Origin: Proteinivorax hydrogeniformans
GTDB lineage: Bacteria > Bacillota > Proteinivoracia > Proteinivoracales > Proteinivoracaceae
Reading direction: 5' to 3'
DNA: 64,000 nt
NCBI RefSeq assembly: GCF_040515995.1
Contig: NZ_CP159485.1
Location: forward strand, 868,001 to 932,000
Shown here: positions 1 through 64,000 of the stretch, piece after piece
How positions within the stretch are numbered: the stretch's first letter is position 1
Layout of the letters: every line of letters begins with the position of its first letter
Notes under the pieces: generated by a model
What the model was told of the DNA's origin: nothing
Database searches by the model: none
The model's input: the letters and a program-made list of their open reading frames with translations, nothing else
Program-made: the position numbers and the translations under genes

Positions 1-155
1 AAATGGGTGGAGAAATAGTTACTTTAGGCTCAGACTCACATACAAAAGACACCTTATGTCACAACTTCAGTCTTGCTAAAAAGTGCATGGAAGATGCAGG
101 CTTAAAGTATATTGCTAGGTTTAAAAAAATGAAGCCTTACTTTGTGAAAATTTAA
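1..155 (+). CDS. Histidinol-phosphatase, PHP family (C-terminal fragment)
   Basis: This is the last ~50 codons of a gene that starts before the window. The reading frame ends at a TAA at 153-155. The visible part has LGSDSH, which matches the GSDAH metal-site motif near the C-terminus of HisK-type PHP histidinol phosphatases, followed by a region ending in KPYFVKI that resembles the family's usual terminal strand. Members hydrolyse histidinol phosphate to histidinol in histidine synthesis. Some PHP relatives act on other phosphoesters, and only the tail is visible, so the substrate is inferred from similarity. The next gene begins 12 bp downstream, so the two may be cotranscribed. Confidence 0.7.
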   Translation, partial: MGGEIVTLGSDSHTKDTLCHNFSLAKKCMEDAGLKYIARFKKMKPYFVKI

Positions 156-167
156 CGGGGGAACTAT

Positions 168-920
168 ATGGAAAAAATAAAACTTGCTTTACTAGGAATT
201 CCTTTAGGAATTTCGCTGGTTTTGCCAGGGCTAAGCTTTGGAACGGTAGCATTACTTCTAAAAGTTTATGATAGGATATTAGCAGCCATAAAAAACTTTA
301 ATCTTAGGTTTTTATGGCCTATTGGAGTTGGAGTAGCTGGAGGTATATTAGCTTCTAGCCACCTGATTGCGTTTATTTTGGCAAACTACCATAATTTAAC
401 CTATGCATTCTTGATGGGTTTAATATTGGTTTCTGTTAGAGTTACTTTAAATGAAGTGGAAAAGTTCGCCAAAGTAGATAGCCTTTTTGTAATTATAGGT
501 TTTTTTATTGCATATTACTTTGGCAAAGAAAGCTTAGAACATGGCATGTTGATTTATCTACCTATTTCTATATCCCTTGTGATTAGTGGAATCCTAAGTA
601 GTAGCGCCATGATTCTGCCGGGAATTAGCGGAGCTACCATGTTAATTATGTTAGGAATATATGATGATGTATTAAAAGCAGTAAATACTTTTGATGTTAG
701 ACTACTATTCTTTTTTGCTATAGGTGTAGGATTAGGACTAATTTTATTTAGCTGGTTACTTACCTATTTGTTAAAAAGCTATAGATCAAGGGTGATGTTA
801 TTTTTATCTGGGCTGATAGTAGGTTCTGCGACAATGGTTGTACCCACATCTATAGGTGTTGGAGAGGTTATATTATTCTGCATAGGTGGAGCTTTGGCAT
901 ACATCGGTACAAACAGATAA
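168..920 (+). CDS. DUF368 (PopT-type) membrane protein
   Basis: This 250-aa polytopic membrane protein belongs to DUF368. It shows the family's internal duplication: VLPGLSFGT (Pro20) in the first half and ILPGISGAT (Pro151) in the second, each at the end of a hydrophobic segment and each followed by a (V/I)YD sequence. DUF368/PopT proteins have been reported as undecaprenyl-phosphate translocases that recycle the C55 lipid carrier across the cytoplasmic membrane. The same role here is inference. In many relatives the first motif is PGVSGGT, so the first-half PGLSFGT is a slight deviation. The ATG start has a GGGGGA Shine-Dalgarno just upstream. About eight hydrophobic segments fill nearly the whole length. 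Confidence 0.85.
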   Translation: MEKIKLALLGIPLGISLVLPGLSFGTVALLLKVYDRILAAIKNFNLRFLWPIGVGVAGGILASSHLIAFILANYHNLTYAFLMGLILVSVRVTLNEVEKFAKVDSLFVIIGFFIAYYFGKESLEHGMLIYLPISISLVISGILSSSAMILPGISGATMLIMLGIYDDVLKAVNTFDVRLLFFFAIGVGLGLILFSWLLTYLLKSYRSRVMLFLSGLIVGSATMVVPTSIGVGEVILFCIGGALAYIGTNR

Positions 921-1251
921 AACAATTCGTGTAATATTTTTGTAAAAATTATCATATAATATTAACGAGCTACTCAAGTGTGAAAAACGCTAGTATATAG
1001 GCGTTTATGCGAGAATGCAGAAGATGGTTAGTGTAACATTTGTAATTTTGTTAAAAAAATATTAATAATTTTGTTACAAAAAAGAAGGAATTTTACAACA
1101 AGCGTAGAAAAGTATATATAGCAGAACAGTACAAGTAAAAAATATTTATTATTGTTATTAACTTTGGCTCGGTGCTAGGCCTTGCCAAATATGACTCCCT
1201 ATAGTTTTTGCCCTTCTTGGATAATCTGGCCCCAAGGAGGGCAAAAATAAT

Positions 1252-1380
1252 TTCAGAGGGCTTTAAAGCGCTCATCTTCTTCGTTGCTAAAATAATTCCA
1301 ACTCCTCATGTATCAGCCCATACACTCCGGGGTTGGAATTACTTTGCGCCTCGAATCTGAGCACTTTAAAGCCCTCTGAA
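1252..1380. repeat. MITE-like hairpin element with 23-bp terminal inverted repeats
   Basis: The ends at 1252-1274 and 1358-1380 are inverted copies of each other over 23 bp with one mismatch; the core is AGAGGGCTTTAAAG. Nested inside, AATTCCAAC (1294-1302) pairs with GTTGGAATT (1332-1340). The whole 129-bp unit could therefore fold into a long hairpin. It encodes no protein. Related ends occur at 3709-3760 and 52501-52700. I call it MITE-like because it is short, non-coding, inverted-repeat-bounded and multi-copy. No target-site duplication or parent transposase was identified. Confidence 0.7.
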
Positions 1381-1590
1381 CCATCTTGGGTCAATTGAGC
1401 GCCCATCTTCTTCGTTGCTAAAGAAATTCCCACTCCTCATGTATCAGCCCATACATTCCGGGGTTGGAATTACTTTGCGCCTCGAATCTGAGCACTTTAA
1501 AGCCCTCTGAACCATCTTGGGTCAATTGTGCGCCCATCTTCTTCGTTGCTAAAGAAATTCCAACTCCTCATGTATCACAACATACACCCT
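1273..1590. repeat. 131-bp tandem repeat, about 2.4 copies
   Basis: The marker CATCTTCTTCGTTGCTAA begins at 1273, 1404 and 1535, an exact 131-bp period. Copies one and two are nearly identical, including the right-hand inverted-repeat end (1358-1380 and 1489-1511). The third stops within its first half, around 1585. Only the first copy has the complete left inverted repeat. This suggests the array grew by tandem duplication of an inserted element. Confidence 0.85.
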
Positions 1591-1623
1591 TACACTCCCC
1601 TTGACAAGTCAACTTTCTTTTAG

Positions 1624-1651
1624 TTGAAACAGGACTTTTATTGTTTATACA
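1624..1651 (+). promoter_or_regulatory. Possible sigma-A promoter for the 153-aa membrane protein
   Basis: TTGAAA (1624-1629) and TATACA (1646-1651) are separated by 16 bp. The start codon at 1703 would lie about 45 bp downstream of transcription start. The hexamers are reasonable but the spacer is one base short of ideal, so this is tentative. Confidence 0.4.
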
Positions 1652-1702
1652 GAAATAAATACTAGAGTACATATTATAAACTAACATTAAAGGGGGGATT
1701 AG

Positions 1703-2164
1703 TTGGGGGACATTTTAATCTTGTTTGGTTTTATTTTGTTTGGAGCTGTAGTTATCGGGGTTTTGATTTATTTTTATGTTAGAAGCCTTTTTAATTTGGA
1801 AGAAAGCGATGAAGAAAATTCCTGGTTTACAGTAAAAGTGGATGTTGTGGATGGGAAACAGAAGAATTATAGAAAGATACAATTTCTAATTATAGCATTA
1901 TCGCTGCTACTTATAGTAAGGGTAGGAGGGATGTTGCAAATACAGGATTATCCCTTTTTACAATTAAATAGCATTGTAGCTGTAATACTTTATTCTTTAC
2001 TAGTTGGGTTAATAAGTAACATTATTAAAATAGTAGCCTGGAAAAAAGAAACAGTGCAAGTAGAAGAAAGTGAGCTGAAAAAGCTGATGCCTCTAACGTT
2101 TATTTATGCAGCTTTGTTGATAACTGTAATAGGAGGAGCATATTATATCATAACTATCAGGTAA
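1703..2164 (+). CDS. Hypothetical four-helix membrane protein
   Basis: I do not recognise this 153-aa protein. It begins with TTG behind a strong AGGGGGGA ribosome site at 1691-1698. Four hydrophobic stretches are visible (about residues 3-28, 52-72, 80-107 and 128-151), with a charged acidic loop (LEESDEENS) after the first and a Lys/Glu-rich segment before the last. No catalytic motif or signal peptide cleavage site is evident. It stands alone between a repeat array and a terminator, so the context gives no functional hint. The good ribosome site, terminator and even coding composition support it being a real gene. Confidence 0.7.
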   Translation: MGDILILFGFILFGAVVIGVLIYFYVRSLFNLEESDEENSWFTVKVDVVDGKQKNYRKIQFLIIALSLLLIVRVGGMLQIQDYPFLQLNSIVAVILYSLLVGLISNIIKIVAWKKETVQVEESELKKLMPLTFIYAALLITVIGGAYYIITIR

Positions 2165-2175
2165 CCACTTATAAT

Positions 2176-2219
2176 AAAAGCCTATAAGAAGCCAAAATTG
2201 CCTTCTTATAGGCTTTTTT
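2176..2219. terminator. Bidirectional rho-independent terminator
   Basis: A 16-bp stem (AAAAGCCTATAAGAAG with its complement) closes a 10-nt loop and has A and T runs on its two flanks. It separates the converging genes at 1703-2164 (+) and 2223-2426 (-). Confidence 0.9.
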
Positions 2220-2222
2220 GCA

Positions 2223-2426
2223 TTATACCTTAGCCTTAGCCTTATCTATCTCTTCCTGCTCTACTGGATACTGATCTGATAACCATCCTATCATTTGCGA
2301 AACTTGTTCTTTGCCAGTTAAGTCTACAAACTCGGGGCTACTGTTTGCTAAAGTTTCCGCTGCCTCTTGCCACTCTTTCTTATCCCAAAATAAGTATTTA
2401 GGAGATTTGAATGTTCGTTTAGTCAA
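2223..2426 (-). CDS. Small hypothetical protein (67 aa)
   Basis: I do not recognise this 67-aa soluble, charged protein. The start is TTG with a strong GAGGAGGAAT ribosome site directly upstream on the minus strand, which is the main support for the gene. The N-terminus is basic (TKRTFKSPKY) and includes LFWDKKEWQEAA; the C-terminus is rich in Glu and Lys. No Cys, metal site or DNA-binding motif is obvious. It is monocistronic, diverging from the RNA methyltransferase gene and sharing a terminator with the membrane-protein gene on the other side. Confidence 0.65.
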   Translation of the reverse strand: MTKRTFKSPKYLFWDKKEWQEAAETLANSSPEFVDLTGKEQVSQMIGWLSDQYPVEQEEIDKAKAKV

Positions 2427-2575
2427 TATAATTCCTCCTCACATATAATTGAAAATCTATACTTATATTTAGCATCCTTTGGAAAAAATATTTAATAAAT
2501 CACTGTATTTATTTGCCTTAAGGCTAAACAAAAGGTAAACTATCACTATAGTAATTTATAAACAGTAGGAGTGAG

Positions 2576-3709
2576 ATGATGAAAATTGAACTAATAGCTA
2601 CCTCTACCTTTGGGCTAGAGTCTATAGTAGCTGATGAAGTTGAAGATTTAGGGTACAAAAAGTTGAGTGTTGAAAATGGTAAAGTTACCTTTTTAGGTGA
2701 TGAAAAAGCCATCTGTCGCTCTAATTTATGGCTTAGAGTCGCAGACAGAGTAAAGATAAAAATGGGTGAGTTTAAAGCGACTACTTTTGAAGAACTTTTC
2801 GAACAAACAAAAGCGCTACCTTGGGAGTGGTGGATAACCCAAGATGCCAAGTTCCCAGTAGAAGGAAAATCAATTAAGTCTAAGCTGTATAGCGTTTCTG
2901 ACTGTCAAGCAATTGTAAAAAAAGCTGTAGTAGATAGACTAAAAGATACATATGGAGATCAGTGGTTTTCTGAAGAAGGCCCCACATATAAGATAGAAGT
3001 CTCGATACTTAAAGATACCGTAACCTTAAGTATCGACACAACAGGACCGGGACTACATAAGAGAGGTTACCGGACAGACCAAGGCAAAGCTCCCATAAAA
3101 GAAACATTAGCAGCTGCCATGCTAAAACTGGCAAAGTACAATTCTGACAGAACTTTAATAGATCCTTTCTGTGGTAGCGGAACAATTTGTATAGAAGCAG
3201 CCATGATAGGTCAAAACATAGCACCAGGCATGAACAGAGAATTTGTATCTGAAAGCTGGGAAAACATATCTAAAAAGAGCTGGAAGGAAGCGAGAAAAGA
3301 GACCCATGACGTGGCAGAATATGACAAGGAGCTATCGATACAAGGCTATGATATCGATGGCAGGGTTACAAAAATCGCCCAGCAGCACATAAGTGAAGCG
3401 ATGCTAGATGATGTAATCCATATTCAAAAAAGAGACGTAAAAGATTTAAGTTCAAAAGATAAGTATGGAATGATAGTTACAAACCCACCTTATGGTGAAA
3501 GAATAGGTGAAAAAGAACAGGTGGAAGAGCTTTATAGAACTATGGGAGATGTCTTTTCAAAGTTAGACACATGGTCCTTCTATGTGCTAACTTCAAATAG
3601 AGAGTTTGAAGAGCTATTTGGAAAAGAAGCCACAAAAAGAAGAAAGCTATATAATGGGAGGATTGCATGTCAGTATTACCAATATTACGGACCAAAACCA
3701 GGCAAGTAA
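2576..3709 (+). CDS. THUMP-domain class I rRNA guanine-N2 methyltransferase (YpsC/RlmL type)
   Basis: This 377-aa protein has the YpsC/RlmL layout. An N-terminal ferredoxin-like and THUMP RNA-binding region (about residues 1-155) precedes a Rossmann methyltransferase domain with the SAM motif DPFCGSGT (from residue 196) and the catalytic NPPYGER motif (from about residue 303) of N2-guanine methyltransferases. Family members modify a guanine in 23S rRNA using SAM. The exact nucleotide is inferred. The length suits the stand-alone Firmicutes form rather than the RlmKL fusion of E. coli. Start: ATGATG behind AGGAGTGAG; either ATG is possible. A partial hairpin repeat begins right after the stop codon. 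Confidence 0.9.
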   Translation: MMKIELIATSTFGLESIVADEVEDLGYKKLSVENGKVTFLGDEKAICRSNLWLRVADRVKIKMGEFKATTFEELFEQTKALPWEWWITQDAKFPVEGKSIKSKLYSVSDCQAIVKKAVVDRLKDTYGDQWFSEEGPTYKIEVSILKDTVTLSIDTTGPGLHKRGYRTDQGKAPIKETLAAAMLKLAKYNSDRTLIDPFCGSGTICIEAAMIGQNIAPGMNREFVSESWENISKKSWKEARKETHDVAEYDKELSIQGYDIDGRVTKIAQQHISEAMLDDVIHIQKRDVKDLSSKDKYGMIVTNPPYGERIGEKEQVEELYRTMGDVFSKLDTWSFYVLTSNREFEELFGKEATKRRKLYNGRIACQYYQYYGPKPGK

Positions 3710-3760
3710 GGCTACTTAAAAGCACCCATCTTCTTTGTAGCAAAAGAAATCCCAGACTCC
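3709..3760. repeat. Left-end fragment of the hairpin element
   Basis: Starting at the stop codon of the methyltransferase gene, the sequence reads GGCTACTTAAAAGCACCCAT and then a near copy of the CATCTTCTTCGTTGCTAAAG marker seen at 1404 and 1535. No right end is found, so this is a truncated or decayed copy. Confidence 0.6.
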
Positions 3761-3874
3761 TAACCTCCACTTCTGACTTCCTATACTATTAATATAATAT
3801 ATTAACTAACTATACTATTAGGTAGGGAGTTTCTGCTTTAGTATTTTGAAAACCTTAAAAGGAGGATAAACCTT

Positions 3875-4024
3875 ATGGAGTTGTTTTTTATAGTGGGTTT
3901 TGTTGGTCTTATCATTTGGGGTATCTATGAAACCAAGAAAAAGTATGGCTTAAAAGAAAAGGAACTGGAACTAGAAAGGGAAAAGATAGCCTTAGAAAGC
4001 AAGAAAATTGACTTAAAAGAGTAG
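3875..4024 (+). CDS. Small single-pass membrane protein (49 aa)
   Basis: This short gene reads MELFFIVGFVGLIIWGIYE and then a strongly charged helix of alternating Lys, Glu and Leu to the end. An AAAGGAGGATAA ribosome site sits seven bases before the ATG. The layout is one N-terminal transmembrane segment (about residues 3-18) with a cytoplasmic amphipathic or coiled-coil tail (20-49). Similar tiny membrane-anchored proteins are common in Firmicutes, usually without known function. The TAG stop lies inside a perfect palindrome that acts as its terminator. I assign no function. Confidence 0.65.
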   Translation: MELFFIVGFVGLIIWGIYETKKKYGLKEKELELEREKIALESKKIDLKE

Positions 4025-4076
4025 CAACAAAAGAAATCTCGCAGCTAATTAGCTGCGAGATTTCTTTTGTTGCTAC
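4021..4076. terminator. 56-bp perfect palindrome, bidirectional terminator
   Basis: Positions 4021-4046 and 4051-4076 are exact complements around AATT, itself self-complementary, giving an unbroken 56-bp palindrome. It spans the stop codon of the 49-aa gene and faces the 3' end of the cotF-like gene on the other strand. T-rich segments within the arms fit termination in both directions, but the arms are much longer than usual. Confidence 0.8.
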
Positions 4077-4104
4077 TTTACCTCTAACTTAAAACTCTCA
4101 CTAC

Positions 4105-4662
4105 TCAATTATAAAGCCCTTTTTCGCTCATGTAGTTATAAATTTCTTCTCCATGTTGTTGCTCTTCTTGTTGTATATGCTGTAAAACCTGTCTTACTTG
4201 GCTATTGCTCATTTCAAATACTGCCGTATCATAGTAGCTTGATACATACTTTTCTGTCATCAACATATCTTCAAGCAAGGATGAATCGGGATTGTTTTGT
4301 TGCTGGCTTTGACTGCTTTGCTGCGAGCCTTGACTACCTTGCTGTTGGGACATTTGACCACTTTGATTTTGTTGTCCCTGCATACCTTGCCCCTGTCCTT
4401 GTGATTGGCCCTGTTGCCCACTACCTTGTTGAGATTGCCCTTGTTGTCCACCGCCTTGTGCATTTTGAGGGATTTGTCCTTGTAGAAGCGTTTGCACACT
4501 ATCATAATGTTGTTGTTCCTTCTGAGCCAAACTTTGGAACAGTTGGGCAAGTTGAGGATCTTGTGCTTTTTGAGCATAGTTTGTGTATTTTTCTATACAC
4601 AGTTCTTCATGTTGTGATAGCTCATTTAGTAAGCTTTCCTCTTTCTGACTTAAAGTGATCAT
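4105..4662 (-). CDS. CotF-like spore coat protein with Gln-rich insert
   Basis: This 185-aa protein has two helical pieces of a CotF/ferritin-like fold. Residues 1-62 include NELSQHEELCIEKYTNYAQK, and residues ~131-185 include TEKYVSSYYDTAVFEMSN and QEEQQHGEEIYNYMSEKG. Between them lies ~65 residues made almost only of Gln, Gly and Ser (with Asn and Met). CotF proteins are made in the mother cell and placed in the spore coat. The typical family sequence has the two helical halves joined closely, so the low-complexity linker is unusual and may help cross-linking or assembly. The ATG has an AAGGAGGT site upstream. No sporulation-sigma promoter was confidently placed. Confidence 0.75.
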   Translation of the reverse strand: MITLSQKEESLLNELSQHEELCIEKYTNYAQKAQDPQLAQLFQSLAQKEQQHYDSVQTLLQGQIPQNAQGGGQQGQSQQGSGQQGQSQGQGQGMQGQQNQSGQMSQQQGSQGSQQSSQSQQQNNPDSSLLEDMLMTEKYVSSYYDTAVFEMSNSQVRQVLQHIQQEEQQHGEEIYNYMSEKGLYN

Positions 4663-4721
4663 AATAAAAAACCTCCTTGTTTTTTATTAGTATTTAAGGA
4701 GGAAGTTAAATTTATGCAAAC

Positions 4722-4754
4722 AAAAAAACAGCTCCTTAGAAGGAACTGTTTTTT
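4722..4754 (-). terminator. Terminator of the cold-shock gene
   Basis: The stem is AAAAAACAG, a mismatch, then TCCTT around AGA, with a U-run in either direction. It lies 24 bp downstream of the csp stop codon on the minus strand. Confidence 0.75.
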
Positions 4755-4777
4755 AATTGTCTAATGTATTGAGTATC

Positions 4778-4978
4778 TTATAACTTGCTTACATTAGAAG
4801 CTTGAGGGCCACGGCTACCTTCGGTAATTTCGAAGCTAACTCTAGCGCCTTCTTCTAAGGTCTTGAAACCTTCTTCGTTGATTGCTGAGAAATGTACGAA
4901 CACATCGTCGCCACCCTCAATTGAAATAAAACCATAACCTTTTTCAGCGTTGAACCATTTAACTGTACCTTCTTGCAT
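4778..4978 (-). CDS. Cold-shock protein, CspA/CspB family
   Basis: This 66-aa single-domain OB-fold nucleic-acid chaperone carries RNP1 (KGYGFISI, residues 13-20) and RNP2 (VFVHF, residues 26-30), the aromatic motifs that stack on single-stranded RNA or DNA. The length is exactly typical. It is monocistronic, with a strong promoter at 5070-5098 and an ~85-nt leader, a layout shared with other csp genes, where the leader shapes temperature-dependent expression. Which csp paralogue it corresponds to cannot be told from sequence. Confidence 0.97.
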
Positions 4979-5063
4979 GTATCAAAAACCTCCTAGAATC
5001 TAACCCATTATTAGGGTTTGGCTGAAAATATTTTACCTACGAGGCTCAGCCTCACCTCATATT
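4979..5063 (-). promoter_or_regulatory. Long 5' leader of the cold-shock mRNA
   Basis: From the predicted transcription start (~5063) to the ATG at 4978 there are about 85 untranslated nucleotides. They include a small palindrome GAGGCTCAGCCTC (5041-5053) and AACCC...GGGTT (5001-5018), each able to form a hairpin, and end in AGGAGGTTTTTG. By analogy with known csp leaders this may be a temperature-responsive structure. That is inference. Confidence 0.5.
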
Positions 5064-5069
5064 ATTTAT

Positions 5070-5098
5070 ATAGTACCATTTATCTTTTAAAAAGTCAA
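5070..5098 (-). promoter_or_regulatory. Sigma-A promoter of the cold-shock gene
   Basis: On the minus strand, TTGACT (5093-5098) and TACTAT (5070-5075) are separated by exactly 17 bp. A 12-bp inverted repeat, CTCTTTATAAAA (5100-5111) and its complement (5124-5135), lies just upstream. Confidence 0.8.
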
Positions 5099-5225
5099 AC
5101 TCTTTATAAAAAAAACTCTCTTATTTTATAAAGAGGAAAAACCACTCTCTTAAAAGAATTAAATAGTACTAGATATTATTTCCTAAATTAAAATTTTGAT
5201 TAAAAAATTATTTGAGGTGATAATA

Positions 5226-5768
5226 ATGTTAGAAAAAGATGGGGTTTTGGTAAGGTGTATTGAAGAAAATGATCTTAAACAGCTATATCAGTGGTTAAAT
5301 GTTCAAAAGTATCGAGGAACTTTTCAAAGCTTACAGCTAAATTCTATGGCTGGCCTGAGAAAACGGTTTGAAAGCGACGGATTTTTAGGAGCAAATAACT
5401 GGTTAATGATGGTGGAAAATAACAAGGCTTTAGTAGGACTTTTCTATGTTAATATAAAATATACTGGTAATGATGTTAAGGTTGCCAGTATAGGCTTAGT
5501 TATCTGTCAATCTAACCATAGATCAAAGGGGATAGGAAAAAAAGCAACAGAGCTAATTATAGACTATATATTTGGAAACTATTCAATACATCGTATTGAA
5601 GCTGATACTGATATAGAAAACCTTTCCGCTCAAAATGTTTTAAAGCGATGTGGTTTTAGTTATGAGGGAACTTTACGAGGTTATCGTTATCATAGTGGGA
5701 AATATGTAGATCATGTAATTTTTAGTATCTTAAAATCTGAATGGAAAAATAAAAAGGAGAATGTTTGA
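5226..5768 (+). CDS. GNAT-family N-acetyltransferase (RimJ/RimL-like)
   Basis: This 180-aa protein has a GNAT fold: the acetyl-CoA motif A, NHRSKGIGKKA, around the middle, then IHRIEADTD and the RimJ/RimL-type NVLKRCGFSYEGTLRGY. The start is set at the ATG at 5226 because GAGGTG lies six bases upstream; a TTG ten codons earlier lacks a ribosome site. Such enzymes acetylate amino groups of proteins, small molecules or antibiotics, and the substrate here is unknown. The stop codon overlaps the ATG of the murG-like gene (TGATG), so the two are translationally coupled. That suggests, but does not prove, a cell-wall-related substrate. Confidence 0.85.
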   Translation: MLEKDGVLVRCIEENDLKQLYQWLNVQKYRGTFQSLQLNSMAGLRKRFESDGFLGANNWLMMVENNKALVGLFYVNIKYTGNDVKVASIGLVICQSNHRSKGIGKKATELIIDYIFGNYSIHRIEADTDIENLSAQNVLKRCGFSYEGTLRGYRYHSGKYVDHVIFSILKSEWKNKKENV

Positions 5769-6838
5769 TGAAGAAAATTATTCTAACCGGCGGTGGAACG
5801 GCAGGACATGTCACCCCAAATATAGCTTTATTACCAAAGCTTAAAAAGCTAGGTTATGAGATTTATTATATCGGCAGTAAAAACGGAATAGAACGTCAAC
5901 TGATCGAAGAATTAAATATAAAATATTTTGCAATATCATCTGGAAAGCTGAGGAGATATTTCCACAAGGATAACTTTACTGATCCATTTAGAGTGCTAAG
6001 GGGTATGAGCCAGGCAGCATCAATTATCAAAAGAATAAAACCGGACATAATTTTTTCAAAAGGAGGGTTTGTAACAGTCCCTGTAATTATGGCAGCAAAA
6101 TTAAAAAAAGTTCCTACCATAATTCATGAATCTGATTACACACCGGGACTTGCAAATAAGATTGCTATACCATTTTGTAGTAAGGTGTGCGTAACTTTTC
6201 CAGAAACTTTAAATCACGTCCCCAAAGAAAAAGGTATATATACAGGCTCACCGATTAGAGAGGACATCCTTAACGGTGACAGCTCAGAAGGGTATAAAGA
6301 AACAGGTTTTTCAACCAACAAGCCAGTAATTATGGTAATGGGAGGAAGTCTAGGAGCTGCTAAAATAAACGAGCATATTAGAAATATACTGCCGAAGCTG
6401 CTAGACAATTTCAATGTTATCCATCTATGTGGCGAAGGAAAGGTGGAAGAAGGCTTGTTAAATAAAGTCGGGTATGTTCAATATCCTTATGTCAAAAATC
6501 AGCTCCCACACCTTCTTTCCATAACAGATGTAGTTATATCAAGGGCGGGAGCAAACTCCATCTTTGAGTTTTTAGCCTTAAAGAAACCAAATATCTTGAT
6601 ACCACTCTCCAAAGCTGCTAGTAGGGGAGATCAGATTTTAAACGCCGAATCCTTTTTAAAGCAAGGTTTTAGTGAAGTTATACATGAAGAAAGCCTTACA
6701 GATCAAATGTTATTAGAAAAAGTAGAAGATGTTTATAAAAATAGAGCAAGTTATATTGAAAAGATGGAAAAAGATAGCTCATCATTAGGACTTGATAAAA
6801 TAATCGAATTGATTGAAAAAAACCGTGGAAAAAAATAA
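5768..6838 (+). CDS. MurG-like glycosyltransferase (lipid II GlcNAc transferase family)
   Basis: This 356-aa protein is of MurG type, family GT28. It has the N-terminal glycine-rich loop GGGTAGHVTPN (residues 8-18), SKGGFVTVPV, HESDYTPGLANKI and the C-terminal donor-site regions GGSLGAAKIN and SRAGANSIFEFLALKKP. MurG adds GlcNAc from UDP-GlcNAc to lipid I on the inner face of the membrane. It sits outside a division/cell-wall (dcw) cluster, next to an acetyltransferase, so it is probably a second, specialised copy; classical MurG usually has HEQN where this has HESD. The ATG overlaps the upstream stop and has AAGGAG eight bases before it. A TTG one codon earlier is less likely. Confidence 0.85.
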   Translation: MKKIILTGGGTAGHVTPNIALLPKLKKLGYEIYYIGSKNGIERQLIEELNIKYFAISSGKLRRYFHKDNFTDPFRVLRGMSQAASIIKRIKPDIIFSKGGFVTVPVIMAAKLKKVPTIIHESDYTPGLANKIAIPFCSKVCVTFPETLNHVPKEKGIYTGSPIREDILNGDSSEGYKETGFSTNKPVIMVMGGSLGAAKINEHIRNILPKLLDNFNVIHLCGEGKVEEGLLNKVGYVQYPYVKNQLPHLLSITDVVISRAGANSIFEFLALKKPNILIPLSKAASRGDQILNAESFLKQGFSEVIHEESLTDQMLLEKVEDVYKNRASYIEKMEKDSSSLGLDKIIELIEKNRGKK

Positions 6839-6889
6839 AAAAGTTTACTATAATTTACTTTATAGCTAAAATACTAGGAGGTATTCAAT

Positions 6890-8239
6890 ATGTCAAAGCT
6901 AAGATTAGACTATAAAAATGCGAGCTCCTTCTTAAAAGAAGGGGAAATGGAGATGATGGCACCTTTTGTAAAAGAGGCTCACCGTCAGCTTCATGATAAA
7001 ACTGGTGCTGGAAATGACTTTTTAGGTTGGGTTGATCTTCCTAAACAAATTGATGAAGATGAAATACAGGATTTAAAAGAAACAGCAGAACGTATAAAGA
7101 AGAACTGTGATGTGTTTTTAGTTATTGGAATAGGGGGATCATACTTAGGAGCAAAAGCAGCTATCGAGATGTTAAGCCATACATTCCATAATGAGTTAAG
7201 CCATGAAAGAAGAAAAGCACCTCAAATTCATTTTGTTGGTCAAAATATAAGTGGTACATATATGAAGCATTTAATGGAGTTAATTGAAAATAAGGAAGTA
7301 ATGGTAAACGTTATCTCAAAGTCTGGTACTACCACAGAGCCGGCAGTAGCGTTTAGAATAATTAGAGGATTCCTAGAAGAAAAGTATGGTAAAGAAGGGG
7401 CTAAGCAAAGGATTATAGCAACCACAGATAAGAGCAAAGGAGCTTTAAGAACTTTAGCTGACCAAGAAGGATATAAAACCTTTGTGATTGAAGACGACAT
7501 AGGTGGAAGATTCTCTGTGCTAACCCCTGTTGGTCTATTACCTATAGCAGTAAGTGGCGCTGATATTGATGAAATAATAAAAGGCGCAGCAATTGCGTAT
7601 GACGACTTTAAAAATTCTGATTTTAAGGACAATCACTGTTATCAATATGCGGTACTTAGAAATATTTTTTATCGTAAAGGAAAAACAGTGGAAGTAATGG
7701 CTAACTATGAACCTTCCTTAAATTATTTATCAGAATGGTGGAAGCAGCTTTACGGTGAAAGCGAAGGAAAAGACCATAAGGGTTTGTTCCCAGCCAGCGT
7801 TAACTTTACAACTGACTTACATTCTATGGGCCAATATATACAAGATGGGCTAAGAAATCTTTTTGAAACAGTAATAAAAGTCAAAAACCCCAAGGAAGAT
7901 ATTGCCCTGCCAACAGATGAGCAGGATCTTGACGGTCTAAATTACCTTGCCGGAAAAACCGTTAATTTTATAAACGAAAAGGCCTTACAAGGTACAATGT
8001 TAGCTCATACTGATGGCGGTGTACCTAATATCGTCCTAAATATAGATGAAATTTCAGAGCAAAGCTTTGGTTATCTAGTATACTTTTTTGAAAAAGCATG
8101 CGGAATAAGTGGATACTTGCTAGGAGTAAACCCATTTGACCAGCCGGGAGTGGAGGACTATAAAAAGAATATGTTTGCTCTTTTAGGAAAGAAAGGTTTC
8201 GAAAAAGAGAAAGAAAAATTAGAAAATAGACTAAAATAA
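6890..8239 (+). CDS. pgi: Glucose-6-phosphate isomerase
   Basis: This 449-aa enzyme interconverts glucose-6-phosphate and fructose-6-phosphate in glycolysis and gluconeogenesis. The length matches the short Gram-positive form. Visible motifs are [23 protein letters not shown] (phosphate binding), the signature [13 protein letters not shown] (from about residue 203), and a C-terminal region with the conserved Lys and [14 protein letters not shown]. The ATG has AGGAGG seven bases upstream. It is preceded by a 51-bp gap after murG and followed by a 72-bp gap, so cotranscription with neighbours is possible but no promoter was placed with confidence. Confidence 0.97.
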
Positions 8240-8311
8240 CCCCAAAAATGCAGGAATTCTCCGTTGGTTGTAGAAATATTACAACAATAGTAAAGAAAGG
8301 CGGGGAAGACT

Positions 8312-9019
8312 ATGCTTGGATGCGCTTTAATTGCTGCAAGAAAATTTGTGCAAGAAAGTTACCCGGATTGCCAGCTTGCTATTTTGGCAGGAAGCGTAGT
8401 CAGGGGAGAGGGCAATGAAAACTCTGACTTAGACATTGTAATTATAAATAAAACAGAGCCATCACCTTATCGTAAGTCTTTAATCTATGATAAATGGCCT
8501 ATCGAGGTGTTCGTCTACGATGATAAAAGTTTTGACACATTCTGCGATATTGGTGTGCAAAAAGCTCGTCCCTTTTTGATGAGTATGATTGTGGAAGGGA
8601 TACCCATAGTGGATACCAAAAAGAATGTTAATGTTCTAAAAAGAGAATTCGAGGATGTAATTAAAAAAGGACCTAAACCTTTAAGTGACGATGAAATAAA
8701 AGAGTACCGACTAAAGATAACTGAGATGGTAGAAGACTTAAAAGGGTCAAGTGACCATTTTGAGTCAACTTTTATAGTAAACCGACTCTCCTTCTTATTA
8801 TCAGAATTTGTGATGAGATTAAATAGGCATTGGATAGGTGAAGGGAAATGGATGCATAGAGAGCTTATAGAATTTGATTCAAAATACGCTGAAAGATTTA
8901 ATAGAGCTTTTGCATCATTTTACTCCAATAAAGATAAGGACAGACTTATCGAGTTTGTAGAAGAAAACTTGGCAAGCGTAGGAGGTTTTCTGTTTTCTGG
9001 TTATAGAGATGTACGATGA
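8312..9019 (+). CDS. Nucleotidyltransferase-fold protein with C-terminal helical domain
   Basis: This 235-aa protein has a polymerase-beta-like nucleotidyltransferase core: Gly27-Ser28, then Asp39-x-Asp41 in NENSDLDIVII, and IEVFVYD as a third strand. The rest (about residues 110-235) is helical and acidic or basic. The layout is like aminoglycoside or MNT-type adenylyltransferases with a fused substrate-binding helical domain. In two-gene toxin-antitoxin systems the two parts are separate; here they are in one chain and no partner gene is present. The target is unknown. The ATG has an AAAGGCGGGG site upstream, and the 3' end runs into a shared terminator. Confidence 0.75.
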   Translation: MLGCALIAARKFVQESYPDCQLAILAGSVVRGEGNENSDLDIVIINKTEPSPYRKSLIYDKWPIEVFVYDDKSFDTFCDIGVQKARPFLMSMIVEGIPIVDTKKNVNVLKREFEDVIKKGPKPLSDDEIKEYRLKITEMVEDLKGSSDHFESTFIVNRLSFLLSEFVMRLNRHWIGEGKWMHRELIEFDSKYAERFNRAFASFYSNKDKDRLIEFVEENLASVGGFLFSGYRDVR

Positions 9020-9036
9020 AAAAAATGTTAGTAATA

Positions 9037-9067
9037 AAAAAACCGTGAGTACTATACTCACGGTTTT
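9037..9067. terminator. Bidirectional terminator
   Basis: The stem AAAACCGTGAGT (9039-9050) pairs with ACTCACGGTTTT (9056-9067). It serves the nucleotidyltransferase gene (+) and overlaps the TGA stop and last codons of the ogt gene on the minus strand. Confidence 0.9.
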
Positions 9068-9519
9068 AATCCTTCCATATCTAAAAGCTTCTTTTTATTT
9101 TCAAGTTTTCCCGAATAGCCGATTAAGGATCCATCCTTGCCCACAACTCTGTGGCAGGGGATAATAATAGGTATTGGATTTTTGTTATTGGCCTGCCCGA
9201 CTGCTCTCACAGCTTTTGGGTTGCCTATAGCCTTTGCAACTTGACCATATGAGATTGTGTCGCCATATGGGACCATTTTTAGATAATCCCAAACAGCCAT
9301 CTGAAAATATGAGCCCTGGGGCTTTACGGGTACGGCAAATTTTTTTAGTGTGCCTTTAAAGTATTTTTGTAGTTCATCTTCAGCTTGGTTAAGTAACGTA
9401 GTTTCTTTTTCCTCTAAGCTATCTTCAGCTAGGGTCCCAAACACTATTTTTTGTAAGGCTTGTTCATTAGCAACTAGTGTTAGATCACCTAAAGGACTAT
9501 TTACGATTTTATAATACAT
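9058..9519 (-). CDS. ogt: Methylated-DNA--protein-cysteine methyltransferase
   Basis: This 153-aa suicide repair protein removes alkyl groups from O6 of guanine (and O4 of thymine) onto its own cysteine. The active site is IPCHRV, with acceptor Cys122 followed by His123 and Arg124. The helix-turn-helix region YGQVAKAIGNPKAVRAVGQA supplies the DNA-binding and arginine-finger elements, and GKLENKKKLLDMEG is a typical end. It is of the short Ogt type with no Ada domain. It is monocistronic, ends in the terminator shared with the nucleotidyltransferase gene, and diverges from the GDPD gene. Confidence 0.96.
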   Translation of the reverse strand: MYYKIVNSPLGDLTLVANEQALQKIVFGTLAEDSLEEKETTLLNQAEDELQKYFKGTLKKFAVPVKPQGSYFQMAVWDYLKMVPYGDTISYGQVAKAIGNPKAVRAVGQANNKNPIPIIIPCHRVVGKDGSLIGYSGKLENKKKLLDMEGLKP

Positions 9520-9599
9520 GCTTTATCTCCTTTGTTTGTTATCTCACAGCTTGCAGCTGTTTAAAATAAAAATGAAATAATTATATTAGGACATATTTA

Positions 9600-9628
9600 T
9601 TGGACAATGATAGTTTTATGTATATAAT
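9600..9628 (+). promoter_or_regulatory. Sigma-A promoter of the GDPD gene
   Basis: TTGGAC (9600-9605) and a perfect TATAAT (9623-9628) are spaced by 17 bp. Transcription would start near 9635, about 50 bp before the ATG at 9685. Confidence 0.8.
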
Positions 9629-9684
9629 TTTAGCACTGCTAGTAATTAAGTCAATGGAAACATTAAACTTAAGGAGAGGTTATT

Positions 9685-10422
9685 ATGACAAAAATTCTTG
9701 CCCATAGGGGTGATAGTAAAGTGGCGCCAGAAAATACTATAGCTGCCTTTAAAAGTGCTATTTCCAAAGGGGTAGATGGTGTTGAATTTGACGTCCAGCT
9801 TACTAAAGATGGCGTGCCAATTGTTTTTCATGATGAAAAACTTAAACGCTGCACAAATGTTAGGGGATACCTAAAAGACTATACATACAGCCAATTAAAG
9901 AATTTAGATTGTGGTGGCTGGTTTGACGATAGGTTTGCTAATACTAAAATTCCAACACTGAAAGAAGTGTTAGAACTATTTTGGCAGAAGAAATTTATTT
10001 TAAATGTGGAGCTTAAAAATGGATATGTTAACTATCCTGGCATTGAAGAAAAAGTATTAGAGCTAATCCAAAGCTATGATCTTATGGATAATGTTATTAT
10101 ATCTTCTTTTAATCATCAAAGCATTATTAGGGTGAAAAAACTATGTTCTAACATTAAAACAGGGCTCTTATATAGGGCAAAAATATACAAGCCATGGGAA
10201 TATGCTAAAAGAGTAACAAACTCTGATGCAGTGCATCCTAATTATTTCAGCATCACAAAAAAGGAAATAGCGGAATCTCAAAAAAACAATGTGGATGTAA
10301 ACGTATTTACTGTTGATAAAGAAAAAGATATTAAACAATTTATTCGATGGAATGTTGATATTTTAATTACCAACTATCCAGAACTAGCGATGAAAATTAG
10401 AAAAGAACTATCAAAAATGTAA
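9685..10422 (+). CDS. Glycerophosphodiester phosphodiesterase
   Basis: This 245-aa TIM-barrel enzyme hydrolyses glycerophosphodiesters from deacylated phospholipids to glycerol-3-phosphate and an alcohol. The catalytic set is clear: His7-Arg8, Glu34 and Asp36 in VEFDVQLTKDG, and His49 in FHDEKLKR. There is no signal peptide, so it is probably cytosolic like UgpQ, and length fits that subgroup. Its product could feed the glycerol operon at the end of the window, but there is no physical link. The ATG has an AAGGAGAGG site upstream and its own promoter. Confidence 0.92.
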   Translation: MTKILAHRGDSKVAPENTIAAFKSAISKGVDGVEFDVQLTKDGVPIVFHDEKLKRCTNVRGYLKDYTYSQLKNLDCGGWFDDRFANTKIPTLKEVLELFWQKKFILNVELKNGYVNYPGIEEKVLELIQSYDLMDNVIISSFNHQSIIRVKKLCSNIKTGLLYRAKIYKPWEYAKRVTNSDAVHPNYFSITKKEIAESQKNNVDVNVFTVDKEKDIKQFIRWNVDILITNYPELAMKIRKELSKM

Positions 10423-10476
10423 GAATGGGTAAAAAAGCAAAGTTTTTTAAAAAAAGTTAAAAAAAATTTAAAAATG

Positions 10477-10503
10477 TGAAACATTTTGGTCATAGTTATC
10501 GTC
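10477..10503 (+). promoter_or_regulatory. ECF-sigma-type promoter
   Basis: TGAAAC (10477-10482) and CGTC (10500-10503) are separated by 17 bp and followed by TATATATA. The arrangement matches ECF sigma promoters (AAC-containing -35, CGTC -10). It closely resembles the element at 30277-30302 ahead of this window's ECF sigma gene, which has a 16-bp spacer. Confidence 0.65.
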
Positions 10504-10542
10504 TATATATATAAATAGGGAGTTAAAATAGGGGGTAACTTT

Positions 10543-10887
10543 TTGAGAAAAAATATCTTTATGTTGGTGGGTGTTATAGGTATAGTAGCATTAGGGGTTA
10601 TATTATTTAATAATAGTGGATCGTGTCTTACTATAAATGTAGAAACAAATCAGGAAAGCACTGTGATATTTAATGGGAGAGTAGTAGGTAAAAACAGTGC
10701 ATCAATAGAGGTGGCTACAGGGGTAAATAGAATAGTGGTAAAAGCTACTGATGGCACCTATTGGGTAGGGCAGTGGGAGGCCAAGGAAGGAACAGCAGAT
10801 GAATTTTTGGATAATGTCAAAGCAACTGGCAATTATCACCCCAATCAGTCTAGAAAAGGCACACTAGATTTAGAAATAGTTTTTTAA
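10543..10887 (+). CDS. Membrane-anchored PEGA-like extracytoplasmic protein
   Basis: This 114-aa protein starts with TTG behind AGGGGGTAAC. Residues 5-22 (FMLVGVIGIVALGVILF) form a signal anchor, and the rest is an all-beta extracytoplasmic domain. The domain resembles PEGA repeats: an INVETN strand, then VIFNGRVVGKN, and WVGQWE near the end. The PEGA domain of the sigma-operon protein at 30895 contains the parallel sequence pattern (VFLDGEKIGKT, then IWQGQF). A Cys at about residue 28 is too far and lacks a lipobox. Function is unknown; the promoter suggests it belongs to the ECF regulon. It ends at a strong bidirectional terminator. Confidence 0.65.
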   Translation: MRKNIFMLVGVIGIVALGVILFNNSGSCLTINVETNQESTVIFNGRVVGKNSASIEVATGVNRIVVKATDGTYWVGQWEAKEGTADEFLDNVKATGNYHPNQSRKGTLDLEIVF

Positions 10888-10920
10888 AAAATTATAGTGA
10901 CAAGGCCTAGCAGTCGAATT

Positions 10921-10976
10921 ATATGAAAAGGGGGCTGTCTCTTAAAAAGAATAAGAGACGGCCCCCTTTTTCATAT
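10921..10976. terminator. Strong bidirectional terminator
   Basis: A long stem runs from AAAAGGGGG through GTCTCTTA with one bulged or mismatched position, then its complement GGCCCCCTTTT, with flanking ATATGA/TCATAT. It separates the PEGA-like gene (+) from the MATE gene (-). Confidence 0.9.
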
Positions 10977-10988
10977 TTTTATTAACGC

Positions 10989-12413
10989 CTAAATAGCCTT
11001 TTTCAAGGTAATAGCACTGCGCTCTTTATCATCATCTTTGGAATCTATTTTCACAGTTTTCCATTTACCAGTTTTAAAAAATATAAAATTTAACATGCCT
11101 GCGAGAAAATTGGTTGAAGCAATGGCCACCCAAATCCCAGTTTCTTGCATGTTTAACTGAAAAGCCAAATAATAAGCCAGAGGCACCCTTACAAAAAGCC
11201 AGCTAAACAAAGTAGTTAAAAATGGCATTAAAGTATAGCCGGCTCCCTGCATAGATCTTGAAAAAATTATAGCCATGGCATGAAAAGGCTCTGCCAAAGC
11301 AAGACAAATCAAAAGAGTACGTCCCATTGAAATAAGCTCTGGTGATGCTTCTGAAGAAAAGAAGGTTAGAAACTCCGTTGAAAAAATAACAAATATCAAT
11401 GCTACTGTGGACATAAAACCTGCGGCTAGTAGCATACATAAATATCCTGATTTTTCAGCTCTATCCTTATTCCCTGCCCCCAAATTCATTCCTGATAGTG
11501 TAGCAGCAGCGGTCCCAATAGCCAATCCTGGCATCAAGGCATATTGATTAAGATTCATACCTATAGTAAAAGTGGCGTTGGCTAAATCCTCCGCTGTGGT
11601 TCTGGCTAAAAGAGCAAATATAATAACAGTACTTAAATTTCTGGAAAGGCCTTGAAGTCCAGCTGGCAAACCGATAGTCAGAATTTGTTTAATTACCTTA
11701 AATACAGGCTTGTATAGCTGTTGAAAGGTTATGGTAATTATAAACTTGCCGGTAAGTAATGCTCCCCAACCTAAAGAGGCCCCAACGAGCCTAGCTAACG
11801 CTGTACCAATTGCCGCTCCAGTAACTCCCAAAGTTGGAATTGGTCCAAAACCAAAAATAAAAATATAATTAAATAAAATGTTAAGCAAATTCATAACTAT
11901 ATCTATAATAAGGGGTGTTACAGTGTCTCCTGCCCCTTGAAATATTGAACGGGCTACAAAATTTAATAAAAAAAGCGGAACGCTTAGAAAAAACACTGTC
12001 ATATATCCTATAGCTAACTCCGATGTTTCAGGGCCTGCTCCCATCAAATTCAAGATAGAACTTTGGGTTAAAAGACCAAGTGGTACCATAATTACAGAAA
12101 TTAGTAGCGCCAAAATAAACGCTTGACCAGCTGCAGAAGATGCCTGTTTATGATCACCCATTCCGATAAATCTAGCGACCATTGCTGTAGCTCCCGTAGA
12201 TATAGCCATAACAAGGACCATAGCAATCATAACAATTTGCCTTCCAAACCCTACCGCGGCAATAGCGTTGTCGCCAAATGAACCCACCATTTTAATGTCA
12301 ACAGTCCCAATAACAACCTGCAATAGTGATTGGCAGACTATAGGCCAAGCTAGTAGCAATATTCCTGATAGAATGCTCTTATCTTGAGTTAAAAGCTCTT
12401 TTCTAGATTTCAA
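10989..12413 (-). CDS. MATE-family multidrug/Na+ antiporter
   Basis: This 474-aa protein with about twelve membrane helices is in two homologous halves. The first has LAWPIVCQSLLQVVIGTVDIKMVG with GATAMVARFIG, and the second has GLPAGLQGLSRNLSTVIIF with GTAAATLSGMNLGAGNKD. These are MatE-domain signatures of the NorM/DinF superfamily, which exports drugs or metabolites using a Na+ or H+ gradient. The substrate cannot be told. The start is TTG with an AGGGGGGC ribosome site upstream on the minus strand. A charged ~25-residue cytoplasmic tail follows the last helix. It is monocistronic. Confidence 0.92.
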   Translation of the reverse strand: MKSRKELLTQDKSILSGILLLAWPIVCQSLLQVVIGTVDIKMVGSFGDNAIAAVGFGRQIVMIAMVLVMAISTGATAMVARFIGMGDHKQASSAAGQAFILALLISVIMVPLGLLTQSSILNLMGAGPETSELAIGYMTVFFLSVPLFLLNFVARSIFQGAGDTVTPLIIDIVMNLLNILFNYIFIFGFGPIPTLGVTGAAIGTALARLVGASLGWGALLTGKFIITITFQQLYKPVFKVIKQILTIGLPAGLQGLSRNLSTVIIFALLARTTAEDLANATFTIGMNLNQYALMPGLAIGTAAATLSGMNLGAGNKDRAEKSGYLCMLLAAGFMSTVALIFVIFSTEFLTFFSSEASPELISMGRTLLICLALAEPFHAMAIIFSRSMQGAGYTLMPFLTTLFSWLFVRVPLAYYLAFQLNMQETGIWVAIASTNFLAGMLNFIFFKTGKWKTVKIDSKDDDKERSAITLKKAI

Positions 12414-12598
12414 ATATCAGCCCCCCTTTATATAGATTATATCATTTAGATTACAAAAAAAATAGGGTGCAAAAATAAAAAACCTAGTCTAAAAAAGAAA
12501 TAAGTACATATTTATTAGTAGTTCAACAAAAAAACTTTATAGAAAGAAGGGAATATAAAGATGATATAGAATATTTAAATATTAGGAGGTGTAAGTTT

Positions 12599-13300
12599 AT
12601 GTTTGTTAGAAGTAGAATGACAGAAAATGTAGTGACGATTGGGCCTAAAAGATCACTTTATGAGGCGCTTATACTATTTGAAAAAAATCAATATGAAGGG
12701 TTGCCGGTATTAGATAAAGGGGTGCTTAGGGGAATTATTACAGAAAAAAATATCATGCGAGAGTTTTGTGCTTTTTGCGCAAAACAAAACATATCTGCAG
12801 GGGTTGATATCGACTTACCACTACCCTTTAGTACAAGTAAACTTGAATTAGATGTCAACAAAAGAAGAATAGCTCAGTTTTTACATTATAGAACTGTAGA
12901 GGAGCTTATGGAGACAGATATACAATCAATCGATAAAGAAACACCAATCGAAGAAGCAGCCGATATAATGCTAAAGAAAGATATCACCATATTACCTGTG
13001 GTTAACGAAATTGGTGAGTTAAGAGGAGTAATAACAAAATCCGATATTTTAGCTGTTTTTGACGAAATTTTTGCTGTTGGTGAAAAAGGGGAAAGAATTA
13101 CTGTCGCTGTTGACGATGTAGTGGGTAGTCTAGGGAAAATAACTGGAACTTTAAGAAATGCCAAAATAAATATTCTTTCAGTGGTCACTACTATACCGAG
13201 GTATCGGGATGTTAGCCTAGTAACTTTAAAAGTAGAACAAGGCGAAAAAGCCCGCGAAGTATTAGAAAACAATCATTTTAAAGTTTTATCTTCCATATAA
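12599..13300 (+). CDS. CBS-pair protein with C-terminal ACT-like domain (AcuB type)
   Basis: This 233-aa cytosolic protein has two CBS motifs (about residues 5-60 and 97-152), each ending in a typical GIIT or GVIT turn. An ACT-like ligand domain follows (about 165-230: VDDVVGSLGKITGTLRNAK and VSLVTLKVE). A ~40-residue insertion separates the CBS motifs. This arrangement occurs in AcuB and related proteins, thought to sense adenine nucleotides and amino acids. No acuA or acuC partner is next to it, so the name acuB is not assigned. The ATG has AGGAGGTG upstream and a terminator follows directly. Confidence 0.85.
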   Translation: MFVRSRMTENVVTIGPKRSLYEALILFEKNQYEGLPVLDKGVLRGIITEKNIMREFCAFCAKQNISAGVDIDLPLPFSTSKLELDVNKRRIAQFLHYRTVEELMETDIQSIDKETPIEEAADIMLKKDITILPVVNEIGELRGVITKSDILAVFDEIFAVGEKGERITVAVDDVVGSLGKITGTLRNAKINILSVVTTIPRYRDVSLVTLKVEQGEKAREVLENNHFKVLSSI

Positions 13301-13336
13301 TAAAAAAACTCAGCCAAGTGGCTGAGTTTTTTTATT
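13299..13336. terminator. Bidirectional terminator
   Basis: AATAAAAAAACTCAGCC pairs with its complement around AAGT, with long A and T flanks. It lies between the CBS/ACT gene (+) and thiE (-). Confidence 0.93.
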
Positions 13337-13339
13337 ATA

Positions 13340-13969
13340 TTATTTTGCTAGGCTTTTAGATAAATCAGCTGCTGCTTTTTGGATGTTCTGCTCTTTAAGT
13401 ATGCCAGAAGAAACTGCTACGCCATCAATATATGAGGTAGGAACTTTATCAATATTTTTTGTGTTAATACCACCTATTGCCACTACAGGTAAGCTTATTG
13501 ATTTTTTAATATCTTTAAGCAAATCCATAGACATTGCAATGGCGTTAGTTTTAGTAGAACTTGTAAATAAAGCGCCTGCACCGACATAGTCTGCACCAGC
13601 ATTTTGCGCTAATATCGCCTGTTTAATTGTCTTAGTAGTAGCACCAATTATTTTTTCTCTGCCTAAAAGCTCTCTTGCCTCTTTGATAGGGGCGTCTTGT
13701 TGACCTAGGTGTACTCCATTGCAATTTATAAGTAAGGCTACATCAAGTCGATCGTTAACAACTAAGGGTATATTGTATTTGTCTGTGAGCTTTTTTAGTG
13801 CTCTTCCAACTAATAGCATATCTTTAGTGCTACTGTTTTTAGCACGTAGCTGGACAAAAGAAACTCCACCTAAAATGGCTCTTGCAACTTGCTCACAAAA
13901 ACAATCAACATCCTCATTGTTATAATCTGCAACCAAATATAACTTATAACAAACTTTGTTTTTTTGCAC
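13340..13969 (-). CDS. thiE: Thiamine-phosphate synthase
   Basis: This 209-aa TIM-barrel enzyme joins HMP pyrophosphate and thiazole phosphate to make thiamine phosphate. Motifs include VQLRAKNSSTKDM (pyrophosphate and Mg site), VNDRLDVALLINCNGVHLGQ, and ADYVGAGALFTSSTKTNA with VVAIGGI toward the phosphate-binding end. The length is normal. It is the second gene of a thiD-thiE operon, 40 bp after thiD, and is read from the TPP-riboswitch leader upstream of thiD. Thiazole kinase (thiM) and de novo genes are not in the window, so only the later part of the pathway is visible. Confidence 0.95.
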   Translation of the reverse strand: MQKNKVCYKLYLVADYNNEDVDCFCEQVARAILGGVSFVQLRAKNSSTKDMLLVGRALKKLTDKYNIPLVVNDRLDVALLINCNGVHLGQQDAPIKEARELLGREKIIGATTKTIKQAILAQNAGADYVGAGALFTSSTKTNAIAMSMDLLKDIKKSISLPVVAIGGINTKNIDKVPTSYIDGVAVSSGILKEQNIQKAAADLSKSLAK

Positions 13970-14009
13970 GAATAAACCTCCTTACTTATTAAAATAATAT
14001 GATATTAAT

Positions 14010-14810
14010 CTAATAAGACACTTTTATGTTGTGATACATAGGCCCATGGCCCTTACCGATGTTAACTGGAGCTTCCTTAATTGCGGACAAGACAAAATTT
14101 CTGCCTAGCTTAACAGCGTGATATAAGTTTTCTCCTTTAGCTAAAGAAGCTGCTATGGCTGCAGAAAGAGTACAACCAGTACCATGGGTGTTTTTGGAAT
14201 CCACTCGTTGCGAGCTAAATCTATGGAAATTTTCCCCATCAAAAAGTATGTCTGTTAGGTTATTTCCTGGCATATGGCCACCTTTAAGTAAGATATTTTT
14301 AGCACCCATATCTCTCATTTTAAAAATTGCCTGCATCATGTCCTCATTTGTTTGAATGCTAATGCCCGCTATTAGCTCAGCTTCTGGAATATTAGGAGTT
14401 ATTAGATAACACAGAGGAAGGAGGTTTTTAACAAGATGCTTTTCGTCCCCTTTTTTTAATAGAAAATCTCCCGATTTTGCTACCATAACAGGGTCTAAAA
14501 CAACCCTTTTAAGGCTTGTAGCTTTGAGAGCTTTACAAACGGCATTAATTATTTCGGCATTAGATAGCATGCCAATTTTGCAAGCGTCAACTCCGATATC
14601 TTTGCTCACCATTTCAATTTGATCATAAATTAGCTTTGGACTGATATCCATAACAGAGCGTACCCCAACTGTATTTTGAGCGGTTACAGCAGTAATAGCT
14701 GACATTCCATAGACATCAAAGGCTTGAAACGTTTTAAGGTCAGCTTGGATACCCGCTCCTCCACCGCTATCAGAGCCAGCTATTGTTAAAGCCTTGCATA
14801 AATTTTTCAT
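14010..14810 (-). CDS. thiD: Hydroxymethylpyrimidine/phosphomethylpyrimidine kinase
   Basis: This 266-aa ribokinase-family enzyme phosphorylates HMP and then HMP-P to HMP-PP for thiamine synthesis. It shows IAGSDSGGGAGIQADLKTF near the N-terminus and the C-terminal anion-hole motif THGTGCTLSAAIAASLAKG. I placed the start at the ATG at 14810, which has GGAGGGCAAT just upstream on the minus strand. An in-frame extension to 14843 would run into the riboswitch terminator and is rejected. The ribosome site lies immediately after the terminator hairpin, so expression depends on read-through. Confidence 0.95.
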   Translation of the reverse strand: MKNLCKALTIAGSDSGGGAGIQADLKTFQAFDVYGMSAITAVTAQNTVGVRSVMDISPKLIYDQIEMVSKDIGVDACKIGMLSNAEIINAVCKALKATSLKRVVLDPVMVAKSGDFLLKKGDEKHLVKNLLPLCYLITPNIPEAELIAGISIQTNEDMMQAIFKMRDMGAKNILLKGGHMPGNNLTDILFDGENFHRFSSQRVDSKNTHGTGCTLSAAIAASLAKGENLYHAVKLGRNFVLSAIKEAPVNIGKGHGPMYHNIKVSY

Positions 14811-14821
14811 ATTGCCCTCCT

Positions 14822-14860
14822 TAAAAAAAACACAATTCCTCAAAAATGTAGGAATTGTGT
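14822..14860 (-). terminator. Riboswitch-controlled terminator
   Basis: On the minus strand, ACACAATTCCT pairs with AGGAATTGTGT around a short loop and is followed by eight U's. It lies between the TPP aptamer and the thiD ribosome site, so it is the expression platform: transcription stops when TPP is bound. Confidence 0.85.
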
Positions 14861-14875
14861 CATATTTGATAACAT

Positions 14876-14963
14876 ACTACTCTTTCCTACGCTGGATTTA
14901 ACCAGATCAGGTTCAAAGGGTCAAGAGTTATACTCTTTCTCAGCTACATGAGCTCCCCTAGAG
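14876..14963 (-). ncRNA. TPP riboswitch aptamer (THI element)
   Basis: Reading the minus strand from ~14963: GGGGAGC, then GCTGAGA, ACCCTTTGAACCTGATCTGG, TTAAATCCAGCGTAGGAAAG. These are the conserved segments of the thi-box aptamer in the right order (P1-P2 with CTGAGA for pyrimidine recognition, and ACCTGATC-TGG with GCGTAGGGA-like for pyrophosphate). It controls thiD-thiE by transcription attenuation. Confidence 0.97.
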
Positions 14964-14992
14964 AAAATGCCTAAATATTTAATTTTACAGCT

Positions 14993-15001
14993 ATTATAAC
15001 A
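14993..15001 (-). promoter_or_regulatory. Extended -10 promoter for the thi operon
   Basis: The minus strand has TGTTATAAT, an extended -10 (TGnTATAAT), about 30 bp upstream of the riboswitch 5' end. A -35 match is weak, as is common for extended -10 promoters. Confidence 0.55.
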
Positions 15002-15005
15002 TAGA

Positions 15006-16091
15006 TTAGTTGGTTTCTCCATGAATAATTCGCTCAAATACCTCTTGCATTTTATCAAAGTCCATAGCTTTAATATAAAAATTCTCCATTTTAGCATGAT
15101 TTTCCTTGGCATTTTTAATATTACTTGTAGCTTTTAATATATGTTTGTCAACCTGTCTTTGGAGATTTAAGATTTGCTTTTGATTTTGCTGGGCTATTTC
15201 CTTTGGGACCGTCAAAGCAAACATATCTACTAAAATATCGTTAGAACTTTTAGATACAAACTTATGGGGAGGTGATGCATCCACAAAAGCAATTTGTTTT
15301 TGTGGTATAATAACTAAATCCAACTTATGGGGATTAAGCGCGCAATGATAAGCTTCGACATCATACCCTAAAGAAGTAGCTTTATCTGCTAAGCTTTCCA
15401 TAATAGTTGATTTATTCGTGCCTGGCTTTCCTAAAAGCAGTACTCTTGTGCTCAAATTATCAGTAAGTTCGCCAGCAAATGAAACTATTCCTCTAGGTGT
15501 GATGGCTCCAGCAAAGGATTGACTTAGACGACCTTTTTTCTTGCTACTTTCTTTATCTTTTAAAGTCATTGAAATGAGTTTATCCTTGATTTCTTCTACT
15601 TTTGCATTATCTATATGAGGAACATATATCTTTTTCATTTTATTTTGCGCTATAGTAGCATATTTAAGCTCCTTATAAGCTGTGGAAAAATAGGTCTTTA
15701 TATTTTGTTTTAACCGTGTGATTTCCTCTTTGTCTTCAAGTAAAAGGTTTCTATCCCAAAACTCTCCTAAGTTAATAATTTCATCCTTAATACCCGGAAG
15801 TGTTGGGTCAACAACATGAGGGGCAGTGCCATCAACAACTCCTAAAGACAATTCATTTATAATAACTCCATCTACCGATTCAGTATCAGATGAACAGTGT
15901 AGAAAGGTTATGCTTTGACCTCGCTCTAAAAAGTGTTTTGCAACCTTTTTTATTAATGATGATTTACCTGTACCTGGGCCGCCCTTTAATATAAAAAGCC
16001 TATCTAACTTAGAGAGAACTTCTTCGTAAAATGAATAAAAGCCCTCACTTGTATTTCCACCTGGAAAAACATTTTTGATTTTTCTATTCAT
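15006..16091 (-). CDS. Double P-loop ATPase of unknown function (PRK06851-like)
   Basis: This 361-aa cytosolic protein has two P-loop NTPase halves. Walker A one is GGPGTGKS (residues 37-44). Walker A two is GKPGTNKS, about residue 220, followed by IMESLADKATSLGYDVEAYHC. Each half has a stretch that looks like a strand ending in HC (LHCSSD and YHCALNPH), suggesting a duplication. Similar proteins occur in clostridia and bacilli as hypothetical ATPases with no established role. A Lys-rich C-terminal helix follows. It diverges from the pseudouridine synthase gene, with a GACATATA...TATATGTC inverted repeat (16114-16156) in the shared upstream region. Confidence 0.8.
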   Translation of the reverse strand: MNRKIKNVFPGGNTSEGFYSFYEEVLSKLDRLFILKGGPGTGKSSLIKKVAKHFLERGQSITFLHCSSDTESVDGVIINELSLGVVDGTAPHVVDPTLPGIKDEIINLGEFWDRNLLLEDKEEITRLKQNIKTYFSTAYKELKYATIAQNKMKKIYVPHIDNAKVEEIKDKLISMTLKDKESSKKKGRLSQSFAGAITPRGIVSFAGELTDNLSTRVLLLGKPGTNKSTIMESLADKATSLGYDVEAYHCALNPHKLDLVIIPQKQIAFVDASPPHKFVSKSSNDILVDMFALTVPKEIAQQNQKQILNLQRQVDKHILKATSNIKNAKENHAKMENFYIKAMDFDKMQEVFERIIHGETN

Positions 16092-16195
16092 AACTAACTA
16101 CCACCTTCTTTTGGACATATATATTACAACAGTTGCCTGTTAAACTATTATATGTCTAATTTATTTTATAGGTGATTAAAAGCGAGGTATTGATT

Positions 16196-17056
16196 ATGGA
16201 AAAGCATCGATTTATTGCTAAAAAACAAACTACCATTAAAGATTATTTACAGCACAGGCTAAAGTTCTCCCGGCGTCACTACCGTCGGGTTAAGGCTAAC
16301 TCAAAAATTTATGTTAACGGAATAGAAAGCTTTGTGACGGCACCTATTAAACAAGGAGATGTAGTAGAAATTTTACTTCCCACCAATAGTGTTAATATAA
16401 GCCCTTATCCATATGAGCTAGATATTTTATATGAAGATAAATATATACTTGCTGTTAATAAACCCAAAGATATGCTTACTCACCCAACTTCTAAAGAGCG
16501 AACCAACACACTTATAAATGCTGTACAGTTTAGACAAAATGCACTTAATGAATGTCATTCGATACATCCCATTCATCGACTAGACAGAGAGACATCAGGG
16601 GTTGTTATGATAGCAAAATCACCCTATAGTAGTATGGTGTTTACTCAGATGTTTGAGCAAAGAAAGGTTGATAAAAGATATTTAGCAATCGTTTCCGGGG
16701 TTCCTAAGCAAACCAATGGGGAAATAAATTCAGACCTTTACAATTATTCTACTAAGAGATATCAAAAGGCTATAACAAATTATAAAGTTATAAACTCATG
16801 GAATCATTTTGCACTTATAGAGGCTGTTCCACTTACAGGGCGCACCCATCAAATAAGAAGGCACTTAACAGAAATAACATCTGGTATAGTGGGCGACAGC
16901 ATATATAACACAAAATCTAACGAGGGGGGAAAAGGACAGCTACTGCATGCCCTTTCTTTAACTTTTATGCACCCAGTTACTAAAAAAATAACGAAGATAG
17001 TAGCTAGACTTCCCCAGGATTTTAAAAAAGAATTGAGGAAAATTCAAAAGATTTAG
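16196..17056 (+). CDS. RluA-family pseudouridine synthase
   Basis: This 286-aa protein has an N-terminal S4-like RNA-binding part (about residues 10-65, with RRHYRRVKANSKIYVNG) and a catalytic domain with HRLDRETSGVVM, where Asp130 is the nucleophile that isomerises uridine, plus RTHQIRRHL near the end. Family members modify 23S rRNA or tRNA; the position is unknown. I chose the ATG at 16196, with GAGGT seven bases upstream, over a GTG eight codons earlier that lacks a ribosome site. The C-terminus is the usual FKKEL-type tail. Confidence 0.92.
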   Translation: MEKHRFIAKKQTTIKDYLQHRLKFSRRHYRRVKANSKIYVNGIESFVTAPIKQGDVVEILLPTNSVNISPYPYELDILYEDKYILAVNKPKDMLTHPTSKERTNTLINAVQFRQNALNECHSIHPIHRLDRETSGVVMIAKSPYSSMVFTQMFEQRKVDKRYLAIVSGVPKQTNGEINSDLYNYSTKRYQKAITNYKVINSWNHFALIEAVPLTGRTHQIRRHLTEITSGIVGDSIYNTKSNEGGKGQLLHALSLTFMHPVTKKITKIVARLPQDFKKELRKIQKI

Positions 17057-17176
17057 TTTAAACCATGACATATTTACTATTTGTAAAATTACGGCAAATA
17101 AACCAAGCCATAATTTAGCTAGCTAAGCCTCATTTTATATAAAAAATCTCAGTATCTAAGCGATTTTACGCGAAAG

Positions 17177-17219
17177 ATGCTTTAGTTTTTATTAAGTATC
17201 CATATAAAAACTAAAGCAT
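17177..17219. repeat. 16-bp perfect inverted repeat upstream of the UPF0182 gene
   Basis: ATGCTTTAGTTTTTAT (17177-17192) and its exact complement (17204-17219) enclose 11 bases. It lies about midway in the gap between the pseudouridine synthase and the UPF0182 gene. It has no T-run after either arm, so a terminator is only one option; a structured 5' leader or operator is the other. Confidence 0.7.
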
Positions 17220-17332
17220 ATAATGGAACATTAGCATTGTTTGTATCATGGCGAAAATAAAAACACTCTAAGATATAGCTTTATTTGTTTAAATATGATA
17301 AATTTTTAAGAGAGGAAGGGAGAGAGTGAAAC

Positions 17333-20068
17333 ATGAAAAAAGCAACTGTTTTAGGCACGATTTTTGGGTTAATTATTTTATTTTTTCTAATGGTTAACTA
17401 TTATACCGAGTATTTGTGGTATGCAAGCTTAGACATAACCGAGGTGATGTTTAAACCGCTTATTTGGGAGGTTACCTTTAAGATTCTTTTTTGGGCTATA
17501 GGTTTTGCCTTTTTGGCGGTAAATTTTATGCCGCTAGTTAACCTTTTTGATCGCTTTAATCACAATCTTAAGGTTGTTGATATTAAAGAGATTAAAACTG
17601 GATTTAAGGTAAAGAGAAAGCATGCTTTATTAATTGCAGGAGTACTTTCGCTTTTGTGGATGATTCTTATACCGTCGGTGTGGGATAGACTTCTGTTAGC
17701 ATTAAATGCTACCCCTACGGGAAATGTAGATCCGATTCATGGATTGGATATAAGTTTTTACCTATTCCAATTCCCCATCTATGAGTTATTAGCGGGAGCG
17801 TTTTTATCTCTTTTAGTTATAGCCTTTATAGGTGCAGGAGTTAGTTACTTTATAGTTGAAAACTTCAATCCTAATACTAATAACGTAAAATTTGAGCTAT
17901 CATCAAAAGGAATAGCTCATTTGTCAGTTCTAGTAAGCTTATTTTTAGTGTGGTTTATCGTTACACGCAGCTTACAAATGTATGGATTTTTATTATCTGA
18001 CTCAAATATTTTATTTGGGGCAGGTTATACAGATGTAAATGTAAGAATGCTATTTTTACGAATACAACAGGTTCTGAGCATACTATTTTTAATTGGAATG
18101 CTAGTAAATGTTAAGCTTAAAAAGAAAAAGATTTTTATGGCTATTCCTATATCACTAATAGTTGTTTCGTTAATCGGAGGTATTTATGCTGGCATTAATC
18201 AAAGGTTAGTAGTGTCTCCCGATGAAGAATCAAGAGAAACCCCCTATATAGCCCATCATTTACAGGCGACAAAAGAAGGTTTTAATTTAGATAACATAAA
18301 TAGAGAGGTTTTTCCTTTAGAACAAGGGGAGCTTAGCAGAAATGATTTAAAAGCTTATGAGCAAACCTTAAACAATATTAGGCTATTGGATTATCGTCCT
18401 TTGAAACAACACTATCATCAAAATCAGTCATTAAGACTTTATTACGAGTTTAATGATATAGACATCGACCGTTATACAATAGATGGTGAGCATCATCAGG
18501 TGATGCTTTCTGTAAGAGAGCTAGACTCCGACTCCATTCCTACAGACACACCATTAAATAGGCACTTTAAATATACTCACGGACACGGTGTGGTTATGAG
18601 CCCTGTGAACACAGTGACATCAAACGGTCATCCCACATATTTTATGAGAAACTTACCTGTTGAAACCGAAGTCAACATAGACCTTAATCGTCCAGAAATT
18701 TACTTTGGCGAGATGACAGATGAATTTGTAGTGGTAAAGACAGAAGACGGAGAAATATCCTTTGATGAAAAAGAGGTTTGGTATGAAGGAGCAGATGGGG
18801 TTGAGCTAAATCCTTTTAGAAGATTACTTTACACCGTCAAATATCAAAAGCCTATTTTGATGTTATCCAATCAAATTACCGAAGATAGCAGGATTTTATA
18901 TAATCGAAATATAGTGGACAGAGTAAATAAAGTAGCTCCTTTTATAGAACTAGATGAAGATCCTTATCCGGTAGTGGCAAATGGAAGAGTTTATTGGATA
19001 ATTGATGGTTATACTACGTCTAGCAACTATCCTTACTCACAGCCAGTTAATGGAAAAAACTATATTAGAAACTCTGTTAAAATTGTCGTGGATGCTTACG
19101 ACGGGACTGTTGATATTTATCAATTTGAAAATGAACCAATCATCGAAGGGTGGAAAAGCGTTTTTCCAGACCTTATCCAACCTAGAGAAGACTTCCCACC
19201 TTATTTAGAAGAGCACATAAGATATCCATTAGACTTATTCGACATTCAGAGAAATGTGTTGACAGTGTACCATACAGATAGCCCGCGAGTTTACTATAAC
19301 GCTGATGACATATGGGAAATTCCTGTTGAAAAATATCATGGACAGGATATAGAAATAGAACCTTACTATATTACTGCACAGCTACCTAACCTTAAGCAGG
19401 AAGAGTTTTTGCTAATTAACCCATTCACACCTAGAAATAGGAACAATATGAACGCATGGCTTGCAGCTGGTAATGATGGGGATAACTATGGAGAGCTATT
19501 CTTATATACATTCCCGCCTGGAGAACACATTGAAGGACCAAGTCAGGTAGAGGCCTATATCGATCAAGATCCTGATATATCTCAACAAATAACATTATGG
19601 GGGCAAGGCGGTTCTACAGTGGTTAGGGGTAATTTATTAACAATACCGATAGAGAGCTCAATGTTATATGTAGAACCATTATATATAATATCTGAAAGTC
19701 GAAGCGTTCCTGAAATGAGGCAGGTGCTACTATTTTACAACGATGTGTTAGTAATGGAGCGCACTTTAGATGCAGCCTTAGATAGATTATTTGGGGTAGT
19801 AGAAGATGGAGAAGAATATGTACCCTACGACCCAGATGAGATAGTGGATCGAGATCTAAGAGAATTAGTTATAGAAATTAATACCACGTTTAAAAATGCA
19901 GAAGAGTCGGCAAGACAAGGAAACTGGGCTGAGTATGGCAGCCATATGGATAGACTGGCTCAGCTTTTAACTGATTTAGAAAATGAAATAGATGTAGATG
20001 AGTTTGAGCAGGAGTTAGATGATATAGAAGATATAGATGATATGGAAGAAATAGAAGATATAGAATAA
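17333..20068 (+). CDS. UPF0182 (COG1615) large membrane protein
   Basis: This 911-aa protein belongs to UPF0182/COG1615. About seven hydrophobic segments occupy residues 1-320 (beginning TVLGTIFGLIILFFLMVNYY). A large extracytoplasmic beta-rich region follows (about 330-830), including RRLLYTVKYQKPILMLSNQ and LINPFTPRNRNNMNAWLAA, both strongly typical of the family. Its function is not established. The last ~50 residues are extremely acidic (DIEDIDDMEEIEDIE). The ATG follows a GAGGAAGGGAGAG ribosome site. It is monocistronic with its own terminator. Confidence 0.93.
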   Translation: MKKATVLGTIFGLIILFFLMVNYYTEYLWYASLDITEVMFKPLIWEVTFKILFWAIGFAFLAVNFMPLVNLFDRFNHNLKVVDIKEIKTGFKVKRKHALLIAGVLSLLWMILIPSVWDRLLLALNATPTGNVDPIHGLDISFYLFQFPIYELLAGAFLSLLVIAFIGAGVSYFIVENFNPNTNNVKFELSSKGIAHLSVLVSLFLVWFIVTRSLQMYGFLLSDSNILFGAGYTDVNVRMLFLRIQQVLSILFLIGMLVNVKLKKKKIFMAIPISLIVVSLIGGIYAGINQRLVVSPDEESRETPYIAHHLQATKEGFNLDNINREVFPLEQGELSRNDLKAYEQTLNNIRLLDYRPLKQHYHQNQSLRLYYEFNDIDIDRYTIDGEHHQVMLSVRELDSDSIPTDTPLNRHFKYTHGHGVVMSPVNTVTSNGHPTYFMRNLPVETEVNIDLNRPEIYFGEMTDEFVVVKTEDGEISFDEKEVWYEGADGVELNPFRRLLYTVKYQKPILMLSNQITEDSRILYNRNIVDRVNKVAPFIELDEDPYPVVANGRVYWIIDGYTTSSNYPYSQPVNGKNYIRNSVKIVVDAYDGTVDIYQFENEPIIEGWKSVFPDLIQPREDFPPYLEEHIRYPLDLFDIQRNVLTVYHTDSPRVYYNADDIWEIPVEKYHGQDIEIEPYYITAQLPNLKQEEFLLINPFTPRNRNNMNAWLAAGNDGDNYGELFLYTFPPGEHIEGPSQVEAYIDQDPDISQQITLWGQGGSTVVRGNLLTIPIESSMLYVEPLYIISESRSVPEMRQVLLFYNDVLVMERTLDAALDRLFGVVEDGEEYVPYDPDEIVDRDLRELVIEINTTFKNAEESARQGNWAEYGSHMDRLAQLLTDLENEIDVDEFEQELDDIEDIDDMEEIEDIE

Positions 20069-20071
20069 CCC

Positions 20072-20107
20072 AAAAGTAGTTTGTAGCTTTAGCTACAGAC
20101 TACTTTT
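20072..20107 (+). terminator. Terminator of the UPF0182 gene
   Basis: The stem AAAAGTAGT, a mismatch, then TGTAGCT pairs with its complement, ending in TTTTT. It lies four bases after the stop codon region. Confidence 0.88.
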
Positions 20108-20299
20108 TGTTATCAGCATCTAAGTTTATACTAGGTTAACTTAATGTAAGCCCACCACTGATTGAATCTTTACTTTATAACTTTTTAATTATTGTGCAGG
20201 AAAACAGTACGGGAGTTAGAATAAATAATATATTAGGTTTAAAAGGAGCCTTACTGGATATTTTAATATTTAACAAGTTTAGAAAGGAGTAATTTTAAA

Positions 20300-21034
20300 A
20301 TGCCATATAAAGATTTAGTAACAGGGGATGATTATTTATATAAAACCATTCTTCCACATCTCTTTATGACAGATGATTTAAGTGGTTTAAAAAGTTTTTT
20401 AAGCTACATAGATATAGAGGAAAACCTTTCAACCTCGGAAATAGATATCGTAACAGACTATAGCTTGCTTCCATATTCTTTTCATAAAAAACCACCCTAT
20501 CCTTTAGCTGTTAGGATTAACGATAAACTACTATTTATCTCTGGTTATCATATGGATGGCCAAATAGACAAGTTCTACCATATTAAGGATAAGGTACTAA
20601 AAGAAGATGAAAAGATTAGTGGATGTTATTTAGTTATTATTGGAGAAAATTCTGTGCAAAATCAAGGTCAGTGGATAAAAAATCTAAGCTGGGACGATGT
20701 AGTTGATGCTTTTAGTTATGAGCTGCGGAATACATTTGGATATAAGGTATTGCTAGAAAAACTCCATTTAGATAGAAATGAAGGTGCAGAGCAAAGGGAG
20801 GAAGAGGAAGTCTCCTTTGATGTTATTAAAAGTATGTGTAGAATACATAAAGAAAAGGTCTGTGTAATATATAAAGGGGGAACAGCCACCTTTACATTTG
20901 CAACGATAAAAAACCTAGAAAAGAAAAAATTCAACTATATACTTTCTGACGACCCCCTTTTAGCCAACAAAAAACCCGACCATTTAATTAGGGGAGACGT
21001 GTTTTTACTTCTCTTAAATAAAAAAAAGTACTAG
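20300..21034 (+). CDS. Unrecognised protein (244 aa) upstream of glutaminase
   Basis: I do not recognise this soluble 244-aa protein. The N-terminus (PYKDLVTGDDYLYKTILPHLF) and the middle (LAVRINDKLLFISGYHMDG and YLVIIGENS) suggest alternating strands and helices. A separate C-terminal part (about 170-244) follows a Glu-rich linker (EQREEEEVS) and may be a small beta domain ending in a Lys tail. No Walker, HTH, metal or catalytic motif stands out. The ATG has AGAAAGGAG upstream. It starts a run of plus-strand genes and ends 12 bp before glsA, so the two are probably cotranscribed. Confidence 0.6.
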   Translation: MPYKDLVTGDDYLYKTILPHLFMTDDLSGLKSFLSYIDIEENLSTSEIDIVTDYSLLPYSFHKKPPYPLAVRINDKLLFISGYHMDGQIDKFYHIKDKVLKEDEKISGCYLVIIGENSVQNQGQWIKNLSWDDVVDAFSYELRNTFGYKVLLEKLHLDRNEGAEQREEEEVSFDVIKSMCRIHKEKVCVIYKGGTATFTFATIKNLEKKKFNYILSDDPLLANKKPDHLIRGDVFLLLLNKKKY

Positions 21035-21046
21035 AGGTGAAATATT

Positions 21047-21964
21047 ATGGAAGAGTTATTAAAGGATATACTTAAGAGAAATCAAAGCTATTGCACAGAA
21101 GGTGAGGTAGCTCAATATATCCCTGCTTTGGCAAGGCAAAGCAAAGAAAACTTAGGTATTAGTGTGGTAGATATAGGTAAAGATAAGGTGTTTAACTGTG
21201 GAGATACTGAAAAGTTCTTTACTTTGCAAAGCATATCTAAAATATTTACTTTAATTATGGCTTTGCAGGATAGAGGAGCAAATTATGTGTTTGAAAGGGT
21301 TGGGATGGAGCCGACAGGAGATCCGTTTAACTCCATTATAAAGTTGGAGACTATAAACCCTTCAAGGCCGCTAAACCCAATGATTAATGCAGGAGCTATA
21401 GCTATTTCCTCTATGATTAAAGGTGAAAGTAATGAGCAAAAAATTGATAGAGTTATATCTTTTTTAGAACCGATTTTAGGAAGGAAAGTAACAGTAAACC
21501 ATGAAGTTTTTAATTCTGAAAGGGAAACTGGGAATAGAAACAGAGCTGCTGCATATTTTTTAAAAGATGTTGGCGTAATCTCTAAAGATGTAGAAAAAGT
21601 TTTGGACTTTTATTTCATGCACTGTTCCCTAGACGTAACCTGTGAGGACATAGGATACTTGGCAGCATTTTTAGCAAATCAAGGCAGATCTGTTAAAACA
21701 GGTGAGCAGTTAGTTTCTGAAAATGTAACACAAATTGCTAAAAGCTTTATGGTTACATGTGGTATGTATAATTCATCGGGAGAGTTTGCAATAAAGGTAG
21801 GTGTTCCGGCTAAAAGTGGTGTCGGAGGGGGCGTGATGGCTGTTTCCCCAAATAGATATGGTATAGGTGTTTGGGGGCCAGCTTTAGACGAAAAAGGCAA
21901 TAGTATAGCTGGGGTTAAAATGTTAGAGGATTTAAGCGCTAATCTAAACTTAAGCATTTTTTAA
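21047..21964 (+). CDS. glsA: Glutaminase A
   Basis: This 305-aa serine-dependent glutaminase of the beta-lactamase fold converts glutamine to glutamate and ammonia. It has Ser62-x-x-Lys65 in QSISKIFTL, NPMINAGAIA, and the C-terminal SGVGGGVMAVSP region. The length is standard for the single-domain bacterial enzyme with no added ankyrin or regulatory domains. The start is ATG with AGAGGTG upstream. It lies within an apparent operon: unknown gene, glsA, glycerate kinase, CPBP protease, lipid kinase. Together with rocD 4 kb on, it suggests amino acid use. Confidence 0.96.
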   Translation: MEELLKDILKRNQSYCTEGEVAQYIPALARQSKENLGISVVDIGKDKVFNCGDTEKFFTLQSISKIFTLIMALQDRGANYVFERVGMEPTGDPFNSIIKLETINPSRPLNPMINAGAIAISSMIKGESNEQKIDRVISFLEPILGRKVTVNHEVFNSERETGNRNRAAAYFLKDVGVISKDVEKVLDFYFMHCSLDVTCEDIGYLAAFLANQGRSVKTGEQLVSENVTQIAKSFMVTCGMYNSSGEFAIKVGVPAKSGVGGGVMAVSPNRYGIGVWGPALDEKGNSIAGVKMLEDLSANLNLSIF

Positions 21965-21983
21965 GGGGGAATGGCATAAAATC

Positions 21984-23147
21984 ATGAAGATAGCTGTTGC
22001 ATGCGACTCGTTTAAGGGTACATTTTCGTCTTTAGAGATAGCAAATCACATAGAAAATGTTGCAAAAATCTATTTTGAAGAAATTAAGGTAGAGAAGATT
22101 GCTGTAGCAGATGGTGGCGAAGGAACTATCGATGCTCTTTTGCACACATTAGATGGGAGTGCATGTTTTCAAGAGGTTTTTAGCCCGTTAGGAGAGAAAA
22201 TAACTGCTAAATATGGATATATAGACAGTAACAAAACAGCACTAATTGAAATGGCTCAAGCATCAGGGCTTTTTACGATACCAGAAGATGCGAAAAATCC
22301 ATTGAAAACCAGTAGCTATGGGACTGGCCAGCTAATATCTAACGCCTTAGAAAAAGGTGTAAAGAAGATAATATTAGGCTTAGGTGGAAGTGCCACAAAT
22401 GACGGAGGAATGGGTGTCTTAGCAGCTTTGGGAGCTAGATTTTATGATGCTAAAGGTAAAGAAATAAAATGCTACGCAGGCGAGTCTTTGTCCAAAGTAT
22501 CAGAGATATCCTTAGAGGAAGTTAACTCAAAAGCACTAGAGTGTGAATTTGAAATCATGTGTGATGTAGATAATATACTTACGGGCCCTAATGGTGCTAC
22601 CTATGTGTTTGGCCCACAAAAAGGCGCTACAGTTAATCAGCTTAGGCTTTTAGAAGAGGGAATGGTAAAGTATAGCAGGGTTTTAGAGCGCTGTGTAAAC
22701 AAAGAAGTTGGCTCAATAAAGGGAAGTGGGGCAGCTGGAGGTGTGGCTGCGGCCATGTTGGGGGTTTTTAACGGAAAAATCAGCTCCGGAATCGATATAG
22801 CATTAGATCTAATGGATTTTGATAAAAAAATCGCAGATTGTCAATTTGTAATAACAGGGGAAGGAAAAATGGATAAGCAAACTTTAGCGGGAAAAGTCCC
22901 CTATGGTATTTCTAAAAGGTGTAAAGCCTTGAATATACCAGTAATAGGTTTTGTTGGGGGGTTGGAGATGAACAAAAGTGGTCCTTCTCACCCAGAAGAA
23001 CTCTATACTGTATTTTCCGTAGTCAGTGATTTTACAGAATTTTCAACGATACAAAAAAATCCTGAAAAGTATTTGATAGATGCCATACACAGAATGTTTA
23101 AATTTATAAAACTTGGGTACGACCTAAAAAGTAGCAGGAGGAAATAA
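21984..23147 (+). CDS. Glycerate kinase (GarK/GlxK family)
   Basis: This 387-aa enzyme phosphorylates D-glycerate, usually to 2-phosphoglycerate, joining serine or glyoxylate breakdown to glycolysis. It has DSFKGTFSS at the N-terminus, ADGGEGTID, GLGGSATNDGGMG, and GSGAAGGVAAAM and GEGKMDKQT later, all classic GarK/GlxK signatures. The gap after glsA is 19 bp. The ATG at 21984 is the first in frame; the nearer ATG at 21971 meets a stop at once. The C-terminal ~20 residues are basic. Confidence 0.94.
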   Translation: MKIAVACDSFKGTFSSLEIANHIENVAKIYFEEIKVEKIAVADGGEGTIDALLHTLDGSACFQEVFSPLGEKITAKYGYIDSNKTALIEMAQASGLFTIPEDAKNPLKTSSYGTGQLISNALEKGVKKIILGLGGSATNDGGMGVLAALGARFYDAKGKEIKCYAGESLSKVSEISLEEVNSKALECEFEIMCDVDNILTGPNGATYVFGPQKGATVNQLRLLEEGMVKYSRVLERCVNKEVGSIKGSGAAGGVAAAMLGVFNGKISSGIDIALDLMDFDKKIADCQFVITGEGKMDKQTLAGKVPYGISKRCKALNIPVIGFVGGLEMNKSGPSHPEELYTVFSVVSDFTEFSTIQKNPEKYLIDAIHRMFKFIKLGYDLKSSRRK

Positions 23148-23148
23148 A

Positions 23149-24039
23149 TTGCATAAATTACTTAAGCCGATTCATAGTAGTTGGATGCTGCTAGCAGCTG
23201 CTGTTACATTTATTATAGTCAGTTTTCTAGCCGGTGGTTTAACTAATGTCTATGGTAGCATTTTGTTAACACAAGTTATTGGTATCTTAATGCCGCCCGT
23301 GTTATTTATGTTTCTGAAAAAATATAACATTAAACAAAATTTTAGATTGCACAGCTTCAATCTTAAGCAATTTGTCTTAATTACCTTTGGAATAATAGCT
23401 GTATATCCTGTAGGAGTGTTTTTAAACGCAATTTTTCAATATGTTTTAATAGGTTTTGAAGTAGATTTACCCACTTCACCTATACCGAATATAGTAACTA
23501 GCAGTCATTTTTTAGTCGCTTTTATGTTTATCGCAGTTCTACCGGGAATTTGTGAAGAGGTTTTATTTAGGGGATTTATCATGCGAGGTTATGAAAAGTT
23601 TGGTGCAATAAAAGCTATCGCTATTTCTGCAGTTTTATTTGGGATGTTTCATTTTACTTTAACTAACTTGGCTGGACCTATTTTTTTAGGAGCAGTTATT
23701 GGTTATATAGTGATCGCTACCAGATCGCTTTTTGCTGGGATGTATGCACACGGGTTGAATAATGCCATTGCTTTAACGCTAATATATATAACATCTAATG
23801 GTGGACCTGTAGAAAATGAGGTTGTAACACAGGAGATGATGCTTACAGCTTTATATATATTAGCTGCAACGGCAATGCTCTGCGCTATAGCTGCATTCTT
23901 TATTTTGAGAACATTATCTGATAAAAGCTTAGATAATATAGAAAAGACACATAAAGATAGCGGCGAAGCAAAGCTAAACGTATTTGCGTTGATACCGATA
24001 GGAATTTTTGTTATTTTGTATCTGTTGGCCGCAGGTTAA
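23149..24039 (+). CDS. CPBP-family intramembrane glutamic endopeptidase
   Basis: This 296-aa protein with about eight membrane helices carries the Abi/CAAX motifs: CEEVLFRGFIMRG (EExxxR) around residue 133, FGMFHFTLTN about 35 residues later, and a late HGLNNA. The two Glu and the two His form the presumed active site. CPBP proteases in bacteria process prenylated or peptide substrates; the substrate here is unknown. The start is TTG with AGGAGGAAATAA upstream, overlapping the end of the glycerate kinase gene by close spacing (one base between). Its tail ends in two helices. Confidence 0.88.
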   Translation: MHKLLKPIHSSWMLLAAAVTFIIVSFLAGGLTNVYGSILLTQVIGILMPPVLFMFLKKYNIKQNFRLHSFNLKQFVLITFGIIAVYPVGVFLNAIFQYVLIGFEVDLPTSPIPNIVTSSHFLVAFMFIAVLPGICEEVLFRGFIMRGYEKFGAIKAIAISAVLFGMFHFTLTNLAGPIFLGAVIGYIVIATRSLFAGMYAHGLNNAIALTLIYITSNGGPVENEVVTQEMMLTALYILAATAMLCAIAAFFILRTLSDKSLDNIEKTHKDSGEAKLNVFALIPIGIFVILYLLAAG

Positions 24040-24104
24040 CTGGAGCCAGTAAAAGCCCGATTGTTAGTTTCATTATAGACCTAGGCGTAAAAGGAGGGGA
24101 AAAA

Positions 24105-25007
24105 TTGCAAAAGATACTACTTATTTATAACCCTGTAGCGGGAACAGCTACTTTTAAAGATAGGCTTGATGAATTTATAGAGTTACTGCAAAAGAAAAAC
24201 TTTGCTGTTACTGTTTATAGAACAAGAAAAGAGAAACATTGCGATCAGCTAGAATTTTTGTTAAGAGAAAATGAATTTTCGAAGGTGATAGTATCTGGTG
24301 GGGATGGGACTGTTAGCAAGGTCTTGCAGGCTATGCAGACTTCTTCTGGGAGTATTCCTTTAGCTATTTTGCCTTCAGGAACATCCAATGATTTTGCACG
24401 ACACATAGGTATGGGAGAGGACTTAGAGGCTAATGTTGAGATTATAACTCAGGGCGAAACCATTAATTTAGATGTGGGGCAGATAAATGATAATTATTTT
24501 ATCAATGTTGTTAGTATAGGCAGCTTACCTTCTATAGCTCACAAAACAGCTACTTTATACAAAAATAATTTGGGGGCGTTGGCATACTATCTTAAGGGAA
24601 TAGGTCAGGTGCCCGCCTTTAAACCGTTTGATGTGACGTTAGAGTTTAATGGTAAACAAGTTTCTCAAAAAGCCTTTTTGATTTTAGTGTTAAATAGTGG
24701 TTGCGCTGGTGGTTTTAAGAGGCTAGCACCAAAAGCATCGCTGAGCGATGGGCTTTTTGATATCTTATTAATAAAAGATTGTAACTTAGGAGATAAGTTA
24801 TCTCTTTTCTTAAAAGTTTTAAAAGGAGAGCATGATAGCGACCATAGATTAGAGTACTTTCAAACAGAGCGCGTTAAAATATCAGGAGATAAATCAGTGG
24901 ATACTGATGTAGATGGAGAGCAAGGACCGGATTTACCTATCGACATATCTTTTTGTAAAAAAGTGCCACTAATAGTTAATAAAAATAAAGAAGCTATGCC
25001 CAAATAG
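24105..25007 (+). CDS. Diacylglycerol-kinase-family lipid kinase (YegS/DgkB-like)
   Basis: This 300-aa cytosolic or peripheral kinase has the DAGK catalytic motif SGGDGTVSKV around residue 66 and LPSGTSNDFARHIGM around residue 93. A C-terminal beta region (GCAGGFKRLAPKASLSDGLFDI and DVDGE) follows. Such enzymes phosphorylate diacylglycerol or related lipids with ATP, recycling DAG produced by LTA or membrane turnover. The window has an LTA-synthase-like gene, which would generate DAG, but not nearby. The start is TTG behind AAGGAGGGG. The last codons are part of a terminator stem. Confidence 0.9.
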   Translation: MQKILLIYNPVAGTATFKDRLDEFIELLQKKNFAVTVYRTRKEKHCDQLEFLLRENEFSKVIVSGGDGTVSKVLQAMQTSSGSIPLAILPSGTSNDFARHIGMGEDLEANVEIITQGETINLDVGQINDNYFINVVSIGSLPSIAHKTATLYKNNLGALAYYLKGIGQVPAFKPFDVTLEFNGKQVSQKAFLILVLNSGCAGGFKRLAPKASLSDGLFDILLIKDCNLGDKLSLFLKVLKGEHDSDHRLEYFQTERVKISGDKSVDTDVDGEQGPDLPIDISFCKKVPLIVNKNKEAMPK

Positions 25008-25023
25008 GGGTATAGCTTCTTTT
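24987..25023. terminator. Bidirectional terminator over a stop codon
   Basis: AAAGAAGCTATGCCC pairs with GGTATAGCTTCTTTT around a short loop. It contains the stop codon of the lipid kinase gene and sits directly before the Nudix stop on the other strand. Confidence 0.87.
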
Positions 25024-25025
25024 GG

Positions 25026-25655
25026 TTATAGGTTTTTTTCTGCCTTGATTTTATCTAAGACATCCTTAAATATTCTAGCAGTAAACCCCCAGATAACTTT
25101 ATCTTGATACTGATAAAAATAAATAGGGTAATCTCCATGACTCCAATTATAGTTTTTGTTCTTATCTACTAATTCATATGGAAAATCATTTTTTGGAAGA
25201 GGCTTTACGTCCATGACAGAAAGCTGTGGTGTAAGTCTTAAAGCTTCATTTAACTCAATTGTGAAAACGGAGCTGACTTCATCTTTGTTTATATTAAGAG
25301 TTTGAGGATTTTTATATATTAATGCTAAAAAAGGGTATAAAACAGTGTTATATGGGCTAGCTAAAAAATCAAGCTGTCCCACTACTTTTACGTCTTTTTT
25401 ATCAAGGCCTAACTCCTCACAAGTCTCACGGATTGCCCCTTCCTTTATGGTCTCTTTTAGCTCTAATGCTCCTCCAGGAAAACAAATTTGACCTGGCTGA
25501 CGACTTAAATTCATTGAACGTACCTGAAATAGAAATGACATCTTACCTTCCCAAACAAAAATAGGGACAACTATAGAAAACTCTTTTTTAGTATCTAAGG
25601 GCTTAGGGCGATTATCCAAAAAAGGGGCTACTACATTTGTTATATCAACCTTCAT
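25026..25655 (-). CDS. Nudix hydrolase, CoA pyrophosphatase type
   Basis: This 209-aa protein has the Nudix box: GGALELKETIKEGAIRETCEELGL from Gly through Glu-Glu-x-Gly. Just before it is the CoAse feature SRQPGQICFPGG, which marks the CoA-pyrophosphatase subgroup (NudL/YeaB). It would split CoA or oxidised CoA into ADP and phosphopantetheine. The C-terminal half has WGFTARIFKDVL as in relatives. The ATG is followed closely upstream by a good ribosome site (TAGGAGGTAACTA). It is monocistronic between two terminators. Confidence 0.9.
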   Translation of the reverse strand: MKVDITNVVAPFLDNRPKPLDTKKEFSIVVPIFVWEGKMSFLFQVRSMNLSRQPGQICFPGGALELKETIKEGAIRETCEELGLDKKDVKVVGQLDFLASPYNTVLYPFLALIYKNPQTLNINKDEVSSVFTIELNEALRLTPQLSVMDVKPLPKNDFPYELVDKNKNYNWSHGDYPIYFYQYQDKVIWGFTARIFKDVLDKIKAEKNL

Positions 25656-25740
25656 TTAGTTACCTCCTAGCTAAGTAGTTTTATAAGTAATATCTAAATT
25701 GTAGACTTAACTTAGCTATAAAGCAACCCAATTAAAAAAC

Positions 25741-25765
25741 AAAAAGGGCTGAATCAGCCCTTTTT
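25741..25765 (-). terminator. Terminator of the DUF1540 gene
   Basis: AAAAAGGGCTG and CAGCCCTTTTT are exact complements around three bases, seven bases after the stop codon on the minus strand, followed by more U's. Confidence 0.9.
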
Positions 25766-25772
25766 ACAGTTA

Positions 25773-26027
25773 CTACAGCTTGTTAACACCATCTCTAGTA
25801 GGGTCTTCTTTTGCCACAAATGTTTTACATGCAGTTTCCATACAAGTGTTACATGGACTTTCTGGGAACTGTTCAGAGGTGGTGGCATCCATTGTATCAG
25901 GCATCTTATGGGCAATGGGGTCTGAACATACCATTATTTTTTCAGCTGCACATTTATGCCCAGATTGATAGTAGTGACAGTTACTTACTGCACAATAGAT
26001 TTCTTGTTTTCCGCCTTGTTGTGCCAT
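25773..26027 (-). CDS. DUF1540 cysteine-rich protein
   Basis: This 84-aa protein carries the DUF1540 pattern: IYCAVSNCHYYQSGHKCAAEKIMVC, with four spaced Cys that probably bind a metal. A second Cys cluster, CNTCMETACKTF, follows near the C-terminus. Small DUF1540 proteins are common in clostridia and their role is unknown, though a small metal-binding function is often inferred. The start is the ATG at 26027, eight bases after AGGAGG; an ATG two codons earlier lies too close to that site. Confidence 0.85.
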   Translation of the reverse strand: MAQQGGKQEIYCAVSNCHYYQSGHKCAAEKIMVCSDPIAHKMPDTMDATTSEQFPESPCNTCMETACKTFVAKEDPTRDGVNKL

Positions 26028-26224
26028 AAACATAACCTCCTTAATATTAGTGTTTCATTTTATAGTATTTAAAAAAGCAGTAGAAATTAAACTGGGATAT
26101 TTTAAAAGAGATTAACCTAAAAATTTATTAAATTTAGAATTTTTTAGCAGGAAATAAATATGTATTGTAGAAATAGGATAATAGGCTATTAAGCCTTAAA
26201 TTAAATTGAGGAGTTGATTTTTTA

Positions 26225-27415
26225 ATGAACACAGAGCAACTTTTAAAGGTTACAGATCAGTATACCGCCCCTAACTATCTTCCTTTACCTATAGTCATTT
26301 CAGAGGCTGAAGGAGTTTGGGTCAAGGATCCTGAGGGCAATAAGTATATGGATATGTTAAGCTCTTATTCAGCTCTAAACCAAGGACACAGACATCCCAA
26401 AATTATTAACGCGGTAAAAGAACAACTAGACAAGGTAACTCTTACTTCAAGAGCTTTTCAAAATGAAAAACTAGGACTTCTTTCCAAACAGCTATGCGAC
26501 CTTACCAAAAAAGAAAAAGCGTTAATTATGAATACAGGTGCAGAAGCTGTGGAAACAGCTATAAAGTGTGCACGAAGATGGGCTTATCAAGTCAAAGGCA
26601 TCCCTGAAAATAAAGCAGAAATTATAGTTATGAGTGGAAACTTCCATGGTAGAACTGTCACAGTAGTTTCATTTAGCTCTAACGAAAGTTATCACAAAGG
26701 TTTTGGGCCACTTACTCCAGGCTTCAAAATAGTACCTTACGGCGATATAGATGCGTTAAAAGATGCTATAAATCCAAACACCGCAGCTCTACTGATGGAG
26801 CCAGTTCAAGGAGAGGCAGGAGTTATTATCCCACCAGAGGGTTATCTAAAAGAGGCTTACGACACATGCAAAAAAAATGACGTTTTATTTATGGCCGACG
26901 AGATCCAAAGTGGATTTGGTAGAACTGGTAAGCTTTTCGCCTGTGATTGGGAGGATGTTGACCCTGACATTTATATAATGGGAAAAGCCTTAGGCGGAGG
27001 AGTGATCCCTGTTTCTGCAATCACAGGAAACTCTGAACTTTTAAACTTGTTCAACCCAGGTTCTCATGGCTCAACTTTTGGAGGTAACCCATTAGGTTGT
27101 GCATGTGCCATGGCTGCAGTTGATGTGTTGATAGAAGAAAATTTAGTCCAACGCTCTTTAGATCTTGGTGAATACTTAAAGTCAGAACTTAAAAAAATTA
27201 ACAACGAAGAAATAGTAGAAGTTCGAGGAAAAGGATTATTTATTGGCTTAGAGCTAAATGGACCTGCTAGGCCTTACTGCGAAAAGTTAAAAGAAGCAGG
27301 CATCTTGTGTAAAGAAACCCACGAAAATGTTATTAGGTTCGCCCCACCTTTAATTATCAGTAAAGATGAACTTGATTGGGCCATAGAAAAGGTTAAAATT
27401 GTTTTAGAAGGTTAA
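26225..27415 (+). CDS. rocD: Ornithine--oxo-acid aminotransferase
   Basis: This 396-aa PLP enzyme of aminotransferase class III converts ornithine and 2-oxoglutarate to glutamate semialdehyde and glutamate, as in arginine or proline metabolism. Signatures include [56 protein letters not shown] and the lysine motif [13 protein letters not shown]. Length and order fit RocD closely. It is the only arginine-catabolism gene here, so it stands alone between terminators rather than in a roc operon. The ATG is behind a TTGAGGAG ribosome site. No sigma-54 -24/-12 promoter was seen. Confidence 0.94.
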
Positions 27416-27417
27416 AA

Positions 27418-27464
27418 TAAAAAACAGTTTCTCCAGCTAAGAGTTAGCGGGGAAACTGTTTTTA
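27418..27464. terminator. Bidirectional terminator
   Basis: AAAACAGTTTC and CCAGCTAA pair with their complements (one mismatch) around a short loop, with A and T runs. It lies between rocD (+) and the GGDEF gene (-). Confidence 0.87.
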
Positions 27465-28313
27465 AATTGAGGAAGATACCTTATTCTTGCCGGATTCTTT
27501 TCCGGAATACAAAGCGATATCAGCCTTATTTAGTAAGGCTTCTGTTTTTTTCTCTATAGATAGATTAGTGGGGACTTGGTCTAAGGACGCCGCGCCAATA
27601 GTTACAGAAATACTGATTAGCCTATTATTACTTTGAAAACGAAGATGGCTTATCTCTTTGCGAAGCTTTTCAGCAACTTTTGTAGCATTTATTAAATTAG
27701 TATTTGGAAGCAAAACTACAAACTCTTCCCCTCCAAATCGAGCTGTCATATCACTACGTCTTAAAGAGGTATTTAAAATACTGGCAACTTCTGCAATTAC
27801 TGTATCTCCAAACAGATGTCCATGTGTATCATTTATCTGCTTAAAATCGTCTATATCAATGGCTAGCAGGCTTAAAGGTAGTTCTGTCCTTTCACTTTGG
27901 TTAATTTGTGCTTGCATAGAGAGGTCTAACATTCTTCTATTAGAAAGACCAGTAAGATGATCTTGAAAGGATAGTTTTTCCATTTCTGCCTTATGTCTGT
28001 CTATCTCGTTTAACATCTTATTAAAGGAAATTGCTAACGAGTTAAAATACCCATTTTCGTTGATTGTTAAATCAGCATAACTTCCTTTGGCAACTTGCTG
28101 AGATGCTTTATAAATTTCTGTTAGCGAAATATATATTTTCCCTAATATCAAAACAAGATATACAGATATTAAAGCTATGTTAATGGTTATATGTAGTATT
28201 AAGTTTATGTTTAAGTAAAGTAGCATGTAAAAGTTTGTAACTAATGCAAAAGGGAATAAACCAAGAATAATGATAAAAAGCCGAATTTTAAAGAAATTAC
28301 CCATATCTTTCAT
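27462..28313 (-). CDS. Membrane-bound diguanylate cyclase (GGDEF domain)
   Basis: This 283-aa protein has two N-terminal membrane helices (about residues 8-30 and 35-60), a HAMP-like linker (to about 115) and a GGDEF domain. The domain has DHLTGLSNRR, DIDDFKQINDTHGH and the catalytic RFGGEEFVVLLPN (GGEEF variant, active). It makes cyclic di-GMP from two GTP at the membrane. There is no obvious inhibitory I-site RxxD directly before GGEEF: the residues there are RRSDMTARF, which does contain an RxxD. The ATG has GAGGAGGAAA close upstream; the second Met at codon 4 is an alternative. Confidence 0.92.
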   Translation of the reverse strand: MKDMGNFFKIRLFIIILGLFPFALVTNFYMLLYLNINLILHITINIALISVYLVLILGKIYISLTEIYKASQQVAKGSYADLTINENGYFNSLAISFNKMLNEIDRHKAEMEKLSFQDHLTGLSNRRMLDLSMQAQINQSERTELPLSLLAIDIDDFKQINDTHGHLFGDTVIAEVASILNTSLRRSDMTARFGGEEFVVLLPNTNLINATKVAEKLRKEISHLRFQSNNRLISISVTIGAASLDQVPTNLSIEKKTEALLNKADIALYSGKESGKNKVSSSI

Positions 28314-28324
28314 TTTCCTCCTCT

Positions 28325-28362
28325 AAAAAAACTAACCTTGTTAATATTAAGGTTAGTTTTTT
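28325..28362 (-). terminator. Terminator of the TPR-protein gene
   Basis: AAAAAAACTAACCTT pairs with its complement around GTTAATATT, with U-runs on both sides. It lies between the TPR and GGDEF genes on the minus strand, so those two are transcribed separately. Confidence 0.88.
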
Positions 28363-28375
28363 TATTATAACATAA

Positions 28376-29251
28376 TTATTGGGTATTATCTTTATTTTTA
28401 ATTTCCATTAGCATCTTATTTATATGGATTCTATAATGAGGATGTTTTATTTTATCTAAAGCTTGTTCTAAAACTTCTCGGGCTTTATCATACAAATTAT
28501 TGTTGATATAAAGCTTAGCTAAAGCAGTGTAAGCAGGCAAATAACTTCTGTTTCTATCTAGCACCTTCTTAAATGTCTGCTCACAGTCATCGAAGCGATT
28601 TAGTTTTTGGTATGTTCTTGCTAAACTAAACCACAACTCTGGGGTATTCGGTTTTTGTTGTATAGCTTTGTGGTAATAAAGTGCTGCGTTATCATAGTCC
28701 TTTAGTTTATATAAAACATCAGCTTTTAAAGTAATATAATAATTATCAGAGTGGTTAGTTTTTAATATTTTATCCAACTCTGTATTTGCTTTATTGTACT
28801 CGCCTATGTTAATTAAGCTATAAGTTTTATGTCCCATAACTTTAAGGTTGTCACTTTCCTTTAGATATTTATTACATAATCCTATTGCTAACTGATATCT
28901 TTTGCTCAAATTAAGATATACTATTGCTTTTTCCATTTTGTTTAATGATGGTGAAACTTTATAACTTAACCATAGATATAAAAGAATTATGTTAAACTGC
29001 ATATCCATAGGCAAGCTAAACCTTAACTGCCTAAACTTAGGAAACTGACTAAATAAAATTAACACAAAAAATCCACCACTTAAATATTGTAAAAGCGTTG
29101 AATCTAGTTCTGAAGCAAAATAATAGATTAAGAAGAAAACCAATATATTTACATTTATAGATATCCAGTGAAGCCACATTAGTTTAACTTTTTTTCTGTT
29201 AACTAAAAGGAATATCAAATTTACTAATGCTACAATTATAAGTTCTATCAT
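28376..29251 (-). CDS. Membrane-anchored TPR protein
   Basis: This 291-aa protein has three or so N-terminal hydrophobic segments (residues 1-18, 28-48 and 57-70) and then tetratricopeptide repeats (about 100-285). TPR marks include ALYYHKAIQQKPNTPELWFSLARTYQKL and AYTALAKLYINNNLYDKAREVL. TPRs make protein-protein scaffolds; the partner is unknown. It has its own promoter (29273-29302) and terminator, so it is monocistronic. I do not assign a function. Confidence 0.83.
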   Translation of the reverse strand: MIELIIVALVNLIFLLVNRKKVKLMWLHWISINVNILVFFLIYYFASELDSTLLQYLSGGFFVLILFSQFPKFRQLRFSLPMDMQFNIILLYLWLSYKVSPSLNKMEKAIVYLNLSKRYQLAIGLCNKYLKESDNLKVMGHKTYSLINIGEYNKANTELDKILKTNHSDNYYITLKADVLYKLKDYDNAALYYHKAIQQKPNTPELWFSLARTYQKLNRFDDCEQTFKKVLDRNRSYLPAYTALAKLYINNNLYDKAREVLEQALDKIKHPHYRIHINKMLMEIKNKDNTQ

Positions 29252-29272
29252 GTTATAGCCCCCTTACTATAG

Positions 29273-29302
29273 ATTTTATTAGGTAACAGTGCATTTTGTC
29301 AA
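29273..29302 (-). promoter_or_regulatory. Sigma-A promoter of the TPR gene
   Basis: On the minus strand a perfect TTGACA (29297-29302) and TAAAAT (29273-29278) are spaced by 18 bp, about 20 bp before the ATG. Confidence 0.7.
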
Positions 29303-29307
29303 CAAAA

Positions 29308-29337
29308 TAAAGGAACCGTTTCTAAAAAACAGTTCCT
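29308..29337 (-). terminator. Terminator of the PIG-L gene
   Basis: AGGAAC, mismatch, GTTT and their complements form a stem immediately around the stop codon region of the PIG-L gene, followed on the minus strand by TTTATTTTG. Confidence 0.7.
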
Positions 29338-30154
29338 AGTAAGGGAATGAGTGTATATTATGAAATGCTCGAAAGCTTTCTCCCAAGCTTATGCTACTAT
29401 TAGATGCACTTAAACGTGCCATTTTGTAAATGCTTTTTGTATAAAAATTTCGATAAACAGGGACATTTACCTTTTGATATAGGTAGGCCCTTGTTTTATC
29501 TTCGATGGTCTCCTCGATATCCACCAAAATAGTATTTTTTCTGCTGCCATATAGATATAATTTAGTGTTATCGCCTATGTCAGAGGCTAGCTGCAATGCT
29601 GATTTTCCAACTGTCATGTGATCTGGGTGTGATGCAGCCCTTAGTGGAAAGTGAGGATCAAAGGTTATAACAAGATCAGGATTTATTTCATGCCAGATAT
29701 TCCTTAAATCTAGCATCAGTTGTGTTTGATCAACATTAAACTGGGGGTAATGTAAAAACCTCAGGTCTCCGTAGCCTAGTTGTTTTTGTGATCTAATTTG
29801 GGTATCCCTACGCTGGGAGCCATAATTAACTAGCTGAGCCCCTTTTTCCCCTTCGCAAACATCTACCACTGTAACATATATACCTTGGTTGACTAGTTTT
29901 TTTATAGTGCCACCGGCGAAAAAAATAAAGTCGTCTGGATGGGGTGAAATGACTAAAGCGTTTTTGACATCTTCAAACATAATTTTAGAAGCCTGATGAG
30001 CCAAATCTGGGTCCATAGGCTTTACGCTTTTGCGAAAGTTGTTATATGCAACATATCCGGCCAAACTAAGAGTTGCTCCCACTCCTAACCCTACTAGAAT
30101 CCCTTTATTTTTGGTTAAACGGGATAACTTAAAATGACTTGGCTTTTTAAACAT
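29336..30154 (-). CDS. PIG-L/LmbE-family deacetylase
   Basis: This 272-aa protein has an N-terminal segment (about 18-36, ILVGLGVGATLSLAGYVAY) that anchors it in the membrane. The PIG-L domain has the zinc motif SPHPDDFIFFAGGT (HPDD) and the later HPDHMTVG. PIG-L enzymes remove N-acetyl groups from GlcNAc-containing glycans or thiols (for example in bacillithiol or GPI synthesis). The substrate here is unknown; membrane anchoring suggests a glycan or glycolipid. It diverges from the ECF sigma gene across 178 bp. Confidence 0.87.
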   Translation of the reverse strand: MFKKPSHFKLSRLTKNKGILVGLGVGATLSLAGYVAYNNFRKSVKPMDPDLAHQASKIMFEDVKNALVISPHPDDFIFFAGGTIKKLVNQGIYVTVVDVCEGEKGAQLVNYGSQRRDTQIRSQKQLGYGDLRFLHYPQFNVDQTQLMLDLRNIWHEINPDLVITFDPHFPLRAASHPDHMTVGKSALQLASDIGDNTKLYLYGSRKNTILVDIEETIEDKTRAYLYQKVNVPVYRNFYTKSIYKMARLSASNSSISLGESFRAFHNIHSFPY

Positions 30155-30276
30155 TTTATCACCTACCTTTTCATTAGTAGGTTTTGTGTAAAAGCATATT
30201 GATATACTTTTTTTATCTTTTAATTTATCTAGAAATCAGGAAAATTTTGTGATATTCTAAAATAAAGTTCTAAAAG

Positions 30277-30302
30277 TGAAACTTTTTTAGTTTTTTTACG
30301 TC
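30277..30302 (+). promoter_or_regulatory. ECF-sigma-type promoter of the sigma operon
   Basis: TGAAAC (30277-30282) and CGTC (30299-30302) are spaced by 16 bp and followed by TATATAAT. This fits ECF sigma promoters and suggests the sigma factor reads its own gene. Position 30331 onward is the coding start, so the leader would be about 20-25 nt. Confidence 0.75.
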
Positions 30303-30332
30303 TATATAATTGAAGGCAGGGAGGGAGAATGC

Positions 30333-30902
30333 TTGGAGGATCACATTTTAATTACTAGGTTTATGCATGGAGAACGGTCTGCCTTCATTGAGGTTTATGA
30401 AATGTACTTTCAAGATGTCTATAATTTTACTGCCTACTCTATCGGAGTAACCTCCTGTGAAGATGTAACTCAAGAAGTCTTTTTAAAAGTATATCGAAAA
30501 ATGGAATCATTTAAAGGGAAAAGCAGTATCAAAAGTTGGATTTTTAACATAGCTAGAAGAACGACTTATGACTATCACAGAAAGCACAAAAAGTGCTTAA
30601 ATGTAGATGACTACTACAATAAATTGATAACAACAATAACACCTGAAGATGTTTTTGAGTATAAGGAGGATTTAGAAGATGTTTTGCGAATGCTAGGGTC
30701 CTTAAAGCACGAGCAAAGAACGGCTATACTTTTAAGAAGATTACACGGTTTTAGCATTAAAGAAACTGCACGCATTATGGGTGTGAAAGAAAGTAAAGTG
30801 AAAACCCTACTTCATAGAGGTATGAAAAATCTAGATAAAGAAGTAGCAAAGAAAATTTCCTTAGAATGTTCTCCAAAGGGGGGAGTGAGCAAGTATGAAT
30901 AA
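30333..30902 (+). CDS. ECF-family RNA polymerase sigma factor
   Basis: This 189-aa sigma factor has region 2 (about residues 8-75: VYEMYFQDVYNFTAYSI, EDVTQEVFLKVYRKM, SWIFNIARRTTYDYHRKHKK) and region 4 (about 115-165: LKHEQRTAILLRRLHGF, then SIKETARIMGVKESKVKTLL, then HRGMKNLDKEV). Regions 1.1 and 3 are absent, as in ECF sigmas, which direct transcription of envelope and stress genes. The start is TTG with GGGAGGGAG upstream; a nearby ATG at 30329 is out of frame. The 3' end overlaps the partner gene by eight bases, so translation is coupled. Confidence 0.93.
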   Translation: MEDHILITRFMHGERSAFIEVYEMYFQDVYNFTAYSIGVTSCEDVTQEVFLKVYRKMESFKGKSSIKSWIFNIARRTTYDYHRKHKKCLNVDDYYNKLITTITPEDVFEYKEDLEDVLRMLGSLKHEQRTAILLRRLHGFSIKETARIMGVKESKVKTLLHRGMKNLDKEVAKKISLECSPKGGVSKYE

Positions 30903-32364
30903 ATCAAAAAGAAATTATAATAAAATATCAGAGCTTCCCGATGTTGAAATTCCACTAGGAACAAAAGAAAGAATGTTAAATAACATACTAGAGGAAAATG
31001 ATAGATATGAATGCTCATTTTTTCAAAGAATCTTCACTCACCTCAAACCTATCGCTTTTGCTGCATCAATGATATTTTTACTGTTTTTTGTCAATTCTAC
31101 AGTAGGTATAATACCCCAAAGTGGTATGGATGAGTTTGAGGTAAATATAGCGTCTAATGTAGAGGGAGCAGAAGTGTTTTTAGATGGAGAAAAAATAGGT
31201 AAAACCCCATTATCATATACTATGGATAAGGAAGATAAAACCAGAAAATTAACTGTAAGAAAGTCTGGATACCTAATATGGCAGGGTCAATTTGACAGCA
31301 AAGGGCCACAAAGCTTTGTGCAAACCTTTCATTCATCGGATGAGTTTTCGCTATTAGCTAGTCAAAATTCTGTGGATATTGAAAGTGGACTAAAGCCTGC
31401 CAACCCAAATTTAGTAAAGCTGCAGTCTAATACTGATAAAACCTCTGTAATTTTAAATAATATGTGGGTTGGCGAAGCTCCCATAACCCTTGAATTAAAA
31501 GATGATTATATGAACAAAGTAGAGCTAATAGCCCCTGATAGAGAAAAAATCACTTTAACTTTAACCACAGGCGATGAACTAGAAATGGAGCATAATGATG
31601 TTGCGCAACTAAGGTACTCTGATCATGGTTATTCCATACAAGTCAACCTTGAAGATTTATGGATACCTAAACATTCAATTTGGGTCAATGAAAATATAGT
31701 GATAAACTTTCTAAAGAAAAACAATGAGTACAAAGCTCAGGCTATAGACTTAGCAGCACAAACAATTAATGACATACCGGTATCTGAGACATTAGACCAT
31801 GTTATTCAAAGAGATAATTATACTGCGATAGACGAGGCAAGTATTTTGTTTGAGCAGAACAACCAATCCCTTTTAAATATCTCTGAGTTTATAGAGGATA
31901 GAGTTAACATTCACGAGGGTAGTTTCTTTAGGGTACAAAAGGACAAAGAAATTATTATCAAAGATGCAGTAAGCGGAAAAATTTATTCCGCTTTGGAAAA
32001 CAATAATTATAAAGTGTTAAACTCAGAAAGGGATGCTTTATATTTATGGTCAAAAGCAGAGCAGAAAATATTACTTTACTCCTTAAATGAAGATGATGTT
32101 AAAACATTTTCACTTAAAGGTTTTCCAGAGGAGTTAGACGGATTAACTAAAGTTCAACAGTATAAAGATATGTTGATTCTGTTAATTGGAGATGAAATGT
32201 ATTTTAAAGAGAACGGGGAATTTAGAAACCCTGAAGGTTTTAATAACATGAAACATTTCAGCTTAGATAAGAATGGGCAGCGACTTATAATTTTCATGAA
32301 AGAGAATTATATTAATATATGGGAGTATCATCTGGAAAAACAAAATTTCAAAAAACTTTACTAA
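30895..32364 (+). CDS. Putative transmembrane anti-sigma/sensor protein with PEGA domains
   Basis: This 489-aa protein is translationally coupled to the ECF sigma gene. It has a ~45-residue cytoplasmic N-terminus, one membrane helix (about residues 52-75, PIAFAASMIFLLFFVNSTVG), and a large extracytoplasmic region. That region begins with a PEGA domain (about 84-140: VNIASNVEGAEVFLDGEKIG and YLIWQGQF), then a second PEGA-like segment (about 170-220: ILNNMWVGEAPITLELK), then a long beta-rich part to the end. The N-terminus lacks the HxxxCxxC zinc anti-sigma motif, so anti-sigma action is inferred from gene order and topology. PEGA domains occur in surface proteins. Confidence 0.75.
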   Translation: MNKSKRNYNKISELPDVEIPLGTKERMLNNILEENDRYECSFFQRIFTHLKPIAFAASMIFLLFFVNSTVGIIPQSGMDEFEVNIASNVEGAEVFLDGEKIGKTPLSYTMDKEDKTRKLTVRKSGYLIWQGQFDSKGPQSFVQTFHSSDEFSLLASQNSVDIESGLKPANPNLVKLQSNTDKTSVILNNMWVGEAPITLELKDDYMNKVELIAPDREKITLTLTTGDELEMEHNDVAQLRYSDHGYSIQVNLEDLWIPKHSIWVNENIVINFLKKNNEYKAQAIDLAAQTINDIPVSETLDHVIQRDNYTAIDEASILFEQNNQSLLNISEFIEDRVNIHEGSFFRVQKDKEIIIKDAVSGKIYSALENNNYKVLNSERDALYLWSKAEQKILLYSLNEDDVKTFSLKGFPEELDGLTKVQQYKDMLILLIGDEMYFKENGEFRNPEGFNNMKHFSLDKNGQRLIIFMKENYINIWEYHLEKQNFKKLY

Positions 32365-32410
32365 TAAAGAAAGCCACGGGGCAACCTAACTAAAAAAGGG
32401 GGTTGTGTTT

Positions 32411-32647
32411 GTGGCTTTAATTTGTCCAGTTTGTAATGGCATTGAACAGGTAGTTAAGCCTTGTCCGACATGTAGAGAAGCTATGGACGAGGCCGGTAGT
32501 CTAAGTCAATTTTTAGATCCATATAGCCCTTATTTATCTGCGCATGAAGGAGATATAGGGGATGATTATAATACATGTACCCATTTATTTTTTTGTGAAA
32601 ACTGCGATACCGATAAAAGAGTGGAAGTTTCAAAAGTTAAGTGGTAG
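32411..32647 (+). CDS. Small zinc-ribbon protein (78 aa)
   Basis: This 78-aa cytosolic protein has two Cys pairs at the N-terminus (CPVC and CPTC, 12 residues apart) and CENC toward the C-terminus, with another Cys in NTCTHLF. This looks like a zinc-ribbon or treble-clef-like fold. The function is unknown. I set the start at the GTG at 32411, eight bases after AAAGGGGG; a GTG at 32405 is too close to it. The CDF metal-transporter gene begins 52 bp later, so the two may be read together; a metal link is inference only. Confidence 0.7.
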   Translation: MALICPVCNGIEQVVKPCPTCREAMDEAGSLSQFLDPYSPYLSAHEGDIGDDYNTCTHLFFCENCDTDKRVEVSKVKW

Positions 32648-32699
32648 TTTACGGGAAATACTGTTAAAAGTATGGTAATATTAGTTAGAGGTGAAATTA

Positions 32700-33650
32700 A
32701 TGTCAAAAGAAAGATATAAAGAGGGGCTTAAAGTTACGGTCGTTGGCATGATTGCAAATATTTTGCTAACAATTTTAAAAGCAGTTCTAGGAATTTTGTC
32801 AGGTAGCACCGCCCTTGTTGCCGATGCAGCTCACTCCTTTACCGACATTGTCGGAAGTGGAGTAGTTTTAGGAGGTCTAAAATGGGCTAATCAACCAGCA
32901 GATGAAACTCACCACTATGGCCATTATAAAGCTGAATCTGTTGTTGCCAAAATCATCGCTATTATCCTAGTGCTTACAGGTGGTGGAATTGGTTATTCAG
33001 CTATAAACGTGCTACTTGAAGGTGACATTGATGTGCCTGGTACTGTTGCCATTTGGGCCTTGGTTATTTCTCTTTTTACAAAAGAGGGGTTGTTTAGGTA
33101 TATATCCTTTGTCGGAAAAAAAATCCAAAGCTCTGCTGTTATGGCTGACGCATGGCATCAAAGAACAGATGCCCTTTCTTCAGTAGCCGCTTTAGTAGGT
33201 GTGTTAGGGGCAATATTAGGGCTTCCCTTCTTAGATCCCGCTGCTGGTATTATTGTGTCTGGTATGATTATGTATAGCGGGGCGAGAATTTTTATGGATG
33301 CTGTAAAAGAGCTTATGGATACAGCTCCAGAGCCTGAAACTATAGAAGAGATAAGAGGAAGGGTACTGGAAGTAAAAGGCCTAAAAGAACTTAATGACGT
33401 AAAAGCTAGGTGGCATGGTGCCAAGATTTTAGTGGATCTAAAGATATGTGTAGACCCAAAGGCTACAGTTGAAAAAGGGCACTCTATCGCTGCACAAGCT
33501 AAAGAAAAACTTATGAGTTCTATGGAGGATGTTGGCGATGTTTTAATACACGTTAATCCGTGTAACCATATAGGAGATGAAAGAAATGATGAACAATGCA
33601 CAGCATGCTCTAGAAACAAAAAGGGGATAAAAGGTGTTTATATTAAGTAG
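32700..33650 (+). CDS. Cation diffusion facilitator (CDF) transporter
   Basis: This 316-aa protein has six membrane helices and the CDF metal site: LVADAAHSFTDI in helix 2 and MADAWHQRTDALSS in helix 5 (HxxxD pairs). A cytoplasmic C-terminal domain follows (about 210-290). It exports divalent metals such as Zn, Fe, Mn or Co in exchange for protons. The HxxxD/HxxxD arrangement fits a Zn- or Cd-type or Fe-type exporter; the metal is unknown. The very end has a Cys-rich tail (CNHIGDERNDEQCTACSR) not part of the basic fold. The ATG at 32700 has AGAGGTG upstream, preferred over the in-frame GTG at 32691. Confidence 0.92.
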   Translation: MSKERYKEGLKVTVVGMIANILLTILKAVLGILSGSTALVADAAHSFTDIVGSGVVLGGLKWANQPADETHHYGHYKAESVVAKIIAIILVLTGGGIGYSAINVLLEGDIDVPGTVAIWALVISLFTKEGLFRYISFVGKKIQSSAVMADAWHQRTDALSSVAALVGVLGAILGLPFLDPAAGIIVSGMIMYSGARIFMDAVKELMDTAPEPETIEEIRGRVLEVKGLKELNDVKARWHGAKILVDLKICVDPKATVEKGHSIAAQAKEKLMSSMEDVGDVLIHVNPCNHIGDERNDEQCTACSRNKKGIKGVYIK

Positions 33651-33665
33651 TGGGAGTGGTTGTTT

Positions 33666-34301
33666 ATGCAAAATGAACACATGGTCAAAGTATTAAATAT
33701 TTTAGACGAAACCTACCCTGATGCAAAATGTGGTTTAAATTACACAACAGCATATGAACTATTAGTAGCAACTATTTTGTCAGCACAATGTACCGATATA
33801 AGAGTAAACAAGGTGACTGCCAGACTATTTTCAAAAGCTAATACTCCTGATGAGATACTAGAGTTAGGAATTGATGAACTAAAAGATGAAATAAAAGAAT
33901 GTGGGCTGTTTAACAACAAAAGCAAAAACATTATAAGTATGAGCCAAGACTTAGTTAGCAAGTATAAAGGGCAAGTACCAGAAACTCAAAAAGAGTTAGT
34001 AAAACTAGGTGGGGTAGGTAGAAAAACAGCTAATGTTGTACTGAGTAATGCTTTTGATGTACCAGCTATAGCTGTTGACACTCATGTATTTAGAGTAGCA
34101 AATAGAATAGGCTTAGCAAGTGCTAAAAACGTAGATCAAACAGAAAAGCAGCTGATGGAAAACCTGCCAAAAGACTGGTGGAGTCACGGGCATCACTTAA
34201 TAATTCATCACGGTAGAAATATATGCACAGCTAGAAAACCTAAATGTGATATTTGTCCCGTTTATGAGCTTTGTGAGTTCGTGAACAAAAAGAAGCATTA
34301 A
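33666..34301 (+). CDS. nth: Endonuclease III
   Basis: This 211-aa DNA glycosylase/AP lyase excises oxidised pyrimidines in base-excision repair. It has the helix-hairpin-helix LVKLGGVGRKTANVVL with the catalytic Lys, VDTHVFRVANRIGLA with the catalytic Asp, and the [4Fe-4S] cluster Cys in CTARKPKCDICPVYELC (C-x6-C-x2-C-x5-C). The ATG at 33666, with GGGAGTGG seven bases before, is preferred over a TTG at 33660. It starts 15 bp after the CDF gene, so both are probably in one operon. A strong bidirectional terminator follows. Confidence 0.96.
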   Translation: MQNEHMVKVLNILDETYPDAKCGLNYTTAYELLVATILSAQCTDIRVNKVTARLFSKANTPDEILELGIDELKDEIKECGLFNNKSKNIISMSQDLVSKYKGQVPETQKELVKLGGVGRKTANVVLSNAFDVPAIAVDTHVFRVANRIGLASAKNVDQTEKQLMENLPKDWWSHGHHLIIHHGRNICTARKPKCDICPVYELCEFVNKKKH

Positions 34302-34302
34302 T

Positions 34303-34344
34303 AATAATAAAAAAAGTGCCTTAAAAGGCACTTTTTTTATTATT
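34303..34344. terminator. 20-bp-stem bidirectional terminator
   Basis: AATAATAAAAAAAGTGCCTT pairs exactly with its complement around AA. It sits just after the nth stop codon (34301) and contains the DUF4438 stop codon at 34340-34342 on the other strand. Confidence 0.92.
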
Positions 34345-35197
34345 TAAGTTCCAAATAGTTTGCAATATTAGCTTTTGGGTTTTGGTTACCCTTAATCTTA
34401 CTTTCTTTGCACGTTAGCAGGGTGCTAACTCCAGGACCATGTCCCCCAATTATACAATCACTGTGGATTACCACGCCGATTGTCACAGCTCCCTTTAGAT
34501 AACCTCTACTATACGTAGTATCGCAATCTCTTAGTAGCACTATGTCACCTAATCTCAATTTATCTAGGCCGAACTTTTTGTAATCCTCAGGATCGGCAGT
34601 TTGAATATCATAATCTCCTCTAAAAGCTGGTGAGCCGATTCCAGATCCCATCAAACGAGCTGGAACCTCTGTTACTACATCAACTTGTAAAGAGCCATCC
34701 TCTAACTGTTTAATACCCATTTTTTCAAATAAAGCTGGGTCTAGGTTATAAGTTTTTATATCTTCGTAGTTCTCTATCTCTAAACCATTACCCACGGATT
34801 TAATTTGAATCTTATCACCGATAGCTAGCTTATCTAAAGTTTCATCATCGAAATGGATTAATGTATGCTCAATGCCACCATGAAAGCCTGTTACTACACC
34901 TTTTTTACCCTTAGCTTCCCCGCTTATTACTTTAGCTTCATTACCCACACAAGCCATACAATTTAGGCCGCTATTTTTTAATGCGTCAGATAACTGGATA
35001 CTAACACCAGGCTCTACATGATCACCTTTCCAACCACTGGCATAATCGCCGACTTTGACATTATAGGTAATTCCACCAGTTCCAGGAACCATATGGCTCT
35101 GGCCCTCAGTATCAAAACGATAGGAGCGAGCTCTAGGGTGACTTATCTCCCCACACACTGATTGCATAACAAGCTTTTCTTTGTTAATTTTTAACAT
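34340..35197 (-). CDS. DUF4438 domain protein
   Basis: This 285-aa protein matches DUF4438 throughout: VCGEISHPRARSYRFDTEG and GTGGITYNVKVGDYASGW near the start, and later IGVVIHSDCIIGGHGPGVSTLL. The family, known from Thermotoga and clostridia, has no established function. There is no signal peptide or membrane helix, so it is probably cytosolic. It is monocistronic, facing the nth gene across a terminator. Upstream on its promoter side is the heptamer array. Confidence 0.85.
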   Translation of the reverse strand: MLKINKEKLVMQSVCGEISHPRARSYRFDTEGQSHMVPGTGGITYNVKVGDYASGWKGDHVEPGVSIQLSDALKNSGLNCMACVGNEAKVISGEAKGKKGVVTGFHGGIEHTLIHFDDETLDKLAIGDKIQIKSVGNGLEIENYEDIKTYNLDPALFEKMGIKQLEDGSLQVDVVTEVPARLMGSGIGSPAFRGDYDIQTADPEDYKKFGLDKLRLGDIVLLRDCDTTYSRGYLKGAVTIGVVIHSDCIIGGHGPGVSTLLTCKESKIKGNQNPKANIANYLELK

Positions 35198-36275
35198 GCT
35201 TTACATTCCTCCCATAATATTTAGATTATAGAAATAGTTCTATATTTAATACTATTTCTCCTGCAAAAAAATAGAATAAATTTAAGAAGCTAGGACATAT
35301 CTGCCACGTCCAGATTCGTTAATAAGTGGAATGTAGAATGTAGAAAGTGGAAAGTGGAAAGTGGAAAGTGGAAAGTGGAAAGTGGAAAGTGGAAAGTGGA
35401 AAGTGGAAAGTGGAAAGTGGAAAGTGGAAAGTGGAAAGTGGAAAGTGGAAAGTGGAAAGTGGAAAGTGGAAAGCGCGTGGCCAAATAAGCTCTTAGGGTC
35501 ATGGTTTTTATTACCAACCTCTGACCTCATATTACAAATTACCACTAACTTATTTCTAAAAAAACAAATTGCCAATGTTGTCCTAGCCGGGCCTTTCCAG
35601 TATGGATACCTTACATGAACGGGCTTGGACCAAGCATGTAGCTAATTTCGTAATTTTTACCGTGGCCAAATAAGCTCTTAGGGTCATGGTTTTTATTCTA
35701 ATCTCTGACCTCATATTACAAATTACCACTAACTTTTTTCTAAAAAAAACAAATTGCCAATGTTGTCCTAGCCGGGCCTTTCCAGTATGGATACCTTATA
35801 TGAAGGGGCTTGGACCAAGCATGTAGCTAATTTCGTAATGTTTACCGTGGCCAATTAAGTTCTTAGGGTCATGGTTTTTATTCTAATCTCTGACCTCATA
35901 TTACAAATTACCACTAACTTATTTCTAAAAAAAACAAATTGCCAATGTTGTCCTAGCCGGGCCTTTCCAGTATGGATACCTTATATGAAGGGGCTTGGAC
36001 CAAGCATGTAGCTAATTTCGTAATGTTTACCGTGGCCATTTAAGTTCTTAGGGTCGTGTTTTTTATTACTAACCTCTGACCTCATATTACAAATTACCAC
36101 TAACTTATTTCTAAAAAAAACAAATTGCCAGTGTTGTCCTAGCCGGGCCTTTCCAGTATGGATACCTTATATGAAGGGGCTTGGACCAAGCATGTAGCTA
36201 ATTTCGTAATGTTTACCGTGGCCATTTAAGTTCTTAGGGTCGTGTTTTTTATTACTAACCTCTGACCTCATATTA
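35198..36275. other. Gene-free repeat region between the DUF4438 and LTA-synthase genes
   Basis: This 1.08-kb stretch has no convincing gene. It holds the promoter side of the DUF4438 gene (35198-35340), an array of 18 heptamers (35347-35472) and four complete plus one partial 185-bp units (35477-36290). Apparent reading frames in it come from the heptamer pattern and are not genes. Confidence 0.85.
35347..35472. repeat. Heptanucleotide array, (GTGGAAA)x18
   Basis: Eighteen perfect copies of GTGGAAA run head to tail over 126 bp with no variant copy, flanked by AATGTAGAA on the left and the 185-bp repeats on the right. A perfect array of this length is expected to be prone to slippage. The period is seven and it is not part of a gene. 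Confidence 0.97.
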
Positions 36276-36290
36276 CTAATTACTACTACT
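35477..36290. repeat. 185-bp tandem repeat, about 4.4 copies
   Basis: The marker GTGGCC begins at 35477, 35662, 35847, 36032 and 36218, giving periods of 185, 185, 185 and 186. Units differ by scattered single bases. Each contains the imperfect palindrome GCTTGGACCAAGC. Copy 5 is only about 72 bp long and overlaps the last codons of the LTA-synthase-like gene. Parts of the unit recur, in inverse orientation, in the 53-kb mosaic. Confidence 0.93.
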
Positions 36291-38132
36291 TGTTATCAAG
36301 TTGTTATCAAGTATATACTCCGATAGTTTTAAATGTCTTAAAGCTCGCTTATAGCCTTCTTTACAATCATCTAAACTTACTGGCTCTCTCGTAACTCTAT
36401 CCCAAGCGGTGCTATTTTCAAAAACACCATCGCTAGACATTAAAAATATTTTTTCGTCATCTACAAAGGACCCTCTTCCTAGTGGGTTTTTTATCACCGA
36501 AAAACCTTCCTTAGCATTAAAAAGGTTTCTACCTAACATAGGAACACCATCTAAGTCTAATCCTACAAGATTTGCAAAAGTAGGGTAAAAATCAACCATG
36601 CCTCCTACGGTTTCGATGGTTTCATCGACGTTAGAGCCCGGAATATGGGCTATAAGAGGAACCTTATACATTTCGCCCTCTTTAAAAGGTTCTCCTAGCA
36701 GTTTTGAAACCAGCTCATTAGTTTCTTCCTCTTCTACACGAAGACCTTTATGGTCACCGTATAAAATAATAATGGAATCTTCGTAAAGGTTGTGTTTTTT
36801 AAGGTTTTCAATAAATTGACCTATCATTTTATCAAGATACTTTACTGTTTGTAAGTAGTCTCCAACCAACGTGTCTTGATAAGCCTCTGGCAAATCTAAA
36901 AATTTAAAATCCTCTTCCATCCTAAAAGGTGTATGTGAGGTTAAGGTTACATACTTAGCATAAAACGGTTTATCAGTATCAACTAAATAGTCCATAGATT
37001 GTCTAAAAACTGAGCCATCGCTAATACCCATACCAATTATTTCGTCCTGTTCTAAATCCTCCATGCTAACGAAGTGATCTATCCCCTGTGTAGTGTAAAA
37101 ATTCTCCCGGTTCCAAAACTCTGCTTCAAACCCATGAAAGATAAAAGTAGAATATCCTTTTTGCTCTTTTAGCAAGCTAGGAAAAGCTGTAAATTCATTT
37201 TCTTCGTACCTACTATAAGTTTGAACGTTTGAAGAAGGGTAGAAAGAATTATTTGATATAAATTCAGCATCAGAAGTATTGCCTGTACTGACCTGTTCAA
37301 AATAATTGTTAAAATAAAAGCTATCATTCAAAACCAAATCATTTAATACAGGAGTGACATATTGACCGTTAACCTTAAGATCAATCACAAAATTGTGGAT
37401 AGACTCCATCTGCAATACAATGATGTTTTTATCTTTTGCCAAGCCGAATGTATCTTTATGAACAAGGTCAGTTCTGTTGATGTATTCATCTATATACTCA
37501 TGGACATCTTGCTCATCCGCCGTATTGTTTCCGGCTACAAAATTATAAATATCAAAAAAGTGATAGCTCATAACACCTAAGTTATATGGTGTATGCATTC
37601 CTCCAGAGGAACGAACAATACTTGAACTTACTAAACTAGTAACTAAAATTAGCGAAATAACAACTAGGAAAAAAGCAAGCCTTTGTTTTTTTTGTAGTTT
37701 TACTTTTACAGGATTTTGTTTGTAATAGAAAATCAGGGCAATAAAATCCATAAAAAATAAAAAATACACCGGCCTTATCAAAGTCATAATACTTTCTGAC
37801 ACCCCACCTAGTTGCCCCATTTGGTAAACACTGTGTATAGGTATCAAGGTGAAAAAATGACTAAAGTAAATCTTTTCTACAAAAAACAATACAGAGATTA
37901 AAAAATGAGCTATCAACAAATTTCTTAACCTATTTTTACTAGAACATAAATCAACCAAAAAATATATTGCTAAAATAAGTATAAAATTATTAAATGTTAT
38001 CAATAAAATTCCAGATTGCAAATCCATTAGATAATGAAAGATAACCATTTTCACTAATGTTAAACTACTAAACAACAAAACTTCTTTTAAATGAACACAG
38101 TTTTCTACGTACTTTTTAAAATAAACCCCCAT
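36276..38132 (-). CDS. LtaS-family sulfatase-fold membrane protein (LTA-synthase-like)
   Basis: This 618-aa protein has about five N-terminal membrane helices (residues 15-200) and a large extracytoplasmic sulfatase-type domain. The active-site Thr is in GNTSDAEF, and the metal or substrate residues are in LQMESIHNF, YVTLTSHTPF and YGDHKG. LtaS polymerises glycerol-phosphate from phosphatidylglycerol to make lipoteichoic acid outside the membrane; relatives act as primases or on other polymers, so the precise role is inferred. The ATG has AAAGGGGTG upstream. The last five codons and TAG stop fall inside the partial fifth 185-bp repeat. Confidence 0.88.
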   Translation of the reverse strand: MGVYFKKYVENCVHLKEVLLFSSLTLVKMVIFHYLMDLQSGILLITFNNFILILAIYFLVDLCSSKNRLRNLLIAHFLISVLFFVEKIYFSHFFTLIPIHSVYQMGQLGGVSESIMTLIRPVYFLFFMDFIALIFYYKQNPVKVKLQKKQRLAFFLVVISLILVTSLVSSSIVRSSGGMHTPYNLGVMSYHFFDIYNFVAGNNTADEQDVHEYIDEYINRTDLVHKDTFGLAKDKNIIVLQMESIHNFVIDLKVNGQYVTPVLNDLVLNDSFYFNNYFEQVSTGNTSDAEFISNNSFYPSSNVQTYSRYEENEFTAFPSLLKEQKGYSTFIFHGFEAEFWNRENFYTTQGIDHFVSMEDLEQDEIIGMGISDGSVFRQSMDYLVDTDKPFYAKYVTLTSHTPFRMEEDFKFLDLPEAYQDTLVGDYLQTVKYLDKMIGQFIENLKKHNLYEDSIIILYGDHKGLRVEEEETNELVSKLLGEPFKEGEMYKVPLIAHIPGSNVDETIETVGGMVDFYPTFANLVGLDLDGVPMLGRNLFNAKEGFSVIKNPLGRGSFVDDEKIFLMSSDGVFENSTAWDRVTREPVSLDDCKEGYKRALRHLKLSEYILDNNLITSSSN

Positions 38133-38306
38133 TAAATTACACCCCTTTGATTTTTAACTTGCTAGTACTAATAAAAGATAAAAAACTTTCCTAGAGAAAA
38201 ATCACATAAAATAAGTTTTCTACAAAAATAATGCAAATCCTGCTGTTACCTTAAACTGTTAACAATTTCATAAAATAAGCAAAACCAATGAAACATTGTC
38301 GTAATT

Positions 38307-38335
38307 TTGCACCTTTTATTTAGGTCTGGTAATAT
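38307..38335 (+). promoter_or_regulatory. Sigma-A promoter for the trmL gene cluster
   Basis: TTGCAC (38307-38312) and TAATAT (38330-38335) are spaced by 17 bp. Transcription would start about 30 bp before the trmL ATG. Confidence 0.6.
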
Positions 38336-38370
38336 ATATATAAAGTAAAATCGAAAGAAGGTTATGCTAG

Positions 38371-38826
38371 ATGTTTAATATTGTTTTGGTGGAGCCAGAG
38401 ATACCTCACAACACAGGGAACATCATTAGAACTTGCGCAGCTACAAATTCAAAGCTGCATTTAATAGAACCGTTAGGTTTTTCCCTCACTGATAAAAATT
38501 TAAAAAGAGCAGGTTTAGATTACCGTGATTTAGCAAGAGTATTTACATATTGTGGTTTAGAGGAATTCTTCGAAAAAAATAAGGATGGAACATTCTATTA
38601 CCTAACAACTAAAGTGGAAAAACCCTACTATAAAGCTAAATTTAAGGATGGGGACTTTTTACTCTTTGGAAAAGAAACAGCTGGTCTACCAGAAGACTTA
38701 ATCTTTTCAAACGCAGATACAGCTATAACAGTTCCTATGACCAACGATGCCCGTTCTCTCAATTTATCTAATACAGTAGCTTTAGTTGTTTATGAGGCCT
38801 TGAGGCAGACTGGTTTTAAATTTTAA
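38371..38826 (+). CDS. trmL: tRNA (cytidine/uridine-34 2'-O-)-methyltransferase
   Basis: This 151-aa SPOUT-fold methyltransferase modifies the wobble base of certain leucine tRNAs with SAM. It has EIPHNTGNIIRTCAA at the N-terminus, LHLIEPLGFSL next, and the knot motifs LFGKETAGLPEDL and PMTNDARSLNLSNTVALVVYEALRQ at the C-terminus. The length is typical. It opens a run of three close plus-strand genes (18 bp gap to the next). Confidence 0.95.
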   Translation: MFNIVLVEPEIPHNTGNIIRTCAATNSKLHLIEPLGFSLTDKNLKRAGLDYRDLARVFTYCGLEEFFEKNKDGTFYYLTTKVEKPYYKAKFKDGDFLLFGKETAGLPEDLIFSNADTAITVPMTNDARSLNLSNTVALVVYEALRQTGFKF

Positions 38827-38844
38827 TTAAAGGGGGATTTTGCC

Positions 38845-39483
38845 TTGTTAAATAGTTATAAAACCATAAATAATGAGTCAGTGGCGAAAATCGATATAAA
38901 AAAGTCTAAGTTTATTGGAGCTGCGGCTCCAGCTCAATCTGAGGAGCAAGCCCTAGCCTTTATAGAAAAAATATGCAAAAAGCATCAAAGTGCTACACAC
39001 AATGTCTATGCTTATCAGATTGGACAAAATGACGAAATTCAAAGATGTAATGACGATGGTGAACCAACAAAAACTGCAGGCAAGCCCATTTTAGAGCTTA
39101 TAAGGAAAGAGGAGCTAAAAAATGTGGTTGTAGTGGTCACAAGATATTTTGGAGGTATAAAGCTAGGAACAGGCGGGTTAATCAGAGCTTATGGCCAGAG
39201 TGCTAAAGAAGCACTAGTTCAAGCAAAAATTGGCTATATGCAGCTTTTAACCAACGTAGAAATAACATTTGACTATACCGCCCATGGTAAAATAGAAAAC
39301 TATCTAAATCCTTTAGGAGTAGTAAAAGATACCTCTTTTTCTGATAAAGTTCAGATGTGCCTAATGTTAAAAGATGATGAAATACCAAAGGTAAGGCAAC
39401 AGCTATTAAATATTACTAGTGGTGAATTAAGTTTTAATATAAAAGAAAAAGAATACATCTTTAAGGAGGATAAAGACAATTGA
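38845..39483 (+). CDS. IMPACT/YigZ-family protein
   Basis: This 212-aa protein has an IMPACT (UPF0029) domain: SKFIGAAAPAQSEEQALAFI, ATHNVYAYQIG, DDGEPTKTAGKPILELI and VVVVTRYFGGIKLGTGGLIRAY. A C-terminal part resembles the DUF1949 domain. These proteins are thought to bind ribosomes or nucleotides; no enzyme activity is established. The start is TTG behind AAAGGGGGA. Its stop TGA overlaps the TTG start of the next gene. Confidence 0.87.
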   Translation: MLNSYKTINNESVAKIDIKKSKFIGAAAPAQSEEQALAFIEKICKKHQSATHNVYAYQIGQNDEIQRCNDDGEPTKTAGKPILELIRKEELKNVVVVVTRYFGGIKLGTGGLIRAYGQSAKEALVQAKIGYMQLLTNVEITFDYTAHGKIENYLNPLGVVKDTSFSDKVQMCLMLKDDEIPKVRQQLLNITSGELSFNIKEKEYIFKEDKDN

Positions 39484-40331
39484 TTAAATTCGGACCTGCT
39501 GGTAACTCTACACTGTTTTATGATGAAGGTAATAAAAGTTCTTTAGAAATCCCTAAGTGGCTTAAACAAAAAGGTTTAAATGCATACGAGTATCAATGTG
39601 GCAGAGGAGTAAGGGTAAAAGAGAAGTTTAGCTCTAACCTAAAAAGTGAATGTGATAAGTACGGTATTGCACTGAGTCTGCACGCGCCATATTTTATAAA
39701 TTTAGCATCTACAGACAGAGAGAAATTAGATAAAAGTGTTGGACATATCACTAAATCGTTAAAAGCTACAAGCGACATGGGAGGGTCAAAAATAGTAGTT
39801 CACCCCGGCTCTGTTCCAAAAGGTGAGGATAGAGATGAGGTGCTAGCTCGGGCTAAAGAGTTTCTAAAAGAGGTACTAGATCTAACTTGCGACTACTCAC
39901 ATGTTAAGATAGGATTAGAGCTTATGGGTAAAATTAATCAGTTAGGGAACTTATCAGAGGTAATTCAGCTATGTTTAATAGACCCAAATCGGTGTGTGCC
40001 TGTTATAGATTTTGGACACTTGCATGCAAGGGAGCACGGAGGTTTGAAAAATAAAGGAGATTTTAGACGGGTAATAGATAAAATAGGAGAGAATTTAGGC
40101 AAAGAAACTGTTAAAAACTTACATATACATTTCAGCCCTATAGAATATAGCAAAGGAGGGGAAAAAAAGCACCGTATTTTTGATGAAAAGGAATTTGGGC
40201 CAAGATTCGAGGATTTTGCTCCTGTGGTTGTGGAAAACAAAATGCAGCCAACCATAATTTGTGAATCTTCTGGCAAACAGACGGAAGATGCCCTTTTCAT
40301 GAAAAAATTGTATGAGGATTTAATTGATTGA
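39480..40331 (+). CDS. Endonuclease-IV-like TIM-barrel protein
   Basis: This 283-aa AP-endonuclease-2 / xylose-isomerase-like barrel has metal-ligand stretches in the expected order: SLHAPYFINLAS, IVVHPGSV, IGLELMGK, VIDFGHLHA, LHIHFSPI and a late ICESSG. Endonuclease IV cuts DNA at abasic sites; the same fold is used by sugar isomerases, so repair is inferred. The ligands look complete. It overlaps the IMPACT gene by four bases (ATTGA), implying cotranslation. The start is TTG behind AAGGAGGATAAAG. Confidence 0.82.
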   Translation: MIKFGPAGNSTLFYDEGNKSSLEIPKWLKQKGLNAYEYQCGRGVRVKEKFSSNLKSECDKYGIALSLHAPYFINLASTDREKLDKSVGHITKSLKATSDMGGSKIVVHPGSVPKGEDRDEVLARAKEFLKEVLDLTCDYSHVKIGLELMGKINQLGNLSEVIQLCLIDPNRCVPVIDFGHLHAREHGGLKNKGDFRRVIDKIGENLGKETVKNLHIHFSPIEYSKGGEKKHRIFDEKEFGPRFEDFAPVVVENKMQPTIICESSGKQTEDALFMKKLYEDLID

Positions 40332-40476
40332 ACTTTTCAATATGGCATAAACACCCCCATCAACTGCTAAGTTAGGCTAAAAGTGAAGCCGTTTTTGTGA
40401 TTATCAGTAAAAACTTATGAGCGTTTGTAAATTCTTGCAATCGCCTATATATATGAAAAAAATAGGAGGGATTAAC

Positions 40477-41187
40477 ATGTTAAAAGCAGTGCTATTTGAT
40501 TTAGATGGAACGTTGCTAACTTTAGATATTGAAACTTTTTTGCCCAGATATGTAAAAAGTATTTCCCGAAAAGCACAACATAAGATTCCAAATAATATCT
40601 TTCAGAAAGCTTTATTCGCAGGAACAGAGGAAATGGTGAAAAATGTTCAAAAAGATAAGTCAAATCAAGAAGTATTTATGGAGACCTTTTTCTCTTTAGT
40701 AAATATTGATAAAAAGGAAATCTTACCTATGCTAGACGAATTTTACAAAAATGACTTTAGTAATTTACAAAGTGACATAACAGCTGTGCCAGGAGCCAAA
40801 GAAGCTGTAAAGTTTTGCAAAGATAATGGTCTAAAAGTGGTACTAGCGACTAACCCTGTTTTCCCAAAAGAAGCTACTTATGAGAGAATTAGATGGGCTG
40901 GACTTAACGCAACTGATTTTAATTTAATAACTTCTTATGAAAATATGAGCGCTACAAAGCCCAACTTAGAATACTATCAGCAGATTCTTGATAAATTAGG
41001 TATACGAGGTAAAGAGGCCATGATGGTTGGAAACGATTGTCAAGAAGACCTTTGTGCAGCAAAGCTAGGTATGAAAACTTTTTTAGTTGACGATGGCCTA
41101 GTTATTGATAGAAGCGGTGGAAACTATACAGTGGACCTTAAAGGTTCTTTGAAGGAATTCCCAGATAAAATTCGACCGTTAATCTAA
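40477..41187 (+). CDS. HAD-superfamily hydrolase
   Basis: This 236-aa phosphatase of HAD subfamily I has motif I VLFDLDGTLL (nucleophile Asp), motif II VVLATN, motif III Lys in SATKPNLEYY, and motif IV MVGNDCQEDLCAA. A helical cap (about residues 15-90) is inserted after motif I. The substrate is unknown; candidates are sugar phosphates or phosphoglycolate. The start is the ATG at 40477 behind AGGAGGG, not an ATG 20 codons earlier, which has no ribosome site. It is likely monocistronic. Confidence 0.88.
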   Translation: MLKAVLFDLDGTLLTLDIETFLPRYVKSISRKAQHKIPNNIFQKALFAGTEEMVKNVQKDKSNQEVFMETFFSLVNIDKKEILPMLDEFYKNDFSNLQSDITAVPGAKEAVKFCKDNGLKVVLATNPVFPKEATYERIRWAGLNATDFNLITSYENMSATKPNLEYYQQILDKLGIRGKEAMMVGNDCQEDLCAAKLGMKTFLVDDGLVIDRSGGNYTVDLKGSLKEFPDKIRPLI

Positions 41188-41196
41188 AATAATATA

Positions 41197-41225
41197 TTGA
41201 CATAATTCACTTAATAAATTATAAT
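41197..41225 (+). promoter_or_regulatory. Near-consensus sigma-A promoter, possible Fur/Per box
   Basis: TTGACA (41197-41202) and TATAAT (41220-41225) are both perfect and spaced by 17 bp. The bases over and after the -10 (ATTATAATGAGAACAATTAC) resemble a Fur/PerR operator, which would fit autoregulation of the gene that follows. The operator is inference. Confidence 0.8.
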
Positions 41226-41267
41226 GAGAACAATTACTGATATAGGCAGAGGAAGGGGTTGAATCCA

Positions 41268-41678
41268 TTGAGTACACAACAAAGAATGACAAAACAAAGA
41301 AGAAAAATATTAGAAGTGTTAAAATCAACTACCTGTCACCCCACTGCAGATTGGATTTATAATGAAGTTAAAAAAGAGATGCCAACTATAAGCCTAGGTA
41401 CTGTATACAGGAATTTAAGTGTTTTAAAAACAAAAGGCGAGATTTTAGAACTTAATTACGGCAGTACTTTTAGTAGGTACGATGGTAATCCTACTAATCA
41501 TTATCATTTTACCTGTAACAAGTGTCTTAAAGTTTACGATGTTGATATCCCACTTCAAAGCAAACTTAATGATCAAATTAATCATGTAAATGGACATAAG
41601 GTCGATGACCATAGAATAGAGTTTTATGGCACATGCCGTGAATGCCTAGATAAAAAAGATGATCAAACGTTAAACTAA
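41268..41678 (+). CDS. Fur-family regulator, PerR-like
   Basis: This 136-aa transcriptional repressor has a winged helix (about residues 10-75: RRKILEVLKS, ADWIYNEVKKEMPTISLGTVYRNLSVL) and a metal-binding dimer domain. The domain has HYHFTCNKC and GTCRECLDK, the latter two CxxC pairs being the structural Zn site. The PerR subgroup, which senses peroxide, is suggested by overall pattern; zinc or iron sensing cannot be excluded. I chose the TTG at 41268 (AAGGGG nine bases before) over one at 41259. The last codons are part of a terminator. Confidence 0.85.
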   Translation: MSTQQRMTKQRRKILEVLKSTTCHPTADWIYNEVKKEMPTISLGTVYRNLSVLKTKGEILELNYGSTFSRYDGNPTNHYHFTCNKCLKVYDVDIPLQSKLNDQINHVNGHKVDDHRIEFYGTCRECLDKKDDQTLN

Positions 41679-41701
41679 TCCTGTTAGTTTGGCGTTTTTT
41701 G
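41665..41701 (+). terminator. Terminator overlapping the 3' end of the Fur-family gene
   Basis: AAACG, then AAACTA, pair with TAGTTT and CGTTT around ATCCTGT, followed by a T-run. The stop codon of the regulator lies in the stem. Confidence 0.8.
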
Positions 41702-41727
41702 TATGTCAAGAAAAAGGAGATGATGTA

Positions 41728-42744
41728 ATGATTGAATTGCGTAGCGATACGTTTACTGTGGCAAACCATAAAATGCGTGAGGTTATGGCACAAGCGAAGG
41801 TGGGGGATGATGTTTATGGTGAAGATCCCACAGTTAATGAGCTTCAAGCACAGGTAGCAAAACTTTTTGGGAAAGAGAGGTCTTTATTTGTACCTACAGG
41901 CACTATGGGAAATCTTCTTGCGGTTTTATCTGTATGCGATAGAGGGGACGAAATAATAACAGAGTATAATATGCATATGTTTAAATACGAGGTAGCTAAT
42001 ATCTCTGCTATCGCTTCAGTGCAAATAAACCCTATTTCAGGTGTAGATGGTAAAATACCTCTTGATTACTTAAAAAGTGCCATAAGGGAGGAAAATATTC
42101 ATTTTCCTCAAACCAAAATGATAGCTCTTGAAAATACCCACAACATGGCGGGTGGTAAAGTTTTAGAAAAATCTTATATCGATGCTGTCGGAAAGCTAGC
42201 CAAGGACAAAGGATTACACCTACATATAGATGGGGCAAGGATTTTTAACGCACAAGTTAGTCTTGGGATAGAAATGGATAGTTTAGTGGAAAATGCAGAT
42301 TCAATAATGGTTTGTTTATCCAAAGGTTTAGGAGCTCCCGTCGGCTCAATGCTAGTCGGAAAAAATGATTTTATAGAAAAAGCACTAAAGTATCGAAAGA
42401 TGCTAGGTGGTGGTATGAGACAATGGGGGCACTGTGCAGCTGCAGGACTATATGCCTTAGAAAATGGCCCCAAAAACCTTAAAAAAGATCATGAGCACTG
42501 TGAAATGATAGGTAAAGCTTTAGCAGAAAAGGACTGGGTTGAATCAGTTGATTCTTCCACTAACATCTGCAGATTTACCGTAAGTGAAACCATTTCAGAT
42601 AAATTAGTTGAGTATATGGAGAAAAATTTAATTAAAATACAAAGAACCGGTAGCTTTTTTAGAATAGTAACCCATCTAAACGTAAGCAAAAAAGATGTGG
42701 AAAAAGTTTTAGATGCCATTAACCAGTTTAAGCCAGGTAATTAA
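41728..42744 (+). CDS. ltaE: Low-specificity L-threonine aldolase
   Basis: This 338-aa PLP enzyme cleaves threonine or allo-threonine to glycine and acetaldehyde. Signatures are IELRSDTFTV, GDDVYGEDPTVNELQ, FVPTGTMGNLLA, ENTHNMAGGKV, LHIDGARIFNA and the PLP-lysine motif CLSKGLGAPVGSMLVG. The start is the ATG at 41728, with AAAAAGGAGATG upstream; a TTG further up, in the preceding terminator, is rejected. It lies between two terminators and is monocistronic. Confidence 0.94.
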   Translation: MIELRSDTFTVANHKMREVMAQAKVGDDVYGEDPTVNELQAQVAKLFGKERSLFVPTGTMGNLLAVLSVCDRGDEIITEYNMHMFKYEVANISAIASVQINPISGVDGKIPLDYLKSAIREENIHFPQTKMIALENTHNMAGGKVLEKSYIDAVGKLAKDKGLHLHIDGARIFNAQVSLGIEMDSLVENADSIMVCLSKGLGAPVGSMLVGKNDFIEKALKYRKMLGGGMRQWGHCAAAGLYALENGPKNLKKDHEHCEMIGKALAEKDWVESVDSSTNICRFTVSETISDKLVEYMEKNLIKIQRTGSFFRIVTHLNVSKKDVEKVLDAINQFKPGN

Positions 42745-42763
42745 CTTAAGCAATAAAATGACA

Positions 42764-42804
42764 CAAAAAAAGGTAGCTCCCTTTTATAAGGGGACTACCT
42801 TTTA
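42764..42804. terminator. Bidirectional terminator
   Basis: AAAAAGGTAG, mismatch, and TCCCCTT-like arms pair around TTAT. It lies between the threonine aldolase (+) and SH3-protein (-) genes, with A and T runs on each side. Confidence 0.85.
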
Positions 42805-42816
42805 TTTATTTAAAGG

Positions 42817-43554
42817 TTAATATTGAACTTCATTACTTAAAGGACTATAAACCCAAGCCTTTGTACCATCAGAAAGTATTACATTATTCCAATCACCTTT
42901 TGTATCTACAACTCTTAGGATATCACCCCTTGAAACGGTTGTAATCCTATCGTAGTTAGTGCCAGGGCCTGTACGCACATTAACAGTGTTTGCATTTATG
43001 TACTCGAGACTATGGCCGTTTTTTGGTTTTACTAGCCAAGCAGCAATCCAGCCTGTTGTACCATTTACATCACCCTGAATCCACTGATTCTCATAGTTAA
43101 TTGCATTAATTACGTCATTTCTCGACACAGTTGTCAAGCGAGAATAAGAGGTTCCACTACCTGAGCGAAAATTTACAGTGCTAGCATCCACCACAACCTT
43201 AGCTGTATCATAGTCATTAGAGCCTTCATCTTCAGGTTTTTCATTCTTTGGCTCATTATCAGTGCCGGAGTTTTCTGAACTTGAAGAACCGCCGTTTACC
43301 TGAATGCTCTCTATCTCATCCTTTAACTCATCATACATAGCTATAAGTTCATCTATTTTTTCGTCCTGTTTATTTATATCATCCTCTACTTCAGAGCGAA
43401 AAACAGATAAGATACTGTCAAGGTAACTTTTGCTAATCAAAGGATCGTTTTCACTACCAGGTTGTGCAGTATTTGTCCAACCAATTTGAGCACCTACTAT
43501 GGAGAAAACAATAACTAGAGCTACGATGATTGCTACTTTTATTTTTTTTGGCAA
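42817..43554 (-). CDS. Membrane-anchored protein with two bacterial SH3 domains
   Basis: This 245-aa protein has an N-terminal anchor or signal (about residues 5-25, IKVAIIVALVIVFSIVGAQIG), a predicted coiled coil (about 45-85: KQDEKIDELIAMYDELKDEI), an acidic Ser/Asn/Glu linker, and two SH3b domains. The domains are at about residues 118-175 (VNFRSGSGTSYSRLTTVSR) and 182-243 (VNVRTGPGTNYDRITTVSR). SH3b domains bind peptidoglycan or cell-surface ligands. No hydrolase domain is attached, so it is probably a wall-binding or adaptor protein. The start is TTG behind AGGGGAGGAG. Confidence 0.88.
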   Translation of the reverse strand: MPKKIKVAIIVALVIVFSIVGAQIGWTNTAQPGSENDPLISKSYLDSILSVFRSEVEDDINKQDEKIDELIAMYDELKDEIESIQVNGGSSSSENSGTDNEPKNEKPEDEGSNDYDTAKVVVDASTVNFRSGSGTSYSRLTTVSRNDVINAINYENQWIQGDVNGTTGWIAAWLVKPKNGHSLEYINANTVNVRTGPGTNYDRITTVSRGDILRVVDTKGDWNNVILSDGTKAWVYSPLSNEVQY

Positions 43555-43684
43555 CTATTACTCCTCCCCTCTATTTGTGGTACCTTTTAAGTTCGACAAC
43601 TGCTGATGAAATCCTGCTTTTTTAAAACAAATAAGAATACCTAATTTTACTAAGCATATTTAATTTAATAGGAGGTGCTAAATT

Positions 43685-43948
43685 ATGTCTAAGGGGTATT
43701 TTAAAACACTTGCTGTAATTGCGATGATTGTAACTGGCTTGCTGTACTTTCCTAGTGTAAGTGTTGACAGTGTAGGAGGAGTTTTTTCAATTTGTTGGTA
43801 CACGATAGCTTTTATATCATTAACGGCTTGCTATAAAGAGATGAGGAATCAAGATAAAAAGGCAGCAGAAACTAAAGTATTACCTAATGCAAAAGTTAAG
43901 TATAAACAAGAATCTAGACGCTCCAAAACTAAACTTTATGATGCGTAA
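43685..43948 (+). CDS. Small two-helix membrane protein (87 aa)
   Basis: This 87-aa protein has two hydrophobic segments (about residues 7-25 and 33-49), then a Lys/Arg-rich cytoplasmic tail (to residue 87, ending KTKLYDA). I do not recognise the family. An AGGAGGTGCTAAATT ribosome site precedes the ATG, and a clear terminator follows. The tail is strongly basic, so association with membrane lipid or nucleic acid is possible. No function is assigned. Confidence 0.65.
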   Translation: MSKGYFKTLAVIAMIVTGLLYFPSVSVDSVGGVFSICWYTIAFISLTACYKEMRNQDKKAAETKVLPNAKVKYKQESRRSKTKLYDA

Positions 43949-43972
43949 CTACTACATAACCTACATAGGCAT

Positions 43973-44003
43973 AAAAAAATCCGACAATATTCGGATTTTT
44001 TTG
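43973..44003 (+). terminator. Terminator of the two-helix protein gene
   Basis: AAAAAAATCCGA pairs with TCGGATTTTTTT around CAATAT. It lies directly before the ytoI start region. Confidence 0.88.
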
Positions 44004-44055
44004 TACCTAAACTCGCTTTATCTGTTATAATACAGAAATGGAGGTGTATTTAATA

Positions 44056-45363
44056 ATGCCAGATACAAAACATAAAAAGATTATAGAGTATATCGAAAAT
44101 CTTCCTATCGGATGTAAAATTTCGGTGCGAAAAGTTGCAAATGAGTTATATGTCAGTGAAGGAACAGCTTATAGGGCTATAAAAGAAGCGGAGTCACTGG
44201 GCTTTGTAACCACTATGCCCAGAGTTGGAACGGTAAGAATTAAGAAAAAGGACAAAGAACATATCGAACAGCTAACTTTTGCAGAAATTGTGAATATCGT
44301 AGAAGGGGTTGTTTTAGGTGGAAAAGAAGGGTTACATAAAACTTTAAACCGTTTCGTCATAGGTGCCATGGAAATAGAAGCTATGGTAAAATACATCGAT
44401 CCAAACAATTTACTAATTGTGGGAAATAGATTCGAAGCTCAAAAAAAAGCTTTAGAAAAACAAGCTGCAGTGCTAGTTACAGGTGGCTTTGATGTTGAGC
44501 CAGAAATTAAAAAAATTGCAGATGAAAAGCAATTACCGCTAATTCAAACAACGTACGATACTTTTACTATTGCTACCATAATTAACAGAGCGATATATGA
44601 CCGCTTAATAAAAAAAGATATAGTTTTAGTTGAAGATATCTGGGTGAAAAACCCAAAATATTTACTTTGTAACGATACAGTTGGAAGTTGGAACAAAATG
44701 GTGAAACAAACTACACATACTAGATTTCCGGTCATAAATAATGAAAAGAAGGTCGTAGGTATAGTAACAGCTAAAGATGTTGCAGAAGCTAGCATGGAAA
44801 CTTCTGTTGAAAAAGTTATGACTAAAAATCCCACGGTGACCACTATTGACAACTCACTATCAGCTGTAGCCCATACCATGGTATGGCAGGGAATTGAGTT
44901 GATCCCGGTAGTTAATTCAAAAAAAGAGTTAATAGGTGTGGTAAGTCGCCAAGACGTGATGAAAGCTTTGCAGCATGGTCAAAAGCAACCTCAAGTAGGA
45001 TTGACCTTAAGTGATATGGTCCTCAGTGAATTTAAAGAAGAGAAAATTTGCAATGGGGTAAAGCTATCGGGAAAAATAACTCCCATAATGACCAATCACC
45101 TAGGGGGAGCTAGTAACGGCGTGCTGATGACACTTCTGACAAACACCGCTTATGCTACAATGCAAAACTCAACCCACATCGATACAGTAACAGAAAATAT
45201 AGTCACCTATTTTTTAAAGCCGGTACAAATCGATACGGAGCTAATCTTAGAAGGTAAAGTTTTTGAGCTAGGTAGAAAAACCTCTAAGGTAGAAGTATGT
45301 GCTTACTGTGAAAAAGAGCTTGTTTGCAAAGCGATAATCTCCCTTAGAGTGATGGAAGAATAG
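44056..45363 (+). CDS. ytoI: DRTGG/CBS/hot-dog regulator, YtoI-type
   Basis: This 435-aa protein has the distinctive four-part layout of YtoI. An HTH segment (about 5-65: ISVRKVANELYVSEGTAYRAIKEAE) is followed by a DRTGG domain (about 75-190), two CBS motifs (about 195-305: FPVINNEKKVVGIVTAKDV and IPVVNSKKELIGVVSRQDV), and a hot-dog thioesterase-like domain (about 320-430). It probably senses a nucleotide or cofactor; the function is not established. Next to ytrI-ytrH and dnaE as in Bacillus. The ATG at 44056 is used, with GAGGTG ten bases before. Confidence 0.9.
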   Translation: MPDTKHKKIIEYIENLPIGCKISVRKVANELYVSEGTAYRAIKEAESLGFVTTMPRVGTVRIKKKDKEHIEQLTFAEIVNIVEGVVLGGKEGLHKTLNRFVIGAMEIEAMVKYIDPNNLLIVGNRFEAQKKALEKQAAVLVTGGFDVEPEIKKIADEKQLPLIQTTYDTFTIATIINRAIYDRLIKKDIVLVEDIWVKNPKYLLCNDTVGSWNKMVKQTTHTRFPVINNEKKVVGIVTAKDVAEASMETSVEKVMTKNPTVTTIDNSLSAVAHTMVWQGIELIPVVNSKKELIGVVSRQDVMKALQHGQKQPQVGLTLSDMVLSEFKEEKICNGVKLSGKITPIMTNHLGGASNGVLMTLLTNTAYATMQNSTHIDTVTENIVTYFLKPVQIDTELILEGKVFELGRKTSKVEVCAYCEKELVCKAIISLRVMEE

Positions 45364-45846
45364 CTATTCTTCTGGGTCATCGGTTTCAACTAGCTCAGCA
45401 TGTATGTATACTTTAGTAGTTTCCGCTATTATTAGCATGTCTAAACTACTTTTATATCGCCTATCCTCAATCACGAAGGTTCTATTGTGTACTATGTTGC
45501 GGACTAGGTTAGGGTTTATAGAGTCTACCTCTTCCCCTATCAGATTATTTAAAAGCTCGTTGATTCTTCCCTTTAATTCTAGTGCAATAACTTCATCGTC
45601 ATATTCTAAAAAAACCTCTAACTCTCGCACAACTAAAACCTGCTTTTTTAATTGAGAGTCCTCTAATCGGTCTATGGTATTTTGGAGTTCCACCACATGG
45701 GTTTGTAACTGTTTTTTTTCTATATAAAGCTCATCAATTATCCTTCCTTGTAATATTTGGGATATTACGGCACCGGCTAACACGCCAATTAACAAGATTC
45801 CTATAGTTCTTATAAGCTTCTTAAATGAAAAATATAAAAGACGCAT
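45364..45846 (-). CDS. YtrI-like sporulation membrane protein
   Basis: This 160-aa protein has one N-terminal membrane helix (about residues 12-32, TIGILLIGVLAGAVISQIL), then a coiled coil (about 38-62) and a soluble C-terminal part. It matches YtrI in size, topology and position (directly after ytrH, beside dnaE). In B. subtilis YtrI is a forespore/mother-cell membrane protein needed for efficient sporulation. Sequence resemblance alone is modest, so context carries weight. The start ATG is one base after the ytrH stop; AAGGAGAG lies in the ytrH tail, so the pair is coupled. Confidence 0.7.
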   Translation of the reverse strand: MRLLYFSFKKLIRTIGILLIGVLAGAVISQILQGRIIDELYIEKKQLQTHVVELQNTIDRLEDSQLKKQVLVVRELEVFLEYDDEVIALELKGRINELLNNLIGEEVDSINPNLVRNIVHNRTFVIEDRRYKSSLDMLIIAETTKVYIHAELVETDDPEE

Positions 45847-45847
45847 C

Positions 45848-46174
45848 TTACTCTCCTTTTGTAATTAGAAGTATAATAACATAGCCAACTTGGGCTCCAC
45901 CATAAGCAAATAAAATTAATAAAACTTGCTTAAATACTACCGAAAGTTGGCCTTCTAACACCCCAGATTCAAAAGCCCTAATAGTTGAAAAAGTTCCCCC
46001 AAGCGCTGCTACCATAGCCCATATCTTTAGTTTGCTAGCTAAATCTAACATTGTATAAAATGGTGGTTTTGAAGTAAACAAAGTGCTTAAAGAGCCTATA
46101 GTAGCCCCACCTATTACTACACCTAAAGCTATACAAAAATCTAAAACTGCAGTAGACCAAAAATTATTTTCCAT
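45848..46174 (-). CDS. ytrH: YtrH-family sporulation membrane protein
   Basis: This 108-aa protein has about three hydrophobic segments and the recognisable YtrH pattern: DFCIALGVVIGGATIGSLST near the start, LASKLKIWAMVAALGGTFSTI and FKQVLLILFAYGGAQVGYVIILLI later. YtrH acts with YtrI in the sporulation membrane. It sits between ytrI and psd, as an operon with ytrI on the minus strand. The gene order beside dnaE supports an endospore-forming host. Confidence 0.88.
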   Translation of the reverse strand: MENNFWSTAVLDFCIALGVVIGGATIGSLSTLFTSKPPFYTMLDLASKLKIWAMVAALGGTFSTIRAFESGVLEGQLSVVFKQVLLILFAYGGAQVGYVIILLITKGE

Positions 46175-46305
46175 AACCTCACCCCTCTTTAAATCCTTCT
46201 TAAAATATAGTATATTTATAACACAGCTTAATTAGAAGGGTTATGAATAAAAACCTTTGGGGTAAAATAGCGCAAAGTTGAAAATTAAGTAAAGGGGTTA
46301 CATTA

Positions 46306-47196
46306 ATGGATATATACTATATAGATAGAGTTACAAAAGAGAAAAAGCGAGAGCAGGTACCCAGTACCAAGCTGTTAAATTGGCTTTATTACTCTAAGCC
46401 GGGGACAAAAACTCTAAATATGGTGGTTAAAAGAAAATGGGCTTCAACTATATATGGCCTAATTCAAAGTTTGCCTATGAGTAGATATAAGATTTCAGCA
46501 TTTGTCAATCAATATGGTATAGACCTGTCAGAAGCTATAGACAGCGATCCAAAATCATATAGAAATTTTAATCAATTCTTTACAAGAAAATTGAAATCAA
46601 ATGCACGGCCAATATGCCAGGAGAGGGATGCCATTATTTCACCTGTAGATGGCAAAATAATGGCTTATACAGATATCGATATAAATAAAGTAATACAAGT
46701 GAAAGGCTTTTACTTTACTTTAGCGGAGTTAATTAACGACGATAAAAAAGCTCAGGAATACTTAGGGGGGCTTTGCCTAGTTTTTAGATTATCGCCCGCA
46801 GATTATCACTGGTTTCATTTTTTTGATTGGGGAGAAGTGACTTCACATCGGAAAATAAAAGGAAGTTATTACTCAGTTAACCCCGTAGCATTAAGCCGAG
46901 TATCTAACCTGTATTGCAAAAACAAACGGCAAGTAACCCACTTTTTAAGCGAAAACTTTGGAGAGACAACAATAGTTGAAGTGGGTGCTACTTGTGTTGG
47001 AAGTATTATACAAACCTTTGATAATAACAAAGTTACTAGGGGAGAAGAAAAAGGTTATTTTAAGTTTGGTGGTTCTACGGTAATTTTGTTTATTAAAAAA
47101 GATCAGGCAGTTATTGACGATGATATAATTGAAAATAGCAATAATCAACTTGAGACATCAGTTATGTTAGGGGAAAAAATCGGAAGAAAGATTTAA
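46306..47196 (+). CDS. psd: Phosphatidylserine decarboxylase proenzyme
   Basis: This 296-aa enzyme makes phosphatidylethanolamine by decarboxylating phosphatidylserine, using a pyruvoyl group formed by self-cleavage. The cleavage motif is FGGSTVILF (Gly-Ser), about 35 residues before the end. Other family traits are NFNQFFTRKLKSNARPI, ISPVDGKIMAY (catalytic Asp), RLSPADYHWFH (His) and VGATCVGSI. It ends 22 bp before dnaE. The alpha subunit would be ~40 residues, as usual. Confidence 0.95.
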   Translation: MDIYYIDRVTKEKKREQVPSTKLLNWLYYSKPGTKTLNMVVKRKWASTIYGLIQSLPMSRYKISAFVNQYGIDLSEAIDSDPKSYRNFNQFFTRKLKSNARPICQERDAIISPVDGKIMAYTDIDINKVIQVKGFYFTLAELINDDKKAQEYLGGLCLVFRLSPADYHWFHFFDWGEVTSHRKIKGSYYSVNPVALSRVSNLYCKNKRQVTHFLSENFGETTIVEVGATCVGSIIQTFDNNKVTRGEEKGYFKFGGSTVILFIKKDQAVIDDDIIENSNNQLETSVMLGEKIGRKI

Positions 47197-47218
47197 ATCA
47201 GGAGGGGAAAGTGGTATT

Positions 47219-50200
47219 ATGTCTGAGTTTGTCCACTTGCACGTGCATACTGAGTATAGCCTTTTAGATGGGGCAGCTAAGATAAAAGATATAGTATCTA
47301 AAGCTAGAGAGTTTAATATGCCTGCCATGGCTATAACGGATCATGGAGTTATGTACGGAGTAATAGAGTTTTATAAGGAATGTAAAAAGCAAGGTATTAA
47401 GCCAATTATAGGTTGTGAGGTTTATATTTCGCCACAAGGAAGAAAACACAAAAAAGGCAAACCTAGCGAAGGAACAAATCACTTAGTGCTACTAGCTAAA
47501 GATGAAACCGGGTATAAAAACCTAATGAACCTAGTAACGCTAGGATTTACAGAGGGATTTTATTACAAACCTAGGGTAGATATGGAACTTTTAGAAAAAT
47601 ATAGCCAAGGGTTAATTTGCTTAACGGGTTGTTTAGCGGGCGAGCTGCCTCAGTTATTGATGCAAAAGCGCATAGAAGAAGCAGAAGAGCTTTGTAAAAG
47701 GTATCTAAGTATATTCAAAAGAGAGGATTTATACTTAGAGCTTCAAGATCACGGACTGATAGAACAACGAGAGGTAAACAGTCAGCTAATAAAGCTTTCG
47801 CAAAAACTAGATATAAAGCTAGTAGCTACAAATGATATTCATTATACAGACAGTAATCATCATTACCCACATGATGTACTTTTGTGTATCCAAACTGCCA
47901 ATAAAGTTCATGAACAGGATAGAATGAGTTTTCCTAACAATGAGTTTTATTTAAAAAACAGACAAGAGATGGAGGAAAAGTTTAAGCATCTTCCTAAAGC
48001 GTTAGACAATACTTTGGAAATTGCTGATAAATGCAATTTTGAATTTGACTTTTCAAGTACACACATGCCCAATTACCCACTTCCTCCAGGAAAAACCACC
48101 CATGAGCATTTGACCGATCTTTGTGAGGATGGGCTTAAAAAATGCTATGGGGATAACATTACAGAGGAAGTCAAAGATAGACTTAAATATGAGCTAGATG
48201 TTATTAACACAATGGGATATAGTGGGTACTTTTTAATTACCTGGGATTTTATAAATTATGCTCGGAAAAATAACATTCTAGTAGGACCTGGCCGAGGTTC
48301 AGCAGCTGGTAGTTTAGTTGCGTATTCTTTGGGAATAACGAACATCGACCCACTTCGCTATGACCTTTTATTTGAAAGATTTTTAAATCCAGAGAGAGTT
48401 ACAATGCCGGATATTGATATTGATTTTTGCTATGAGCGCAGGGAAGAAGTCATAGAATATGTAGTCGAAAAGTACGGGGAAGAAAGAGTAGCACAAATCA
48501 TCACCTTTGGTACTATGGCTGCTCGAGCTGTTGTTAGAGACGTAGGAAGGGCATTGGGCATGCCTTACGGCGTGGTTGATAAAATAGCAAAGCTTATACC
48601 TTTTGAGTTAAATATGACTATCGAAAAAGCGTTGAAAATGGAAAAAAGATTGGAAGATTTATATCAACAAGACGAAGATGTAAAGCAGCTTATTGATGTG
48701 TCAAAAACACTAGAAGGTATGCCTCGGCATTCATCTACTCATGCTGCTGGAGTTGTAATTTCCAAAGAGCCTTTAACGGAGTATGTACCTCTACAAACCA
48801 GTGAGCATGGAGTAGTAACTCAGTTTCCTATGAATACATTAGAAGAACTTGGTCTGCTTAAGATGGACTTTTTAGGGCTAAGAACTCTAACTATAATAAA
48901 CGAAGCTGTAAAAATCATACAAAAAACTAAAAAAGTTGATATAGACATAGAAAACCTATCTTTCGACGATCCCAACACCTATGAACTCATTTCTCAAGGG
49001 AAGACATTAGGTATTTTCCAACTTGAAAGTTCTGGAATGAGAAGTGTACTGAGGGAATTAAAGCCTTCCAAATTTGAAGATATAATAGCTGTTTTAGCGT
49101 TGTATCGCCCAGGACCTATGGAGCAGATACCAAAATTTATAAAAAGTAAGCATAAAGAAATTCCGGTTACCTATCCTCATAAAAAGGTCGAAAGCATCTT
49201 AGAAGAGACCTACGGAATAATGGTTTATCAAGAGCAGATCATGAGAGTTGCATCGGAATTAGCAGGATTTAGTCTTGGGGAATCTGATATTCTACGTAGG
49301 GCGATGGGGAAAAAGAAAAGGGATGTTTTGGCAGAGCAAGAGAAAAAATTTATTGATGGCTGCGTAAAAAATGGCCTGGCTCAAAATAAGGCAAAAGAGG
49401 TATACGACCTTATAGTAAAGTTTGCTGACTATGGGTTTAATAAAGCTCATGCCGCTGCTTATGCAGTGCTGGCCTATCAAACATCATATCTAAAAGCTAA
49501 CTACCCAACAGAATTTTTAGCGGCTATGCTAACAGGTGCTATGGCATCGTCTGAAAAAGTCGCGTTATATATTCATGATTGCAAAGAATTGGGAGTTGAG
49601 GTTTTACCGCCTGACATTAACGAAAGTTTAAAAAACTTCACTGTAGTAGATGATAAAAAGATTAGATTTGGAATGCTTGCCATAAAAAATGTAGGTGGGG
49701 CTGTAATTGACAATATAATATATGAAAGAGAGCAAAACGGTACATTTCAATCCATGGAAGACTTTTGTTCTAGGATAACTAACTGTAACCGTCGGGTGCT
49801 CGAGAGCTTGATAAAGGCAGGAGCTTTTGATTCAATTAACGATAATAGAGCGCAGCTACTAGCTTCTATAGATGTGTTAGTAACCTTTTCCCAAATGATA
49901 AAATCACAAAAAGAGAGTGGCCAAATGTCTATGTTTGAGCTTATGGATGACTTTAGCAATAATGAAAGTTTATCATTAGAAGAAGTGCCGCCGTTTAGTT
50001 CAAAGGATAAGTTACAGCTGGAAAAGGAAGCTTTGGGAATGTATATTAGTGGCCACCCATTAGATGAGCATAAAAAGATATATACTCTTGGTGTTAAAAA
50101 CACTTTAGAACTACAAGATATGAAAGACAATAGCACAGTTTTGGTGGCAGGTGTGATATCTAACGTTAAAAAAATAATGACCAAAAACAATAAGCCCATG

Positions 50201-50668
50201 GCGTTTGTAAGTTTAGAAGATGTATTTACTGAAGTGGAAGTCATTGTTTTTAATGATAGCTATGAAAAAAATCAAGCTCAATTGGAAAGTGACCAGCCTA
50301 TAGTCGTAGAAGGAAAGCTTAGCTTTAAGGAAGAAGAAGGAGCTAAGATACTATGCCAAAAGATTTGGAACATGGATGAATACCTCAACTTAACTTCTAA
50401 TAAAGTAAATAAGCAGAAGAATTTTGTCGCTAAGACTAAAGAAAAAAAACAACAAGAAAAAGTTTATATCAGACTTTCTAAAATGGATAAACAGACATTT
50501 GAAATGGTAAATCGACTACTAGATGTTTCACCTGGAGATCATCCTGTAATATACTATATTGAGACAGAAAAGAAAACTATACAGTCTAAATATAATGTTT
50601 CTATAGATGATAATATAATAGATGGATTGCGAGAGTTTTTGGGGAAAGAGAATGTAAAGGTCAAATAA
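47219..50668 (+). CDS. dnaE: DNA polymerase III alpha subunit (DnaE type)
   Basis: This 1149-aa replicative polymerase has an N-terminal PHP domain (HVHTEYSLLDGAA; HxH retained, so some metal binding is likely), the palm with GRGSAAGSLVAYSLGI (around residue 360), catalytic PDIDIDF, and LKMDFLGLRTL. It continues with a thumb and fingers (GIFQLESSGMRSVL, YGIMVYQEQ), a helix-hairpin-helix region and a C-terminal OB fold (VLVAGVISNVKKIMTK). It is DnaE rather than PolC, as there is no exonuclease inserted in the PHP domain. The ATG follows CAGGAGGGG. Confidence 0.98.
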   Translation: MSEFVHLHVHTEYSLLDGAAKIKDIVSKAREFNMPAMAITDHGVMYGVIEFYKECKKQGIKPIIGCEVYISPQGRKHKKGKPSEGTNHLVLLAKDETGYKNLMNLVTLGFTEGFYYKPRVDMELLEKYSQGLICLTGCLAGELPQLLMQKRIEEAEELCKRYLSIFKREDLYLELQDHGLIEQREVNSQLIKLSQKLDIKLVATNDIHYTDSNHHYPHDVLLCIQTANKVHEQDRMSFPNNEFYLKNRQEMEEKFKHLPKALDNTLEIADKCNFEFDFSSTHMPNYPLPPGKTTHEHLTDLCEDGLKKCYGDNITEEVKDRLKYELDVINTMGYSGYFLITWDFINYARKNNILVGPGRGSAAGSLVAYSLGITNIDPLRYDLLFERFLNPERVTMPDIDIDFCYERREEVIEYVVEKYGEERVAQIITFGTMAARAVVRDVGRALGMPYGVVDKIAKLIPFELNMTIEKALKMEKRLEDLYQQDEDVKQLIDVSKTLEGMPRHSSTHAAGVVISKEPLTEYVPLQTSEHGVVTQFPMNTLEELGLLKMDFLGLRTLTIINEAVKIIQKTKKVDIDIENLSFDDPNTYELISQGKTLGIFQLESSGMRSVLRELKPSKFEDIIAVLALYRPGPMEQIPKFIKSKHKEIPVTYPHKKVESILEETYGIMVYQEQIMRVASELAGFSLGESDILRRAMGKKKRDVLAEQEKKFIDGCVKNGLAQNKAKEVYDLIVKFADYGFNKAHAAAYAVLAYQTSYLKANYPTEFLAAMLTGAMASSEKVALYIHDCKELGVEVLPPDINESLKNFTVVDDKKIRFGMLAIKNVGGAVIDNIIYEREQNGTFQSMEDFCSRITNCNRRVLESLIKAGAFDSINDNRAQLLASIDVLVTFSQMIKSQKESGQMSMFELMDDFSNNESLSLEEVPPFSSKDKLQLEKEALGMYISGHPLDEHKKIYTLGVKNTLELQDMKDNSTVLVAGVISNVKKIMTKNNKPMAFVSLEDVFTEVEVIVFNDSYEKNQAQLESDQPIVVEGKLSFKEEEGAKILCQKIWNMDEYLNLTSNKVNKQKNFVAKTKEKKQQEKVYIRLSKMDKQTFEMVNRLLDVSPGDHPVIYYIETEKKTIQSKYNVSIDDNIIDGLREFLGKENVKVK

Positions 50669-50691
50669 ATTTTGACGAAAGGGAGAGTAAG

Positions 50692-51168
50692 ATGAAAAAC
50701 TTAGCTGAAGAAATGCTAATTGAACGTGGGGTTAAATTACAAGATATAGGGGAAATTGTTCTGGAAATTCAAAAGCCTTATATACCTGACCTCAACCTAG
50801 AAACATGTGTTGAACATGTGTCAAAGGTTTTAGAAAAAAGGGAGGCACAAAATGCAATCTTAACTGGTTTAGTGATGGATATGTATGCAGAGAAAAACAT
50901 GTTTCCAGAGCCTTTACAAACAATACTAAAAGAAGATGAAGGCCTTTATGGAATTGATGAAATATTAGCGCTTAGCATAACTAATATCTATGGGAGTATC
51001 GGTTTTACTAACTTTGGTTACTTAGACAAAAGTAAAATTGGTATAATAGGCAGGCTAAACGACAAGTCAAACGGTAGCGTAAACACCTTTTTAGATGACC
51101 TAGTAGCAGCTCTAGCAGCAGCCGCCGCATCTAGGTTAGCACATCAACAAGAAGACGCAGTAATTTAA
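50692..51168 (+). CDS. pgpA: Phosphatidylglycerophosphatase A (YutG/PgpA type)
   Basis: This 158-aa protein matches YutG/PgpA: ERGVKLQDIGEIVLEIQ at the start, AILTGLVMDMYAEKN, YGIDEILALSITNIYGSIG and FTNFGYLDKSKIG, then VNTFLDDLVAALAAAAAS. It removes a phosphate from phosphatidylglycerophosphate to make phosphatidylglycerol, the substrate for LtaS. The YutG subgroup is soluble and lacks the membrane helices of E. coli PgpA. It begins 24 bp after dnaE in one transcript, and a terminator-like hairpin follows. Confidence 0.87.
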   Translation: MKNLAEEMLIERGVKLQDIGEIVLEIQKPYIPDLNLETCVEHVSKVLEKREAQNAILTGLVMDMYAEKNMFPEPLQTILKEDEGLYGIDEILALSITNIYGSIGFTNFGYLDKSKIGIIGRLNDKSNGSVNTFLDDLVAALAAAAASRLAHQQEDAVI

Positions 51169-51172
51169 TATA

Positions 51173-51207
51173 AAGCCGATAAGGTTGACGGACCTTATCG
51201 GCTTAAC
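51173..51207 (+). terminator. Likely terminator after pgpA
   Basis: AAGCCGATAAGGT (51173-51185) pairs exactly with ACCTTATCGGCTT (51192-51204). The T-run after it is weak (AACTTATA), so termination may be partial. Confidence 0.65.
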
Positions 51208-51274
51208 TTATAATATACATGAATGTGAATTGTAAATAAAATTTTGTAAATTATTTCACAAGGAGGATCTAATA

Positions 51275-52498
51275 ATGCGAGAAGAAGCGTTGAAAATGCA
51301 CAAAGAAAATCAAGGAAAACTAGAAGTGGTGAGTAAAGTCCCATTAAAAGATGCCGACGACTTAAGTTTAGCTTACTCACCAGGGGTAGCTGAGCCATGT
51401 ACAGAAATACATAAGGATAAATCTACTGCATATGACTACACCGCCAAAGGGAATCTAGTAGCCGTTGTATCTGATGGTACTGCTGTGCTAGGGTTAGGAA
51501 ATATCGGTCCAGAAGCTTCGATGCCGGTAATGGAAGGTAAAGCAGTGCTCTTTAAATCTTTTGCGGGGGTTGACGGGTTTCCAATTTGTGTAGACACCAC
51601 AGACCCAGATAAAATTGTAGAGTTAGTGAAACTAATGCAGCCAACCTTTGGTGGCGTGAATCTAGAAGACATTGCAGCTCCAGCTTGCTTTGAGGTGGAA
51701 AGAAAGCTAAAAGAAATCTGTGATATCCCTGTTTTCCACGATGATCAACATGGAACTGCAATCGTTGCCGTAGCCGGTTTAATAAATGCCCTTAAAATTG
51801 TAAACAAAAAGGCTGAAGATGTTAAGGTAGTAGTAAATGGAGCGGGAGCTTCAGCTATTTCCGTTACAAAGTTAGTTATAGGTCTGGGTGTAAAAAATAT
51901 TATCATGTGTGATAGACAAGGGTCAATTTACCAAGAGCGTCAACAGTCAATGAATAAATATAAAGAAGAAATAGCACGTATTACAAATCCAAATAACGAG
52001 AAAGTAAGCTTAGATGAGGCCATGGAAAATGCCGATATATTTATCGGGCTTTCTGCTGGAAACGTAGTAAGTGAAGAAATGGTAAGTAAAATGGCAAAAG
52101 ACCCAATTGTGTTTGCCATGGCCAACCCAACCCCAGAGATTGACCCAGCATTAGCAAAAAAAGCCGGTGCTAAAATTATAGGAACAGGTAGGTCTGACTA
52201 CCCAAATCAAATCAACAACGTTCTGGCATTTCCAGGAATTTTCAGAGGAGCCCTAGATACTCGAGCTTCAGATATAAATGAAGAAATGAAAATTGCGGCA
52301 GCAAAAGCAATTGCAGACCTAATACAAAACGAAGAACTATCCGAAGAATATGTCATCCCTAACCCCTTTGACCCAAGAGTTGCACCAATGGTAGCCAAAA
52401 GAGTAGCACAAACAGCAATGGATACCGGCGTAGCAAGAATTAAAGTGGATCCTGATGAGGTGGAGAGAAGGACTAAGGCTTTGGCTACAATAAAATAA
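51275..52498 (+). CDS. NAD(P)-dependent malic enzyme (YtsJ type)
   Basis: This 407-aa enzyme oxidatively decarboxylates malate to pyruvate. It has SLAYSPGVAEPC and GLGNIGPEASMPVMEGKAVL, the catalytic VFHDDQHGTA, VVNGAGASAISV (NAD(P)-binding loop), and FAMANPTPEIDP. The length suits the short single-domain bacterial form. It comes in the dnaE-ytsJ order seen in Bacillus. It connects to pfkA and pyk further on. The ATG has AAGGAGGATC upstream. Confidence 0.95.
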   Translation: MREEALKMHKENQGKLEVVSKVPLKDADDLSLAYSPGVAEPCTEIHKDKSTAYDYTAKGNLVAVVSDGTAVLGLGNIGPEASMPVMEGKAVLFKSFAGVDGFPICVDTTDPDKIVELVKLMQPTFGGVNLEDIAAPACFEVERKLKEICDIPVFHDDQHGTAIVAVAGLINALKIVNKKAEDVKVVVNGAGASAISVTKLVIGLGVKNIIMCDRQGSIYQERQQSMNKYKEEIARITNPNNEKVSLDEAMENADIFIGLSAGNVVSEEMVSKMAKDPIVFAMANPTPEIDPALAKKAGAKIIGTGRSDYPNQINNVLAFPGIFRGALDTRASDINEEMKIAAAKAIADLIQNEELSEEYVIPNPFDPRVAPMVAKRVAQTAMDTGVARIKVDPDEVERRTKALATIK

Positions 52499-52500
52499 AT

Positions 52501-52700
52501 CTAGACGGCTTAAAAGCACTCATCTTCTTCGTTACTCAAAAAATCCTATACTCCCTACACAAAGCAAAGGGAGTATAGGATTTTTTTTTTATTAGCCATG
52601 TCCTGACCGTACACCGTACATAATGTACTGACATCAAACCTCCGACTTCCCACTACCACTAACAGGTGCCTCGAATCTAAGCACTTTTAAGCCGTCTGGA
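52501..52700. repeat. TIR-bounded element holding the malic-enzyme terminator
   Basis: The ends (52503-52522 and 52678-52697) are inverted copies, 17 of 20 bases matching, core AGACGGCTTAAAAG. The left inner side has CATCTTCTTCGTT and the right TGCCTCGAATCT, as in the 1.25-kb element. The interior hairpin differs and is the terminator at 52540-52590. It begins about two bases after the malic-enzyme stop. Confidence 0.75.
52540..52590 (+). terminator. Terminator of the malic-enzyme gene
   Basis: AAAATCCTATACTCCCT (52540-52556) pairs exactly with its complement (52568-52584), followed by a run of T's. It lies inside the inverted-repeat element. Confidence 0.93.
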
Positions 52701-52702
52701 AT

Positions 52703-53657
52703 GGTAATTAGTAGTATGAGGTTAGATGTTAGTAAAAACCACCATAACAAAATAGGGGGGGAGAGTCATCCCGAAAGTCATCCTGAGAGCGCAGCCGAAG
52801 GATCTAGCCCACAAGGGCGCAGGACCCACACAAATGACAAACCCATGAGCATGTCAGTTCAGGGTTAAAGCGTAGCAGGTAATTCATTGCCTGCGGACAT
52901 CGAATCTCAAATGGATCCAACTTCTAACTACCCACTTCACACTACTGCTACAATACGCCCTGCCAGTAAATGACAAACCCTTCAGTAAGCCTTAAGCGGT
53001 AAAACCTATCGAACGAACTACTGTATCTATGACCAAGCAGAATAAGCAAATTTGGAGTGAGTTTCAGACCCAGCATGTAGCGAATTTATACGTTTTCGCG
53101 GCCAATAGTTTTAGTAATGGTAATTAGTAGTATGAGGTTAGATGTTAGTAAAAACCACCATAACAAAATAGGGGGGCGAATCTCCGAAGAGTCATCCCGA
53201 AAGTCATCCTGAGAGCGCAGCCGAAGGATCTAGCCCACAAGGGCGCTAATTTCAAGCCCTAATTGGCCACGGTAAACATAACGAAACAAGCTACATGCTT
53301 GGTCCAATCCCATTCATATTAGGTGACCATGTAGGAAAGGCCTTGTTTTAAATGCAGCAGGTATAAAATATAGACACTGTTCTTATAAAATGTATATTAT
53401 TAGTAAAATCTCCTCCAGTTTAACGAAACCCATTTATTTGCAGACCAAGCAGAATAAGCAAGTTTGGAGTGAGTTTCAGACCCAGCATGTAGCGAATTTA
53501 TACGTTTTCGCGGCCAATAGTTTTAGTAATGGTAATTAGTAGTATGAGATTAGATGTTAGTAAAAACCACCATAACAAAATAGGGGGGCCGAATCCCCGC
53601 AGAGGTATCCCGAAAGTCATCCTGAGGAACACCGAAGGATCTAGCCCACAAGGGCGC
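52703..53657. repeat. Direct repeats with a GTCATCCTGAG...CCGAAGGATC core
   Basis: Three copies begin GGTAATTAGTAGTATGAG at 52703, 53119 and 53531, run through TTAGTAAAAACCACCATAAC and GTCATCCTGAG, and end in CCGAAGGATCTAGCCC; a truncated fourth begins at 54671. Copies two to four are preceded by CGCGGCCAAT. A separate direct copy of GTTTTCGCGGCCAAT is at 54640-54658. The first part is related by inversion to the 185-bp repeats near 35.5 kb. Confidence 0.85.
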
Positions 53658-54318
53658 AACAGCCACCCAAAACTCAAAGCATGCTCAGGTCAGTTCAGGG
53701 TTTGTCATTTACCTCTGGGCTACGGAGTTTCTCTGCTGTTTCTCCACATGTTCGACACCTTTGGCTTATAAGACGACATATCCATGTCTTTGATGTCAAT
53801 GAAAGATAGCTTAACGCCAAGGGCTTACTCACAGGGAAAAAAGACGCAGATGACTAATACGCCCTGCCAGCAAAAGACAAACCCTTCAGTATGCACAAGC
53901 GGTCTAACCCTATCCAACTATCTTCTATCTTACTGGTTACCTGAGGTCATCCTGAGGAACACCGAAGGATCTAGCCCACAAGGGCGCAACAGCCACCCAA
54001 AACTCAAACCATGCTCAGGTCATTTCAGGGTTTGTCATTTACCTCTGGGCTACGGAGTTTCTCTGCTGTTTCTCCACATGTTCGACACCTTTGGCTTATA
54101 AGACGACATATCCATGTCTTTGATGTCAATGAAAGATAGCTTAACGCCAAAGGCTTACTCACAGGGAGAAAAGACGCATCGAAACAATACGCCCTGCCAG
54201 TAAATGACAAACCCTTCAGTAAGCTCTAGCGGTAAAATCTATCGAACGAACTACTATCTCACTGGTTTCCTGACGTCATCCTGAGCTTGCCGAAGGATCC
54301 AGCCCGCAAGGGCGTAAA
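53616..54318. repeat. ~330-bp tandem repeat, two copies plus a partial third
   Basis: The marker TCATCCTGAGGAACACCGAA starts at 53617 and 53947 (330 bp apart). The first ~225 bp of the two copies are nearly identical. A third copy opens at about 54276 with a shortened form and soon diverges. Each unit carries ACGCCCTGCCAG and CAAACCCTTCAGTA near its end. These units differ from the 185- and 131-bp repeats. Confidence 0.88.
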
Positions 54319-54865
54319 CCACACAAAATGGCCAAAAACGAACCAAGCATTTTACCAACCTCTAACTTCTCACCTCTGACTACCATTATCCCACGTATTA
54401 GAAGATACGCTCCCGCCCTGGTCCATCAACTGCGCCTAGAACCTAGACACTTCTAAGAAGTCTGACCATTTGGGTCTTCATCTATGGTTACCCAAATGGA
54501 TCCCACTTCTAACTTCCCACTTCTCACTACTCCTACAATACGCCCTGCCAGTAAATGACAAACCCTTCAGTAAGCCTTAAGCGGTAAAATCTATAGAACA
54601 AACTACTGTATCTATGACTAAACAGAATAAGCAAATTTATACGTTTTCGCGGCCAATTGCTTTTAGTAATGGTAATCAGTAGTATGAGCTTAAGATGTTA
54701 GTATCCTGACCGTACATAATGTACTGACATCAAACCTCGAATTTCCCACTACCATTTCATATTACTTATAAATTATTGAAGGATTTTAATTGATGACAAA
54801 GAATTACTAAATAAGAAACAATAGATAATAAATGTAGACATAAAAACAGTAAAGGGATGAATTAA

Positions 54866-55516
54866 ATGTTAGTTCTTGCAGTTTGTTTAATAATATTTCT
54901 TGTTTTTGTTATGGAAGTGGGGGCGATAGCCTTTAAAATAACTGGTGTAGAATCATCAAACGCTAGGTTTCAATCCTTATCTGCTATTACTGGTACTGGT
55001 TTTACCACAAAAGATGCCGATGTTATAACAAGAAGTAAGACCAGAAAGAAAATATGTATGTTTTTAATGGTAATAGGTCATATAGGGCTGGCCGTTATAG
55101 TGGCTTTTGCTCTTAATTTACAACATTTTTTCTCAACTTGGCAACTTTTGGTGGGTTCCTTGCTGGCTATACTAACATACTTATTTGCTAAAAATAGAGT
55201 CTTTGTTGACAAGCTAGATAAACAAATAGAAACGCAGTTGGTAAAAAAGCTGCATTTTAGAAAAGAACCTATCGAAGAAGTACTCATAATAAATGATGAG
55301 TATAAAGTAGCTGAAGTTAAGCTAGAAAAAGAATGTAGTTTAACTGATAAATCTTTAGCGAGCCTCCACTTAACTACTAAAGATATTTTAGTTCTAGCAG
55401 TAAAAGGTGAAGAAGGAGTAATATTAGCTCCAAAAGGAAAAGATATCATTAGAAAAGGTGATACATTAACTGTGTATGGAAAAATTAAAAATCTAGAAGA
55501 AATAATATGCAAATAA
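54866..55516 (+). CDS. Membrane protein with TrkA-C domain
   Basis: This 216-aa protein has about three N-terminal helices (residues 2-22, 52-80 and 88-108) around SLSAITGTGFTTKDAD, a segment like the pore loop/filter of Trk/Ktr channels. A cytoplasmic TrkA-C (RCK_C) domain follows (about 140-216, with VAEVKLEKECSLTDKSLASL). Such proteins are common in Firmicutes and are thought to bind a nucleotide or gate K+ flow; the function is unproven. It is shorter than a full TrkH subunit but whole for this family. It ends 14 bp before the next small gene's start. Confidence 0.8.
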   Translation: MLVLAVCLIIFLVFVMEVGAIAFKITGVESSNARFQSLSAITGTGFTTKDADVITRSKTRKKICMFLMVIGHIGLAVIVAFALNLQHFFSTWQLLVGSLLAILTYLFAKNRVFVDKLDKQIETQLVKKLHFRKEPIEEVLIINDEYKVAEVKLEKECSLTDKSLASLHLTTKDILVLAVKGEEGVILAPKGKDIIRKGDTLTVYGKIKNLEEIICK

Positions 55517-55530
55517 AAGGAGGTAATCTT

Positions 55531-55719
55531 ATGTGGCAAGTGGTGTATATAGCCCCTGATGATTACATGGCAGACAAAATAAAATATAAGTTAGGTCAAG
55601 AAGGTTTCATGGTTCAATTGAGGCATTTATCGAAATCAGAGCGTTCAGGACAAGTCGAGATACTTGTACCAAGTTCTGAAGCTCAAGATGTGGCAGAAAT
55701 TATTTCAAAGTTAGACTAA
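55531..55719 (+). CDS. Small conserved protein (62 aa) next to pfkA
   Basis: This 62-aa protein reads MWQVVYIAPDDYMADKIKYK and later VEILVPSSEAQDVAEIISKL, a compact alpha-beta layout resembling DUF2007 folds. Similar small proteins occur near accD or pfkA in other clostridia, in my recollection. I chose the ATG at 55531, seven bases after AAAGGAGGT, over an earlier in-frame ATG that falls within the previous gene. No function is assigned. Confidence 0.72.
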   Translation: MWQVVYIAPDDYMADKIKYKLGQEGFMVQLRHLSKSERSGQVEILVPSSEAQDVAEIISKLD

Positions 55720-55733
55720 TCTTACAAAAAGTA

Positions 55734-55762
55734 TTGCACCTTGCAAGATTAAGATGTAAAAT
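55734..55762 (+). promoter_or_regulatory. Sigma-A promoter of the pfkA-pyk operon
   Basis: TTGCAC (55734-55739) and TAAAAT (55757-55762) are spaced by 17 bp. A short hairpin with GTCCC and GGGAC-like arms (around 55790-55802) lies in the leader before the pfkA ribosome site. Confidence 0.75.
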
Positions 55763-55767
55763 GATGA

Positions 55768-56793
<1,026 letters not shown>

Positions 56794-56807
56794 AGAGGAG
56801 GAACAAC

Positions 56808-58559
56808 ATGAGAAGAACAAAAATTGTTTGCACTATAGGTCCTGCAAGCGAATCACCTGAAATGTTAAAAAAATTGATGCTAGCAGGAATGGATGTAGCT
56901 AGATTAAATTTTTCGCACGGAGACCATAAAGAACATGGTGAAAGAATTAAAAATATCCGCAAGGTATCTGAAGAAATAGGCAAAAATGTCGCCATTTTAT
57001 TAGATACTAGAGGGCCTGAGATTAGACTTAAAAAGTTTGCTCAAGGAGAAATCACCTTACAAGAGGGAGACAACTTTACTCTAACCACCGAAGATATTGA
57101 AGGTGACGAAAGTAAAGTAGCAGTTACCTATGAAGGTTTAGTAGATGATGTAAAAGCTCATGACAGAATTCTAATAGATGACGGTTTAGTAGAGATGGAA
57201 GTTAAAGAAGTGGAAGGCAAAAATGTTCACTGTAAAGTGATTAACGGCGGGGAGCTAAGTAACAGAAAAGGCGTTAACATACCAAATGTGTCGATTTCAC
57301 TGCCTGCTATGAGTGAAAAAGATTATAATGACATAGTTTTTGGAATAGAACAAAAAGTGGACTTTATCGCAGCTTCGTTTATTCGAAAAGCCTCTGACGT
57401 TATTGCTATAAAGAAGGTATTAGAAGAAAATAAAAGCGATATTCACATCATCGCAAAAATCGAAAACCAAGAGGGTGTTGACAACTTAGATGAAATATTA
57501 AATGTTGTCGACGGTTTAATGGTTGCCAGAGGAGATCTAGGTGTAGAAATACCAGCTGAAGAAGTTCCTCTAGCACAAAAAACAATGATTGAAAAATGTA
57601 ACAAAGCTGGCAAGCCAGTAATAACTGCCACTCAAATGTTAGATTCTATGATAAGAAATCCAAGACCTACAAGGGCAGAATCAAGCGATGTTGCAAATGC
57701 AATATTTGATGGAACTGACGCCATAATGCTTTCAGGCGAGACTGCAGCAGGAAGCTATCCAGAAGAAGCAGTTTTAACTATGGCCAAAATAGCACAGCGT
57801 TCAGAAGAGGCAACTAGATTTGAAGAAATCCAAGGCAAAAAAGGATTTGTTCCAGAAAATGTTGTCACCGATTCCATTAGCTATGCTACCTGCAATACAG
57901 CAAAACAACTAGAAGCATCTGCCGTTATAACAGCGACTCAATCAGGTTACACTGCTAAAATGGTGTCCAAGTACAGGCCGGAATGCCCTATTGTGGCAGT
58001 AACACCTAACAGAACTGTGTTGAGAAAACTATTGTTAACATGGGGAGTTTATCCAGTTCTTAGTAATCCTACAGAAAGCACAGATGATATGCTCTATGAA
58101 TCAGTTGCAAGTGCACTTGAATCTGGATATATTAACAATGGAGAACTAGTAGTAATTACTGCAGGAGTCCCTGTCGGAGTTTCAGGAACCACTAACTTAC
58201 TAAAAGTTCATACTGTTGGAGATATTATTCTAAAAGGAATGGGAATTGGTAAAGGATCAGTTGTCGGTGATGTTATAGTTGCAAAAGACAAGGAAGAACT
58301 TGACCGTAAAAGGGGTCAAGGAGATATTTTAGCAACTTTAACTACAGATAGCGATATGGTTAACAGTTTAGAAGGGATAAAAGCAATTATTGCAGAGGAA
58401 GGTGGTTTAACATCTCCTGCGGCAATAGTAGGCTTAAACTTAAAAATACCTGTAATTGTCGGAGTTAACGATGCAACTAAAACTCTACAAGACGGACAAC
58501 AAATTACAGTAGACTCTGAAAGAGGCTTAGTGTATAAAGGGAATGCAACAGTAAAATAA
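56808..58559 (+). CDS. pyk: Pyruvate kinase with C-terminal PEP-utilizer domain
   Basis: This 583-aa enzyme turns PEP and ADP into pyruvate and ATP. It has [23 protein letters not shown], the signature [29 protein letters not shown] and [12 protein letters not shown]-terminal extra domain (about 480-583, with [20 protein letters not shown] and [14 protein letters not shown]) resembles the phosphohistidine domain of PEP synthase, as in Bacillus-type pyruvate kinases; its Cys or His is not the catalytic one here, since the equivalent is SPAAIV. It is coupled to pfkA, so glycolytic flux genes are transcribed together. Confidence 0.97.
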
Positions 58560-58565
58560 TGATTA

Positions 58566-58600
58566 AAGTCGGCTGCTAAAATAAGTAGCCGATTTTTTTA
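58566..58600 (+). terminator. Terminator of the pfkA-pyk operon
   Basis: TCGGCTGCT pairs with AGTAGCCGA (one wobble) around AAAATA, followed by seven T's, just after the pyk stop codon. Confidence 0.9.
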
Positions 58601-58669
58601 TTGCCAAATTAGAGGGATAAATATCTTTTTGCGAGAATATACTATGCTAAAAGATGGGAGGAGTTGTAA

Positions 58670-59485
58670 ATGGAAAACAAACTTACTCTAAAGGACGGCA
58701 TAGAAATAGCTTATGTAAAGAAACAACCTAAAGAAGTAAAGGGGGTTGTTATGATAATACATGGCTTTGCAGAGCACATGGGTAGGTATAGCGAATTTAA
58801 GGAATTTCTCCATGAGAAAAACTATGCTGTATACTCAATGGACCATATTGGACATGGGAAATCAGGTCAGTATAAAGGACATGTAGATGATTTTCATGAC
58901 ATGGTGGAGTCGACAGATAAACTAGTTTCTATAGCCAAATCGGAAAATGAAGATCTGCCTATTTTTATGTTTGGGCACAGCATGGGAGGGCTTATAACCT
59001 TGGCCTATGGGTTAAAGTATCCTGACAAATTAAACGGTCAAATTTTTTCTGCACCAGCAATTGGTTCTCCCATAGGTAGAGGCTTAGAAATGCTTCTAAA
59101 ACTGTTGGCAAAAATCTGTCCCAAAAAGTATATCAATAATAACTTAAGTGGAGAGATTTGTAGGGATTCACAGGTAGTACGTGAATATGTAGAGGACCCT
59201 CTTGTTCTAAAAGCCGCCACAGTAAAGTTTTATCATGAAGTCTTTATTAAAGGAATTCAATATGTACAGGATAATATTAAAAACTATAGTTGTCCTTGTT
59301 TGATTATGCATGGCACCAAAGATAGCATAATTGATTATAAACATTCTTTATCTTTTTATGAAAATAACATGTCCAGTGATAAAACGAAAAAAATATTTCC
59401 TGGTCTTTACCATGAACTCCTTAATGAACCAGAGAAAGACGAAGTAAAAAGCGAAATTTTAGATTGGTTAGAAAGTCGAGTATAA
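58670..59485 (+). CDS. Alpha/beta hydrolase, monoacylglycerol-lipase-like
   Basis: This 271-aa serine hydrolase has the oxyanion-hole area VMIIHGFAEHMGRY, the nucleophile elbow FGHSMGGLI, the acid region LIMHGTKDSIIDYKH and a late His (GLYHELLNEPEKD). This fits the Hydrolase_4 family of monoacylglycerol lipases and lysophospholipases. The natural ester is unknown. It is next to the glycerol genes, so a role in releasing glycerol from glycerides is a plausible but unproved link. The ATG has GGGAGGAG upstream. Confidence 0.87.
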   Translation: MENKLTLKDGIEIAYVKKQPKEVKGVVMIIHGFAEHMGRYSEFKEFLHEKNYAVYSMDHIGHGKSGQYKGHVDDFHDMVESTDKLVSIAKSENEDLPIFMFGHSMGGLITLAYGLKYPDKLNGQIFSAPAIGSPIGRGLEMLLKLLAKICPKKYINNNLSGEICRDSQVVREYVEDPLVLKAATVKFYHEVFIKGIQYVQDNIKNYSCPCLIMHGTKDSIIDYKHSLSFYENNMSSDKTKKIFPGLYHELLNEPEKDEVKSEILDWLESRV

Positions 59486-59488
59486 TCT

Positions 59489-59516
59489 AAACTCCTAGCT
59501 AGGAGTTTGTTTGTTT
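59489..59516 (+). terminator. Palindromic terminator before glpP
   Basis: AAACTCCTAG and CTAGGAGTTT form a perfect 20-bp palindrome (59489-59508) followed by GTTTGTTTT. It lies just after the hydrolase stop codon and before glpP. Confidence 0.82.
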
Positions 59517-59583
59517 TACGTCAGTGTTGGTAATAAGGTTTGGACAAAAATATTGCAATAATTTACTTAAAGGAGCGAACAAA

Positions 59584-60147
59584 ATGATAGACTTTTATGA
59601 TAGAACTCATAAACAACCAATTATTGCTGCTGTTAACAATAGGAATACTCTACAGGATGCTCTAAACTCGCCAACTGAAATCATTTTCCTATTAAATGGC
59701 GATATTATGATGCTAGAGGAAACGGTAAAAGTAGTTAGAGAATCAAATAAGGGCTTGTATATCCATATCGACTTAATGGAAGGATTATCTAAAGACTTTA
59801 TGTCGCTTAAGTTTGTTAAAGAAAAGGTAAAACCTGACGGAATTTTGACTACAAAACCGAATTTAATAAGGCATGCAAAACAACTAAATATGTTTGTGAT
59901 TCAAAGGCTATTTATTGTAGATTCCATATCATTAGAAACTGGCATAAAGTCTTTACAATCTATGAAACCTGATGCAGTAGAAATCATGCCTGGAATTATG
60001 CCTAAAGTAGTTAGTGAAATAAGCAAGGAAAGCAAAACACCTGTCATAGCAGGGGGGCTTATCCACCAAAAGAGTGATATAATTGCATCTTTAAATGCCG
60101 GTGCAATAGCTATATCTACTAGTAAAAAAGAAGTTTGGTATAAATAA
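59584..60147 (+). CDS. glpP: Glycerol-uptake operon antiterminator GlpP
   Basis: This 187-aa protein is a GlpP antiterminator: DRTHKQPIIAAVNNRNTLQD, FLLNGDIMMLEETVKVV, YIHIDLMEGLSKD, GILTTKPNLIRHAKQ and MPDAV-like VEIMPGIMPKVV, with VIAGGLIHQKSDI. In B. subtilis GlpP with glycerol-3-phosphate lets polymerase read through terminators in glp leaders. The start is the ATG at 59584 behind AAAGGAGCG. It lies directly upstream of glpK, with no other regulator seen. Confidence 0.93.
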   Translation: MIDFYDRTHKQPIIAAVNNRNTLQDALNSPTEIIFLLNGDIMMLEETVKVVRESNKGLYIHIDLMEGLSKDFMSLKFVKEKVKPDGILTTKPNLIRHAKQLNMFVIQRLFIVDSISLETGIKSLQSMKPDAVEIMPGIMPKVVSEISKESKTPVIAGGLIHQKSDIIASLNAGAIAISTSKKEVWYK

Positions 60148-60292
60148 ATACACCCATTATGAGCACATATTTGTGGATGCTGACAACTTGAGTAAACTAA
60201 TAATAAAGGAAACTAAATGCACTTGGTCGAATACATTTATAGCAAAAGTCTTTATGTATAACAAATGTCATTTAACTAGCAGAACTTGATAA

Positions 60293-61807
<1,515 letters not shown>

Positions 61808-62019
61808 TTAAAAGCTTTACAAGGTTAAAGCTTATGTTTATAATGAAGGTACAATTAAATTATTATGGTGCTGAGAATATAATGAGAAGCCATGCATATA
61901 AGCTGCTTATAAGCGGTTTATATGTCATGGCTTTTTTTATCGCAACTGCCCGATTTGTTCAACTGACAATCAGTGGTAAAAAGCTTCATTGATTAAAGTT
62001 CACTATAGGAGAGGATAAA

Positions 62020-63450
62020 ATGTATGACGTTGCTATTATAGGCGCTGGTGTAGTTGGTGGCTGCATAGCCCGAGAAATGTCAAAATACAACTTAAAAGTT
62101 GTTCTTATTGAAAAAGAAAATGATGTAGCTTGTGGGACTACCAAGGCTAATAGTGCCATTATTCATGCAGGGTATGACCCACAAGTAGGTAGCCTTAAAT
62201 CAAAATTAAATTTAAAAGGTAACGATATGTTCGATAAAATAACCCAGGAACTTTCGGTACCATTTAAACGTACAGGCTCACTGGTGTTAGCGTTTAACAA
62301 AAATGAGGTTAAAATAATTCAAAAGTTATATGAAAATGGTTTGAAAAGTGGCGTTTTAAATCTGCAAATACTTTCAAAGAAAGAAGTATTAGCAAAAGAG
62401 CCTAAAATAAGTGAGCAAGTATCTAAGGCTTTATACGCACCTACAGCGGGTATTATAGGGCCTTGGGAGCTGACTTTAGCATTGGTTGAAAATGCAATAA
62501 ATAATGGAGTGGATCTAAAGTTAAACACAAAGTTATTAAACATAGACAAAAAGAGAGATTGTTATGTTCTAAACACAACCAATGAGAGCATTAAAGCAAA
62601 GTATATCATCAACGCTGCAGGAGTGCATGCCGATAGGATAAGTAATATGGTAGGTGATAAATCGTTTAAAATTGAACCTAATAGAGGTCAATATCATTTG
62701 CTAGACAAAAGTGAAGCAAACACTGTAAGCTCTGTTATATTTCAGTGTCCTACTTTAGAATCAAAGGGCGTGCTAGTGCTACCTACTGTTCATGGTAACT
62801 TACTAGTTGGTCCAAATCATGAGTATGTGGAGGGCAAAAACAATTTAAAAACTACTAAACAAGGCCTTGATTATATTATGAGAAAAGGCTCGAAGTCCGT
62901 AGAAAAAATTAACTTTAGAAATATAATCACTTCTTTTTCCGGTCTAAGAGCTAAAACTCAAAACGGAGACTTTATCATAGAAGAATCTAAAATAGCAGAA
63001 GGCTTTTTCAACGTAGCAGGCATAGATTCGCCTGGACTATCGGCGGCTCCTGCCATTGCAGAGTATGTGGTTGAATTACTGTTAAAAAAGAATGTCAATA
63101 TATCAAAAAAAGAAAACTTTGTAGCAAATGTAGAGCCCATGACAAATTTTATAACTTTAGATGAACGCAGCAAGCAACAATTGATTAATAAAGATAGTAG
63201 GTATGGAAGAGTAGTTTGTCGCTGTGAAAATGTCACTGAAGGTGAAATAGTCGAAGCAGTTCATAAAGGTGTAGGTGCTTCTACTTTAGATGGCATAAAA
63301 AGGCGGGTAAGGCCCGGGTCTGGTCGATGCCAAGGTGGTTTTTGCGGTCCAAAAGTGATGGAGATAATTGCAAAAGAGACAAACCAAGATATAACCGATA
63401 TAAAAAAAGAAAGGCAAGGGTCATTTATCTTAACTGGTGATACAAAATAA
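62020..63450 (+). CDS. GlpA-like FAD-dependent oxidoreductase with BFD [2Fe-2S] domain
   Basis: This 476-aa protein is a DAO-type flavoprotein. It has an N-terminal FAD-binding loop (IIGAGVVGGCIAREMSKYN), AGIIGPWELTLALVENA, YIINAAGVHADRI and SFSGLRAKT with FFNVAGIDSPGLSAAPAIAEY. It ends with a BFD-like [2Fe-2S] domain (about 410-465): VVCRCENVTEGEIV and GSGRCQGGFCGP, with four spaced Cys. Such proteins are the GlpA-like part of the anaerobic glycerol-3-phosphate dehydrogenases of clostridia. It follows glpK after 212 bp and is coupled to the next flavoprotein gene (18 bp gap). Confidence 0.88.
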   Translation: MYDVAIIGAGVVGGCIAREMSKYNLKVVLIEKENDVACGTTKANSAIIHAGYDPQVGSLKSKLNLKGNDMFDKITQELSVPFKRTGSLVLAFNKNEVKIIQKLYENGLKSGVLNLQILSKKEVLAKEPKISEQVSKALYAPTAGIIGPWELTLALVENAINNGVDLKLNTKLLNIDKKRDCYVLNTTNESIKAKYIINAAGVHADRISNMVGDKSFKIEPNRGQYHLLDKSEANTVSSVIFQCPTLESKGVLVLPTVHGNLLVGPNHEYVEGKNNLKTTKQGLDYIMRKGSKSVEKINFRNIITSFSGLRAKTQNGDFIIEESKIAEGFFNVAGIDSPGLSAAPAIAEYVVELLLKKNVNISKKENFVANVEPMTNFITLDERSKQQLINKDSRYGRVVCRCENVTEGEIVEAVHKGVGASTLDGIKRRVRPGSGRCQGGFCGPKVMEIIAKETNQDITDIKKERQGSFILTGDTK

Positions 63451-63468
63451 AAAGTGGGGGAAAATGAC

Positions 63469-64000
63469 ATGAAAAACTATGAAATCGTTGTTATTGGCGG
63501 TGGTCCAGCTGGGTTAGCAGCTGCCATAGAGGCAAAGAAAAACGGTGCAAAAGATATTTTAGTTGTAGAACGAGATCGAGAGCTCGGTGGCATTTTACAA
63601 CAATGCATCCACAATGGATTCGGGTTACATGTTTTTAAAGAAGAGCTTACGGGACCAGAATACGCAGAAAGATTCATAGAAGAGTTAAAAAAAATGGGGA
63701 TAGAATATAAGCTAGACACCATGGTATTAGAAGTAACAAATAGTAAACAGATCACAGCTATTAATACAGAAGATGGTTTATTGAAAATAAAAGCTAAGGC
63801 TGTTGTTTTGGCAATGGGATGTAGAGAAAGAACAAGAGGAGCTATACAAATTCCAGGCAACAGGCCTGCAGGAGTTTATACAGCAGGAATGGCTCAGAGG
63901 TTTGTTAATATGGAAGGGTACATGGTGGGTAAAAAGGCAGTAATGTTAGGGTCGGGAGATATAGGGTTAATCATGGCCCGCAGGCTTACATTAGAGGGAG
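63469..64000 (+). CDS. NAD(P)/FAD-dependent oxidoreductase (N-terminal part)
   Basis: The gene runs off the window end; 177 codons are seen. It starts at the ATG at 63469 behind AGTGGGGG, with the FAD loop VVIGGGPAGLAAAIEAKKNG, then ELGGILQQCIHNGFGLHVF, AVVLAMGCRERTRGA and the second dinucleotide fold VMLGSGDIGLIMARRL at the end. The CIHNGFG stretch and GCRERTRG are typical of the second flavoprotein subunit paired with GlpA-like proteins in clostridial glp operons. It probably passes electrons onward; a DUF1667 partner would be expected past the end. Confidence 0.9.
   Translation, partial: MKNYEIVVIGGGPAGLAAAIEAKKNGAKDILVVERDRELGGILQQCIHNGFGLHVFKEELTGPEYAERFIEELKKMGIEYKLDTMVLEVTNSKQITAINTEDGLLKIKAKAVVLAMGCRERTRGAIQIPGNRPAGVYTAGMAQRFVNMEGYMVGKKAVMLGSGDIGLIMARRLTLEG

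Follow-up and report, generated by a model that had tools for sequence, protein, structure and literature searches.

The window, by which we mean the whole stretch of DNA analysed, comprises 64,000 nt of the forward strand of Proteinivorax hydrogeniformans NZ_CP159485.1, from position 868,001 to 932,000 (assembly GCF_040515995.1). Five genomes of the family were compared: the source genome of 2.83 Mb (G000), a second species in the genus (G001), a third genome from another genus (G002), and two further family genomes (G003 and G004). Two loci of the window, 20 kb apart, carry the features listed below in window positions, with the basis in brackets.

10477..10509, plus strand: ECF-type promoter of the 10543 gene (motif, shuffles, conservation in G001 and G002)
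10543..10887, plus strand: gene for a 114-aa protein, TTG start (ORF list, profile comparisons, codon-position differences)
10925..10971, plus strand: strong intrinsic terminator, which ends the single-gene unit
30277..30309, plus strand: promoter of the sigma operon, TGAAAC-N16-CGTCTATATAA, a candidate autoregulatory site (motif, equivalents in G001-G004)
30333..30902, plus strand: gene for an ECF sigma factor of 189 aa with Sigma70 regions 2 and 4.2 (Pfam, alignment)
30895..32364, plus strand: gene for a putative anti-sigma factor of 489 aa (ORF list, Pfam, orthologue alignment)
31126..31362, plus strand: first PEGA domain (PEGA1) of the anti-sigma factor, with a W-x-G motif common to the 10543 protein

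At the first locus, the -35 element TGAAAC (10477-10482) is followed by a 17-nt spacer, the -10 element CGTC (10500-10503) and then TATATATA; the promoter can be read as TGAAAC-N17-CGTCTATATATA, and transcription of the unit is predicted to start near 10513. A ribosome-binding site lies between this promoter and the TTG-started frame, whose product has a hydrophobic anchor at the N-terminus followed by a PEGA-like domain on the extracytoplasmic side, at about residues 29-98. In front of the sigma operon, TGAAAC (30277-30282) is separated by 16 nt from CGTC (30299-30302), after which comes TATATAA; in its other reading this promoter is TGAAAC-N16-CGTCTATATA. A preliminary description of this DNA had placed TGAAAC-N17-CGTC ahead of the 114-aa gene and had pointed out that the two loci have their -35 and -10 elements in common, with spacers one base different in length. 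Both observations were correct, and the fuller motif occurs at these two positions only in the window. Elsewhere in the window, the minus strand at 4105-4662 encodes a 185-aa protein whose long middle is rich in Gln/Gly/Ser and flanked by two helical-looking parts; it looks coat-type (ORF list).

The sigma factor encoded at 30333 has regions 2 and 4 only (Pfam Sigma70_r2, 1e-12; Sigma70_r4_2, 9e-17), and its region 2.4 contains a DxxR motif (D80-R83) that is invariant in the sigma alignment. The anti-sigma gene begins (30895) before the sigma gene has ended. In its putative product a short, conserved N-terminus in the cytoplasm is followed by a single transmembrane segment, two PEGA domains and a C-terminal extracytoplasmic domain, and Pfam detects PEGA (PF08308) in two stretches above the curated cut-off, at 46.1 bits. 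NCBIfam returned no family for the 10543 protein and no specific family for the anti-sigma factor. The motif stands ahead of the sigma gene in all five genomes, with TGAAAC, TGTAAC or TGCAAC at -35; TGTAAC or TGCAAC is found in G002, G003 and G004, where CGTCTA is unchanged. As a separate observation, locus L162 of G002 (G002:C1:284856) holds another ECF-like sigma gene with TGAAAC-N17-CGTT upstream, a related yet different -10.

With one mismatch allowed, the loose pattern TGAAAC-N17-CGTC was found three times in the window versus 1.5 expected, which is unexceptional. The refined pattern TGAAACnTTT-N12,13-CGTCTA matched the window at 10477 and 30277 only, and had no match in 100 dinucleotide shuffles. 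For the whole G000 genome, where pattern matches were judged against a reversed-pattern control, TGAAACN15-18CGTCTA gave seven exact matches versus three for the reversed pattern. All seven sites, with spacers of 16 or 17 nt, are intergenic or, at most, reach into the final bases of the gene before them, and each has a same-strand gene downstream. According to Pfam, these genes encode an Ig-like exported protein (Big_14), two closely similar ABC ATPases (ABC_tran), the 10543 protein, the sigma operon, a LytR_cpsA_psr protein and a Glycos_transf_4 protein of the TagO/WecA type. In G001, the motif was found upstream of the sigma operon's orthologue, the 10543 orthologue, the Ig-like protein, the LCP protein and several ABC operons, and also at a MoxR/AAA operon and an LRR protein; G002, G003 and G004 have it at MoxR operons and large exported proteins as well. 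The small two-locus regulon that had been proposed is ruled out by the number of exact sites in the genome, seven, each ahead of a gene, and by the further sites in relatives. The targets would act on the wall, the membrane or exported proteins, as is typical of an envelope stress response.

The 30333 sigma factor is the probable reader of the motif: the motif is present at its own operon in 5/5 genomes, its DxxR is invariant, and a comparison of positions in G000 shows that none of the twelve TGAAACN15-18CGTC matches adjoins another sigma gene. Since each genome contains about 12 to 23 matches to sigma-70 region 2, these sites could be recognised by another sigma factor as well.

In all five family genomes we also noticed sites of the sigma motif followed within ~45-130 nt by an intrinsic-terminator-like hairpin (L005:1501-1640, that is G000:C1:960194 onward, and loci L054, L068, L070 and L063). 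These stretches share an AAAGGG near the 5' end, and in those read by eye a start codon is not evident. They are putative sigma-dependent small RNAs or leaders; a search of L005, L054, L068, L070 and L003 against Rfam gave no match.

The 10543 unit is conserved over a narrow range. The G001 orthologue is 51% identical and its promoter retains 41 of 46 bases together with the 17-base spacer. Differences between the G000 and G001 genes are distributed over the codon positions as 38/24/60, which indicates a real protein-coding gene under selection. In G002, an orthologue with 31% identity over the alignment lies beside the same MATE and CBS-domain neighbours, and a promoter, CGAAAC-N16-CGTCTATATA, is located 2 kb upstream of it. 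Between the two is a 1939-bp element (L151:931-2869), whose transposase we take by eye to be of the IS110 type. A second, identical copy (G002:C1:1360381-1362319) fixes the ends of the element at L151:931 and 2869 and thus leaves the promoter outside it; without the element, the promoter would stand directly ahead of the orthologue. Conservation in G001 and the layout in G002 therefore suggest that the link between promoter and gene is probably ancestral in the two genera and was broken by the insertion in G002. The search of relatives for the gene with its promoter was thus positive in G001 and, apart from the inserted element, in G002, while the gene is absent from G003 and G004, both of which keep the sigma operon. 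Among 398 genomes of the phylum the family consisted of its three known members in two genera, other matches reaching only E values of 1e-3 to 1e-2, and a profile scan of genome contigs with the family alignment revealed no relatives. From this narrow distribution and the two genomes with the sigma operon alone, we conclude that the 10543 gene is dispensable. The hydrophobic N-terminus has no clear lipobox in G000 and G001, and a lipobox, LLVGC, in G002.

The 10543 protein was also said to be a homologue of the anti-sigma sensor domain, on the basis of the paired peptides FNGRVVGKN / FLDGEKIGKT and WVGQW / WQGQF. These patterns are as described and lie in one collinear BLASTP alignment, in which 54 aa of the two proteins align with 24% identity at an E value of 8e-4 for this single pair. 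A profile comparison, which had been suggested along with this claim, gave a significant match: hhalign aligned the family of three 10543 orthologues with the whole family of five anti-sigma orthologues over 73 columns (E 2.3e-5, probability 76%). On carved domains, the E value was 5.1e-5 for PEGA1 (67% probability) and 8.1e-7 for PEGA2 (92%), and the control profiles from the anti-sigma N-terminus, the anti-sigma C-terminus and the sigma factor did not match the 10543 family. None of 200 column shuffles of PEGA1 reached the real score. Against the Pfam PEGA model (PF08308), however, the 10543 protein obtained 13.6 bits (E 0.065), and as this is below the cut-off of 20.8 we name its domain PEGA-like only, a name that the profile matches justify. 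Searches with the 10543-family profile ranked the anti-sigma PEGA domains highest, while in the reverse search the 10543 protein was outscored by several other PEGA domains as a match to anti-sigma PEGA1. Neither family profile retrieved anything convincing from the PDB, and AlphaFold, when modelling the 10543 protein by itself and together with the two PEGA domains of the window, reached pLDDT values of 43 and 42, too low for a usable fold. The similarity is supported but weak, and it does not establish the 10543 protein as a copy of the sensor domain.

We considered other ways to account for these data. That the shared promoter is due to chance and that a housekeeping sigma factor reads the 10543 gene seems very improbable: although the loose one-mismatch motif is no rarer in the window than chance predicts, the refined motif was absent from the shuffles, the 10543 promoter is conserved in G001 and G002, the six other exact sites in the genome each lie upstream of a gene, and no sigma-70-type hexamer pair was found on the plus strand upstream of 10543. 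It is unlikely, too, that the resemblance to PEGA is superficial and the 10543 gene encodes an unrelated exported beta protein of small size, so that membership of the regulon would be the sole true link between the two loci. A Pfam score far under the cut-off, a family of three known members and a fold without confidence in AlphaFold would suit such a protein, but the family-level hhalign match, the 92% probability against the second PEGA domain and the shuffles of PEGA1 speak against it.

A ligand-sharing or feedback role of the PEGA-like domain is possible. In the form of a feedback decoy, the 10543 protein would be a copy of the anti-sigma sensor domain, competing for its ligand or pairing with the PEGA domains of the anti-sigma factor, in an extracytoplasmic loop that would tune or switch off the response. 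The W-x-G after the PEGA core points this way, being invariant in the 10543 family (3/3) and in anti-sigma PEGA1 (5/5) and found in 0/26 fragments at other PEGA matches, several of which are poor or out-of-frame readings; the ranking of the anti-sigma PEGA domains by the 10543-family profile and the same promoter type at both loci are likewise consistent with it. Nevertheless, the 10543 gene is missing from two of the five family genomes although the sigma/anti-sigma pair is there, and the reverse search scores other PEGA domains above the 10543 protein; we consider the feedback decoy rather improbable.

The explanation that we prefer, with a probability of roughly 0.72, is that the 30333 sigma factor controls an ECF regulon for cell-envelope stress to which the 10543 gene belongs; the system would be autoregulated and kept in check by the PEGA-bearing anti-sigma factor. 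The best reading of the regulon is an ordinary-looking one of the SigM/SigX/SigW kind with at least seven promoters. At rest, the membrane-spanning 30895 protein, with its two outer PEGA domains, would bind the sigma factor, and a disturbance of the envelope would set it free. The freed sigma factor would then transcribe six or more further units besides its own operon from TGAAAC-N16/17-CGTCTA promoters; these units include genes for wall-polymer enzymes (LytR-CpsA-Psr, TagO/WecA type), ABC transporters, the Ig-like exported protein and the 10543 protein. Most likely, this last protein, once exported and anchored in the membrane, has a protective or structural function on the outside, where its PEGA-like domain probably binds a wall or surface component of the kind sensed by the anti-sigma ectodomain. 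The promoter, its conservation at the family level, the other regulon sites and the profile similarity are read from sequence; from these we infer the dependence of the 10543 promoter on the 30333 sigma factor, the anti-sigma activity of the 30895 protein including sigma binding, the inducing signal of envelope stress and the role of the PEGA-like domain.

This reading offers a testable, family-wide ECF regulon for little-studied bacteria, with a PEGA-bearing anti-sigma factor tied in. To our knowledge, the ligands of PEGA domains are poorly known, and if sensor and output use their W-x-G PEGA-like domains to bind one and the same surface ligand, the pair would help to tell what these domains recognise. 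Our literature search found no paper joining a PEGA domain, an anti-sigma factor and an ECF sigma factor.

By analogy, the 30277 operon would work like Tt-RpoE1/Tt-TolB and the SigM/SigX/SigW group of Bacillus subtilis. The promoters of the latter have a TGAAAC-type -35 and a CGTC/CGTA-type -10. As here, their operons contain the anti-sigma factor and their targets include wall and transport genes, whereas the anti-sigma ectodomains are different, and we know of no PEGA output in these regulons. Their common -10 is named in the work on Tt-RpoE1 of Thermoanaerobacter tengcongensis (PMC3397946). There too, the ECF sigma gene is directly followed by the gene of a one-TM anti-sigma factor, Tt-TolB, whose N-terminus in the cytoplasm is short and whose outer part is large, as in the 30895 protein, and the autoregulated promoter has a 16-nt spacer and CGTC followed by TATA (PMC3397946). 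The DxxR in region 2.4 is also shared, and in Tt-RpoE1 it reads the -12G of CGTC; in contrast, the -35 is tGTTAC instead of TGAAAC, and the outer domain of Tt-TolB is annotated as TolB (PMC3397946). The preliminary description knew of no system that pairs a sensor domain with a secreted-side relative. A precedent exists, since RsgI6 of Clostridium thermocellum carries a GH10 ectodomain that recurs in exported products of its regulon, GH10 xylanases, sigma-I6 promoters including those of xyn10Z and xyn10Y (PMC4711584). SigI differs in not being an ECF factor, in its AAA / CGWA promoters and in that the domains in common are carbohydrate-related and their substrates known (PMC4711584). The ECF sigma profiles and the TGAAAC/CGTC promoter rule out SigI/RsgI membership of the 30333 system; the likeness is an analogy only, and in this sense the echo of an anti-sigma ectodomain in a regulon product is already known from SigI6/RsgI6.
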